Origin: Grammothele lineata
Taxonomy: Eukaryota; Basidiomycota; Agaricomycetes; Polyporales; Polyporaceae
DNA: 64,000 nucleotides
Assembly: GCA_002150815.3 (NCBI GenBank)
Contig: NDFF03000030.1
Location: forward strand, 124,001-188,000
Direction of reading: 5' to 3'
Shown here piece after piece: positions 1 through 64,000 of this stretch. Each line of letters begins with the position of its first letter. Within the stretch, counting starts at the first letter, position 1. The translations under genes and the position numbers were made by a program. A model generated the notes under the pieces. The model saw nothing but the letters and a program-made list of their open reading frames with translations, did no database searches and was not told the origin of the DNA.

Positions 1-691
1 CGCTATCCACACATTCATTGAAGAGCTCGGTGTCCCGCATACGTATATCGACATCGGATGGTGGATGCAGCTCTTCCCCCCTCTCCCGCAGCGGAGCGCC
101 GCGAACGACACGTTCAAGCGTTTCTCGTACTCCGTTTACGGCTCGGGCCAGAACCGCGTCCTTCTCACGGATTTCCGGCACATCGGTACGTGGGTCGCAC
201 GAATTGTCGCGGACCCTCGCACGTTAAACAGGAGCGTGATTGTGTGGGAGGATGAACGCAGGCAGGCTGAGGCGCAGGAGGTAGGTGAGAAGTTTTCGGG
301 CGAGGCGGAGTACATCCGTGCGCAGAGGGTGAATGTGAGTCCGTCTGATCTCTTCATCGATATCCCAGGCAACCGAACTTCGTTACTCATGCTTACGTTT
401 GCCCCCTTTCAGGTCTCAGTAGAAGAGCTTGCCAAATGGCAATCTGAGGCCGGCGAGGAGCTCGCGCAGAACTCACACAACAAATGGGCCCTGATGCGGC
501 TCTTCCGGTTCAGGTACATACAGAGTGTACATGTTCTTGAGGAGAACACGCTCGAGAACGCGAAGCGCCTCGGATATCTCGATGCGCGTGAGCTCTACCC
601 GGATGTGCCGACGCAGACGTTGGAGGAGTTTGCAGAAGACTTCTACAGCAAGGAGGAACCAGGAGACGTCATCATTGCGCGGGAAAACTGA
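1..691 (+). CDS. NmrA-like / isoflavone reductase-like protein A (5' partial)
   Basis: Last two exons of an NmrA-like NAD(P)-binding (atypical short-chain dehydrogenase) protein; the Rossmann N-terminus lies outside the window. Exon 3 runs from the left edge (frame from base 2) to 334, a 78 bp intron (GTGAGT...TTTCAG) occupies 335-412, and exon 4 runs 413-691. Diagnostic segments shared with four paralogues in this window are the GWWMQLFPPLP stretch, VARIVADPRTLN, VWEDER and, near the C-terminus, ENTLENAKRLGYLDAREL followed by YPDVP. The intron length is a multiple of three and contains no stop, so a retained intron would add 26 residues without breaking the frame. Family members bind NAD(P) and act as redox-sensing regulators or reductases; the substrate cannot be told. 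Confidence 0.88.
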   Translation, partial: AIHTFIEELGVPHTYIDIGWWMQLFPPLPQRSAANDTFKRFSYSVYGSGQNRVLLTDFRHIGTWVARIVADPRTLNRSVIVWEDERRQAEAQEVGEKFSGEAEYIRAQRVNVSPSDLFIDIPGNRTSLLMLTFAPFQVSVEELAKWQSEAGEELAQNSHNKWALMRLFRFRYIQSVHVLEENTLENAKRLGYLDARELYPDVPTQTLEEFAEDFYSKEEPGDVIIAREN

Positions 692-3687
692 CGGGCGCAT
701 CTAAGGCACGTCGATGTTGTACTACATATTGTCTAGATAGATACCCGACCCTATTCCGTAGCGTATGGATATTGCGTTGACTCCTAGCCTACAATTCCTG
801 GGACTTTCGCCAAATCCTAAGCTTCATGTCCTGGGACGAGGTAGTACCAACTCGGACAAGCCTGGCGAAGCGCTCAGAGTGATGGACAAGGAGTTCGGAA
901 AACTCCGAGAGCGCCTCGACTCGCGTGGGGAGCGCCAGCTGGAGCGCCGCCACGTTGCAATTGACGCTGCAAAGCTGACATTCGGCCAGGCCCGAATCCC
1001 GCCCGACAACTTGTTGACCTGCCCCCTGACTTTGTATGCTAATGGTGCGCCGAGTGCACTGGAAGGTTATCGCCCGATTTCGAGGCCATCATCGACCGTT
1101 ACGGCAGCCTGGATTCCGGCGAATGTGAGCCTGCTGAGCCTCCCCGGCTTGCTTTGCGTAATAAGTCGTGCGTGCGCCCTTTTGCTGCTTGTCCCTGGTG
1201 CTCACTCGGCTCCTTGACTAGACATACGGGCAAATGAACTTCAATTGAAATAAGTGATTCACGCCGACGGCCTGTAATCGGAAGCTGGCGCCCTATTTAT
1301 TTCTCGGCTCATCGTTATCCCGCAAGGAGACCCGTCCTTGAACGTCCCGAAGGTATTACATGTTACTACATGACATCGGGTCAAGGAGACGTGAAGGAGA
1401 TACAAAAATGGCGCCGCTTCCACGGATGCTGATTTCAGATCGCTTGTGAGTTGACCGGACTGTACCGTCAAATTTGTGTGGTGGACTATAAAATGTCTTT
1501 AGTGACTAATCTACGTTGTCTGTTTCTAGACATTCGCGATTGAGGATCGAGATGTCGCGGACTCGGGCGGCGTAGACCGCTCTTCTGACGTGACTACACG
1601 CCCTGATGCCTGCAGGCAGCCGCACCGCCTCTCTATCGGTTCCTCGGGTATGGTGGTCCGCGACCCCAGCGACCCCCTGGAGACCGGAGGACCCGCAGAG
1701 GTACGTTGCTCGTGTCGCATGGATTCGTCCTTCACTGACAAATATAAGCTTCACGGACACAGCGCCTCTATCCCCACTAAGCAGCCGCTTCTCCCCGCTG
1801 GCCTAACGCCGCTTTCGTGTTTCCTGTTCCTGAAGGACAAACGAGTGCCCAGGGCACCCGTACGAAAGCACCTGTGCACCATGCTGTCCCGTATAGGCCC
1901 CGGAGCAGGTTGATCGGCATTGTGTTGCGCCTGGGCCGCTCTAGCTACCCAGGAGTCCCTCCTCCCACCGATCCTGCCCCGAATGAAGGTCTAAAGCCGT
2001 CATGTGAGCCGATCTGACTTCTACGTTCTCGTAGCGGGCGCAATTGATGTGAATTTGAAGGACTCGTGCAGGGATCGGTGCGGTAGCTCTCACGGCGGTA
2101 CGCATGTCGAAGACGCCTCGTATCCACGTCCCGAGTTCCTTCGCCCGGAGATCTGGACTCGGGCGGTGATTCCAGCGGGTTCGTGTACGCCGTGCTACCC
2201 TAGGGATTGAGAGCGTCGGTGTGAGTAGTGGGCCTATATCCAGCCTGTACGTAAGGCTACTGGTCTCACTCATCTACATGCTATTAAGTTCCCCTCCCTC
2301 CTCATTCGAGGTTGGGCAAAGGGCAGCCTTGGGGGAGCTAACGCTGCCGATGAAGCTTACCTTGTTGTTGTCGGACGATCTCCATTGAAGGAAAAGGATG
2401 CCGTGATCGTCGGGATCGGTGAGTCTACAAGCTTCATATTAAACCCGTAATATACTAGCAGTAGTCCTAATACTCGCCAGTGCGTAGGTGATCTAGCCGT
2501 TTAATAGGAGATAGCTGTATCTTTACCTAGCCGCCAATGTCTCCCAATCCCCGACCGTAATTGACTCGGCGGAGGAAACCCAGTCATCGACACTCGGTGT
2601 ACGCCGAGCCTTTCGCATCCGAGAGCGTCGGGTAGGCTGGGAATCTTTCCGGCAACCACATCCCTTCCGGATGCCGCCCTGAGTGGACCAGGTATGATGG
2701 GTGCGGCACTGCCGTGGGAGCCTTGGAGAGCCGAAAAGTAGCGTAAGGTGCTTCTGCCCGGCGGTGGTGCGGTCTTGTCAAAGTCAGACGGTAGTCCGCT
2801 GGAGATCCACCTCCTGCCACTTACCCATGGACTAAGTTCGTAGTCCACCTGCGTGGCGGCATAACAAGCTCTTCCTAGCCTGCAACCATCAGTTCCATCG
2901 CCTAAGGCCCGTTCAAGCACCCGTCCCACCTATCCACAGGTCGTGCTCACAGCCCCCTCCCTTCCAATCCCCGCAGCATTACCCATAAGCTCTCAGTCCA
3001 TTGAACCAGCCGCAGGCACCCACACCCCACTAGCTCGCTCTCCGCCCGCCCGCAGCACACCACGACCAGCACTCGGATCTCGGATCGCAGCCGCCGCGGT
3101 CTCGCTGCCGCCCCCGTGCTCAAGTGGCCGCGCCGCGCGCCACGTTCGCCCGCACCGCGTATAGCCTAGACTATAGCCAGCCTCCAGCCACCCCCCTGCG
3201 CGTGCGGGCGCACCGACCCCGATCCCGCGGCGCCTCGCGCCTCGCGCGCGCGAGCGAGCAAGCGCGCCACCCCAAGCCAACGTGAGCGGAAGGGCGCGCG
3301 CGACAGCACGGCCGTCTCCGTCCCCGCTCGCGAGCACATAAAATGGGAATGGGAAAACTCTAAACGCATCGGCGCGGGCGATCGGGTCGGAGAGGGCACC
3401 CGGGCCGGGCCGCCACCGCCGCCCGCCCGTTGTCCTTGGCCACTGGGGAGCGTCAGGCGCCCGAGGACGTGCGACGGGACCGAGCCCGCGCGCCGGCTTC
3501 GGGGCAGCCACGATGTCTCGTAGCGAACTGCTTGCTGCTGGGGACCCGCGCGGTGCGCAGCGGGGGGTATATAGCCGTGCGCGGAGTGCTCCCGAGGTGG
3601 ACAACGGCCCAACACTCCGCCTTTCTACGAGTCTGCGCTCGCCTGCGATAGTAACGCTCAACGCACTACTGCTCCTAACCGTTTGGT
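692..3687. other. Gene-free stretch, nothing convincing
   Basis: About 3 kb without a gene I can support. Open frames of up to 234 codons occur on both strands (for example 765-1217 + and 2993-3697 -), but they are composition-driven in GC-rich DNA. They lack recognisable motifs, and the longest ones overlap one another in antisense. The last 250 bases contain the promoter of NmrA-like gene B. No clear repeat or tRNA was seen. Confidence 0.6.
3568..3573 (+). promoter_or_regulatory. TATA box of NmrA-like gene B
   Basis: TATATA in a GC-rich setting, 115-120 bp upstream of the ATG at 3688. Paralogues C, D and E carry the same element 60-100 bp upstream of their starts, which supports it as the core promoter. 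Confidence 0.55.
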
Positions 3688-5015
3688 ATGACGACATCTT
3701 CCTCTGCGCATTTGCCGCTCGTTCTTGTCGTGGGGGCGTCGGGGCATGCGGGAAAAAGTATAGTAAAAGGACTGCTGTGGTCAGGCAAATTCGTACGTCT
3801 TCTATACCTCCCTACAGTTCCCTGCAACGCACTAACCACCGATCGGGCACGATCGGCGTCCACAGCGCGTCGCAGCCATGGTCCGCCCCGCGTCGCTCTC
3901 CAAAACCTGCATGAGCCACCTCAAGACCAACGGCGTCGAAATCCGCGTCGGGGACCTCTACGACGGCGTCGAGCGGCTCAAGAGCGTGCTCGCCGGGGTC
4001 GCGGTCCTCATCAGCGCCGTCGGCGCGCGCGAGATCTCCGCGCAGCGCGACCTCATACGCGCCGCGCACGCCGTCGGGGTCCAGCGGGTCGTCCCGTCCG
4101 ACTTTGCCACCCCGGGCGCGGAGGGCGTGTGTGATGTCCGCGATGCGGTACGTGCTGCGCGTTGCCACCGCCGCTTGCTCCTGCCTCGCCGGAGCGCACG
4201 CTAACGCCGCCCTCATCTGTCTAGAAACTCGCTATCCGGAGGTACATCCGCGAACTCGGCGTACCCTACACCTTCGTCGACGCAGGCTGGTGGATGCAAG
4301 CCTTCCTCCCTCTCCCGCCACGCTCGCGCGCGGGCGCGGCGACGGTGGCGCTGACGCACACGGCGTTCGCGCCCGGGGACGCGCGTACGCTGCTCGCGGA
4401 CTTGCATTCGGTCGGGCTGTTTGTCGCAAGGATTGTCGCGGACCCGCGTACGCTCGGGAGGAAAGTCATCGTGTGGGACGACGAGCGGCCTGTGAGCGCG
4501 GCGCATGCTGCGGGAGAGAGGTTGTCCGGGGAGGGCGCGGCGATGCGGGCGATGAGGAGAAATGTGAGTGCTTTATTTCCTTATGTTTCCTTCGCAGTCC
4601 GGATTCTCGGGGACCGTTCCTGCTCAACTCCCTGACGGCCCATGGTATACTAACACGCTACCCCGCCCATCCACAGGTAACAGAAACCGACCTCAAACGC
4701 CTCGCTCACGACGCCCGCTCCCGACCCCCCCATCGTCCCCCTCACTCCCCATCCTCCCCATCCCACTCCCACTCCCACTCCCACTCGCGCCTGCTAGATT
4801 TCGACGCAGACTCCGTCCCCCGCCTCGGCGGCCAGCTCGCATGGTGCGGATTCATGCGGAGCGTATGCGTCTTGCGCGAGAGCACGCTCGAGAACGCGCG
4901 CAGGCTCGGGTACCTGGACGCGCGGCAGTTGTATCCGGACATTCGCGCGTGTTTGCTGGAGGAGCTCGCGAGCAGGTTTTATAGGATGAAGGAGCCGGGG
5001 GAGGTGTGGCTGTAG
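3688..5015 (+). CDS. NmrA-like / isoflavone reductase-like protein B
   Basis: Four exons (3688-3792, 3866-4147, 4225-4563, 4677-5015) encode about 354 residues. The N-terminus has the dinucleotide-binding glycine motif VVGASGHAGKSIV (canonical GxxGxxG). Exon 2 is 282 bp, identical in length to paralogues D and E, and ends the Rossmann half with SDFATPGAEG. Exon 3 carries the WWMQ and VARIVADPRTLG segments. Exon 4 is about 60 bp longer than in the paralogues because of an inserted Pro/Ser/His-rich stretch with a His-Ser repeat, encoded by a TCCCAC microsatellite. The C-terminal ENARRLGYLDAR and PDIR segments are kept. It probably binds NAD(P)(H); the role (reductase or redox-sensing regulator) cannot be decided. 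A TATA box lies about 115 bp upstream. Confidence 0.9.
4761..4785 (+). repeat. (TCCCAC)4 microsatellite inside NmrA-like gene B
   Basis: Four TCCCAC hexamers within exon 4, translated as a Ser-His repeat. Absent from the paralogues, so a lineage-specific expansion in coding sequence. Confidence 0.85.
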
Positions 5016-5360
5016 CTTCGAGTTGTGATCGGATTTTTGGGCGGGGAAGGGAGCGACTGAGTGGGTGAGGTGGTATTGTGCGGTATGATGGTCATGAAGC
5101 TGCTTGCAATTAGTGCTTGGCAGCGCGGGTCCGAGCGGACTGTGCAGAACATTCGAATTATGTATTAGCGTCCAGAAACACGAACTGTATGTACCAGTAC
5201 CAACGCCAGTACCAATATTAGTGGACGAGCAAGTCAAGTAGCAACTTACTGCGCATGCGGCTCGCGCCATCGGGATTCGGCACCCGTAGGACCCTATGTA
5301 CGACGTATGGCTAATTCGCACCCCCACCGCCGACCGGGGTTGCAGCTTCTCCGAGCGGTC

Positions 5361-5415
5361 CACGTCCGCACGTCCACGTCCACGTCCACGTCCACGTCCA
5401 CGTCCACGTCCACGT
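5361..5415. repeat. CGTCCA hexanucleotide tandem repeat
   Basis: About eight near-perfect copies of CGTCCA follow a degenerate start (CACGTCCG). It lies 350 bp past the stop of NmrA-like gene B, outside any supported gene. Confidence 0.9.
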
Positions 5416-7462
5416 CTATCTGCGTCTAGATTTTTCGCGGATTTTTCCACCCGAACAAGGCGCCACGGAGTCCTCGGGCGGGGTCAGGCGGAGGCGGGCC
5501 CGGGCGGGTTCTCCGAGTCGGGGAGGGGTGGAGCCTTGGCTATGGGTGACCGATGACCTTTTGACAGGTGCTGCTCCATGCAGGGTCGCTGGGGTTGGAT
5601 CGGAGAGGTCGGGGACGGATCTGGTGGTACCATTGTCGTTCCTCGATATGGTGACGTCTATACTGGAGCAGCAAAGAGTTCAAGTTCATAGTAAGTAGCC
5701 TAGTGTTGATGTAGCCGAGTCTGGTCCGAGAGGTTACTAACCATGTTTTTAAGCTCTTCCAAGTTTGCTGAGAGCCTGGCATGAGGGACCATTATGAAGC
5801 ATAACGTCACCGAACGGTGGCAAGGCCACCCCTCGATCAAGATTCCTCCGATTAGTGGGAGGAGTGGCAGATCCATCCCTGTCAACATCTCTCTTCGTGG
5901 GAAGCAGTTTCGGGCGTGGTGCCGGTGCCGCCGGATGCCGTTGAGCGCTCGAGCGCTCACCTTGACAGAGGATGAATCGATGACGTCGCCCCTGTGTCTA
6001 TGCGGTATGTCGTTCCCACGACCATCTACGACATATCTCACCGTCGGCGCTTGCCGTAGATCCTTCGCTCGAGTCCTTCCTCCGCCTTATCGCCAACGGA
6101 TATCATGCATGCATCGGGAGTCGGGACAAGATAGACAGCTGCATAGAAGGTTTCTCCATCAGTCTGTCGTCAGGTCCGGACGGAAACGTTCCTGCGCTAG
6201 TGGGCGGGAAACGGCGGGCCCGGTGCCTCTGTCAGAGCTCTTGCGCGTGGCGGACGCGTCGTGGGTCAGAAAAGGTCAGAAGGAGGCCAACACACGTACC
6301 TACGTTTGGATGCCGGGCTCGGGTACGGATGGTGCCCGGAGAAGTTCTGGTGATATCATGTGCGAGACGTCTGACCGACTGTACACGTCTCGAGTCTCGA
6401 GAACTGGACAGCAGGTTGGCAGCGGCGGTGTTAGGCCAACTGGTTCCGCGGCTTCTGGCGGAGTGCTCCGACGTCGACGCTCGAACGTGCGCACTGCGAC
6501 GTGAACTTAGAGCTACTTGGAGGGAGAAGTGGGCGTCGGGGTGCCGCGCATCCTTGGAGTTCCTCGTTGTGTGGGTACGCCTGTGTCAGAAAGCAGACGT
6601 GTACTCGGAGGACACCACCGCACGAAGCTCGGGAGACTGGACATGCATGTGCGGGCAACGAGCCACTTGGACAGAACACCGCGGTGCACGTGGATAGGCT
6701 GCACAAGCTGTGCGCTATAATTAGCGATGGGGTATTCCTGGAGTTCCAGACATGTGGACATTGAGATTGGATTCAAGTGTGGAGGAAGACTGGAGGAAGG
6801 CGGAGGATAATCCAGGATAATTCAGGTAATCCGAATGTCGGATTCGGATGACGGCGCGGCATGAACGAGTTTCCGACGATGATATCTGACAAGTAAGGAG
6901 AGAGGGTAGAATGGCTCGAGTGGCTCGAGATAGCGAGCTTCCGGGAAGAAGAGATATCGAATACGCGCAGTTCCGACATGACGGAGCCGCCTGCATCCTC
7001 TAAGAAATAGCCGAAGCAAAGCAACAAAACGTACCGTGTTTAGGAGCATCCTAATGCTGCTGGCGGGAGCACACAAGGCGTGTTAGGCATGCAAAGGAGC
7101 GAGGAGGGCAGCTGCAGATTTTGATGGCCAGGGAGGGGTGCGCCCGCAGAAGACGGTTGAATTGGCGCGTGATGGAATCGGAAGTGTCGATCTTGCTTCC
7201 GTATTCCCTCTCCCTCCGTCCTGTGCCCTGCTTCTTCAGACCTCTGGCGAGAGGAGAGGGCCAATGAGCACGCGGCTCAGAGAATAGAAGGATGAAGCCG
7301 GGTGGCCGAGGAGGACGGATTGGGCTCGCGTGACGGGGAGGGATACAAACGGCGGCGCCGAGCACATGGCCGTCGTCCCTCGCCTTGCCCGACTCCCATC
7401 AGCGACCGCCACCGCTTCGCCCTGTCCCCCGGTCCCCGCAGAGAGCCAACCAGGAGGACGCA

Positions 7463-7467
7463 TATAT
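7463..7467 (+). promoter_or_regulatory. TATA-like element of the ceramidase gene
   Basis: A TATAT core about 86 bp upstream of the ATG at 7549. The spacing matches the TATA-to-ATG distances of other genes in this window and argues against the further-upstream in-frame ATGs (7330, 7489) as the start. Confidence 0.4.
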
Positions 7468-7548
7468 TGCCCTGTGCAAGGAACACCCATGTTCCTCGTC
7501 GACCCCGCTCGCCTCCCTCCCGACCTTTGGGAGCTCGTTCGGTCCGCC

Positions 7549-10500
7549 ATGCAGCTCATCCACCGCGGCCTCCTCTGCCTGACCGCTTACCTTGCCTCCG
7601 CCAATGTCCTCCTCGATGGCGGTGTGCAGGGCGTCGCTGCCCAGTACCTTCTCGGGCTCGGTGAGTGCTTTCTGCGAGCTGTGCAGCCGGGATAGAGGCT
7701 GATCGACGCCTGGGGGCGCAGGCATTGGGGACATCACTGGGTAGCTATCCATTCTCATTTCGCAGCGAGGGCTTCTGCTGAGGCGTGCATTGACCAGCCC
7801 GGTCGTCGAGACGAACATGATGGTGAGCACCCGTCCCATTTGCCTCCGTTGTGCGTCGGTGCGGTCATGAGTGGAGCTCGAAGAGCCTCTGGGAGCACGC
7901 GGGCAGAGAGAAGCGATCGGGCATTCCGGGCACGCTAGCAGGCGAATCCAGGCCCGGGATGATGACGGCAGGACGGTTTCTCCACGACGTCATCCTTGTC
8001 TTGCCGCCAGATCCCTCGTCCGCTGCCGCCCTGTCATTCGCCGGGCGTGCACGTCGCCTTCTCGTCCCTTGCCCGCTTCCATCGTCGTTCGCGGCTCCGT
8101 GCGTGTGCCTGGCGTAGCGTGTGGCTGCGTGTCTTGCTCCCGGCCGTCGCGCGAGCGACGTTATCGCGTCCACTTGCCTCGCAGATACGCGTTGAGACGC
8201 GTTCGTGGGCTGCATGCTGACTCGATGTGTAGGGTTATGCCAACCTCCCCCAGACCGACACCGGTCTCCACATGCGGCAGCGCAGCCGTGCGTGGATCAT
8301 CGCAGACCAGTCAAACCCCACGAACCGCATCGTCTTCATCAATGCCGGTACGTCTCTCGCCAACCTCGCACGTCTTGCAGTTCAGTTCGCTCAAATGGCG
8401 ACTAGACATCGCGATGGGCGACACCGGCATCCGCCGCTCCATCGTGAGCGCGTTGTCCGCCAAGTACCCCACCCTGTACAACAACGACAACATCGCCCTC
8501 GTCTCGACCCACCAGCACTCCGGCGTCGGGGGTTACCTCGAGAACCTCCTCCCCCAGCTCACCTCGCTCGGATATGTCAACGAGACCGCCGCCGCGATCG
8601 TCCAGGGCACGGTCCTCGCCGTCCAGCGCGCGCACGACAGCCTCGCACCCGGAAAGCTCAGCTACGGTAACACCACCGTCGTCGATGGGAACATCAACCG
8701 CTCGCCGAGTGCGTACCTCGCCAACCCGGCTGACGAGCGTGCGAAGTACGAGTACGACCAGGACAAGGATCTCTCGCTCCTTCGCTTCGACGATGCGAGT
8801 GGGAACGCGAGGGGGTTCTTGAGCTTCTTCGCTGTGCACGGTACTAGTCTGTACGAGGTGAGTAGGGTATTCCGTACGTGCGATCGGGCCTTGTGGTTAA
8901 TGGTCGTGCAGAACAACACCCTCGTCAGTAGCGACAACAAGGGCATGGCTGCTCACATCTATGAAGGTATGTTCTTCGTGCTGCTTATGGGGCTGGATTC
9001 TGACTTGCGAGACAGCCATGATCGAGCCCAACGCGATGCCTGGCAACAACGCCTTCGTCGCTGGTTTCACGCAGTGTATGTCTCTGTTTGCTTTTTCCAC
9101 TGGAAGATGCTAACCTGCGTTTTAGCCAACGTTGGCGACACTAGCCCTAACACGTGAGTACCATCGAGCTGCTTATATGCGCCTCTCTGATGTCATGTTA
9201 CAGCGAGGGTGCCTTCTGCGAGAGCCCCGGAGAAGAGTGGGACGGCCAGCCCTGCGAGTTCGAGCACTCTACTTGCGGCAACAAGACCGAGGACTGCCAT
9301 GGCCGGTACGTCTGCATCCTTCATTCTCTTCAGAGCGAAATGGCTCATTCAGATATGTCTGATACAGTGGTCCTGGCTTCCGGATCTCAGACTTTGAGAG
9401 CAACACGATCATCGCGCAGCGCCAGGTCGACGGGGCGCAGACCCTCATGGGCATGACCCTTCCCCAGATCTCGGGCCAGGTCAACTACGTGCACACCTAC
9501 CTGAACATGTACGTCGTTCGTCTGTCCCCTCTGCCAAGTTTCGCGTGCTGATGCACTTTATGGGGCAGGTCGTACCGCTCCTTCACCCTCCCGAACGGCA
9601 CGACCGTCCAGACCTGCCCGCCCGCGATGGGCTACTCCTTCGCTGGCGGCACGACGTGAGTGTCCGTTTTCGTAACCTCCCTCCCCCTCCTCCCCCAGCG
9701 TCCCGTGTTTGGCGATGTTGTGCGCCGTGCTGACCTCGTGGGTGACGGCTATGGCTATGTATAGCGACGGCCCGGGCGCGTTCGACTTCGTCCAGGGCGA
9801 CAACTCGTCACAGTCCCAGTGAGTACTACCGTGCATCAGAAGGCTCCTGTCATGAGCTCGAAGCTGATGTGTATGTGTGTCTGTGTGTGCGCGCGCGGCG
9901 GGGTAGGAACCCGTTCTGGGAGATCGTCAAGGGTGCGGTGACGCCCGACCCGCCGCAGGAGCAGATCGACTGCCAGTACCCGAAGCCGATCCTCCTCGAT
10001 ACCGTGCGTCCCCTTGTTCCCTTAACTGTCCACTGTTCATGCGTGGAGGAGGGGGGCTAATGGCGGTTCTGTACTAGGGATACGCGACGTTCCCGTACGC
10101 GTGGTCTCCGAACACGGTCGACATCCAGATGCTCCGCGTCGGCAACTTTGTCATGCTCATCATGCCTGGCGAGCTTACGACTATGGCTGGGCGGCGGATG
10201 CGGTGCGCCTCTTCTCCCTCTCTCCCCTTTACATGACCGGTACGCTTATATGCGCGGTCTGGAACGCAGCGACGCGATCCGCACGCAGCTCATCGCGCAG
10301 GGCGTGCTCGGGGACGACGCGTACGTCGTGATCGCGGGCCCCGCCAACACGTACGCGCACTACGTCACGACCCCCGAGGAGTACGCCGTGCAGCGGTACG
10401 AGGGCGCGTCGACGATCTTTGGGCAGTGGACGCTCAACGCTTACATGGTACGCCATTTCCTTCGTTTGCTCGTATGATGGGTGATGGGTGATGGTGGCTG

Positions 10501-11319
10501 ATGTGAGTGTTGGTGGGATGGACAGGACAAGTACGGGAGTCTGGTTGGGTACCTCAAGGATGGTAACACGAGTCAGCCTGCTTCGGATCCTGCCCCGCCG
10601 AACCTCACGGGAAGCGCTCTTTCCCTTCGCGTACGTCTTCTTCTCACGTGCATGAGTGGCCGGACGGATGACTGACGGGCGTTGTAGACTGGTGTCGTGA
10701 TGGACAGCGCTGGGATCGGCCACAGCTTTGGCGACGTCATGACGGACGTGAACACGACGAAGGCGTACTCTGCAGGACAGTCTGTGTCTGCGGTCTTTGT
10801 TGGGTGAGTTGTTTCGCTTCTCGTTGGACTTGAGGACGTTTGCTAATGATTGTAATCGTGTAGCGCCAACCCTAGGGTACGCACCTCTCAGTTGGACAGC
10901 TAGCTGAAGGATGTGATAGCTGATGCTGCGCTTTTGTAGAACAACCTCCGCCTTGAGCAGACGTTCCTCAACGTCGACCAGCTCGTGAACGGCGCGTGGA
11001 CGCCCGTCCGCTCCGATTCGCACCCGTCGACGACTTACCAATGGACGCGCACGAGCACGGTACGTCCCTTCCCCTTCCTTCCCCTTGTGTACCCCATCAA
11101 ACCGCATCGTCGATACTGACGCTTCAGGACAACTCGACGTCGACGTCGGGGACCTCGCAGATCCTCGGCACGAGCACGGTCAACATCACCTGGACGATCG
11201 AGAGCGGCACGCCCGCGGGCACGTACCGGCTCACGTACTTTGGGGACTCGAAGGCCCTTATTGGGGGCGCGATCACGCCGTTCGTGGGGCATTCGGGGAA
11301 CTTTACGGTTGCTGCGTGA
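7549..11319 (+). CDS. Neutral/alkaline non-lysosomal ceramidase
   Basis: Hydrolyses the amide bond of ceramide to sphingosine and fatty acid; secreted or on the cell surface. The start at 7549 gives a hydrophobic signal peptide (MQLIHRGLLCLTAYLASAN) before the family N-terminal motif GIGDITGPVVETNMMGYAN. Further landmarks are the zinc-site region STHQHSGVGGY (usually THTHS), FAVHGTSLYENNTLVSSDNKG, the cysteine-rich CESPGEEW loop, and a C-terminal immunoglobulin-like domain ending YFGDSKALIGG then GHSGNFTV. The gene is cut into about 17 small exons, including micro-exons of 19 nt (7722-7740) and 25 nt (7798-7822), followed by a long 410 bp intron (7823-8232). Frames join cleanly. It sits between NmrA-like genes B and C without an obvious functional link. 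Confidence 0.92.
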
Positions 11320-12367
11320 GGTCCCCTCTCGCGGATGTGCCTGTGCATGGTGCAGAGTGCCAGTGAAACTTCGGTGGGCACTGGGGCCGGCTTCTTCTGT
11401 GATTTGTGATTGGAAGGACTTCCATGCGGCCCGTCTCTCGCTCCTTGGTCCTGTTCTTGATGCTTTTAATGTTGTACAACTTCTCCCTCTCTCCCTCTGT
11501 ACGCATGGAAGGACTTTATGTGTAGTTTCGACAGTATGGTTGATGGTTGATGTTGATGTTGATGACGCTCACGACACCCGCACCCGGAGACTCTCGAGCC
11601 CGCGCCGCATGTTGTATATACCCACTCATTCTTATGACGTTTTGTGCGCGTGTAGTATTTCGTTGATTATGTGTTGTGTTTGTGTGTGGGTGTGCTCAGG
11701 GTTTGTTGGATGATGGAGGAGGCTGAGATGCGAAAAATTGTCATAATAACAGCACCGTGCCGAAGCGTTGCGTCTGTGCGGCGAAGGATGATTCAGTGTC
11801 TCGGAGAGTTGTGTATGCAAGTATTTCAACGCCGTCGTGAACCTCAGATCCCGACCGGACAACCCACTCGCTGACTCTTTCTCCACCGGGTCTTCGTAGA
11901 TCTTGATCTCAGACGATATCTGCGCTTTCCCTCAGGGGTCGTCGGTACACAAGGGGTTAACGGGCGCGTTCCCGGGTGGCCGTGCAGCCATCTCGAGTAC
12001 GCGTACGGCCGGCACTGCACTGCTTGCTCAGGTGGAACGTGAACGCGTGAACGTTAACGCTGACCGTACTGCGGGCTGGACATCGTCAGTGTTGTTTGGC
12101 CGAAGAAGCGATGTGTGCGCGTCGAATGGTTGCCAACTACTAGCGCGACGTTTGTGCGCTGGATGATGATAGTGGCCGACAACTTGAAATAGGCCGGCAG
12201 GACGCATACGCGTACGCCGTGTTGAGGCCGTCGTGGTCGATCGTTTGGGGATGCACCTCTAGTTGTAGAGGTATATAGGCAAGTTGCGTGAGCAGGTAGA
12301 ATGACAACTTCTAACTCGTAAATTCTCACTGCCCCTCTTCCACCCACACACATTTCAGTTCCACATC
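11320..12367. other. Ceramidase 3' flank and promoter of NmrA-like gene C
   Basis: No gene seen. Contains short GTTGAT/GATGTT repeats near 11535-11565, and the TATA box of gene C at the right end. Confidence 0.6.
12272..12277 (+). promoter_or_regulatory. TATA box of NmrA-like gene C
   Basis: TATATA in the context GAGGTATATAGGC, 91-96 bp upstream of the ATG at 12368. Confidence 0.6.
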
Positions 12368-13612
12368 ATGTGCAAAACCATCAGTACCATCCTCACTGGC
12401 ACCGGGGGGTCTGAAACCCAGCAGCCCCTCGTCCTCGTCGTCGGCGCGACCGGCGTCACAGGAGCTAGTGTCGTCCGGGGCCTCATCGATTCCAAAGCCT
12501 TCGTACGTACCCTAGCCTCTCGCCTCCGACCCTCCCCAAACACGCTCACGGGCGAACCGGACAGCGCGTCGCAGCTCTCATACGCCCCGCCTCCGCTCAG
12601 AAACCCTCAATCGCCTCCCTCCGCGCCTCCGGCGTCGAGATCCGCCTCGGGGAGCTCTCAGACCCCTTGGACGCGCTCAAGGCCGCGCTCGCGGGCGTCG
12701 ACGTCGTCATTTGCACAACGAGCGTGCAGAGCATCCCCGCGCAGGCGGGCTTGGTGCGCGCCGCGGCGGAGCTGGGGACCGTGAAGCGGTTCGTGCCGAG
12801 CGATTTTGGGACCCCGGGGGAGAAGGGGGTGAGGGTGTTGTATGATATGGTGCGTCCTTAGTACTACGCCTCCTTAGACTCGGGAGAGCTAGGACTGATG
12901 CACTGCGACGGGGGGCAGAAACTGGAAATACGCGAGCTCGTCGTGTCACTCGGCCTCCCGTACACGTTCATCGACGTGGGTTGGTGGATGCCGTCCTTCC
13001 TGCCCCTACCGACACGGAGCGCGCTCCCTGCAGAGTACAAGAGAATGTTTAACACGCGCTACGCTGGAGGGAAGCAGAAGAACCTGCTCACAGACGTGGA
13101 GAACGTCGGGAAGTGGGTCGCGCGGATCATCGCGGACACGCGGACCGTGAATAAGGCAGTCGTCATCTGGGAGGACGAGAGGAGCCAGGACGAGGCGTTC
13201 GAAATCTCCGCGAGCGTGCTTGGGGAGGAAGAGGGGAAGAAGCTTCAGGCTCAACGTGTGGAGGTCCGTCGCATCTTTTCTGTCTTCCGTGTGGCGTCTG
13301 AATCCCAAGGTTTCCGCTCTCTGTTGACAGATGAGTGCAGACGAGCTGCTCGCGATGCAAGGCGCCGCCCGTGCGGCTTTCGCTGCGGGGGACCCGACGC
13401 ATCCCGACCCTGCGCTGCAGATGCAGCTCGGCCTGTCCGAGTACATGCTCTCTCTGCACGTGCGCGGCGAGAACACACTTGCGAACGCAAAGAAGCTTGG
13501 GTACCTGGACGCGCGCGAGTTGTACCCGGACGTGCCCGCGAAGGGGCTGGAGGAGTTCGCGAGGGAGATGTACGCGCTGGAGGAGCCGGGTGCGATCCAT
13601 CTGAAGCATTAG
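12368..13612 (+). CDS. NmrA-like / isoflavone reductase-like protein C
   Basis: Four exons (12368-12502, 12565-12849, 12919-13263, 13331-13612) encode about 348 residues. The N-terminus is 15 residues longer than in D and E, then comes the nucleotide-binding motif VVGATGVTGASVV, a textbook NmrA/isoflavone-reductase glycine motif. Exon 2 (285 bp) ends with PSDFGTPGEKGVRV. Exon 3 carries GLPYTFIDVGWWMPSFLPLP and WVARIIADTRTVN. Exon 4 carries ENTLANAKKLGYLDAREL then YPDVP. All introns are phase 0 and at the same places as in B, D and E, so the five genes derive from local duplication. It probably binds NAD(P); the substrate or partner is unknown. Confidence 0.92.
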
Positions 13613-14505
13613 GTACTAGTGTAAGATTTCCAGGATGTACGAGGAGACTGGGGGTTTTTACTTGTGAGCTTGCAGAATGGAACAAATTGCTTGGAGGAGA
13701 ACGGTCATGGGGCCATGTAATCGGTGAAGCAGAGTCCCAGCGCTTACATTTGTCCTTACGTCAGCTTGGAGACCCCGAAGACTTGAGTTCTCACGGCTAT
13801 TCAAGCCTTCTATTTAGCATCAATGCGAAGCAACTGATGATAATGATTTCGAAATTGACTTCTTCTCTCCATCATCCTCTCTCTTGAAGCAGCTCATACT
13901 CTCGCTCCCAAGGCCGTGGTTATCTGTATATCATCTAAACAGTGGGCTAGTTGCTTCATCGCACCCACTTACGCATCCACTTATCCCTAGGTATTTGAAG
14001 CTGCACATGCCGCTCCCGGCACTTCAGACGTCGAAAGTTGGACTTCTTCCCCTCTAATCGCTCTATCTCCTGCGAAAACATCGGAACGCCAGACACGATA
14101 CCCAACACAAAGTCTCCGTTTGGTGAAGCGCGACCCCTTGGAATAATGAATCTGCCGGATTCGCCTTCCCCGCTGCGAACAAAGTTTCGCTCAAGTGACC
14201 TGTCCTAGAAGCTCCGGATGCCGTGAATCTGGCGTCGGCGTGGATAGTCTTTGGGTGAACTGAGCCGGACCGAGGTCACCTGTCTCGAGGATGCAACTCC
14301 GTCCCACTGCTTGAGCAGAGCGTATATATACCCAGGCACCTCATAGTCCTCCTATCCAGCCACCTGTCCCCCTTCACACAGCAAGGTCGCGTTGCAGTGA
14401 CTGGCCCATCTGGCTCAAGGTAAGCACCCCCTCCGATGTATGCTGCAGTATGTGTAGTTTGTTGACAATATGTCGTCATCATGACCTCCTTTCTGGCAGC
14501 CCAAC
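13613..14505. other. Intergenic region with MFS promoter and 5'UTR intron
   Basis: No coding gene. The right part contains the MFS gene's TATATATA and a likely 5'UTR intron at 14420-14499 (GTAAGC...TGGCAG) that ends a few bases before the ATG at 14506. Confidence 0.55.
14323..14330 (+). promoter_or_regulatory. TATA box of the MFS transporter gene
   Basis: TATATATA about 180 bp upstream of the ATG. After subtracting the inferred 80 bp 5'UTR intron the spacing is about 100 nt, like the neighbouring genes. Confidence 0.55.
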
Positions 14506-17212
14506 ATGTCATCTTCGCACTCGGACGAAAAGCATGATAAGGCCACCGACCATATCGATGATGTGCCCCGGGGCAAGAGCCCCAGCGTCGTGTCGAGCCA
14601 ACTCCCAGACGGAGAGCTCCTCGCCCCTGACGTGCGCCCAACGGCGGAACGACGGTTGGTGTGGACGCTGGACACGCGTCTTCTCCCCACTATCATCGTT
14701 ATTTTCATCATGAACTATATTGACGTGAGTTCACCCGCTCTCACGGGCATCCGCTCCGTTGCGTTATACACGCTCAACGGTGACACTGGCGCGCATACAG
14801 CGTGTCGCAGTGACGTCCGCTCGGCTCAAAGGGCTCACAGACGACCTCGGGCTATCTGGTGGGGAGCTCGCGTACGGTTCCGGATGCAATAATCGCTGAT
14901 CGGTCCCTTTCCAGACATCCAATACTCCACTGTTCTCGCTGTTCTCTATGCATCTTACGTCCCGGCGCAGATCCCGTCAAACATGGTGAGCATTTGCGGA
15001 CTCACTCCCACAGTATACGTCTCATATAGAGTCCTATAACTAGCTTCTGAATCGCATTTCGAGGCACGTGTCCTCCCCATACATGGTATTCGTCTAGCTT
15101 ATTGATCTGCATCCCTTCAGGCCGTCGTACTACATTCCAATCTGTGTCATGCTGTGGGGTATGACGAGTGCCCTCACTGGCGTAAGTCGTTGCGTAGTTA
15201 ATCCATTCAAGTATGTTGCTCACGACGCTGCTGCAGGTGACCAAAAATTATAGCGGCATCGTAGCGGCCCGGATCTTCGTGGGCGTTCCCGAGGTACTGT
15301 TTCTCTGGTTCCGACCGGAACATTCTGCCGACAGTCACACAGGCCGCCTTCTACCCCGGTGCGATGTACTTGCTCTCACGATGGTACACCCGTAAAGTAC
15401 GATTCAGTCCGCTTATTGTCCACCGAGACTCTTCTGACCCAGCGGACCAGGAACTCGCTTTTCGGTCGGCGATCCTCTACGGGGGTCTGCTGATTTCAAA
15501 CGCGTTCGGCAGTGTGAGCATCTCTCATTCAGTTTTCTCCAGCGTCTCGCAGGCTCTTCAACGTGACATGGCCCCTGATATCATGCCGCGCTAACCTCCT
15601 GCACGGCAGCTCATGGCGGCCGGTATCCTCTCACGGATGGAGGGCAAGTTAGGCATCCGGGCCTGGCGTTGGTGAGCTCCGTGCACAGATTCCACTCAAC
15701 TGGGATTCACCCTCATTTTTAGGCTGTTCTACATCGAGGTACGACTAAATTTGTGTTAACCCTCCTTTCGCGGGGTTCCGACGGGGCTGAAACCTGCTTC
15801 CAGGGTGCTATCACGATAGTTCTCGGGATTCTTGCCATGTGAGTGAGAGATATTATTTTTCGTTCGACCTCGCTAATAATTGCGAAAGCTTCCTTCTCCC
15901 TGACTACGTGGGCATTCGCTCATTTGCCACCTGTTTTCGTGACATTGACTGTCTTTCGCAGCCACACAACACGCGTTGGCTGAGTCCTGCTCAACGACGT
16001 CTGGCCCAAGTTCGATTGGCAGAAGATGCTGGAGAGGCCGACGTGGATGTTGCGACTGATTCGTACGTTTCATTGCATACTTTCCCATGCGGATTCAGTC
16101 CTGATCCTTCTTGTAGTGCGTTCAGTGGCCTCATTATGGCGTTGAAAGACCCCATGGTATCCATCTTTGCGGTCATGACGTGCTCTCAATTGCTCGGGCT
16201 TGGCTTTGTCAACTTCTTCCCGACGTGCGTACTGAGCATATTTGTTCCGTCAATGAGCACACCCAGAACTGACATGCTCCATCAGCATCGCTGGTACTCT
16301 AGGATTCTCCACGACCGTCACGCTGCTTGTAGCTGCGTATGCCCTACTGTCGTTGTTCCCGGAGGACGCCTTTGCTGATTGTTGTTTCAGACCGCCGTGG
16401 ATCTTCGCCACTCTGGTCTGCCTAGTCAACGCCTGGCACGCTGGTTTGTTGCTTCTTATTCCCCGTCGTGTAGTCCGCATGTTCACTCAACTGTCTGCTT
16501 AGATCGGTCCGGGGAGCGTTTCCTTCACATCTGTGTTCCATGGTGGGGTGTCATGGTCGGCTACATCATCGGCGTCAGCACGTTCTCGATCCCGGGTCGC
16601 TACATTGCCATGTTCCTCATGGCAAGTGGCTATGCAGGTGCGCCTACAGAAGCTCCATAACACGGCTGTGTAATGACGAACTGGTTGCGTTTACGTGTCC
16701 AGGCTTCGCTCTAACGCTCGTATGGGTCTCGAACGCCGTACCTCGTCCACCTGCGAAGCGCTCCGCCGCTATCGGCATCGTGAATGGTTTCGGGAACCTG
16801 GGAAACCTGTCAGTATCCGGCAACATCCCTGCGGTTCGATTCTGACGCCTGGGGCTGTATACATGTGCAGAATAAGCTCGTTCACGTGGAAGACTCAGTG
16901 GGCTCCAGACTATCACCAATCTATGTTCATTGGGTTGGGCGCGTTCGCGCTCGCTACTGCTCTTGCGCTAGGTACGTCTCTTGTTCACGCCGTTTCTAAT
17001 CCTATCTCGCACGCGATCTCTAACATGGCGTCCGTACGACAGTCATTCGATGGATCCTTGTTCAAAAGAACAAGCGGCTCGACCGCGAGGAAGAAGAAAT
17101 GGCAACGAGCACCGGCGCGAAGCGTAAACGTATCGAGGATGCGGCACGCCTCGAGGGCATCACGTTCGAAGAGGCTCTTAGGCGCAAGCGCGAGTTCAGA
17201 TACCTCACGTGA
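14506..17212 (+). CDS. MFS transporter, anion:cation symporter (allantoate permease-like) family
   Basis: Plasma-membrane major-facilitator transporter of the Dal5/Tna1-type ACS family, which imports small organic anions such as allantoate, nicotinate or tartrate. A charged N-terminal tail is followed by the first helix FIMNYID, then after splicing RVAVTSARLKGL, DIQYSTVLAVLYASYVPAQ, VTKNYSGIVAARIFVG, FYPGAMYLLSRWYTRKE, LLPDYPHNTRWLSPAQRR and the conserved loop WHADRSGERFLH. It ends with a basic cytosolic tail (RREFRYLT-like) at a TGA ending at 17212. More than ten short introns split the membrane helices. The substrate cannot be assigned. It lies between NmrA-like genes C and D and is convergent with D, 194 bp away. 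Confidence 0.9.
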
Positions 17213-17406
17213 GGATGTAGGTCGTGCGGTATGGTCGATCATCTAGGTGATGTAGGACGACACGGGGGAGACGAAGCGCGTGGGTTTATTGTACGAGTAC
17301 AGGCCGTGAAGGCTAACAGGACGATGGAGCGTATCATTTGTTTACAAGGCTATTCGAGGAGAGAGACTTCCCCTGGTAGGACTAGGCCACCGCTCATCTC
17401 AGGAAT

Positions 17407-18572
17407 TCACATCTGCAGGAAAAAGCCTCCAGGCTCCTCCATCGCGTACCACTCTGCTGCGAAGTCCTCCAACTTGCGCTGTGGGACATCCGGATACAGC
17501 TCGTGAGCGTCGAGATATCTGAGCTTTTTCGCGTTCGCGAGCGTGTTCTCCCCCAAGCCGTGCAGACTGATCATGTACTCCGCCATCGCGAGCTGCCCAT
17601 GCGCCATTGGGTTGTCCGATGGGGTCCCAGTGGCCGTTGCGCGCCACTGCGCCTGGAGCGCTTTGAGGTCTTCAAGCGTCGCCTGGATTGCAAAGACGAT
17701 CAACAAGCGCGCACGACACATCGTAGAGAAAAATGCGAACCTTCCCGCGTTCGCTCTCCATCGCGCGCGCGTCTGCTTCTCCCGCCGCCGCCGCCGCGAT
17801 CGCGAACGCCTCCGTCAGCGTTCTCTCATCCTCCCAGACGATAACCTTCTGCCCGAGTGTGCGCGGGTCGGCAATTATGCGTGCGACCCAGCGCCCGATG
17901 TGGCGATTGTCGGTGAGGAGGGTGGGCTGTGTGCCATCGCAATAGAGGGTGTTCGTGATCGCCTTGGCGGGCGCTGGAGCTGCGCTGCGCGGGGGGAGCG
18001 GGAGGAAGAGCTGCATCCACCAACCAATGTCGATGGAGGTATAGGGTACACCGAGGGACTGCAGGAACTCGCGTATCTCAAGTTTCTGCGTAGGACCGAT
18101 GGATTAGCAACACAACTGAGATAGGATCAGAACGGTGGGGCAGAAGCTCACAGCGTCGAAGAGGCGGCGCACACCCTTTTCGCCAGGGGTGCCGAACTCG
18201 CACGGCACGAAGCGCTTGACACCAACGTCCTTCGCAGCGCGGATGGTATCTTTCTGGTCAAGGATGGACCACGCGACGACTGCGCTGACGACTATATCGA
18301 CGCCAGAAAGGACGGTTTTCAGCTTCTCCACGCCGTCGGTGAGATCGCCCAAGCGTATATCGACGCCACGTTCCTGCAGCTTGACAGCTTGGGGTTTCGT
18401 TGCCGAAGCGGGGCGTACCATTGCTGCGACGCGCTGCGACGAATGTTAGTTGAAAGCAGGAGCTGAAAGGAAAGAATCGCACGAAGTTCTGAGAGTCAAT
18501 CAGAGCGTCGACAATGCTTCGGCCGGTGTTGCCCGTGGCGCCGATGACAAGAACTAGCTGCTTATCAGTCAT
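17407..18572 (-). CDS. NmrA-like / isoflavone reductase-like protein D
   Basis: Reverse-strand gene of four exons (18572-18483, 18433-18152, 18085-17741, 17682-17407), about 330 residues. The N-terminal motif is LVIGATGNTGRSIV. Exon 2 (282 bp) ends CEFGTPGEKGVRRLFDA. Exon 3 carries GVPYTSIDIGWWMQLFLPLP and WVARIIADPRTLGQ. Exon 4 carries ENTLANAKKLRYLDAHEL and YPDVP. The donor of intron 3 (GTTCGC) is weak but at the conserved position. A TATATATA lies about 86 bp upstream of the start. It is head-to-tail with paralogue E on the same strand and convergent with the MFS gene. Confidence 0.92.
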
Positions 18573-20144
18573 CGTGAAATTAGGATGGTTCTTCAAGAGA
18601 GGAAGACGCCTCGCAGTCAGAGGAGCTGAGTGGAGAACAGCAATAACGCAAGCCCGATATATATACGATCGAGCAGCGTCGTTAGTCAGCAACCGATATG
18701 GGCCGGGGGAGCTCCAGCTAGAACTTGAGAAGTGTGGTAGACTTCTACGCGGAGTTCTCGACGGCCATACGAGAACGCGTCAATCCTGTCAGTTTCGGCC
18801 GGCAGCGATAGTTGGATACTGCGAGCAACCGGGGTTTGAGCTCGGAGCGCTCCCCGAGTCAACGTACACAACCTGTCACTAAATTGCATCGCAATGCTCC
18901 GTTTCCCGCCTTGTAAGTTGAAGGCCATCAAACCGGCGGCCGAGGAGCCGTATGAAGAGGTGCAGATGATCGGTAGCGTTGGCTTGCTGGATTTTCTACT
19001 GGCACTCAGGCTATCTTCGATGTTGGTATGATTTTGCGAAGTCATAGTTGAGGTACAGTACTACGAAGTGTTTAGCAGCGCTACGTCAATACTCAGTGAG
19101 AAACCTTGCAATGCGATCCTATGCACGCACACGGGAACTCGCTGGAAGCTCTATGTCCGGTATCGGTATTGGCCGATATAGTCGGCATTCACGACCACTC
19201 GCACTCGGTAGTTATTGACCCCTGGTAAAGTATTAAGCCCGGGAGAAACGTTAGATGCGAGCGGATCTTCACCCAAGTCTAATACCTAGCTCGGAATGGA
19301 GATGGTCGAGTGTTGGGGACTCAATGAGACGCACTCGAGCGGTATCGCGTGAGTAGAAAGGGGCGCAGATGTTTCTCATTGGAATGAGTGGCATACTTGA
19401 AGTTGGATCTGGATGCTGTTGCCTCAGGCGTTGTACAGGACCAGATGTGGTGCGTCAAGATACGCAGAGGGTATACCTTGACTACGTTTCTTCATCTAAC
19501 ATACAGAACAGCACACATCCTGAGCGTGGGCTTGTTATAAGCGAATACTACGTCGAATGTGTCATAATCAGACATGGAAAGAGATCTCACCTTAATTAGC
19601 GTCGAAACGAATTCGAGCAAGATTCGAGATAGTACTGGTCTACTAGGACGATTCCAAGGCTGTGACGACCTTGCTTCTGGGAAATTAGATACGCCATATA
19701 ACGTTGCATTCAGGAGACGATAGAGTATTTAGGAGAGGCAAGTGTTGATGCGAGGCAAGGTATTGCCGGAGGCGTTCGTCATGCGCGGCAGTCGATGGTC
19801 GCTGGCAAGGCCGTTGGCCGTCGCTGGCAGCCTGGAGGCCCAAGGCTGCCGCAGTCAACTTGGCGCCACGACGAGCTCTCAACATTGATTTTCAAAATCA
19901 AAGGCGCATTTCCCGAGATTCCCGGCCAATATACGAGATGACGTCAGCATGCTATGCTCCGGGCCCCGGCGTCTCCGACGCGAACCTACGCGAATTCCGT
20001 CTCTGCCACTTGTCTGCCACCTTCTGATTATATCCTGCCAGCAATCATCATACCGACTGTTCAGCTTTATGGCCGTACTTCTAGGACAAGTGACATTTGC
20101 TTCCGTACTCGGTAGTATACAGATCGACATCTTATCTAAGATGT
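18573..20144. other. Intergenic stretch between NmrA-like genes D and E
   Basis: Beyond the gene D promoter, nothing I can support. A 119-codon reverse frame (18686-19045) has no recognisable domain or splice context. There is a short imperfect palindrome near 19884 (TTGATTTTCAAAATCAA). Confidence 0.5.
18658..18665 (-). promoter_or_regulatory. TATA box of NmrA-like gene D
   Basis: TATATATA, 86-93 bp upstream of the ATG at 18572 on the reverse strand. Confidence 0.6.
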
Positions 20145-21317
20145 CTAATCCTTCGACCTATAGGTTGCACCGGGGTCTGCCATCGTATAGAAGTCCTTTG
20201 CGAAATCCTCCAGCGTCCACTGTGGCATGTCGGGGTACAGCTCGCGGGCGTCGAGATACCCAAGCCGCTTCGCGTTCTCGAGCGTGTTCTCGCCGAGGAA
20301 ATGCATGCTCACCATGTACTCGGTCCACGACTGTCGGATGTGCGCATATCTATCCTTGGGGTCCTTCGCAAGCTGCTCGCGTACACTGGCTGTGATCGCT
20401 TGAAGTGCGTCAAGCGTCATCTGCGTACGAGATAAAGTAGTTAGTAGTGTGCTTCGCGGCGTGTCAGCGGGGTTGGGAGAGCTTACCTTCCCGCGAGCAG
20501 CTTTGAACGCTTCCCCTTCTTCCGACACGCGTTCCGCGATCTCGAACGCCTCAAGCAAGGTCCGCTCGTCTTCCCAGACCATCACGCTTTGGTTCAACGT
20601 GCGCGGGTCGCCGACAATGCGGGCGACCCACTTGCCGATGTGCCGCGTGTCGGTGACGAGATTGGGTGCGGTACCGTCGCCGAAGAGCGTGTTCCCCATC
20701 GCAGCCATCTCGGCGGGTACCCCAGCGCGGGTTGGAACGGGCTGGTAGAGCTGCATCCACCACCCGACGTCGATGAAGGTGTACGGTAAACCGAGAGACT
20801 TGATGAATTCCCGGATGGCGTGTTTCTATTTGAGCAGGATTTTGAGTCAGCGAGCACGCGTGTCACAAGCTCACTATGAAAACATACAGCGTCATGCAGA
20901 GCGCGCACGCCGGCTGCGCCCGGCGTTGCCCAGTCGCAAGGCACGAAACGGCCGACCCCCGCGGCTTTCGCAGCGAGGATTAGATCCTTCTGGTCGTCGA
21001 TGACGACGGCGTCCACCGCGCTGATGACTATGTCGACTCCCACGAGGATGGCAGTGAGTTTCTCGACGCCGTCGGCGAGGTCTCCCAACCGGATATCGAC
21101 ACCGGCCTCGCGAAGCTGCGCAATTTGGGGCTTCGATGCGGAAGAAGGGCGTATAAGAGCTGCGAGACGCTACAACGACCAGAGTGTCAGAGAGACTGGA
21201 TTATGGGAAGGGATACGGAGGACGAACGAAATTTCCGGATTCCAAGAGGCCTTGCATGATGCTCCCTCCGGTCGCGCCTCGCGCTCCGACAACAAGGATG
21301 AGAGGTTTCGTGGTCAT
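20145..21317 (-). CDS. NmrA-like / isoflavone reductase-like protein E
   Basis: Four exons on the reverse strand (21317-21228, 21169-20888, 20825-20487, 20420-20145), about 328 residues. The N-terminus reads LVVGARGATGGSIM, where an Arg replaces the usual Thr/Ser of the glycine motif but the GxxGxxG spacing is kept. Exon 2 (282 bp) contains RFVPCDWATPGAAG. Exon 3 contains LPYTFIDVGWWMQLYQP and WVARIVGDPRTLNQ. Exon 4 contains ENTLENAKRLGYLDAREL and YPDMP. A TATATA is 60 bp upstream of the ATG. Exon lengths equal those of D except for exon 3, which matches B, so E and D are close duplicates. Confidence 0.92.
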
Positions 21318-21376
21318 TCTGGTCTTGAATTGTGTAGGTGGATGTGGATGTAAATTGTACCTCGCGCACGGCGGGA

Positions 21377-21382
21377 TATATA
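21377..21382 (-). promoter_or_regulatory. TATA box of NmrA-like gene E
   Basis: TATATA about 60 bp upstream of the ATG at 21317 on the reverse strand. Confidence 0.55.
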
Positions 21383-21902
21383 CCTTCATCGACTCTTATT
21401 CATGTGCCGGCATCGGGACCACCCAACTTGCTGAATGAGCGTTTCAGTCTGTGGTCGACACTCCTTGATGGTTTCCCGGGATGCCGAGGACGGGAATCGT
21501 TTACGTCTAGCGCTCCGAGACCGGCGCATACAACGCACGACGTTCTTCATTGTGCTATGACGAAGTCTTGGTGGCATATCTGAAATCAAGAACCTCAGGC
21601 CCTCAAGAGGAACCCCAGCTAATAGTATTTGCAATCAATGATGTTCCTGTTGTCTATGTGCTATGTCCGACTCAGTGTCTGGAAGTGCTTAATCAGCCTG
21701 GGCGCTCGAGCAAAGTTCCGACGGCGGTTTTGATTTGACTCATGTGCGATGAACGTACTACGGATCGCGGTGTCAGTTGTAGCATATGTGAGTGTTCCGG
21801 TTATATTGAAGCTGTACAATCGTTAGGTACTAAGCGGAGGCCGTCGTACCGAGGTTTCTTCTTGACAGGAAACGATCCTTCAGAAGCCGTATCACTGTTG
21901 AT

Positions 21903-22450
21903 CTAGTGATACCATACGCTCGCATCTTCATCGTTCAAAAAGGCTCTGAGGTGTTTCTCCGGCAAGTGCCAGTGCACCTGCACATCACAGGCGTGCGTCT
22001 TGAGCCAAGACGGATGTAGGAAAAGTACAGCAAACTCACGAAGTGGTGATACTCCTTGGAATGCAGCATCCGCACGTCCAGCATCGCTCTAGCCGTCTTG
22101 CGAGACTCCTCCAGCTCCCATCCCGCGATGCGTCTCACATCGTCTAGTATCCCCAGAAGCACCGATACTCGAGCTTACTCCAGTCCTCCCCGCTCTCCTC
22201 TTGTCCGTCAGACCGCGGCGGAACGCTCAGCGTGACTGCAGCCTCGCGCGCAATCGACCCTGGGGTGGGGTAGTCCAGCCTGTCGTCTAGATTTAAAACT
22301 TGCTGAAGGTGCCTGTAGACAAAGCGAGGCGTTTAGACACATCTGAGATATGGAACAGAGAACGACGGTTGCTCCGAGTCCGTACCTCTGTGCCAGATGA
22401 TTTCGTGCACGATTACGACTACTCGGTCTGTCGTGCGGTCATCACATGTC
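21903..22450 (-). pseudogene. Decayed alpha/beta hydrolase paralogue
   Basis: A degenerate, internally deleted copy of the hydrolase gene immediately to the right. Remnants in order on the reverse strand: an exon-1 piece reading TDRVVVIVHEIIWHR (intact copy TTVVILHGYTWHG) with a GT donor; an exon-2 start reading FSKF followed by a stop; RLDYP; then directly PGSIAREAA of exon 3, so most of exon 2 and the GxSxG nucleophile region are deleted; GEDWSKLEYRCFWG followed by in-frame TAG and TGA codons where the intact gene has CAA and TGG; and the last exon PEKHLRAFLNDED. Intron positions match the intact gene, so it arose by DNA duplication, not retroposition. Confidence 0.8.
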
Positions 22451-22812
22451 GGACAGGTTGCTTAGAGGGAACAGAGTGACAAGTGAGGCGTTCTGCCGCT
22501 GACAGCCATGTTGTAGCTGGAATCGAGACTCGAGGACGTCAAGTTATGTATACGGAGTTTGGCGAACGTCGAGCCGTCGACACGAGCCGGAAAACTGCGC
22601 GCGGGCCTGTGTAAGCGCTCGTAACTCGGCCATGACGTCACGGCATGCACTGCACCGGAATCGTCGGGCGATAACTCCGACCTTCGCTTCGGTGACTGTC
22701 CAGTGTCCGATAGTCAATTTAGCACCACACGAAGTAGGAAGTCATCAACGTGTCAACTAAGACATTTCAGCCTAGCAAGTCAAACCAAGAAGCTCGCTAG
22801 TTTAAGTGCTAT

Positions 22813-24139
22813 CTAGTAGTACCCATCGGCGTCGGCGTCGGCGTCGCTCAAAAATACTCGAAGAGTCTTCTCTGGCGAGTCCAGGTGAGCCTGCGTGTTC
22901 CGTTAGCATCTATGAAAGCGCGTAACAAGTATGAAGAACATCGCCATAAACTCACAAAGTGGTTAGTTCCCTTGAGGCGTAGCAGACGAACGTCTCGCAC
23001 GACTCTACCAGCCTTACGAGCCTCGTCAAGCTCCTGTCCCACCATATGCGCGCCCCATACCACGTCCCACATCGTTTGATCCCCCCACAGGAGCCGCACT
23101 TCCAACTTTCTCCAATCCTCGCCGCCCTGGTTAGTCCCGAGCGTGGTGGGGTAGAACGCCGCGTCCTTGAGCTCCACACAAATCCCCGCCGCCAAGGTCG
23201 TGAGTATGATCGTCAGGTCCGGCTCGTGTTCACCCGCAACGGTTACGTGGCGCGTCTCCTCTCCGAGCGCGTCTGACGCCGGCGGGTCCTCGAGGGGGGC
23301 TGCGGCACCGCGCGCAATCGTCTCCGGGGTCGGAGGAATGGTGTATTGGTAGTAGCTGATGACCCAGGTGTTGAAGGCCCGGGTGAGCGCCTCCTGCGAA
23401 ATGAGAGTAGGGTCGCGCCGTGGATGGTACGGGTTCGTGGGAGGAGGATCCGGGTGCCCAATAAATCCGGCAGCTGCATCTGTGCTCGAGATCGGTCAAC
23501 AGTAGAGACGTCAACGGAGATAAGACATACCGTATACGACGACACGATGGAGGAAACGGCTCAGCAGCACATCGGGCGAGGAGAACTCCGCGAGGTGAGC
23601 GAGGGCGGCCGTTATGTAAACCGAACCGTACGACCAGCCCACCAACACGATGCCGCCGGTGGTCCCCTTGCTCTCCCCGCGGAGGCGCGAGGGCGGAAGA
23701 TGTTCGGCGCGGATGAGCTCGACGAGGAAGTTGTAAATCTCGTGAGCGCGGGAACGCCAGTAGGCTCGAAGAGTCTCTACGGCCGTCTGACTAGATGGGT
23801 CTTTAGCAGCTCGCTGCACGAGGGCAAGCTCAGCGGGACTGTGAGAGGCAGAGCCGGGGTAGTCGAGCCTGTTCACCGCGATCACGCGGGTGTTGCGGGT
23901 GGGCGCAAGGGAGTGAAGCTTGCTGAAGCTTGCTGAAAACAAGGCGGCGTATCAGGATCAACATAGAGAACTACTACTTCGAACTGAATCGAAGTAAGAT
24001 GCTCACCCCCATGCCAGGTGTACCCGTGCAGAATGACGACGGTCGTGTAGTCATCACTCCCCCGGGGCGGCCCAGAGTCAGAGAAGGTACTCAGAGGAGG
24101 TAGGACGCGCCGTGGACCGTTTGTATCGCTGGAAGACAT
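22813..24139 (-). CDS. Alpha/beta-hydrolase fold protein
   Basis: Four exons (24139-24007, 23932-23531, 23479-22956, 22890-22813) give about 378 residues. The N-terminus carries VVILHGYTWHG (the HG oxyanion region), exon 2 the nucleophile elbow GWSYGS (GxSxG, Ser) after VIAVNRLDYPGS, and the C-terminus LKGTNHFAHLDSPEKTL, where a His of NHF or AHL is the likely catalytic base. No signal peptide, so probably cytosolic. The family includes esterases and epoxide-hydrolase-like enzymes common in basidiomycetes; the substrate is unknown. The last codons are a GAC/GCC run giving a repeated Asp-Ala tail. A second exon-2 acceptor AG 10 nt downstream would shift the frame, so the first is used. A decayed paralogue lies 360 bp downstream. 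Confidence 0.88.
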
Positions 24140-25327
24140 GTCAGAATGGGATTGCTGGGCGTACGAGTAAGGTAGCGACTCCTCGTTTTAAGCAGACATG
24201 TAGAGCTGCTGACTGAGCATCACGAAGGTGTGTATCAAAATGGCGAGACTGAGCACGTTAGTCAGCCCAACACTCGCTGCGCGTACTTGGAAGCGGCAAC
24301 ACGGGATCATAGCAACGCTCACCAATATCGATTATGGCACGTCAAATATACAGCTGACAGGGAATGTGAATCCCATGTTGCCGTAGGCCTTCCGATTTGG
24401 TCGAAAAGGGAGGATTAGGGGCGACGACGAAGACTAGACGCTACAACACAAGATCAGACCTTTCATACGCTCTTAGTTCACAAGTCGATGTCAGTGTTAT
24501 GCGCACTACTATTGTGGAAGCAAATACCTGGGATACCACGCTTAATACTGTAGAACATGAGTCAGCAGCAAATGTCCGGCTAACCGGGACCTTGGATTGT
24601 TCACTACAACATTGCCCCGGGTCGGCCTACGTCGGGTGAGTCAGTGCTGATGGTTCCTCTACAAGACCTATCTGAAGAGATTAGAGTACTTACGATGGTC
24701 TACCACGTAGCAACCTGCCATACCTAATACTCAGAAGTTGTCGCAAGTCGCCGAATACTGAGCGTCGACGGAGTTGTTCAGAATGGTTCCTGGCACATTT
24801 GCTGCTTGACATGTTCTTTGCAAACAGAGAATGTGACAGATCACTGCCAGAAAACGATGTGTCCCTAGACGACGTGGAGGAATGTTCGAAATAAGATAGA
24901 AAACGTGTGAGACGTTGTGTATCATTGTGGACGTTGGCTGTAGCACTGGTTCAATCTGGCGTTTAGGGCAGGCTGACTTGCGATTATACACGTCATCGCG
25001 TCTAATCAGCTGATTAGAAACCTCTATTGACTGACATCAGTGATGCCACGCGAGCGCCTGATTTGAACCGAGTCCCTGGCACGCATGATCTATCATAACC
25101 GGTCACCACTGCGCTTGTGCAACCCGCCTCAAGCTATGATATTACTAACAGAAAAGCAAGTACGTCCTTTTGTAGTATATTTGAGAGTTAAAGACGCGTG
25201 AAACAGCTAAGCATTCTTAACCTAACTATCGGACTAAGTAATGTTCACAATAGATCTTCAAGCGAGTCGGTCAGTAAAGCTTCTCTCCTACTCAGAATAC
25301 TACTAGTACTATGGACTCGAACTGATT
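24140..25327. other. Intergenic stretch, possible SINE-like remnant
   Basis: AT-richer than its surroundings and without a supportable gene. It includes a reverse-strand Pol III-like A/B box pair at 25060-25116. Confidence 0.5.
25060..25116 (-). other. tRNA-like Pol III A/B box pair (possible SINE head)
   Basis: On the reverse strand an A-box-like AAGCGCAGTGGT is followed about 35 nt later by a perfect B-box core GGTTCAAATC (consensus GWTCRANNC). The flanks do not fold into a clean acceptor or T-stem, so it is not an intact tRNA gene. A tRNA-derived SINE remnant is one explanation; chance is another. Confidence 0.3.
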
Positions 25328-25997
25328 CTAGTACAGCACACCGCATACACGCTCAACCCGTGCTGATAAATCCTTCGTTTCAGCCCCCAGTGTTATCCAG
25401 GGTATATCTAACTCGGAGAGTGTTCCACGTAGCACGTCGCTGTACCTTCACGGATCCTCCAAGGAACGAACCCCGTCGTCTTCTACCCACTCCTTGACCG
25501 GTTCCAGTACTACTGAAGCCCGTCAAGTCAAAAATCGAACGGACTTTACGGGTTCTACGATGTTACTCACCGAAGAGCGCGCGCCTGTACCGCGGTAACG
25601 TCCTTTGAAATCCAGCGTCTTCGAGCAGTCGCTGACGTCGGCTGCTGGCTCCAGGAACGAGGGATGTGGCTGCGTAGACAATTGGATCTATCGCGGATCG
25701 ATCACTCAACAGCATACGTCTGCTGCCCTGTTCAGTTTCATCACTGTCTGCTACGCTATGATTCATGGCAGAACATTCCGCGTCGAGCTGGCCTCGCATA
25801 ATCGCGTGTTGCATTTCGTAGGTATCCGTGTCGTCCCGAGTGAATCCGTGGGCTGCCATCACTCTCCTAGCGACTTCCTTGATGTATAAAGGATCACGGA
25901 TGTCGAGTCTCTGTGAGAGGGCGTCGCATAGCGTTGTTTTTCCGCTCGACGATGGGCCAAGGACGTAGATCTCCTGGTACTTGGACGTCTCGCACAT
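25328..25997 (-). pseudogene. P-loop AAA_28-type (NadR/TTD14-like) ATPase with in-frame stop
   Basis: The reverse-strand frame starts at 25997 with a Walker A motif GPSSSGKTTL at residues 14-23, then YIKEVARRVMAAHG, LLSDRSAIDPIVYA and LPRYRRALFG. These are hallmarks of the AAA_28 nucleotide-binding domain. Exon 1 ends at 25571; after a 58 bp intron exon 2 begins at 25512 with VLEPVKEWVEDDGVRSLEDP. A TGA at 25450-25448 then interrupts the frame, while family-like sequence continues in the same frame (YSDVLRGTLSELDIPW, then AETKDLSARVE) to a TAG at 25328. So the C-terminal about 40 residues are lost: a young pseudogene, a truncated but expressed protein (163 residues), or a base error. It lies head to head with the RdRP-helicase gene. 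Confidence 0.7.
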
Positions 25998-26130
25998 GAG
26001 GACCTGTATGGTCCGTAAAATGAACTAATAGTTCATTTCTTTCTCTCGAGAAGCTGCTTACCTGTATCCGGATGGCATAGAAGTAGTGCACCCTGTATCG
26101 CAACAGGCCGGTGATATATGTCGAGGTGGC

Positions 26131-29100
26131 ATGGGCGCCTTGGACGCCTTCCCACAAAGAAGGTTAGAGGATGCTGCGGTAAGTCTCTCTTCGCATGTCA
26201 GTCAATCATCTGAGCGCTCACACCTTCCTCAGGCTCAGTCTCCATCGTGCCACCGGAAGGCTGCACCTTGTTGTCTTTTACACATGCCGCCTATCGTTCT
26301 GCGCACGAATCCATCTCCAGACGACACCGAATGGGTGTTCACAGCCCGTCTCGGGCCGCCTCCAAAGCGCCCTGGGATGGGCATGCACGTCGCCTTCACG
26401 GCTGACTCCATCAAACTGGACTGGACTCTATTTCCAGGAAACAGGATCCTGCAGTCGGACGACATGTCCAAGTTCGTGTTGGTCTCATTTGAGGGCCTGC
26501 GGTTTCCCGACAAACCGCCATCAACCAATCGCGACTATAAGATCCGGTTCTTCAAGGAGGGACTCCGTCTCAACGGCGTAGAGTATCGATTCTATGGGCA
26601 TAGTAACTCCCAACTGGTACGTGGTTTGAGCATCACTCTCCATTGTTGTTGAACGCGGTGTTTAGCGGTCAGGAAGCTGCTTTATGCGTGCTGGGACAGA
26701 TGCAGAGCTCGAACGTCGTATCAACAGCTACGGTGAATTTTCAAAGATCAAGAATATCGCTAAGTGTACGTTCTGCCTATTGAGATCATGTACTATGCGC
26801 TGAGATGCCTCAGGTGCCAAGCGAATTGGTCTACTATTCTCGAAAGCGGAAATGGACTGGAACTTGGACCCCAAAGTAACCGAGGATATCGACGATATCA
26901 TCGTCGATGGCGAAAACTTCTCAGACGGGTGCGGACTCATCGGACCAGCTTTCGTGAGACTTCTCAGTCGGAAGAAGGGAATCAAGTTCCACGGACGTCC
27001 ATACGTCCCACGCGTATATCAAATCCGGTGAGATTCTAGTCAGAGAATAGGGTATTCCATTAGCTTGACGTCTTTCTCGTGTAGATACAAAGGTTACAAG
27101 GTATGAGAGACTGCTTTAACAAAGGGATAGCACTGATCGCCTGTGTTCCTTAGGGCGTTGTGATGCTACATCCTGAGCTAAACAAAAACATTGTGGCCCA
27201 GTTTCGAGCCAGTCAGAAGAAATTCCGCGCAACCACCGAGAACACTTTTTCGGTAGTCGCATACTCGACTCCCTACTCATATGCTCGCCTCAATAACGAG
27301 ATCGTCGTACTCCTCTCTAGTCTTGGAGTATCTTCTGAGACATTTCTCAGGCGGCAAGCTGAATACCACGGATGGATACGTGCTGCATCTACGGACTGGG
27401 AGGTCGCTTTCAACATCCTTTGTGCTCTCAAAGAATACGCCGCCGCCGAGAAGCTCCTCCTGGAGGGAATAGATACGCCTCAAATCCAAAAACAGATTCT
27501 CTCCGTGCAGAAGGCGGAGGTTGAGGCGTTCAAAAAGAAAGACAAGTTCCGCGCTAGGATGATTATCCCAAAATCGCGTTTCCTGTTTGGGGTGTGCGAT
27601 CCGTACAGCGTCCTCAACGAGGGTGAAGTCCACGTCAGGGTATCTGTTCCTCGGAAAGGCGAGACGACGCTCACAAATATCGACGTGATCATTGTGCGCA
27701 ACCCGTGTCTACATCCCGGAGATTGTTTAAAATTACGCGCCGTCGCGCATCCGCGTTTGGATCATCTAGTAGACTGTGTGGTCTTCGCATCCAAAGGACG
27801 GCGAGCAGCACCTGCAATGAGTGCGGGTGGGGACCTCGGTGCGTCACATCATGTATCTATATTCCTGCAAATATGTCTTACCTTAGGCTGCGTAATGTAG
27901 ACGGAGACCAATATACAGTAATATGGGATCCCGACTTCGTCCCACAGAAGATCGCTGAGGTACGGCGGTGAACGTGTAATGATCTCACCTTGCGGGCTCT
28001 GAATTTGCTCTTAGTCATACACTTATCCCCCTGGCAAGGAGCATACTGTGGCTCAGGTCACGAGAGAAGACTTGGCACGACACTTTGCTTCATACAACTC
28101 GTACGCTATACCTCACATCGGATGCCGTGCGTCCTGAGTCATGTCGCTAACTTATTCCCAGGATGGCGCTTGCGAGAATCGTGAAGTTACACAACCAGTG
28201 GGTTCGTTGCAGCCCGAAAGGTGCCATGAGTAACGAGTGTCAAGATCTCAATGCTCTACATTCTCTCGTTGTCGACGGTGGCTCCGTCAAGATCCCGGAT
28301 AGGCTTACCAACCCGCCCACCGATCCTGATACGCCGTTCATCCTTGATCAACTTGGCGACGCAGCACGAGGTTTCCACGATACTTGGATGAGCGCGCCGG
28401 ACTTTTTGAGGCCCGACGACAGCGTTGTTAATCAAACTGTGGCAGAAGACATGATAGTAGCGCTTCTAACATCCGACAAGTTGGCGGTCTCTGAGTATGA
28501 ACTGGCGATGATGGCGGTACAATTCGCCGCGAAGCACGATCTCGACATCCATAGGCATTTCGGTCACATTGACTTTAGCGCTTTCTCGACAGCGGAGAAG
28601 CATGCATTTAGCTTGAGGCTAGGGCTGACTCCACAGAGCGCGCCATTCATCTGGAATAGGTCAGTCCACGCTCGAAATACCGGACACCGAAAGCATTGAC
28701 ACGAACTTGCGCCCTTACTAGCCTCATGCGCTCTGATATCCTCCAGCCACAAGACCTCGTCGACCGAAACCTTGAGGGTCCCCTTCGTACGCAGAGGCTG
28801 TACTGCTCGTCTATACAGGGTCGCGCCGCCTTCTTCGAGTATCTACGTGAGGCTGTGGAGAACTTTGAACGGCGCCTTCTGATTCTCAAGGTGAGCATAC
28901 ACAGATGTACCAATACGTTGTTGCGATACCCAACGAACACGTAGACCGATGACCGATTCTCCGTTGGTGTATTCCTCCGGGGGCCGATTGGATGGGATAG
29001 CGACGTTGAGTTCAGATACTTGTATCCGCACTCAATATGATTAACAAGCTCTCGTGTAGGCTGAGGTCAACGAGAATGTTGTTGTCTGTTCATTCATGCC

Positions 29101-32100
29101 CAAGGCGTCAGGGCTCATGTCCACGTACTGGAAAGGGACAAAAGGATACAAACTGTACTGCGGCGAAAGTCTACTTCAGTTATACGATCAGCAACGCGCA
29201 AACAGTTTTGTCTTCGTCACACGGCCCCCTATCGCGTCAGGCGCGGACATCATCACGAGTATTGCACTCAACAAAATCTCCCAGCGTGTGCAACTGGTGG
29301 GTCGATCAACTCTGCACTCCCTCTTACACTTCTCATGCCGTTTCAGCAATGCGGACGCGTACGACGCTCCCCAGTGGTCACTCTAGAAATCCATGTTGTA
29401 TCATGCAGGGATCGCATAGCTCATCAAGCATTTGACCTGAGATTCGAATAGTGAGTACGGCGGACGCAAAGATGCTAGTTACTCAAAATATGGCACTCTA
29501 GCGTCCAGACGGAGGAAGTCCTGAAGCGCTTTGATTATTCGAAGCAGAAATTCTCGTACAACAGTATATCCAACTTCGACTGGGCAGAAGATGTTGAAGG
29601 AGCTCTTCTTTTCGATACGGCCGTTCCAATGGATCGCGTGGATGCAATATTGCGTCTCCTCAGCGCGCCCAAACTCCGCCAGTACTTCGACATCGCTGTC
29701 CGCTTCCGCGTAGAAACTCACGTCTTTGCGATATTCTCAATTTTTCTTGATCGTACAGACGTGCCTTTGGAAGACCTATGCTACTGCATGGATGCCTATC
29801 CGTCTCTCGTCTACTGCGTTCTGAAGACATACGTTCCGGATCCAAACACCGCGCTTCCATTGAATTTCGCTCCCATTGTTCCCCACATCCTTCGGAGCGT
29901 CATTCGCTCTGCAAATCAGCTTGGAATCGCAGCCCTAGCAGCCCTAGAGCGCCTCACTCCAGCCATCGCGGGATTGGACCTCAAGACGTTCTTTGATCTG
30001 CTGTGGCTCGCTACCCTATCCGTTCGATCGTCAACGCTGGTTCAAGAGGTTTTGATGGTCTTCCATGACGCCCGGCTCGATCGCCGCGAGCGCGACCCCG
30101 TACTGGCTTTCTCCCACAAGCACGCGCTTGCCGTCGCCTTCGACCGCACAGAAGAGGCCGCGGACACTTGCCCATGCGACGACTTCGGTAGGCCGCGCCA
30201 CCAGCGCACGCGGCCCGCACGCGCGAAACTGGTCCCACCCCAGCAGCAGCAGCAGCAACCCAAAGAAGAGAGCGGCGGCGCCGAAGTGGTAGCAGACGAC
30301 GCGCCCGAATTAGGGAAGACGGTCGTCGTAGCGCATACGCGCATCGACAATCCCACCCCGGTCCGCATCCACAGCCATGTCCGTCTGCAGCTCGCCTCTA
30401 TCGCGGAGCACTCAACGCTCGCCCCGCCCGTGGTAGATGCAATCGTGATCAGAGCGATGCGAGGCGAGCTTCATTTGGAGGTCATGCAACCGCTCCCGCC
30501 CGAATGGCCCGACGTGGAGTGGAACCTCTTCGATGCAGGAGGCGCGGCGACGTCCGCAGCTATGTTAGCTGCAGTCCTCAAGCTCGCACTGAAGGGATAT
30601 GAGTGCTGTCGTCTCAATCACATCCTCGTAGGCCTCGATCCAGTCGCGAGTGGCACCGTTCCTCCAGACACTCCGCCAGAACAAGAGGCACCTGACGAGC
30701 ACGCTGAAGATACTTCTGCGGAGGTTACCATCGATACCAGCCTTAATGATAGTCAAAAACACGCGGTTCGCTTGGCCGTCCAGAGCAAGTTGTGCTTGAT
30801 CTGGGGCCCACCCGGTAACACATTTTGCGGGAAACTTGCCCGCTGCGATGCTGAGAAGGTCTTGTGCAGGAACGGGGAAAACTACTGTTGTAGTCCAGAT
30901 CCTCGTGCAATATCTCCGCCGTCTCCCAGACGCCAAAATCCTCATGACAGCCTCGACACATAATGGTACGCGCTGAACTCCATCATGAGATACAATCATC
31001 GCATTGACCCCACGCATACAGCCGTTGACAATGTCCTCGAACGATTCGTTGCATTCAATGCCTCTCATCGCCTTCTGGACGAAGAACGTATCATTCGCGC
31101 AGCTACAGAGAGCTCCCGGGTCCATAAATCACTCCAGCGTTTCACCGTCGACTCCCGCCTGGGCGGCAGCGTCACCGACAATCCTCGCCTCGTGCAGAAG
31201 GCCGTCAAGCGAGTCAAGGACGCGCGCATTGTGTTCACGACATGCTCTGGAGCCGGGCTCGGCGTCCTCCGCAACATCGACTTCGACACGGTTCTCATCG
31301 ACGAAGCATCACAGATCACTGAACCATGCGCCCTCATCCCTTTGGTGAAAGGATGCGAGCGTGCGGTTCTCGTTGGAGACCAGTATGAAATCTGCTACTT
31401 ACTTTTTCTTTACTCCAATTGAAGTTCCTCCCGCAGCGTGCAACTGCGTCCTACTGTGAAGCCGATGGGAAAGGCGCTCGAGTTCGACAAGTCCCTATTC
31501 GAGAGGTTGTATCGTGGACCGGCCTATCCTGGACTAGAGCGCACGATGCTTGAGGTTCGTACCTGTGATATTTCTGTATCAGAGGCTGATGCATTCTCGC
31601 AACGACAGGTACAATATCGATTCTCTGAAGACGTCGCTCGCTTTCCGTCACAGGAGTTCTACGAAAGTCGCTTACAGACTGGAACTCCGCGTGACGCCGA
31701 GATCGCCTCCACGCTCGGGATCTCCTCGTTCCCCTGGCCACGCACCAACGGCCAGATCTCACCAGTCGTATTCGTCCCATGTACATCCGACGAGGATTAC
31801 GGCCGCTCGTCGAAAAGCAATGCCGGGCAGGTTGCACTGGTCAAGCACATCATCTCTCTCCTCCGCACTCAGACGCCGTCTGACGGTTTGGCTGAAGGCG
31901 AATCCGACGCACGCCGCGCTCGCCTGAAGGAAATGACAGTTGCAGTACTCACCCCATACTCCCGTCAAGTCCAACTCCTCCGCCAAACACTTCCTCCAGC
32001 ATTCGACGCGGTCGTGAGCACAATCGATGGCTTCCAGGGGCGTGAAGGCGATGTGGTGGTATTCTCCACAGTACGATGCAACCTTGAAGGGGATATCGGG

Positions 32101-32262
32101 TTTGTCGAAGACGAACGACGGCTCAATGTCGCGTGGACGCGCCCGCGGCTCGGGATGGTTATTGTTGGGGATCGGCGGACGCTGGAAGCGACGAGCGCGC
32201 TATGGCGACGAGCCCTTGCGGCTTGCGTGGAGGTGGTGATTCCGAGGCCGGAAGTGGTCTGA
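26131..32262 (+). CDS. RNA-dependent RNA polymerase fused to SF1 (Upf1/ZNFX1-like) helicase
   Basis: One frame across 18 exons, about 1733 residues (5202 nt of spliced codons). Residues about 60-640 are a eukaryotic RdRP core (QDE-1/Rdp1/RDR family): NRIL, NFSDGCGLIGP (family FTDGCG), KFHGRPYVPRVYQIR, KSRFLFGVCDP, AMSAGGDL, and the catalytic metal-binding DLDGD completed by splicing 27838 to 27901. The C-terminal about 500 residues are an SF1 helicase: LNDSQKHAV, Walker A GPPGTGKTT (spliced 30814/30870), TASTHNAVDNVL, Walker B VLIDEASQITEP, VGDHVQLRPTV, VQYRFSEDV, STIDGFQGREGDVV and NVAWTRPRLGMVIVG. The domains join through a linker with no stop. It probably makes dsRNA in RNA silencing. The start is uncertain: 26284 is the alternative, because 26179-26232 is an intron in frame either way. 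The N-terminal lobe of QDE-1/Rdp1 is missing. Confidence 0.85.
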
Positions 32263-32587
32263 AGCCTAGCGAAAGTATGATAATTGGTGGTGGGAGGTCG
32301 ATTTTCATGAGCGGCATTTTGCACAGTTGTGTTTAAGAAGTCGTCGAAATTGATGGCGTTAACGTCGAGTAAGCCGAGTTTTGATCCTGAATATCCAACG
32401 TCTTGTCCGCCAATGTATCCAGCGATAGAGGATAGCAAGTTCAACTGTCAGGCCATTGAATGCAGAGAACCTTAGAGGAATGGGTAGTCGACAACACAGT
32501 CCATTTTCGACACGGTGACGACAGAGTGCAAACAGGGTGTACAGATCAAGTAGAAGATGGTAAGAGGGAGAAGAGCGGTTACCGGCT

Positions 32588-32602
32588 GACATGAGTGATG
32601 TC
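32588..32602. repeat. Left target-site duplication (15 bp)
   Basis: GACATGAGTGATGTC, repeated exactly at 34308-34322 and directly flanking the 32603-34307 insertion. Confidence 0.8.
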
Positions 32603-32766
32603 CCCTTCCCTTTCCCCCGCTTCCGGGCTGCCCCCGACTGTTCATCCGTCCACGATGCTTCATGTTACCACGTCTCTATCTCTTTTACGTACGTGCTAGT
32701 AGCGTACGGGCCTGGTGCCCCGCCCGCCCTTGGCTCTGCCGCGGGTCCCTGTATACGGAAGACGGG

Positions 32767-32781
32767 ATCCCCGACTCCGAC
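32767..32781 (+). repeat. ATCCCCGACTCCGAC unit, copy 1
   Basis: The same 15-mer occurs at 33107-33121, and its 13 bp core occurs inverted at 34236-34248, all inside the retroposed element. Copies 1 and 2 are each followed downstream by a related GGCC-GT-GCCACAAT segment, pointing to an internal degenerate duplication. Confidence 0.75.
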
Positions 32782-33371
32782 AGGAGGAGGGACGGATTTA
32801 TGATGGCACATCCCTTGTGCACGGTTCGACCGCTGCAGCCGAGTAGGCCAGCCGAGACCTGCGGGCCGGACGGAAACCGGAACCGGAACCGCCCTTGCCG
32901 CTCCAGCCGCCCTAGGCGCTGGGCGGCGGCGTTTCTGGGCCAGTAGCCACAATACAAACACAAGCCAACAAATGGCAGCGGCATACGTCGTCTGTTGTGG
33001 TCTCGCGTAGCTCGCACCCCGCCGCCACCACAGGAAACACCGGTGGCGGGGTATGAGTTAGAATGGCCGGGGACGAGACTAATCTGTTAGTTCAAACTTC
33101 ATCGACATCCCCGACTCCGACGGGAGTCACGGAACCATTGATGAGTATGGCTGCCACATCCTACACGGAAGTTCCTGTCGGCTAGCCTGGTACATTTCTC
33201 GGCCGGTTGCCACAATGTAGATACATTCGAACTCCACAGCACACATACTTACTTTGGCAGTATACACTGTTCAAGTCGAATCCCTGACGAGGGGGAAGAT
33301 TGTATTCCACGTGTAAGTGTCTCATCTATTATATATGTGCGCATACTTGAAACAGAAGATAGTGAAGGACG

Positions 33372-33418
33372 GCGAGCACGGCGAGTGGCGCGCGCAGCGC
33401 GCCACTCGCCATGCTTGC
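33372..33418. repeat. Palindromic repeat, copy 1
   Basis: Two 22 bp arms (33372-33393 and 33397-33418) with a GCA spacer are inverted complements with two mismatches (core GGCGAGTGGCGCGC). The transcript would form a very stable hairpin. A second copy is at 34064-34110. Confidence 0.9.
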
Positions 33419-34063
33419 CTAGTCCATATGTAAGTATTATAATGTAATAGTTGCAATGTCAGGCGTTTTCTTCAGTTTCTTCACGCCTCACAGTTTCAAT
33501 CACCCTCAAGCGTCGGTGGCGGCGAGCATACGAGCGGTGATGAAATTGGGGCTTGGGACATTTGCGCCAGGGATGCCATCTAGATCTCAGATAGCTCATT
33601 GACGCTATTCGCTCCTATGTAGATGCGAGCGGTCATGCGGGGTCTCGAATTTCGGAATTGGCTATGGATTTTTGGGCGCGGGGTCTGCCCGCAGACCCAA
33701 CTTAGTACAAAGAGGGTTTGAGGTCCAGGTGTTAAGCAGGTGCAACTGACCTCATGCTTAGTGTCATGGCGGCACAGTGCCACCACGAAGTAGAGTTATA
33801 ATGTGAACATGAATAGTGATCATATGAAATAGGACTCGGAGTACATTGAATTTAGTTAAGGGAGCGACGGTGCGAAGATGCAGGCAGCATACGCAGCGAA
33901 TGAGCTGCGCTCGCATGGCCAAGGGCGCACTCACAGATGCGCACGAGCGTACTCGAAGCGAGTGATTCATGCTAAATTGCTAGCTCTAATTTCAAGGTGA
34001 CGGAGCAGGTTCAAAGGGGGTTATTGGTAGCCAGACAGTGTACATGTGCATGTATGCAATCCA

Positions 34064-34110
34064 GCGAGCATGGCGGGTGGCGCGCGCAGCACGCCACTCG
34101 CCATGCTTGC
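34064..34110. repeat. Palindromic repeat, copy 2
   Basis: Same palindrome as 33372-33418 with a few substitutions (arms 34064-34085 and 34089-34110, GCA spacer). The shared sequence extends about 10 bp beyond the right arm (CTNGYCCAT). Direct orientation, about 690 bp apart. Confidence 0.9.
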
Positions 34111-34307
34111 CTGGCCCATTGTACTTATCTTAGAAGGTTACGCATAAGTACTAGCTAGCATGCGGACTGCGATCTGCGACAAGCCATTCACACCATAGGT
34201 GACTGAGTCTGCCGTCGTGGTCTCCAAGACTCAAATCGGAGTCGGGGACCGGCGCTTGCCGCCGCTACGATACAATACACCTATTCGAATAAAAAAAAAA
34301 AAAAAAA

Positions 34308-34322
34308 GACATGAGTGATGTC
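34308..34322. repeat. Right target-site duplication (15 bp)
   Basis: GACATGAGTGATGTC directly after the poly(A) run; identical to 32588-32602. Confidence 0.8.
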
Positions 34323-35281
34323 ATCTATGCGCCGCATCAATATTGTGTGTTATCTGAGTTTAGATATGATATCAGTTGCTTGTCGGAGTTAAAACGATCG
34401 GCATCGCCAGCTCCTCGGCACGCCGCCAGACCCGGCTGGGCTCTTGTGACGACGACCAACAGCATACACGTCGTGTCCGCTATTCACGCTCGGTCTACGC
34501 AAACGGCCCCATCTTCAGTGCCATATGGCGTGCTTGACAGTATGCTCCCGCTCCTTCCATTGATTGCCCGTAACGTGAGTAGGAAGCGTATATATATGGG
34601 GTATGTTCACATTTAGAGCATGATCACGCGGGTCCTTGGACTTGTGAGCCTTTTCAGGCCTTTCCCGCGTTCTTCATGCGCACCCCGTTCATGTCTGTAA
34701 GGAAGTTAGAAAGTAGCTGATCTCATCTTTCTCTCAGATTGATGCAGTCCGAGAGTGTTAATTGTCATGAAGAATACTGTATCCGCTGCCCTAGTCAACT
34801 TTCGTGATCTATGAAACGTACTAGACTGGTTGGTGTCCAGTTTTCTATGCTGAAGCTGAAGGATATACCGAATCCTTCGATACAACAACGCCGTGAAAAT
34901 GCGATACACACAGCTCCGACGGCACGATATAACACGATATGTGCCAAGGGCCCATTACCCACGGACTCGTGGTCTTCTCTTATCAGAAGACGCAGGTACG
35001 ATCACATCGCTCGATTCGCTCCCCGTGGTCCACTCTCGCCGCCTACCGGAGCTGATCACTATGCTGTATTTCCGACCATAGTACAACGCTGATCTTGCAC
35101 CTACCAAACGGCCTATTGTGAGCACGCGATCTCGAAGCCCTTCGCGATCTGGGAAAAAGAAGCATATCCTCATGCGGTGAGAAGAGACGGACTTTTCGCA
35201 ATGTCCGCGAGTTGGCCGCGACCGCATATATAGGCTGGCCATGCTTCACCCGTCGTCGTTGTGTAGGCACCCCGTTCACTC
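34323..35281. other. Sedolisin 5' flank, no gene seen
   Basis: No supportable coding region. A TATATA lies at 35227-35232, 50 bp before the sedolisin ATG. Confidence 0.55.
35227..35232 (+). promoter_or_regulatory. TATA box of the sedolisin gene
   Basis: TATATA in the context CCGCATATATAGGC, 50-55 bp upstream of the start at 35282. Confidence 0.55.
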
Positions 35282-37676
35282 ATGGTCTTCTATCGCTTCG
35301 CCATCTTCGCGCTCGCCATCCTCGTGGAGGCCTCGAACGTCGACGCGCGGTCCGTCCCGCGTGGCTGGACGGCCCGCCGCCGTGCCGCATTGGACGACTT
35401 CATTCCCCTCAAGTTCTCCCTGGCACAGTCCAACGTGCACAACCTCGAGTCATACCTCCTCGACGTCGCGGATCCCCGCTCGCCGAACTACGGCAAGTAC
35501 TGGACCCCAAACCAGGTCGCGGAGGCCTTCCGTCCCTCACAGGACACCGTCGACGCTGTTCTCTCGTGGCTCGTAGGCGACCACGGCGTCGCGTTGGACC
35601 GTGTGGAGCTCACACGCAAAGGCGACGCAATCCGCTTGAACGCTAGCGTCGCAGAGGCGGAGAAAATCCTCGGCGCGGAGTACTTCGTGTACTCTCACGA
35701 CCAAAGCGGGACCCAACGTGTTGGGTGCCATGGCGGATATACCCTCCCGGACCACGTCGCGAAGCATGTCGACCTCGTGTCGCCGACGATACACTTCAGT
35801 GATTCGGGGGTGATGCGGCGTTCTATATCCCCTTTTGTCCGTCGTGCCGTGAGCAAGTCGCTGGCTGGGCACGAGGCTGGTGTTGCAAAAACACCCATTT
35901 CAGTACGTCGCACACTTCTGATGCTTACATTCGCGACGACACACTGACCAACACGACGCAGGACTCTGAGCTTGCCGCGACTGGCTGTGATCAACAGGTC
36001 ACTCTTGACTGTTTGCGTGCCCTGTACAACTTCGATCACGATATTGTAGCTGGTGACAAAAACACGGTCTCAGTTTGTGAGTCGTCTCCTTGATATGTTT
36101 GCTGTATTCCTGATTCGAAATATCGTAGTCGAGCTGCAGGGGGAGAACTTCAGGCAGTCAGACCTCGACAAATTCTTCCAGATGTTTGCCCCTGATCAAG
36201 TTGGCAACCACCCGACGCTCGAGAGCATCGAGGGAGGTTTGTCCAGTTTTCATTTTCGTCTTCGTACGAACGTCTGTTCATAATGACTTCTTCAGGCAAT
36301 GTTACAACAACTGGCGACTTCGGTGAAGCCTCTCTCGATATTCAACTCATGATGGGCCTTCTTGGCTCCAAGCAAGAGCTTCTCCTGTACCAGATTGGAG
36401 ATCAGAATGCGGAGCAAGACCCCCGTACGAGCGTTCCTTCAGACTAAAATCTCTTTGCTCATCTCACGCATGTGAATGGTCCAGTTGATGAATTCGTCGC
36501 GGCGTTCGACGCGTCTTTCTGCGACGAAGAAGCGGTCACTGACGAAGGTCCGTGTGTTTTAGATGTACGGTGCATGACGGAGCTTACTCCATGTACAGAC
36601 CTCATTGATTGTGGAGATAAGCCCATGGCAAATGTTGTCTCAATCTCCTACCATCTCAACCCCGACATTCACGAAGACGACATCACACCCGTTATCCAAC
36701 GTCAGTGTACCGAGTTCGGAAAGGTGCAGTGTCATGTTTTCTCCGATTGTGGATATCACTCATTCCTATCCGTATTTGGCAGCTCACGCTCGCCGGTATG
36801 ACGATCGTGGTCTCCTCTGGGGACGGCGGTGTCGCGTACTCGCAGTCGCACGGCTGCCTTACCTCCAACGGCACGCTCGTCTTCGGCAACCCCGCCAACT
36901 CGAGCTTCGTCGGCCAGTTCCCCGCTTCGTGCCCGTTCGTCACCGCCGTCGGCGCGACACAAGTGACGTCAGGCAACAGCGTACGCCTCTCTCCGCGCTT
37001 CTTGCCTGGCGCTGCGTACCTTACATTGCTCTATAGGTCGATGATCCGGAGACCGCGACGACGGCATTCCCCTCTGGCGCGGGCTTCTCGAACACCTTCG
37101 CACAGCCGTCGTTCCAACAGGCCGCCGCCAGCAACTACGTGACGAACTTCGCGCCCGCGTACGGCCCCAATGTCTTCAACCGGTCTGGTCGCGCCTACCC
37201 CGACGTCTCCGCGAACGGGTGAGTGTTCAGTATCATGTGTTCGTTGCACGGTATATGGTATGCTCATTGTCTGCCGCCACGATCGCCCAGATTCCCAACG
37301 GTAATCGCGGAGGGCGGCCAGTTTGTCCTCACGGGCGGCACATCCGCGTCCGCACCTATCTTCGCGTCTTTCGTCGCGGCGATCAACGATGCGCGCATCG
37401 CCGCAGGCAAGGGCCCTGTGGGGTTCATCAACCCCGCGGTACGTCAATCCCTCGTTCTCTGCGCTGATAGAAGTCATCGTACATGCTCACTGATGCTCGC
37501 GGACCCTACAGCTCTACTCGGATGCGTTCGCCGACGCCTTCAACGATATCACGAATGGCACGAACGCGGGCTGTGGCACGGTGGGCTTCCCTGCGGCCCC
37601 TGGCTGGGACCCGATCACGGGCTTGGGCACGCCGAACTTCCCCAACTTGCTTTCGGCGTTCCTTGCGCTCCCGTGA
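35282..37676 (+). CDS. Secreted sedolisin (S53 family), tripeptidyl-peptidase-like
   Basis: Ten exons, 617 residues, cleanly in frame. An N-terminal signal peptide (hydrophobic FAIFALAILVEA) is followed by the pro-kumamolisin activation domain (NYGKYWTPNQVAEAF; KILGAEYFVYSH; LPDHVAKHVDLVSPT). The catalytic domain carries the Glu/Asp pair in GEASLD (exon 4), the oxyanion Asp in SSGDGG and the Ser nucleophile in GGTSASAP, with the calcium-site region DITNGTNAGC and GWDPITGLGTPNF near the end. These acid-active serine proteases are secreted to digest extracellular protein, commonly releasing tripeptides. Oddities: SSGDGG instead of the usual SSGDSG, and GGTSASAP instead of SGTSASxP, but the catalytic residues are present. 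It is convergent with the helicase 1 gene, 145 bp away. Confidence 0.92.
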
Positions 37677-37821
37677 AGCATAGCCGGCGGCGGTTTTCGT
37701 TCCTCCAGGCTCCAGTCGACCCATGGGTGCGGTGACGATGAAACGAAAGTAGTATTCCAGCATGTAGAATTAGGGATTAGGCGTCTACTCTAAAAGCCAC
37801 GCTGCTGTATCTTAGGGTGAC

Positions 37822-40784
37822 TTATTGGGGCGACATCGACAGCTTCAATCGGCCAACACAATCTGGAAGCCTCGCTCGCTGATCCGCGATCTCCATCGCG
37901 TCTACCCACATCTTCTCAGCACCGACATGCTGTTCCCAATGCGTTGCCAGCGAGCCAAGGAGCGTCTCCTTGCCGGGTCCGTCGAGGAACGCACGCTGGG
38001 TTACGACGACCATGCCCAACCGGCAGCGCGTGAGCATGACGTTCATGCGGTTCTGGAGCTTGAGGAACCCGGGGACGGACGTGCGCACGGTGGAGAGAAT
38101 GATGTAGTCCATCTCGTGGCCTGTGCGCGATCATATTGATTGGATGCTGAGGGTGGAAGCAAGGCGAATGGTGAGAGAAAAACATACCTTGGAAGCTGTC
38201 GACATTGTAAACGTTGTCGTGCGGTAGCCAAGCAGCCTTAAGTGCGGTGACAATCGCGGCGCGTTGAGGGTCATAAGGGGTAATGATGGCATAACGCTTT
38301 CCAGCGTCGTGATATCGCCGAGCGACGTGGACGACCGTGTGGACTTCCTCCACGTTCTACGTATCCCCATGAGTAACGTGAGCTCGGCGCACCGTCGTAA
38401 GACACATGAGTGGAACGGGGACATACCTTCCAGCTAGAGCCGACACGTTCTTCCGTTCCCTTGCATACGTCGATGAACGTGACGTAGTCATGCTCGACCA
38501 ACGGATGTTGAGATCGTAATTTGCCTTCGTAGACGTGCTCGGAGATGAAAGAACCGATCGGCACTGGCATGCGGTCTGCCACGCATGAAGAGTAAGTAGT
38601 CGCAACGGTGCAGCGAGACAGGGGTGCGCGTACACTGCGTATCGAGGAAGTAGGTTGGGTAGTGGAGATGCTTGTAGTCGAAGACTGTCTTCATCTTCGG
38701 CGCGGTCTCCTTCCCGAATGGAGGTACTGCACGAAAAAGTCAGCGACGCCCATATGTAATGATACCCAAAACCCACGCACGCTGATTTGGATCGCCGAAC
38801 ATGCACACCTTTGTCAAGGCAGTGAACTTGTGGAATAGATGCTGCATTGACACCATATCAGTGACCGAAGAAGGCGCTTGTAGTCCAGATAAGGACTTAC
38901 CAGGAACTCGCCCATGTCAATCTGGGAGGCCTCATCCACTACAAGGCGTTGAACAGGGACAAGGTCGAATACCCCGAAGCTATCCATGTCAAGATTCGAC
39001 AGCATCGCTGTCGTGCATAGTATGACCTTGGACTCTCCGATAAGGCTTTCAACGCTATCCAAGTCTTGGAAGAGTTTGCTCGAATCTATGAAGTAGTCAG
39101 AGAGTTCGACGTAGTGGTGTTCGTGCCTGCAGCAAGTCGACGAAGTGAGCATGGTACTCCAGAAGGCTTGACCATAGAAACATACCATTCGAAGTAGAAC
39201 TCGTGTGAAACGATGAGCTTGAAGTCTATGCCTCGTTTCGCGAGCGTCTCAGCGATGTTCTTCACCCCGACATTGGAGTGCGCGACGACCCAAGCTGGCT
39301 GATCCCGGTCTTCCCAATACTCCAGTGCTGCAGCAATCGTCGTCGTCTTACCAGTTCCCGGCGGACCTAGCACCAGTGTCAGTTACATAACAAGCTGTCT
39401 TGGTCTGAACAACGCGTACCTTGGGCGACCACGAGTGATTCTACATCCCCAACCATCGCACTAGCAACCTGGCGTTGCGACGCGTTGAGCTTTGAGAACG
39501 CAGGCTCATCCTCGACTCTCTTCAGCGCCTTCATTTTTGCGTTCCTCGAGGGGCCCTTCTGTTTCCCCTGAACGAGGAATATCTTGCGCACGAATGGACT
39601 CTGATCGACAGGCGTCGCACCCTGTAATACGCGCAGGAGGAACTCATCCCGGGCACGCTCGGTAAGCGCGGGTTCCGCTCGTCCCACAACGCGCACGCTC
39701 TCAACCTTGCTATTGAGCGAACCGTGGAAAACAGTGAGATCTGTCCGCCTGCCTTGTATACCGTAGGCTCGGGCCTTGACATCCCCGTCGTTGATTTCCA
39801 CAACGGTCTGCGCACGCGAGTCAACTAACGTTCAGCGGATGTGGAGCGACTCGCGACTGACCGTGTTGCTACGCCGTACTCGTGTCTTGAATCGCGCGTT
39901 GATCAAGGCAAGGCCATCCTTGCCCTTTTCCTCTGCCTCCTCAATCTCCCCGTGGAAGAACTTCGGTCTCGCCGACTCGAGAAGTTGGACAGTCAGTGCT
40001 AGATGGTTGAGACAAAGGTGTTGATGGAGGCGTAGATGACGCGTGTCGATCTTCGCTGCAGTCCTGACTGACTCAGCACTCTTCTCGGCGATGCTAGGCA
40101 ACACGGTCAGAAACGCTGTTCAAACGATGAGCGGTGTGTTTCTCACCATGCTGACAACCACGCGCGAAGACAGAGCTCGACGCTGTCGTCGCGCTCCCAA
40201 AGCGCGTCGATTTTCGCCCGCCGAACGTTTTGCCCCTCGAAGACCTGCGCTGCAAGCTGTGCAGGCTGTATCTGCACATGCGTCGACTTGGAGTGCAAAG
40301 TGGAGAGGTCGACGCCGCGCACGGGCGCGTCGAAACGATGGCCCAAGATGAGCGCGAGCCGGGGCAAGTGGAAGCCCGCCAAGAGCACGCGCGGATCGTC
40401 GAGGACGCGGGCGATAGGAACGGCGCTAGTAGCCGGCCCGGCGGCTCCGACGCCGCTGTCCCGGGAATCGGCTTCCGCCGCCGCGGCGTCGCCGCGGTCC
40501 GACGTGGCATCCCCGACTGGACCGTCTTTAGCACCAGTGCCACTGAATCCTGGAGGAACAGCGACGAGAAAAACTTCGGCGGGGGTGGCGAGAGCGACGG
40601 TGGTGACGATGCCCTTCCAGTTCAATCTGAAAGACACGCCCAGTGCGGGTAATGGCGCGTCGGGCTCGGTCGAGAGTTGGTCGAGCGCTGTTTTTATGGC
40701 GTCACAATTGTCTACTCGGAGATGCTGAATGAGAATGGCTGAGGGCAGGCCGGAGACGAGGTTTCGAGTGTCGAAGAGTGGCAT
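37822..40784 (-). CDS. SF1 helicase (Upf1/DNA2-like), paralogue 1
   Basis: Reverse-strand multi-exon gene starting MPLFDTRNLVSGLP. The N-terminal about 210 residues (LDDPRVLLAGFHLPRLALIL, then RGVDLSTLHS) faintly resemble the RNase D/DnaQ exonuclease fold but lack obvious catalytic acids. The helicase follows: LNASQRQVASAMV, Walker A GPPGTGKTTTIAAAL, VVAHSNVGVKNIAETLAKRG, Walker B VVDEASQID, CMFGDPNQ, YRMPVPIG, VYNVDSFQ, and GHEMDYIILSTVRT with NVMLTRCRLGMVVV. All SF1 motifs are present and every exon junction I checked keeps the frame. It is a nucleic-acid-dependent ATPase/helicase; target unknown. A paralogue of the same structure lies 6 kb away in opposite orientation. Confidence 0.85.
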
Positions 40785-40938
40785 ATGTGCGACGCGGAGA
40801 AAAGTAAGTGTAGGTGGTGGATTGTGAACAACGTACGCAGCTGAGGACCACTGAGCAGGTTTCCAATAATTCAATACCCGAGACGTGACAAGTGAAGTAT
40901 GCAGGCGTGCGTACAATGTATCTTTGATACGCGAACAT

Positions 40939-41673
40939 TTATTGGCTTTCGCCGTGTACTAAGCGTTCCAAGCGTTCTTCTAAGCTGGCGCTCGCTTCAA
41001 ACCTTTCTCCACGGCGAGTCAAGGCGCCTTTGACGCCTCGGCGTCCGGAGAGTGAAGGCAGAACGAGCAAGGCTAGGAGTACGCATAGATCCTTTAAGAC
41101 GCCATTCAGGGTTGTATTCCATGGGACCTGAGAGAGACAGTGTGAGCAAGATTATGAACACTGCGCACATACTTGAGCTGGCGCGGTGACAGCAGCACCG
41201 GCGTAGCAGTCGGACTCCCATGTCTGAGTGACCCTGAAATTTAGCTCACCGAGTACGACATCCAGCCGGTTTTGCTTGGACGGCACCGGGAAACATGCTT
41301 CGAGCGTTGCAGAGAGCTCCCTTAGCGATACCTCTTTCCTTTCGGACTTCGGGAGCGAGCTAACTTCCACACTAACGCCCAGTGTCGCCGGATACCCTGC
41401 AGTCGAGCCTCCAAAGGTCAGCGACAGTCTTTCGCGACATACCAGAAGGATGGGTCCGCCGAAAACAAGTTGAATCGGGGACTCACTCTTACACGCATCA
41501 TCACTCACGATCACGACGCCTAGAAGAGCCAAATTCCCCAGGAACTCCTCTGCGGTCCACAGCCCGGCCGAGATGCCACCAAACCCGAAGATGCAGCTCC
41601 TTCTCAGCCTACGAGCAAGCAAACAGAGAGAAAACCATCGCAATCGGAAGGAATACCACTCATTAATGCGCAA
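40939..41673 (-). CDS. Hypothetical membrane-anchored protein
   Basis: Not a family I recognise. The last exon (41127-40939) joins in frame to an upstream exon ending at 41173 (GTATGT...CTCAG intron). The spliced C-terminus reads TWESDCYAGAAVTAPAQ then VPWNTTLNGVLKD, a hydrophobic stretch CVLLALLVLPSL that could span a membrane, and a charged SLEERLERLVHGESQ end. The 5' part is uncertain: GTGAGT sequences near 41510-41530 (reverse strand) could mark another intron, and the start codon may lie further upstream. The model is real at its 3' end and tentative elsewhere. Confidence 0.45.
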
Positions 41674-42271
41674 AAAGAATTTTGAGACTCGTCCTCAAGG
41701 TACGGGCTCAAACGAGAGTGAGAAGGTTCACATTCAAGCCTCCTCGGTCTGGCTTGATAGAATTCTCGCGGGCGGGCGCAGCCGCGAGGCAAAGGGGTAC
41801 AACGTATGCATTTTATTGGCTAGATAAATGTTCTGATAGCGTGTTGGATCGGTTGCGCGAGCGATTGGAAGCAGAGTGCGCCCGCGCGACGCTGCGCGAA
41901 GGTGGGAGGAGGGATGAAAACGCCCAAGGCTTCGGCGCGCACCCTTGGCGACCCTTTGGCGGCAGTTCCCTTGTAATGACCAATTCGCTAGGGAATCAGG
42001 AGCAATGTCAGGAGCTGAAGTCGTAGTGAGATGGCGACTACTTACTAGCCCGTGAAATGGCCTTATGCCCGCCTTCAACGCTAACGCCCGATCGCCCCGC
42101 GTGCCCGATCGCCCCGCGTGCCCGATCGCACGTGCTCCGGCCATCTATAACATCCTCATCATATACCGTCCCGTATATGATTGTCATCTTTCAGAAGAAG
42201 AAGAGGAGGCAGCCAACGATACATAGGGCACGATAGGTTCTGCTGGGGGCCGCCCTGGTAGTCGTCTCCGC
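41674..42271. other. Intergenic stretch with a short tandem repeat
   Basis: No gene supported. About two and a half copies of a 17 bp unit (CCCGATCGCCCCGCGTG) stand at about 42086-42126. Confidence 0.6.
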
Positions 42272-43827
42272 TTATGCGGGCCGGTAGTTGTGGTCGTGGT
42301 CCGCGCGACAGCATTCGTAGTCCCGATGCGCCAGTGGGCTAATGGGAGCAGGAACTTTGCGGGCCGCGGTCACCAGCGGCTGGCGTTCATCGGGAAAGAA
42401 GTACACGTGGGCCCCAAGGGGTACCATTATCTTCGGGAGCGAAGGACTCCATGACTCTATAGCTTCCTGGATACTAGCAGAAAGTCCGAACGCGTCTCGG
42501 AACATCACTGTCTGTAGATTGAAGAAGCGCGCTAGCGAGACCTTCGCTATCTCGCCCGTATCCGGATGGACTGCATATTGAGAAATTTCTCTGTATCAGC
42601 GTTTGAAGCTTATGATGGTATGCATAAGGTAGTACCCACCTGATTGCTCGGGTCGAGGAACTGCAGGTACGTGTTCGGGGGCACTCATGTGGAGGCACCT
42701 CAGTGTATCTGGAGGGATGACAGAGAGGAGCCGTACGAGCACATCAATGTGCACTTGCTGTACCTATGTCACACCATACACAAAGCACAAGGTGAATATG
42801 ATATCGAAAAGTCAAATGACCGCATATAACGACGTACAGTAAGGGTTCGAAGACTACACAGTAGTTTTTGGCCGCGTTTTGCGACCTGGGCCTTACTCGC
42901 ATAGCCCGGGATAAGCCCAAATACTGCGAGGGATATATTGGTGCATCGCAGCTCCTCTAGGTTGACGAAGCAGACCAATAGGTTGGAGAAGTCCGCGAAA
43001 TTGGCGAACAAGATGTTGCTGAGGCGAAGACGGATGACCGATGAGTACAAGGAGGTGTGTATACTCCGGCAGCGCGGATGCAAAGGGAAGTGCGGAGTCG
43101 TTCTTTGAGAGCGACCACGAGGACTAGACCCCTCAGCGAACGAGTTTCGGCGTAAATCAAAATGGACCTCTCTCAGCGATATTGGAACCTTGGAGAGCAT
43201 GGTCGGCGCCTTATGCGCAATGTCGACATCATCGCTGCCTTTGAGAAGCAAGGTTCTGACGGAAGCAACAAATAGAGGGCTTGACTTGAGGACCTCAACG
43301 AAGGATCGAACGGAAGTGTGTTTGGAGAATGCAACGTCCTGGAGGAGGCGGAACTGAGCGCGTAAACGCCAGGCGCGACAGACGAGGGCCAATGCTTTGA
43401 GGTCTCGGGTGTGAGGGCTGTCGTTCTTTCCGGAGGGGCACACCACAAAGTCGATAACGACCTCCCAGACTTCCATCGGGAGCGGGCGCAGTGGACGCAC
43501 AGATCCACATGGTTCAATGAATGGAGGAGTCTCCGGAGATGAAAGGCTGGCCGTTGAGAGAGAATCCGCGATCGGAGGCGAGTTCTGGAGAGACGGAGTT
43601 GAGAGGGGCGAGTCCTGGAGAGGCGGAGTTGCGGGGGGCGAGGACGAGCAGGGCGAGGGCGAGAGAGGCAATACCGGGAGAGGCGGAGTTGAGAGGAGCG
43701 AGGGCGGGAGAGGCGGGGACAGAGGAGGGGAGAGTGTGCGGGGCGCAGCTGAGAATTTGCGAGAAAGTGTTCGAAGTGCGTACTTCGAGGGACGCAAACG
43801 TTCGAAGAAGGCGTCTAGACGCGACAT
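42272..43827 (-). CDS. F-box/LRR-like protein
   Basis: Three exons (43827-42838, 42763-42640, 42570-42272), about 470 residues. A low-complexity Ser/Pro-rich N-terminus (residues about 30-100) is followed by an F-box-like segment LPMEVWEVVIDFVV with LKALALVCRAWRLRAQFRLLQ, a common basidiomycete F-box arrangement. Leucine-rich stretches come after it (VRTLLLKGSDDV, VIRLRLSNILFANFADFSNLL, NLEELRCTNISL). Such proteins are SCF ubiquitin-ligase substrate receptors, usually with unknown targets. An in-frame upstream extension exists, but the start at 43827 (MSRLDAFFERL) is the first that precedes recognisable structure. The Ser/Pro region is encoded by a minisatellite. Confidence 0.7.
43570..43730. 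repeat. Coding minisatellite in the F-box gene
   Basis: Degenerate units of about 27-33 bp of the type GGAGAGGCGGAGTTGAGAGG, encoding a Ser/Pro/Leu repeat (SPPL-TPPL-like) on the reverse strand. Copy number is expected to vary between strains. Confidence 0.7.
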
Positions 43828-44223
43828 TACCCAATATCCGCGGGATTTTGCTCGGGCAGGGGTCTGAGGGCAGGAGACGGCGCGCTGTATGAACTCGAGG
43901 GCGGGTCGACGTACATAAAGTAAACGCCCACGCGTGCAGGAACTGATACATCGATATGGCTGTTCATGTGTAGATCTCGTAAGGCTTGATGTGGAAGACA
44001 CCACGTGTACCGCCCGGGACAGGCGGCGCATCCGTACACTAGTTGCCTCAATTCCGGGGAAGTCAAGTCGCCACGCACAGGGCAGAAGAAGACACCGTAG
44101 ATTGCCGTACCCTACTTCTTTGGACAGCGTGGGGCCTCCATATTGCACCTTTGGCATCTCAGGCTGCCCTCCGACTCGTACACTCTCATACAACAACCGA
44201 ACTGTCGGCCGCCTACCTCCAGC

Positions 44224-45934
44224 CTACGCCCCACCCATCTCGACATCTCCATCCGCGTCGGGTCCTGAGGGTGCGCCACCAATGTCCTGCGCGTCCTGAA
44301 GGAGCGCCTCCGCCGCTGCGCGGATGGCGGCAATCTTGCCACGCATGACGGACACAGCCTCAGGAAGGAGTTCTTCAGGCGCGTATGGTCCTTCAGATTC
44401 GACGCTGACTGGATAAAGCGACAGAGACCGGTCAGCAAGGGCCGTAAGAGACGCATACAAGGAGGTGTTGATCGGGTAGAAAGAGGATGGGAACATGGAA
44501 GGAGGGAAGGAGGGGCCAGACGAGCGAGAGGACGTACAGATGAACCAATCCCGGATCCGCTTCAACTCCACACACCCCTCGAACTCCTTGTGCCGGAGCA
44601 CCTCGCGCGAGACGGTGTCGTTCCGCATGTACTTGTCGTCGATCGAGACTTGGCCGTCCGAGGCGACTTTGACGACACCCGGGCTGAAGCACGCCGCGAA
44701 CTTCTGCGCGAGGGCCGGGGGGACGCGTTTTGAGGGGTTGAGGATGATGAGCGGGTGGAGCCGGTATGTCGCAGTCGCTGCGGGCGCGTTGTCAGTGATG
44801 GGCGTTCAAGGGACGAAGAAGAGAATAGCAGGGGAATAAGGAGAAGGGCAAGATAGAGCAATAAGATTCAAACGAACATGGAGACTGGCGAGAAGAGAGG
44901 CAATGGAAGGACGACAAACGGTACAACGGAGGGGATGAAGAGGTCACTCACCGACAGGACTCCATTTTGCGTGCTCCTTCCCGACGCCCTTGATCGCGTG
45001 CAGCTCCATGTCGATGACCTGCCCCGGACGAAGTTTTGCGAGGACGATGTCCTACATGAGAATATGACCGGTCAGTATCCTGCAAGTCGCGACGGCACGG
45101 GTACTACACGAGAGCAGGACGTGCATATATACGCTCGTCTAGTCCCATGGTGCACCAAAATGGGGATGAAGTTCGCACCTTGTTCGTAGCGGCAGGCTTC
45201 TTGTCTCCAAACACAGACTCCTGCTCGCCGTGCGGTTCCCACCGCAAGTCTCCGCTCGTAACGTACTCGTTGACGAACTGCGACTCGTCTTTTGAGGCTT
45301 TCTTCGCTCGTTCGCACTCCACTTGAAGCCTGGACAGTGCATTCATGAACGCGAAAACGAGCTGCAAGGAAACGGGGAACGTACTTGAAGACGAGCGTGT
45401 TCCTATCCGTCGGAATCACGTCGGGAGTCCGGAATTCGAAGAAGCGTGGGTCGACGTTTAATGGTACGAGGCCAATGCGGTGCGCGAGGACTTCGTCTTG
45501 GATGACGGAGGTGTTATTTGAGACGAACACGTCTTCTATAGCGATTGTAGGCACCTGAGAGTGTCGTCTGAGCCTACGAATGAGAGGAATATTGCGGCGG
45601 ACTCACCTCCGCCATCATTATTCGTCGGAATGCGTTCGCTATTGACGCGTCCACGCCAACCATGTCAAATTCAATAGAGCGCTGTGATAGTCTCTTGACT
45701 GACACGCTCAGTTTCTACCGCAGACACGCGCATGTGAGCACATTCGCCGCGGGCGAAGAACAGAGAAGGGCGCACCTTTTTAAACTCGTCGAGTTTCCAG
45801 GTGAGGTCCTCCCCGGGGTAGTGTCCTGGAAACTCGGTGCTTGAGACATCGGAGACGCGCTCTGCGTGCACGCCGACATGGCGTCGAGGGTTCAATGCGG
45901 AGGCGGGGAGATGGGAAGAGGAAGAGGACGCCAT
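44224..45934 (-). CDS. RPC40: DNA-directed RNA polymerases I and III subunit RPAC1
   Basis: Seven exons (45934-45776, 45714-45607, 45554-45385, 45329-45179, 45051-44952, 44777-44538, 44408-44224), 370 residues, frame intact. It is the alpha-like assembly subunit shared by RNA polymerases I and III. Highly conserved segments appear in order: [92 protein letters not shown] and [13 protein letters not shown]. The C-terminus is [16 protein letters not shown], then an acidic tail. The start at 45934 gives the usual short N-terminus; an upstream in-frame ATG exists but would add an atypical extension. A single-copy housekeeping gene, useful as a phylogenetic anchor. Confidence 0.95.
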
Positions 45935-46593
45935 TTTCGAGCTCGCCGTGCGCGCAAATTGACTTTCTTGCCGCACGTGCAGGCATTTCGACGCGATAAG
46001 TCTTGATAAGTCCCATTTGCGGACATTGATGGGAACTTGCATTATCAGAGTACGCATGAGCGCCCAACGTGCGCTCAACTCGGAGCTCTTCCCTTCTCCG
46101 TCGACCATATCCATCCGGCGATTGTGAACGGCTGGACGAATTCTAACATCTTCTACGTGTCCAGTAAGGTTTGACTAGTATGCCAGGTGATATTCCCCTG
46201 CATCGGAGCCTCAAAACAGCCAATACCGAGTAGGATTGCGTGCGCTCACTAGCTCATCCTTTTCACTGTACTTGCTCTAAACGTGGCGAATGTCCCCTTT
46301 GCTGATATTCAGACACTAAGATTGTGCTCTATGTACTCTTCATACGGATGGCTCAGTCGACTTTAGAGTTCCGAGCGGCGGGTGATCGAAGACCTCGAGG
46401 GCGCGTAAGAAAGCTGGTTACCTAAAGAAACCGCTTTCCACGCTTTCAACGCCCATGCACCACTCGCCCCTTCTGTGGTCGTTTTCCCTCTGTCCGTCTC
46501 AAGAATCGTCCAAGAGAACGCGTTTTCCAGGTACGACAATGGCCACCTTGCAGGACTGTCCGTTCCCTGCCCTCTTCTCTCTCAACCACCACC
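45935..46593. other. Divergent promoter region
   Basis: 659 bp between the RPC40 start (-) and the helicase 2 start (+). No TATA box or repeat stands out. CT-rich tracts precede 46594, usual for fungal TATA-less promoters. Confidence 0.5.
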
Positions 46594-49500
46594 ATGCCGG
46601 CCCTCGACACCCAAAACCTTGTCGACGGCCTCCCCAAGACGGTGCCCGTGCAACGCCTCAAGGCTCATGACTGCCGCGCGCTGTACGCCCTCCTTGAACG
46701 ACCTTCCCACTCCGCGCCTCTGGGCGTTTCCCTTCGCCTCGGCAAGAAGGGCTGTGTTGACGCAGTCGCGTTCGCTACTCCAACTCAAATCTACCATATC
46801 ACCGTGAACGACACTGCTGTCGTTGGTCCCAGTCCAGACCCGGTCCCACTTGCACGTGTTCTCGACCACCCGCGCGCTCTTCTCGCTGGGCTGCAATTTC
46901 CCCGCCTCGCACTCGTTCTCCACAAGCAGTTCGGCGCCCACATCCGAGGCGTGGACCTTGCGACCCTCCACTCAAATTCGTCCCTCGTACAGAAAACTGC
47001 AGGAGACTTGGCTGACAAAGTGCTTGCCAATGGATCGAGAGGGGTCCGCAAGGATAGGATCCACAAGCTCTGGGATGACCCCCAGAGCAACCACGCCTTG
47101 CACATTCGTGCCTGGCTGTCGGCATGGTGAGTCCCAGAGTCCATTATATGCACTATGTATCCATGTTCTGAGGACGCGCTATCATTTTTAAGCATCGCAG
47201 AGAAGAGTGCGGGCGTGATTCCGGGTGCAGCCAAGGTCGACACGCGCAACCTGAGTTCGCGTGAGCTCTCGTGCCTCTCACAGCTTGCAGTCAACATCAT
47301 GCTGCTTGAGGACGCGAAGCCGACCGCTGCAGACGGCGAGATTGACAACACCAAACGGAACAAGGGTGGCGTCACATTCACCAACGCGCGGTTCAAGACC
47401 CGCATAAGGGGTAGCAACAAGGTCAGCACCTCCTGCAATCGCGGCTAAATGCCCGACTATTTCGCAAAAGAGCGCATATACTCACCCATCTCTCTCCACA
47501 GATCGTCATCGAGATCAATGGGAAGCAGATCAAGGGCCGTGTTGTTGGCGTAGACGGAAAACAGACTGCAGTAAAGATCTTCAAGGGGAAACTCGCAGGG
47601 CAGGTACATTCCGTCCGCATCGTGGGGCGCGAGGAGGCGACGAACGCGGAGCTCGCTCGCGACGAGTTGTTCCTGCTTGCTCTCCAGGGAAAGGCGTCTC
47701 TTGGTCAGTCCCCCTTCATCCGTGACCTTTGGTTCGCACCGAGGAAGAAGCACGCGTCGAAGGAGATGGCGAAGATCATCCAACAGGAGCCCATCGTCGA
47801 CACCCCTTCGTTCGCGCGGCTCAACTCCTCCCAACGCGAGGTCGCGCGCGCGATGGTGACGGGTACTCAACGGCTCGTCATCGCCCACGGTACGCGCCCA
47901 TTCCACGTCTCCGTAACGATAACGATTTCTCACGCGTCCGTGCAGGCCCTCCTGGGACAGGCAAGACGAGTACGATCGCTGCTGCGTTGCAGTTCTGGGA
48001 GGCGCGCCGCACGCCAGTCTGGGTCGTTGCGCACTCGAACGTCGGCGTGAAGAACATCGCGGAGAATCTCGCTAAACGCGAAATCGACTTCAAGATAATT
48101 GTTTCGCACGATTTCTACTACGACTGGTGCGCGTTCCCCGCTTTCCTTTCCCGCGGCGCGTACACTCATGGACACGGTCCTTGACGTGTAGGCACGAGCA
48201 CCATTATGTCGACTTGTCGAAGCACTTTGTCGAGTCTACCACACTCTTCGAAAATGCTGCGAGTGTACACACGGCCCTTGGGTCATCGAAGATTATCCTG
48301 TGTACGATTGCGATGCTCTCGAATCCGAACATGGGAGAGTTTTGGTGTATTCAAGCGCGTCCCCGTCGAGCGTCTCATCGTGGACGAGGCGTCGCAGATC
48401 GATACCGTGGAGTTCTTGGTGAGTTGACTATGGGGCGGTTGAAACGTATAAGAGGGACTGACACGCGACATGCGAAGCATCTCTTCCACAAGTTTAAGAA
48501 GCTGGAGAAAGTGTGCATGTTCGGCGACCCTGAGCAGCGTGCGTCATCGCGTTCCTCGCCGATACATCCGGTCGACGTGACTCATTAGCACTGCAGTTCC
48601 ACCACATGGCAAGGACGCCGCTCCCAAAATGCAGACAATCTTCGACTTCAAGCACTTCCAGTCTTCGTCATACTTTCTCGACACCCAATGTACGCCCCTC
48701 TTCCATCACTGTCCTGTCCATGTGGGCTTACTGCATTTGAACTCGACCAGACCGCATGCCGGTACCGCTTGGAGAGTTCATCTCCAAGAAAGTCTACAAG
48801 GGCAAGCTCCGCTCCGTACACGAAACGACCAACCCGGGCTGCATTGTGTTCATTGACGTGCACAAGGGGAATGAGGAAAGTGTCGGATCCAGCTGGAGGG
48901 TACGTGCCTTCCCTTCCTCCCGCGCATCAGTCAAGTCTGACTGCGCGACCGCAGAATCAGGAGGAAGTGCACGCCGTGGTCAACCTCGCGCGGTCTTATC
49001 ACCGTCTGGGCAAGCAGTACGCGGTAATCACGCCGTACGACCCTCAGCGCGCCGCGCTCACCATCGCGCTCAAGGCGGCGAAGCTGCCACACGACGTCTA
49101 CAACGTCGACAGCTTCCAAGGTACGCTTCCCTCCCCCTCTCTTTCCCGTTCACGCTCGCGCCCACCTCGATACCAGCACCACCATTTACTGACGCGACGA
49201 ACCCGCACAGGCCACGAAGCAGACTACATCCTCCTCAGCACCGTGCGCACCGCCCGCCCGGGGTTCCTCGCGCTCAAGAATCGCACGAACGTCATGCTCA
49301 CGCGCTGCCGCCGAGGCATGGTCGTCGTCTCCAACCGCGCGTTCCTCCGCGGCGCGGGCGAGCACACGCTGGTCGGGGCGCTCGCGCGGCATTGGGAGGA
49401 GCGGTATGGATCTGTCACTAACACTGGCAGGGAGGGAGGGGGAGGGGGAAGGGTGTGGGCAGACGCGATGGACGTGGTGAATGGGCGCATGGTGTTGCCT

Positions 49501-49734
49501 GGGTGTGGGCCTGCGAAGGAGGGGGCGATCATGGTTAGAGGTGTGATCGCACCCGCGGGTTCAGGTGCAGAAGTAGTTGTGGGCGCGGACGCCGTCGTAG
49601 GGACAAACGCGGTCGCAGGGAGAACCGCGGGTGCGGGTCCAAATCCGGGTTCAGGCGCAAACGCGGTCGTGAGCGCCAGCGCGGGCGGGGGCGCGAGGAG
49701 AGGCGCGGGCGCGAAGGGTCGCGCGGGTGCGTAG
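46594..49734 (+). CDS. SF1 helicase (Upf1/DNA2-like), paralogue 2, with 1-nt frameshift
   Basis: Same architecture and intron positions as the helicase at 37822-40784: MPALDTQNLVDGLP start, the N-terminal module ending IRAWLSAC-IAEKSAG, LNSSQREVARAMV, Walker A GPPGTGKTSTIAAAL, VVAHSNVGVKNIAENLAKRE, CMFGDPEQ, YRMPVPLG, VYNVDSFQ, and GHEADYILLSTVRT with NVMLTRCRRGMVVV. In the exon between Walker A and Walker B the run TTTT at 48350-48353 has one T more than the frame allows. NPNMGEF upstream and GVFKRVPVERLIVDEASQID downstream lie in different frames. If real, the protein ends before Walker B. After the helicase, paralogue 2 has an Ala/Gly/Val-rich tail with GADAVVGTNAVAG-like repeats not found in paralogue 1. 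Confidence 0.75.
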
Positions 49735-49961
49735 AGCCTCCCACCGTTGGTGATTAACGGGAGCTGATCTAGAACGCGAATATACGTAGAGGCCTCTGGT
49801 CGCAATGGCTTGTTTGGTATCCTTCACGCAGTGCTACGGTGGATCGCGCGGTATGAGTAGCATTTTTTTTGTGTTCATGTCGTGAACGGACGTGCGGCTA
49901 TAGATACATGCGATCGTGCAGTCATACATAGCAGTGCCATTCCCCCTCGTAGAGTCGTGCC

Positions 49962-52277
49962 TTACGCGCTGGAGGGCGTCCACTCCCCGATCCACTGCGC
50001 AAGGTACTGCACGGCCTGGTCCTGTACTGCTTTGACCTTCGCGCTCGCTACACCTTCACGGACGAGCAAGTCCGAGCAGTGGAAGCCGTCGCTCAGCAGG
50101 TGCGGCTGCAGAGCCGCGTCTGTGCCACTGGTAGGCGCGCTATCTGCCGCAACGGTCGCTTCGCGCCACGGGTCACCTGTCATATCAAAAAGGGAGTAAA
50201 AATCAGCGCATTGGACAAGAGGAGGAATAGAGACACGTACGTTGGCCGTTGGCGAAGATGAGCCGCCCGGCGGTTGCGCTCCAGCCCTTGTACGTGCCAA
50301 TGAGACCCGCGGTGTTCGGGGTCGCGGGCGCGTCGTTATTGCCCCAGACGCCAGGGAACTTGTAGCCACATTGCCTCTGTCGGTCGTAGCAAAAGGAGAG
50401 ATGAGACGGGCATAAGAAACGCTCCGGAGAGAACTTGAATGAAACGTACCTCCGTCCAGGCCGGGGTAACCATACGGGAGGCGACGGTAGGCTGCGAGGT
50501 GGGTGCGCCGGTGAAGTCGAACCCGAACTGGTTGCAGCTGAAAGTTAGAAGATGTGAGCAAACAGGCGGGGCCAGGAAAAAGCACGTCCGTACGTCAGCC
50601 AATCCCAAGAGCGCCCGGCATTAGGGTAGTATGTCTCCGTGTAGTAGGGGTTCGACGAGTCGTAAGTGCCGAGACACGTTCTACACAGCGGGAGAAGGAG
50701 CCAGTTAGACTTCCGCAGCAGTAAGTCCTGTTATGTGGACCTACTCAGGACCATCGTCTCCGCAGACTATGAGATGACGTATACGTCAGTATCCCATGGA
50801 ACAAGACACGGCAGAGATACGTACTCTGCTTGAAGTACGTTGTCGTCCAGTACGAGCCCCACGCCTGGAGCGCGTTATCCAAGCCCCAGCCAGCGGCGGG
50901 GGCACTGGCACCGTTCTTGACCTCCAAGGCGTCGCAGAACTGGTAAAAGGTTCCACCGGCGCCGCTGTCGCATTGCAGGCTCTGCCATGAGAAGAAGGGC
51001 TGTTGCACTGTTCGCAACAGAAGACCGATAGTTAGATCATCTCGCGGAGGAGAAACGGAAGTAGGAGGAGCGCACGTGCTGCAGCGAAGTCATCGTTGTG
51101 CGCGAGGCCTTGGAGTCCGAAGGTGGTCTTGAGCGCGGTGACGTCCGCGGAGTTATTTGCGGTGAGCACAGAATCGACGTGCGCGATAACAGCCTCGACA
51201 TCCGCTGAGCAGTTCGCGGGCATGGATTGGCGGATGGGCTCGAAATAGCCCCAGAAGTCGCTGCAAAAACAGATACGCCATCAGCTCATAGGAACCTTTC
51301 TTCATCTATGCTTCGACAGATAAATGGGGCATGAAGTGACGTACACTTGCGCTTGCACCACCGCGGAGGAAGCGTATCCCGCATAGAAGACATCGGTAGT
51401 ACTAACAACATAGGTCAGCAGGACGGCTTCAGAAGTCAGGGGATCGGAGGCACGAGCCGATCCTCAGAATCGCAGAACTTCGGGGGAAGATGAACGCACT
51501 TCTGCATGGCGTAACTCGTCAATGCACCCGCATAGCTGCCCCCGATGAGTATCCAGGGCGCCTTGCCCGGCTGGACGGCGTCGCCCCCTGGCATGGGCAA
51601 CTGCACGTTCTGCGCAAAGTACGCGAGGTCCGCGACTGCCTGCTGGACATTGTGCACGCGGAAGCTTTGCACAGAGAGGTCGTCGTACGGGTTCGACTCC
51701 CCAAAGAACCGGTGTTCGAGCACGATCGTGGATCCGTTGAGCTCTTGCGCGACGCGTCCGTTGAGCGTTGAGTTCGTCAGGTACGAGGTGTAGCCTGGAC
51801 GAGGGATCGATGACGCGCGATGAGACGAAAGGGGAAAGCGCGTTGTGAGGTCACATGCCACGTGCAGGCGGGGGATTCGCGGCCTTACCGGATGCATCGA
51901 CTTCTCCCGGCGTTGAGAGGATGATGGGGCCACCTTAACGGGCGCGCAGATCAATTAAAGATTTTTGTTACGCAACGCGCGACAAGATGGGCTGGCGTAC
52001 CTGGTTCGTAGAACTCGTACGTGTGCCAGTACCGCTGGCGGAATGTGCCCAAACTGGGGTTCGTGTGGTCGATAAGCTGGTTGAACCAGTACGTTTTGGT
52101 GTAGGCCGGGAGTTGGGTGCCGTTCCGGCTGACGACGGGGACCTCCTCAGACGGGGTCTCCATGCGTGGGACGGATGGCCGAGGGCGCACGAACGCAGGC
52201 CCGCGAGGTGGCGGAGCGGGCGCAGCGAGCGTGCCGGAGACGACTAGCAGCAACGAAACCACAGAGGTGAGCAACAT
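49962..52277 (-). CDS. Secreted serine carboxypeptidase, S28 family
   Basis: Reverse-strand gene with many short introns. The N-terminal signal peptide MLLTSVVSLLLVVSGTLAAP precedes the S28 start YWFNQLIDHTNP and FRQRYWHTYEFYEPG. GGPIILSTPGEVDAS, EHRFFGESNPY and the Ser nucleophile IGGSYAG (GxSxG) follow. The charge-relay Asp is in NGQRDPW (rebuilt across an intron near 50220) and the catalytic His in DGFHCSDL near the end. The family cleaves C-terminal or N-terminal residues next to proline (lysosomal Pro-X carboxypeptidase/DPP2 type) and in fungi is secreted. A TATAAA lies about 97 bp upstream of the start. Convergent with helicase 2. Confidence 0.9.
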
Positions 52278-53508
52278 GACAGAACGACGTGACGAGTCGC
52301 TGCTGGCAGGAGCGGTGGCGGAGCTGGGCGAGAGGGGTCGCTAAAGGTTCGGATGGTGGTCCATGGTTGGCATTTATACTACCGTCTACGTGGTCCGCCT
52401 TCGTGCTGAGTTTGTGCGCCCTGCTTCCTTGCCTGCCGGCGGTCATGATACGAGTGGTACGTTATGCGCGACGGAGACCGCGTGTGCATCTCTTCTGGCG
52501 TCCCGTTGTCCAAATCGGCGGGCGCGTCATGTCCCCATGACGCGCTCCCGCATGACGACGTAGCAGGACGCAATCTTCAGTCCGTCGTGCGCGCTGGCCC
52601 TGCGCCGGAAGGGTGAGTGGCGGAAGAAGTCGAACAGTATCTCGGAGGCCAAGCCGGATGGGCGAGGGGCCGAAGCATGTGGCATGTGACACAAATAAAT
52701 CCCCTTCCCCGACACAGCCCCGAATGAGGCGCGAGCACGCGGCAAACTGGCACCACTACGCCTCGGCTGGCCACCTGAGGTGGAGTTATCAGCGCTGGAG
52801 TGATGGCTACTAGTAGAGCACTCACCGTATGACCTCCATGAAGTCTCGCCGCCCTCGCACCGCCGGGATTCGCGTACGTACCGCAGCGCCTCGGTGATGC
52901 CGGGGTACATCTAGCTGAGCAGCCAATCCAACGAGCGGTATTTAGCGAACAGGCCGGGAGAAGCGTGCTGCTAACGTCGAGCAGGACAGGGTGAGGTAAC
53001 TCCGTAGAATCGAAGTCGGTGATTCAGCGGCCGTCTGATACCTCTGAACCTCAAACTCTAAGTAAAATGCGTGACGTTGAACTCACTACGGGAGGGGAGG
53101 GAGTTAATTCACGATATAGTTGTGAACTACTCACGAAGCAACCGTAATTCCGATTGTGGCGGACCGTGTTGGCCGTCCTCGAACCGTCAAGCACATCCGA
53201 TACGGTGTGCTCTGTCAAGTCACGTAAACTATCACCGGCCATCAGATGGTGAACACAACACAGAAGCGAAATCAACCAGTCGTCGGAGTATGAACGATAC
53301 GGTTACACTCAATGGCGGATTGGCTGTTCACGGACTGCTTGAACGCACTGGGAGTAGAAGGACATTCGAAGAGGACAGCAAAACAGTGATGGTACGACTG
53401 CAGATGACAGGACTACATAACCTAAGCCAGTGCGATGAGGACACGCGGCTCTCAGAAGCAAAACAGTTACACACCTAACGATAAGCTCATTGAACCACCA
53501 CCCCTCCC
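52278..53508. other. Intergenic region, S28 promoter and no gene
   Basis: Contains the S28 TATAAA box. Open frames such as 53071-53478 (+) and 52527-52910 (-) lack recognisable domains or splice context, and I do not support them. Confidence 0.5.
52373..52378 (-). promoter_or_regulatory. TATA box of the S28 peptidase gene
   Basis: TATAAA (reverse strand, context GTATAAATGCC), 96-101 bp upstream of the ATG at 52277. Confidence 0.6.
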
Positions 53509-54528
53509 CTATGACTGATCCATCTCCTCATCAGGATATTTTTCTTCTGGCGGATAACAAAGTTCGTTCTCTTCGTACAACGCCTCCTCGTCGTCCTCGT
53601 TCCAATCGCTCGTTGTCTCCCACTCGTTCTCGAACTCGATGTCCAGCGTGAGCTCCCCAGGACCATCCGCGTCGTCCGTGAGTGGAAGGAAGCTCGCGAG
53701 CGGCGGCATGCTACCAAGTCCAACCCCGCCGGGGTTGTGTGAAATGGGCTGCACCCAGCGCCGCTCTCGTAAGCGCTTGTGTCGCTCCCGGTCTTCCTCC
53801 ATGCGTCGCCGGATCTCATGCGGGTCGAGGGTGAGGGGTGGGGCGTTCCCGGCGGATGACGAGGCGGAGGAAGAAGATGGAAGGGTTGCAGTTGCGCGTC
53901 GGCTCTCGAGCAGGGCGAGGATGTCATCGAGTTTTTGGTGTTCGATTACGCGTTTTGTGCGCCAACTCTCGAGGACCTGCACACATAAGAGGGAAATGGA
54001 CGCACGCTTGAGGGGAGCGGAACGGCACTACGAGCAGAATGAGACACACCTGTACAGCGCTCATGTAGTTCGGCATGCCCTGCTGCCCCGGGGGAACGAC
54101 GTAGTCGACGAGCTTGCTGAGGTCTCGCGAGACATAATCGACGTAGGACGTAATACCCTGGCCCGTGTCCCGGACGGCAGCGCCTGTCGGTGGTTTTGCT
54201 ATCAGGCACGTCTCGCAGAGCGAGTCAAGGAGATAAAGGATGTTTATGCGGTTGTTCAGCGTGCCCTAAGACGCATACAGTCAGCATACAAAGACAAAGG
54301 ACGGAACAAAAGGTCAGACTCACCTTCTGGCACTCCTCGACGATGCAGTCCCACAGATCCTCTCCGCATGATTGAAAATACTTGAGCGCATATCCAACGA
54401 TCTTTTTGATGGAGGTCTGGGAGCTAGAGGTCGTTCAGGACGTCCAGGAAGGTGAGGAAGGATGAGACGCACGCGTCAAGTCTGCGAAGGAGGGCGAGAA
54501 ATTGCATTCGGACTTCGAACGGGTCCAT
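53509..54528 (-). CDS. CTK3: CTD kinase (CTDK-I) gamma subunit, Ctk3-like
   Basis: Four exons (54528-54473, 54423-54324, 54265-54050, 53976-53509), 279 residues. It begins MDPFEVRMQFLALLRRLDAS, QTSIKKIVGYALKYF, CGEDLWDCIVEECQK, the hallmark Ctk3 CID-like domain. INILYLLDSLCE, YVDYVSRDLSKLVDYVVP and the helical VLESWRTKRVIEHQKLDDIL follow. A Ser-rich linker, EIRRRMEEDRERHKRLRERRW and an acidic tail end the protein. Ctk3 with Ctk1 and Ctk2 forms the kinase that phosphorylates Ser2 of the RNA polymerase II C-terminal domain during elongation. The first intron was placed with GTGCGT donor and CTCTAG acceptor because only this pair keeps the family sequence. Confidence 0.88.
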
Positions 54529-55199
54529 TCTCGAGCACGAATTGCTGATATGAGTGGCGGCAGCGGATGGGATCGATTCAAAGTGAGTCAAAGAGAAGTA
54601 AAGCCTGTGTAGCCAGAGCCTAGATCTGACAGTCGACAAGAAAGCGACATTGTAGAAGCGCTTGGTATGTACTAGACGTGGGATAGTGACGCAGACTAGA
54701 CTTATGCTTACTCGAAGTTGAATGCGATAAGTAAGTGCATTCTAGTCTTTGTTATTCATTGGCGTCTATTCATCGTGGCTGCCTTTCACTGACGCATCTG
54801 GCAGGCTCCAGAGTCCAGACACCCTCTTTCCGTGTGCTCGACCTTGTGAAATACCAGCACACCACTTTTTATACATCGTCTAGTCTACAGCCCATAATAC
54901 ACATTCGTTCAACGAAGAGAAGAGACAGAATGAGGACAGATACAGCATGCAAATACACGGGAAAAACAGCAGATAAATTCAAAGACAAGACGAAGGAGAG
55001 CACAGTCAGAGAAGATACTAAATTAGACGAGTAGCGGGTATGCTAGTAGAATATTCGAGTTCACGGAAGAAGTGAGAAAGACCCAGAGCCGCCAATTTTC
55101 ATCGCGGCATCGTGATTCGTAACGTCGGAATTTCGAAAGCTGCCGCGGCGCACGGGTCACCGATGGTGAACATGCATCACACACCGCTACCGCGACCAA
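54529..55199. other. Intergenic stretch, nothing supported
   Basis: 671 bp between two reverse-strand genes; AT-richer than average, with no convincing gene or repeat. Confidence 0.55.
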
Positions 55200-56884
55200 C
55201 TAGATCGCATAACCATGACTACTCTCGGTCGTTGGACTGACCGACACTTCCAAGTGATGGGGCTCGCTCGAGGTCATCGATACACCTGGCGTCTCGCTTG
55301 ACGCCATCGGCATCGACAGAGTGTCTGGCAACTGCTGCTCCTCGCCTGCATGCGGCAGCGCCTCTTCAGCGACAGGATGTCCATCGCCCGAACCTTGAAA
55401 CATGGATGGAGATGCCTCGTGCGAGATGTATCCATATTCAGGCAGCGTCGAGACGGCGCTAGGTGTCCACGACGAATGGAGCTTCTTCTCTTCCGCGACG
55501 AGTCCGGCATCTCCAGCGTCCGCGTCAGCTGGGATGAGCGGTACCGCAGCGAGTTTGGGCCCAAACGCGCGCTGTTCTGCGCGTTCGTAGAAGGTGGCCG
55601 TCAGCATGTGGACGCAAACGGGTGCGGAAGGGCGGCGGTAGCTACTCACCGAAGCGCAAGAGTGCGTGCTTGTGCCGGCGCCGTTGGCGCCTGAGATAGT
55701 ACATGAATGCGAGGGCGAAGAGGACCAGGAAGAGGACACCGCCAAGGACACCGCCTGCGATCGCGCCGACAGGTTCGTGACGCTCGCTGGCGGATGTGCC
55801 CACAGTGGGGTCCCCCAAGCTGCCGCTCGTGGCGGTACCACCAAGCGCGGAACTCGGGGAATGAGCATTTGCAGTACCAGAACTAGGCGAGGAGTCGTGC
55901 GGGGAAGAGTTCGAGGAAGTGGCGCCTGCAGGGGAGGTGTTCGTTGGCCCATAAGAAGCTGTGGCGTCGGAAGAGCTGATAGAAGAGGTCGATGATGGCG
56001 CTCCGGATGTTGACAACGGTGAACTTGCTCCTGTGGCCGAACTCGAAGCACCCAGATCTGACGTAGATGAAGAAGGGTCGTTGCCTGGAGTCTCTTGCAT
56101 GAGCATGGGAATGCCGTAAGGGATTATGGAACTCACTGCTGGGATTGTCCATACTAGAGTGGGATATTTGAGAGGATGGTGGCGCAGATGTAGGTGATGT
56201 AGACGACGCAGGTGAGTTTGAGGCGCTTGGGGCGTCCGGAGTAGACGTGCTGACCGCAACAAAAGTAATACCCAAGACCACGCCGTTGTTGGAAATGGAC
56301 AGTGTATGTTGGCCACCATCGCCGAGCCCCCCGAGGCTGTAGAGCATTGAGGCCGTCGGAAACTGCGTCTCGGGGCCCGGATGACCAACGTTGCTCGGTT
56401 GACTACTGTCCACCGAATATGTGGAGTTTCCTTGGGCCTTCTCATCGCCTTGTATCTGCGCCCCCCATACCTGCACAGACGTGCCTGGTGGACACAATGT
56501 CGTGAATTGGAGGAACGCGTAGATCATAGAGGACGTACCACTGAAAGTGAGCGCCGCTGAGTCCCCCGTCATAAATGAGGCCATCCAATGTTGCCCTATC
56601 TGTTTCCAGCCGGGGCCCGAGTGGTTAAACTGTGAGTCCGTTCCGAGGATGCATTCTGTGTTGGGGTTTCTCGGACAAGACATCGCGACGAATGAGGACG
56701 CTTGGCTTGAGTGGGTACCGTGACGCCAAACTAACTGGTCCTTGTACACCGAGAAAAAGAGCGGAGGGGTGTCGACGCAAACGCGCCCACGACAGAAGAA
56801 CGGGCGGAGATGGATGGGTGAGGGGGCAACTTGCCTGCAGCCTTCGGCTCCATTTTTGAGGCAGCAGAGCGCACGAGAGGGCAC
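55200..56884 (-). CDS. Single-pass mid2-like/SKG6-type membrane protein
   Basis: The extracellular part has the basidiomycete pattern FNHSGPGWKQIGQHW, TGDSAALTFSGTSSMIYAF, CPPGTSVQVWG and GDGGQHTLSISNNG, a carbohydrate-module-like beta domain. A long Ser/Thr/Pro-rich, presumably O-glycosylated stalk follows. The membrane helix GAIAGGVLGGVLFLVLFALAF has a basic stop-transfer YYLRRQRRRHKH. The cytosolic tail is about 140 residues. At least two introns: 56136-56085 in the stalk, and one starting near the end of RRHKHALLRFG. The start is uncertain. From 56884 no clean signal peptide is seen, so a missed 5' exon is likely; the ATG at 56683 is the last plausible one. Possibly a cell-wall sensor; function unknown. 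Confidence 0.75.
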
Positions 56885-57507
56885 ATCATCAAACTAAGCT
56901 GTCGCCTGCGAAGACAGGAAGCATAGCTTTTGGGCTTCTCTCGTTGGGCGCGCCGACGTACAGGATGATTGTGTTCCAGCGGCCACCGTACGTGTCATCC
57001 TCGTCAGATGGAATTCCTTTTGGACGCACATGAGAGGTGGGCGAATGATGATAGAGGGAACAGGAACAAGGAATGGCTCCGACGAGTCACATCCGCCAGT
57101 ATCGGGGAAAACATAGAGCGACAGTCTGAAGTTGCAGAGACGTATCAATCACTTTTTCATGAGGAAGAAGACGAGAACACTGACTTACCAGTGCTCCTGC
57201 TCCGAGAGGTCGGCCGCGGTATGTGTAAAGTGGCCGTGCGCGTGCATCACAAGTCAAAGTGGACAATGGTTCAAACCAAGATATAGTATAACCCACAATA
57301 TGTAAGTGTCAACTAAGGTTGTATCAAGACTGATCAATAAAAATAAGCGACCACTCTTTGATGGATTTCTTACAGTTTCTTATCCTGTAACAAAATCTAT
57401 CAAACACTAACAGTAGCCGCCGTCCTCCAATTCCGTTCGTCATCACTCTTCCCCTCGTTTCAACGTTCGTCTTTTCTCCCGTTCTCGTCCCGCAGGCTTC
57501 CTCCACC
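56885..57507. other. Divergent intergenic region
   Basis: 623 bp between the membrane protein (-) and the pinin gene (+). No gene seen; pyrimidine-rich just before the ATG at 57508. Confidence 0.5.
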
Positions 57508-58922
57508 ATGGCGTCAGAAGAGTACGTCCTCCATCCGCAGCATCCCTCTTCTCCATCTCACTCACTCATCCATCTTCGTTCTTTCGCGTCCTTACAGACC
57601 GATGACCCCCACGCCCGAGCCCACAACGCAGGACGCCCCGATGGCCGCGCCCGAGCCCGAGCCCGCACCCGCACCCGCAGCGACGAAGAAGCGGCCACGG
57701 CTCGACATGGCGACTGAGCCGCGCGAGCGCAAGCGGGGCAAGACGATGTTCGGGCTCGTGCTCGGCACGCTCAACAAGGCCAAGGTCGAGGACAAGGAGC
57801 GCAGTGGGAGCGAAGCGGTGCGTGTGTTACCTTGGAATTGGGAGGTTGGACGCGTTACTGACCGTTCACTCTTTGTTTGGGTTTGCGGTGGGTTTTGGCG
57901 GTGGGTGGTGGGTTTGCTCTTTGTTGGTGGACGGACGCGCCGATATGTTGACGTGCACTGGGACGGATACGGATGGTATTGGTGCTGCTGCGCGTGTGCG
58001 GGACTGCGTCTCACTCACCCTGCGTTTAAACATCGCAACTTGGAACTTGGGCTGCGTGGCATGTTGGGATGCTTGGGTTGAACAGGCGAGAAAGAGGCAG
58101 TTAATCGAGCAGAGGTTACAGGATAAGCTACGAAAAGAGACTGACTCTGTCAGGCGCGCCGAGGAGGCTAAAAAGGACAAGACGACCGCCAACCGTAAGG
58201 AGGAGGACTTGCAGCTTAGGGACTCTATCGTACGTGTTCACTTCTTCCTATCCGTGGCCTTCGCGAGGCGTGTCTAAGGACATTCTCTCATACTCTACTT
58301 CCGCTCTTCAGCACAAACTTCGCCGGACACGATTTCCGCTCCTGTCAAACTTCCTCCTCACGTCCGATGTTATCCCTTCCACCGACTCAGATGCGCCAGC
58401 TTCAACACGTCCTCTAGCACCTCCACCTAAGACACGACCCCCACCACTCTACTACCTCCCCGCGAAACTCCTCCCGTCGCAAGAGGCTTTCCTGCAGAAG
58501 CGCAAGGCAGAAGTGCGTCTCCTCTCCCTTTACTGTATTTGCTCCAGTCAAACTCATGTTCCGAATCTTCGCAGGTCAAGGAGGCAGCAGAGAGGGAATG
58601 GGAGGTGTTCCGTGACGAGCGTACTGCAGGTGTGGAAGAGATCTCACGGTTGCGCGAGCGCGTCGCGGAAGAGGAGTCGCGCCGCAAGACCGCGAAGAGC
58701 GAGAGCACCCCGGCTGCGCAAGAGGACACGCAGATGGACGCCGAGGGCGAGGGCGATGAGAAGCCCGCCCCGGCGGAGAAGAACGGGGACGTGAAGATGG
58801 ATGTGGACGAGGGCCGCGTGCGCGACGAGAAGCCCGCGCCCGCGACTGCGGCGGTGAAGGACGAGAAGAAGGATACACCGACGCCGGGCCCGGGAGACGA
58901 CGACGATGCCGTTGAGTATTGA
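57508..58922 (+). CDS. Pinin/SDK/MemA domain protein
   Basis: Five exons (57508-57521, 57598-57817, 58086-58229, 58312-58512, 58575-58922), 308 residues, including a 14 nt first exon. An acidic Pro/Glu-rich N-terminus is followed by the pinin signature KRGKTMFGLVLGTLNKAK and the charged helix ARKRQLIEQRLQDKLRKE. A linker has LYYLPAKLLPSQEAFLQKRK, and then a coiled coil EEISRLRERVAEEESRRK. The C-terminus is highly acidic/lysine-rich. Pinin-domain proteins associate with the exon junction complex and spliceosome in the nucleus and affect alternative splicing; the fungal role is less defined. Intron 2 (57818-58085) is long for this window. Confidence 0.88.
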
Positions 58923-59342
58923 AGTTGAGAGTCTTGGAGCGTTTGTTGGGAAGTGGTGGACTGAGCGACGACGTGAGCGTGCAGGAAGGGTTATGCGTAG
59001 GTATCGTATTCAGAATTCTGTTCAATGTCTTTGTTTTGTCGTATCCGTTGTTAGTGTGCATAGTTAGCTAGTACATACTTCTGATTCTGATTCTTCCGAA
59101 TCATCATACGCCGTGCGCCGCACTGTTCTCTCATTCCCGCTGCACACGTCCCGGTCAGTTCAAGTCTGTACGCACGTTTACAGAACTGGTGTTCGGGGTC
59201 CGGAAGCAATGTCCCGCCGCGCGGAGCGCCAGGACAGGTCCTGTCTTTACCCCGCCACTTGTCCACTGCCTACCACCCTTCCTCTTTCCGCCATTGTCGT
59301 TGTCCACAGCGAGCAAGACGAATCGACCGACATCAACCCAAC
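58923..59342. other. Pinin 3' flank and CFEM promoter
   Basis: 420 bp; nothing coding seen. Confidence 0.5.
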
Positions 59343-60227
59343 ATGCTCTCCCTGCTTCCTCTACCCCTGCTCCTCCTTGCTCTTGCCTCGCTGACAGGGG
59401 CCGCGACATCAACGGACTCCTCTGTCTCAGCTTCAGGCAGTTCATCGTCCTCTGCAAGCGGGTCCTCTGGGACGTCGAGCGCATCGTCGAACGGGAGTAG
59501 CAGCGCTAGCTCTACAGCAACGTCTTCGGCGTCCTTCCCTAGCTTCACTGGGATATCGGAATGTGGTGCGTGCTCTCCATTCATCGCGTACATTGGGCCG
59601 GGATGATGGAGCTGGGACACACAGCATCGACATGCTTCGATCTCGCCGTAAATAATGCGGGTTGTCAAAGTGTCACCGACGTAAACTGTTTCTGCTCGAA
59701 AGCAAAGTCAGTCTGCTCGTCGTCGCTCATGCTGCTAGAGGTGCTAATAAACGCCCCTTCCCCGCCTTCTTCCCAAATTATACTCCCGCGCTTCCTCGCC
59801 GCTCTCACCCGGTCCGCACCCTACACCAATCGTACGCGGAGACAGCTCGACGGGTTTTGCCCGTGACCTCGTTGCCTGCGTCTCGACGCAATGCTCGGGC
59901 GACCTCACCGCCGCCGAGAACTTCACCGAGCAATTCTGCGCGCAGGCCTCATCGAGCACGTCCCTCTCATTCCCTTCCGCCACGTTCACTACCTTCTCGA
60001 ACCCTTTCACGTCGTCCTCGTCTTCCTCCTCGTCTTCGTCTTCCTCGTCGATTACCTCTGCGGCGAACTCAACGTCGACCGCCCCATCGACTTCCTCCAC
60101 GGGCATGTCCTCGAGCGCGTCCGCGTCCCAGACGGGCAATGCGGCCGCAGCGCGCGACTTGACGTCAGCCCCCGCGGGCGTGGCGGTGGCCGGCGCGCTC
60201 GCGCTCCTCGGGGTCCTCCTCGTCTGA
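59343..60227 (+). CDS. CFEM-domain GPI-anchored cell-surface protein
   Basis: Three exons (59343-59565, 59625-59706, 59846-60227), 228 residues. The signal peptide MLSLLPLPLLLLALASLTGA is followed by a Ser-rich stretch and a CFEM domain with all eight cysteines after splicing (SEC, TCF, GCQ, NCF, FCS, ACV, QCS, FCA), including CVSTQC. A long Ser/Thr stalk contains an uninterrupted Ser run, and the C-terminus is hydrophobic (AVAGALALLGVLLV), consistent with GPI attachment. CFEM proteins bind haem or act in cell-wall adhesion and signalling. The second intron uses a GTCAGT donor chosen because it restores the frame and the eighth cysteine. Confidence 0.85.
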
Positions 60228-60865
60228 CCGCTGCACACTTTCACTTTTCCTTGTTCAGTCGGCCTTCCTGCATTGCTACATACTCGGACTATTGGGGATT
60301 TGGGCTTGGGCGGACGCTAGCGCTCCTGTGTACATATTCCCACCACATACCCCTTATATGCCTGATGGTTGGCCTTCGACGAGGCGTATGATCATTTCAT
60401 TGTAGAGGAGAAGCAGTGCGTTGAGGCGTACTGTTCTACCTCTTATTTTCGACTGGTTGTCTGCCGAGCGGGCCTCCCAAGTTCTACTGAAGCAATTTCT
60501 GCTGAGCGTGAGGTCTAATTCAACCGAAGGTAACTCATCTTAAGCTTGCAGTGCACGACGATCACTTACCCGGGCCGCAGCCTCACATATACAACGTGTC
60601 CCGGATGCGGAAGACTCATCCATTGCCAGGCACAACATATCGACTTCCAATTTCATTATTGCTACATCTGTCCTTGACAGTTGCGGTTGATTGGCAACGA
60701 GACATCAAAAACTGGATCCAATTAGGGATAGTGAGCCTCCTCCGCAGTACTAGTAAGAAACAAGGCTCTGTATGTACGAGGCGCTGGCAACGACACGTTG
60801 ATCCCGTCCACCTCAGCGCGGTCGCAGATTCCTGAATCCTGAAGGGCTTGAGTTCTCTCCGTAGG
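60228..60865. other. Intergenic stretch, nothing supported
   Basis: 638 bp between two forward-strand genes with no recognisable gene or repeat. Confidence 0.5.
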
Positions 60866-63321
60866 ATGTCTATGGTACGTGGCCCGACTCTTGACACGTT
60901 TCTACGATTGGCTTACTTCAACATGGATGTATGCATAGCCTCCAACGTCTTCTCAAGAAGACTTGGCGTCAAAGAAGAACAACGGGGCTATCTCTGACGT
61001 ACGGGTGAGTTCTGGACATGCTATTGCAGATCTAATCCTGACAGGCTGCATCTCTCTAGAGTATACAGCATGAGGAACCTCAAACAGGCGAGGACTATGC
61101 GGGTCTTCCATGGCATGTGCCTACCATAGAGGTAGCTACACGCTCTTGCCATCCATTGACTGAGCAGTATGGATGATACGAATTTTCTAGGAACTTGGTA
61201 CTGAGCGCAAGACTCTGTATACCGATGATGAAAAAACGCGTGCCTGGACCGATACTGACAGCATCGTGAAGGAGTATAGTGACGAGATGATTCAGCGTTG
61301 GAACTCAGAGATCGACACAATGCTTGTCTTCGTAAGTGGATATAAAACTGCAACGCGTGCCTAAGTGCTGCGCTAATGTGGTGATACAGGCTGGTCTCTT
61401 TTCGGCGGTGCTCACCACGTTCAACGCTCAGTCCTATGTCCTCCTCCAACCCTCACCCCCGGATCCTACGATCGCCGCTCTCCAAGCTATTTCCAAACAA
61501 CTGGCAAGCTTCACTATCTCTGGACAATCCGTGAACTCAACTAGCCCCTCCTTTGACTCCGCAACCGTCTCAACAGATGCCCCCATCCCAGCCTGGGCCA
61601 TCTGGCTCAACCTCGTCTGGTTCTCCGGGCTCATTCTCAGCCTCGCCGCCGCCGTAGTCGGCCTTACCGTCAAGCAATGGACAAACGCATACAGCAACGG
61701 GCTCTCAGGCACCTCGCGCGAGATCGCGCGCCTGCGCCAACACCGCCTGAACGGCCTCGCCAAGTGGCGCGTCAGCGCGATCGTCACCGCCCTCCCCGTC
61801 CTACTCCAGCTCGCACTCGCGCTCTTCCTCATTGGCCTCCTCATTCTCCTCTGGACCCTCCACCCCGCCGTCGCGGGCGTCGCGACCGCGCTCGCGTTTT
61901 TCCTCTTCGCCTTCACCGCGGGCACGACCGTCCTCCCACTCGTCGAGCTCGACTGCGCTTTCCGTTCCCCGCCAGCGGAAGCGCTCTTCTCCCTCGCGAA
62001 CGCCGTGGGATTCCGCGTCCTACGCTTTGCGGATTGGTTAGAGCGCACGGTCGTCCCGCGTCTCGATCGCGCGATCTGGCGCTGGCGCGTGCGCCTCGGA
62101 GAGCGCGACCTCCCGCCCCCGTCTGCAACCCCGTCGGGGTATGGCTGGACGCCAAGGCGGTACGTGTCGCTGAAGGGGCGCGAACAGCTCGCGGTACATC
62201 GCGCGAGTGCGATGCTCGACTCGGACTTGCTCGCGACGGCGTACGCGACGTCGATGAGCCCCACTCGCCTCGACGCCGCCGCCGCATGCTTCACGGACTT
62301 GCCGCAGACCGAGGTCGTGAGGTGTCTGGAGAAGTGCTACGGGCTGAACAACTACCATCTCGGGGAGTACTTTAGCAGATGGAGCGCACGCGCGGGGCGC
62401 GACTTGTGGGCGGACGCAGTGTTCAGCTGGCATGCGGTCTGCGCCCAGAGGGATGGTACGAGCGCGCATGCTGCTCCACCGCCGTGGCTGCACTTCTTCA
62501 GGAGCACGCAAGCATGCGGGGAGAGAGAGAAGTCTGAGGAGAGGGATGCGTGGCTACTCGCGGTTCTTGCGCGCGACACGCTTCCAACCACCGACCTCGG
62601 CTCGGGTCCCCGGCCGACCGCTGTCAAGATCTTACGAAACGCCTGTCGGGCGGGGGAAACGCTGGGGTCATCTGTCTTGACTGGTGAGTGACCTGACTCT
62701 CCTGCACCGTCTCTTAACATTTAACACCAGTACCTCCTTAACGATCAGTTGCGAGCGCGACAGAGGCCTGGCTACGTGCGCCGGGCGCACGCGATGTCTC
62801 CGCGGCCCCCGCACACCTCTACGCGACGAACGTCCTCGGATGGTGTGCACTGCAGTACGGGCTCGAAGACGACGACCGCGCCGCCATCCGTGCAGCCGCA
62901 CGCCGCGCGATCATAGAGCTCACAGTGTTGGTTCGCGAGGAAGCGTGGCACGAAGAGCTCCTACGCAAGCCTAATCTCTCTGCTGTCTTAGATCTCTTGG
63001 ATCTCTTCAACGACGGCGGGGGAGAGGGAGGAGTCGTGACAGACGAGGATGCAGACGCGTGCTTTGGCCTCTTTGATCAGGCGTTGCAAGAGTTCTGGGA
63101 GTGTGAAGTGTTCTGGATTAGCCTGGCTAACGAGGTCTATGTGGCGTATCTGGAGTACCTGAAAGCATATCAGACAAGGGAAAGCAGGGTGCTGGAAAAG
63201 AGGAAGACAAGTCGGGAGGTATGTTCACTCTTGATAACTACTCTTGTACGCTGTTTCTAATTGCGATTCTTCGGCAGGTCGTGGGGCATAGTAGCGATGC
63301 TCTGGAAGACGAGCGGGTATG
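60866..63321 (+). CDS. DUF6535 domain membrane protein
   Basis: Seven exons (60866-60874, 60939-61004, 61060-61131, 61191-61331, 61390-62683, 62749-63219, 63278-63321), 698 residues. The core is the basidiomycete-specific DUF6535 region: YSDEMIQRWNSEIDTMLVF, then AGLFSAVLTTFNAQSYVLL, IWLNLVWFSGLILSLAAAVV, VKQWTNAYSNGLSGTSREIA, RHLN-type arginine patches and two more hydrophobic segments (VTALPVLLQLALALFLIGLL; VATALAFFLFAFTAGTTVL). A long cytosolic C-terminus without a recognised domain follows. The family is expanded in Agaricomycetes and of unknown function. The 9 nt first exon is the weakest part of the model; alternatives would only change the first three residues. Confidence 0.85.
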
Positions 63322-63560
63322 AGACTGAAAACGTCTTTTTTGTTTCTATGATGTGCTGTACCAAGAATACATAACGCGATCCTATGTGTCGTAAGCTCTA
63401 GCTTCGGATCATCTTCTACCTTCTACCAATACATCAGAAGCACCTCTACTCTACACTCTCAGCGAGATATTAAGAGTCACATCTCGGTTGGAACGTACAA
63501 AGAACCCACGATTCAAACCAGCCCTGACAAGCGTCAACAGAAAACCTTCATGACTCGGCG

Positions 63561-64000
63561 CTACAGCTTGCACGCCTGAGAGCCGTTCTTCCATCTGCCC
63601 TGCACAACGAACTTGGTTCCAATACCGTAACGTGTGGTCTCTTCGTCATCGAGCCCTGGCAGCTCTGGGAAGTCGTCACTACGTAGTGGCGGGAAGTGAT
63701 CCTCCGGCTCCGAATGCCTAGCGCGTGGAGGTGTAGTCGAGTCCGGCTTCACAGAGCCCGAGCGCAACGCACCCCACGTTGACGGAGAACCCATGGAAGG
63801 AGTCGGAGAGTCCGTTGAACGCCTGAAGAGCGTCTTAGCGTCGAACTTGGGCGGTACGCCTGCGTCCGGCCTAGAGCTCAGAGCGGCAGCGGGGAGTCTA
63901 GCTAGCGCTGGCGCGGTCGATGAGCGTGCCCGGACGTGCGGTAGCTCGCTTGTGGCTGCTGTCCTGCTCGCGAAGAGTGACTTGACATCGAACTTGGGCT
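63561..64000 (-). CDS. Unknown protein, 3' end only, with PKFDxKxLF repeats
   Basis: The open reverse-strand frame runs off the right edge and ends at the stop at 63561; about 146 residues are visible and no domain is recognised. It is Ser/Pro-rich with two copies of a short motif about 50 residues apart: PKFDVKSLFASR at the edge and PPKFDAKTLFRRS. The C-terminus is acidic (FPPLRSDDFPELPGLDDEE), then RYGIGTKFVVQGRWKNGSQA. The low-complexity, repeat-bearing tail suggests a scaffold or regulatory protein, but this is a guess. Confidence 0.6.
   Translation of the reverse strand, partial: PKFDVKSLFASRTAATSELPHVRARSSTAPALARLPAAALSSRPDAGVPPKFDAKTLFRRSTDSPTPSMGSPSTWGALRSGSVKPDSTTPPRARHSEPEDHFPPLRSDDFPELPGLDDEETTRYGIGTKFVVQGRWKNGSQACKL

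Follow-up and report, generated by a model that had tools for sequence, protein, structure and literature searches.

A gene model joining a polymerase to a helicase

We analysed a 64,000-nucleotide window from the basidiomycete Grammothele lineata (assembly GCA_002150815.3, contig NDFF03000030.1, positions 124,001 to 188,000), in which positions are counted from the first letter. On the forward strand, where features lie unless stated otherwise, positions 26131..32262 carry a gene encoding a cellular RNA-dependent RNA polymerase (RdRP) domain, an orphan middle region and a superfamily 1 (SF1) helicase, modelled from its splice sites and tests of its introns. Removing 17 introns leaves 18 exons totalling 5202 nt, which read as 1733 codons and a single terminal stop. 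The spliced frame contains no internal stop, bearing out the original prediction that the RdRP core reads in one frame with a complete SF1 helicase. All 17 introns run from GT to AG and measure 48–62 nt, and the lone weak donor is GTTGAG at 29005. Retention of a single intron would cause a premature stop in 15 of 17 cases, introns 1 and 17 being the two that can be kept in frame. The modelled start is the ATG at 26131, with an alternative in-frame ATG at residue 34. Signature motifs lie at residues 481 (DLDGD), 1322 (GPPGTGKTT), 1450 (DEASQ) and 1692 (WTRPR).

We ruled out a pseudogene on the absence of internal stops; third-position GC content (GC3) was 0.56–0.66 in the eight stretches computed. 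An assembly artefact fusing two genes is disfavoured, as judged from the assembled sequence rather than from reads: the linking exon is continuous, and a search of 24–34 kb for direct or inverted repeats of at least 25 nt (14-nt seed) found none. Upstream, on the reverse strand, a divergent frame for an AAA_28-type P-loop ATPase/kinase (25563..26024) ends some 110–130 nt before the start codon of the fusion gene, and the short region between them may contain a common promoter.

A polymerase half with a short N-terminus

The RdRP domain (PF05183) occupies 26530..28279, or residues 116–570, and is matched with a Pfam E-value of 4.4e-107 and a score of 359.6 bits against a cut-off of 23.8. Its catalytic motif (27832..27908, residues 481–485) is split by an intron at 27839–27900. 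Once spliced, it supplies the DxDGD triad, with DLDGD aligning to the DLDGD of PDB entries 7w84 and 7eu0. The closest polymerases by sequence in the PDB are 7w84 (E 2.9e-57), 7w82 and 7eu0 (RNA-dependent RNA polymerase 2; 2.9e-54), which we take to be plant enzymes. QDE-1 appears as a distant match (5fsw, E 4.9e-16). By sequence similarity, the polymerase half is closer to the RDR2 type than to QDE-1.

The polymerase had originally been described as unusually compact and missing its N-terminal lobe. The first part of this description stands. Alignment of the RdRP core begins at residue 107 in the fusion protein versus 438 in 7w84, and residue 123 corresponds to residue 565 of the paralogue C232a, taken as a stop-to-stop frame rather than from a modelled start. 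The pieces of the other paralogues found in the genome are too short to judge. Measured against 7w84 and C232a, roughly 330–440 pre-core residues are missing, and the divergent frame ending at 26024 leaves little space for a longer N-terminus. The catalytic core, however, is not truncated. The loss is mostly of pre-core sequence, which is also absent from the crystallised QDE-1 ΔN construct (PMC1750930). In QDE-1, the slab is placed at residues 390–646, the two double-psi β-barrels (DPBB1 and DPBB2) at 690–792 and 916–1018, and the aspartates at 1007–1011 (PMC1750930). Scaling from the aspartates suggests that both barrels are present in the fusion polymerase and that the slab is shortened.

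An orphan middle region

Between the two enzymatic halves lie about 560 residues (about 578–1135; 28301..30246) that gave no Pfam match at E ≤ 10 and nothing better than E 0.97 in a PDB sequence search. Searching the fungus's own genome with this region, with three candidates scored, returned five matches, all of them exons of the fusion gene itself, and no second copy. A 204-residue piece was also compared with two non-fungal collections: among prokaryote genomes it produced 68 pattern matches and no relatives, and among viral contigs no pattern match. Single-sequence structure prediction of 412 residues of exon 14 reached a mean pLDDT of 46.1. Confidence was low outside an all-helical stretch at residues about 927–1082 (29620..30087), nearly all of which fell in blocks of pLDDT 63–79. 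A fold search of the PDB with this model returned 961 matches at E ≤ 10 and none at E ≤ 0.001. The middle region is therefore best described as partly helical by prediction.

A UPF1-like helicase half

The helicase core extends over 30739..32175 (residues about 1300–1705) and matches AAA_11 (E 1.6e-46) and AAA_12 (residues 1494–1705, E 2e-43). It carries the Walker A motif, the DEAx box, a QYR motif and the arginines of motif VI, as expected of a UPF1-like core. The CH domain that distinguishes UPF1 proper (PF09416) is not among the Pfam matches listed for the fusion protein. The best PDB match to the helicase part is NAM7, the yeast UPF1 (8rd3, E 1.8e-46). Whole-length alignments of the helicase half scored 166.7 bits to NAM7, 163.7 to human UPF1 and 150.1 to SMUBP-2, followed by 147.2 to a 5′–3′ RNA helicase-like protein, 131.8 to SEN1, 124.9 to DNA2 and 109.3 to ZNFX1.

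Within its own genome, the fused helicase shares 26.8–34.5% identity with the other helicases compared, the highest being those on contigs C1 (34.5%) and C101 (33.2%). A search with the fused helicase listed 15 matches at E ≤ 0.01, its own exons included. The top other gene among them was that on C101, at 35% and 46% identity in pieces. This is the genome's own UPF1, which lies apart from the fusion gene and has its CH domain matched in two pieces, both on C101. In an approximate tree of 12 of 13 helicase rows, each contributing at least 200 columns (the C82 helicase, with 102, was excluded), the fusion grouped with C1 and C112 at a weak support of 0.576, and the other nearest node had 0.356. 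On these sequence comparisons, the fused helicase is UPF1-like and has no firm place among the subfamilies.

Other SF1 helicases occur nearby. Two copies of one group lie in the window, at 36500–41500 on the reverse strand and 46500–49700 on the forward strand. They have in common a distinctive N-terminal part (DTxNLVxGLP...), and the one copy scanned gave no Pfam match there. Two further copies lie at C29:186739–189867 and C250:280163–283746, both on the reverse strand; the four cluster in the approximate tree, and three of them share a contig with the fusion gene. We considered local duplication of these neighbours as the source of the fused helicase and rejected it, since the neighbours form a group of their own; the place of the fusion in the tree is itself weak, as given above.

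Two segments of the fused helicase are atypical. The block following the QYR arginine reads QYRFSE, versus QYRMNP in NAM7 and QYRMHP in the genome's own UPF1, and WTRPR in motif VI departs from UPF1. Together, these departures might make the helicase weak. They also lend something to the reading that the fusion is real but that its helicase half has decayed into a passenger or serves as a binding platform, with RNA silencing carried out through the polymerase alone. We regard this as improbable, given that the Walker A motif, the DEAx box and the arginine of QYR are all present, as are two arginines of motif VI, and that AAA_11 and AAA_12 score far over their cut-offs.

The joint between the two halves

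The middle region runs into the Walker A motif of the helicase through exon 14 (29502..30814, 1313 nt), a single open stretch of 437 codons. Among 5000 first-order Markov sequences generated from exon 14, the longest open run was 410 codons, short of the one observed. We scored codon usage in ten segments along the linking region. The score was trained on the Pfam domains of the fusion gene itself, and one segment overlaps this training sequence at its start. In all ten, the model frame had the best score of the three. A contrast set of six introns limits the weight of this result: three of them (introns 12, 13 and 14) were positive in one frame, at 0.116, 0.148 and 0.166, so linking segments scoring 0.028–0.14 weigh little alone. 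Segment 29502–29650 is different, with 0.249 in the model frame versus −0.235 and −0.297 in the others, exceeding every frame of the six introns.

The weak point of the fusion model is the junction of exons 13 and 14. Intron 13 (29451..29501, GTGAGT...TAG) has an in-frame TAG at 29449–29451 lying on its donor (TA/GTGAGT). Were the intron left unspliced, the polymerase half would end at residue 886, and the next in-frame ATG lies at 29629. When intron lengths of 40–130 nt were tried, 12 GT–AG choices at this junction, among them the one modelled, left the fusion open. The TAG and the ATG would both fit two adjacent genes, a polymerase stopping at 29449–29451 and a separate UPF1-like helicase starting from an in-frame ATG at or beyond 29629. 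We nevertheless strongly prefer a single gene, because the donor is the consensus-like GTGAGT and because 29502–29650, mostly upstream of that ATG, scores as coding above the highest intron frame. Neither AATAAA nor ATTAAA was found in 28601–31000, which also speaks against an intervening gene end; these signals are often absent in fungi. Taken with the same joined architecture in Fgrdrp5 of Fusarium graminearum (PMC11237814), these observations make two genes quite improbable.

Polymerases, helicases and silencing genes elsewhere in the genome

We searched the genome with profiles for related genes, scoring the best candidates; the numbers of places given are therefore minimum counts, and a missing match is weak evidence of absence. 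PF05183 matched at least 12 places, ten of them substantial and two short (C10:111.6 kb and, below the cut-off, C245), and AAA_12 matched at least 13. Among the matches listed, the fusion gene was the only place where PF05183 and AAA_12 fell within 10 kb of each other. Piwi matches at no fewer than seven places and Dicer-dimer matches at no fewer than three indicate that a silencing pathway is present in the genome. According to funRNA, RdRPs average 6.93 (0–14) in Agaricomycotina and 3.04 (2–5) in Pezizomycotina (PMC4290597). Taken with the short introns, the RdRP count here would suit an agaricomycete.

Several of these loci are of interest in themselves. C232 carries two RdRP genes separated by about 6 kb, each with DLDGD. 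The two short PF05183 pieces, at C10:111.6 kb and C245:3.0 kb, cover profile positions 196–274 and 196–273 and are possibly a copied RdRP fragment. On C223, three tandem SF1 helicase genes (L040, L041 and L042) lie about 4–5 kb apart. L040, the one of the three scanned with Pfam, is MOV10-like and has the MOV10 barrel PF21634.

At C82:1–6500, near the contig end, lies a ZNFX1-type SF1 helicase with a tail that is Cys-rich by eye. It is a candidate orthologue of Hrr1 and SAD-3, helicases that are themselves of the ZNFX1 type. Used as a control in the form of a hand-joined partial sequence without Walker A, it reached 217.3 bits against ZNFX1 and 59.2 against NAM7. A genome search with the NFX1 zinc-finger profile PF01422 gave a single match, on C11.

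The C82 gene bears on the original prediction, which equated the fusion partner with Hrr1, SAD-3 or ZNFX-1 and raised the possibility that a separate Hrr1/SAD-3 orthologue was missing. In Schizosaccharomyces pombe (Rdp1 and Hrr1) and Neurospora (SAD-1 and SAD-3), a polymerase and a helicase act in one silencing pathway, but as separate proteins. A Rosetta-stone fusion of an Rdp1 polymerase with an Hrr1/SAD-3/ZNFX1 helicase, replacing the separate partner of the RDRC complex, is very improbable here: the helicase half scores higher to NAM7 than to ZNFX1, the reverse of the C82 control; a separate ZNFX1-type helicase exists; the fused helicase's listed own-genome matches include the C101 UPF1 and not C82; and no NFX1 zinc finger is listed in the fusion protein, a weak test given that PF01422 also missed the Cys-rich C82 tail. 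Descent of the fused helicase from Hrr1/SAD-3 is thus not supported by sequence, and the idea of a fused fungal helicase standing in for Hrr1/SAD-3 is corrected, as a ZNFX1-type helicase persists in the genome.

A possible mechanism

We consider it probable, reasoning from the sequence, that the locus holds a single gene for an RdRP fused to a UPF1-like helicase and acting in RNA silencing. Its product would be a bifunctional protein combining an RDR2-like RdRP with a short N-terminus, an orphan and partly helical middle region, and a UPF1-like SF1 helicase. MOV10, like UPF1, is described as unwinding duplexes that bear a 5′ overhang (PMC12305709), which implies that these helicases travel 5′ to 3′. 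The fused helicase is therefore unlikely to unwind the template ahead of the polymerase, since a 5′ to 3′ motor opposes reading of the template from 3′ to 5′.

Tentatively, we propose that the motor could clear the 3′ end of a transcript and pass it to the polymerase. It would run along an aberrant mRNA to the 3′ end, stripping proteins and structure, and the cleared end would be handed to the attached polymerase for unprimed synthesis of the second strand. Dicer would then cut the resulting duplex. Such a handover is more likely than unwinding ahead of synthesis. A second and rather unlikely option is that the helicase trails the 5′ end of the product, following the strand and peeling it off, which would free the template for another round and let one template yield several copies.

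Comparison with known systems

Among solved structures, UPF1/NAM7 has the closest helicase core, and its alignment covers residues 1300–1719 of the fusion protein, which differs in having no CH domain. In the Dictyostelium Rrp proteins, the helicase is of the Dicer-like type. RrpA, RrpB and RrpC resemble the fusion in placing helicase and RdRP in one protein; as inferred from the deletion arms described (PMC3661229), their helicase precedes the RdRP, whereas here it is C-terminal. BL02069 of Branchiostoma lanceolatum is likewise an RdRP to which an AAA_12 domain is added (PMC6396948), but in an animal. Joining of the two domains is not universal, since Verticillium nonalfalfae has two described RdRPs, both reported with no domain other than that of the RdRP (PMC6572790), and we found no RdRP–helicase fusion in the available text of PMC4778953, PMC6643885 or PMC6572790.

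The nearest counterpart is Fgrdrp5, from an ascomycete, which is reported to combine an RdRP domain (PF05183) with DEXDc at 1277–1478 and an AAA domain (PF13087) at 1475–1677 (PMC11237814). Compared by published domain positions, the two proteins have the same domains, and the helicase occupies 1277–1677 in Fgrdrp5 and about 1300–1705 here, placing an AAA_12 helicase at about 1280–1700 in one protein with an RdRP. The Fusarium helicase is labelled DEAD-like, and its role is left open by the authors (PMC11237814). In Fusarium fujikuroi, FFUJ_03638 is also described as an RdRP with ATPase domains (PMC11130915). The original view of the fusion as this fungus's own event is not supported by these comparisons.

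Fgrdrp5 also offers a guide to function. It is placed on a tree branch apart from the SAD-1, RRP-3 and QDE-1 types, and its deletion is reported to reduce the discharge of ascospores to 47.6% of the wild-type level and the exon-antisense share of small RNA from 27.3% to 18.91% (PMC11237814). Together with Fgrdrp1 and Fgrdrp2, it is assigned to the Dicer-dependent exonic siRNA pathway (PMC11237814), a role that the Grammothele protein might have by analogy. More speculatively, and with considerable doubt, the fusion may represent an ancient subfamily of fungal RdRPs. There, a UPF1-type motor moving 5′ to 3′ and a middle domain would work as a single machine, feeding aberrant mRNA straight into siRNA synthesis and merging mRNA-surveillance sensing with dsRNA synthesis. 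If so, the presence of the fusion both here and in Fusarium would mean that it either predates the divergence of Ascomycota and Basidiomycota or was transferred between these phyla. A fusion common to both fungi would make the physical coupling of an RNA motor to dsRNA synthesis an old one, kept by selection, and would offer one protein in which to measure what a helicase contributes to RdRP silencing, be it loading, stripping or product release. As far as the published descriptions extend, RdRP–SF1 helicase fusion is already known from Fgrdrp5, complete with a knockout, and the gene described here is a further member.
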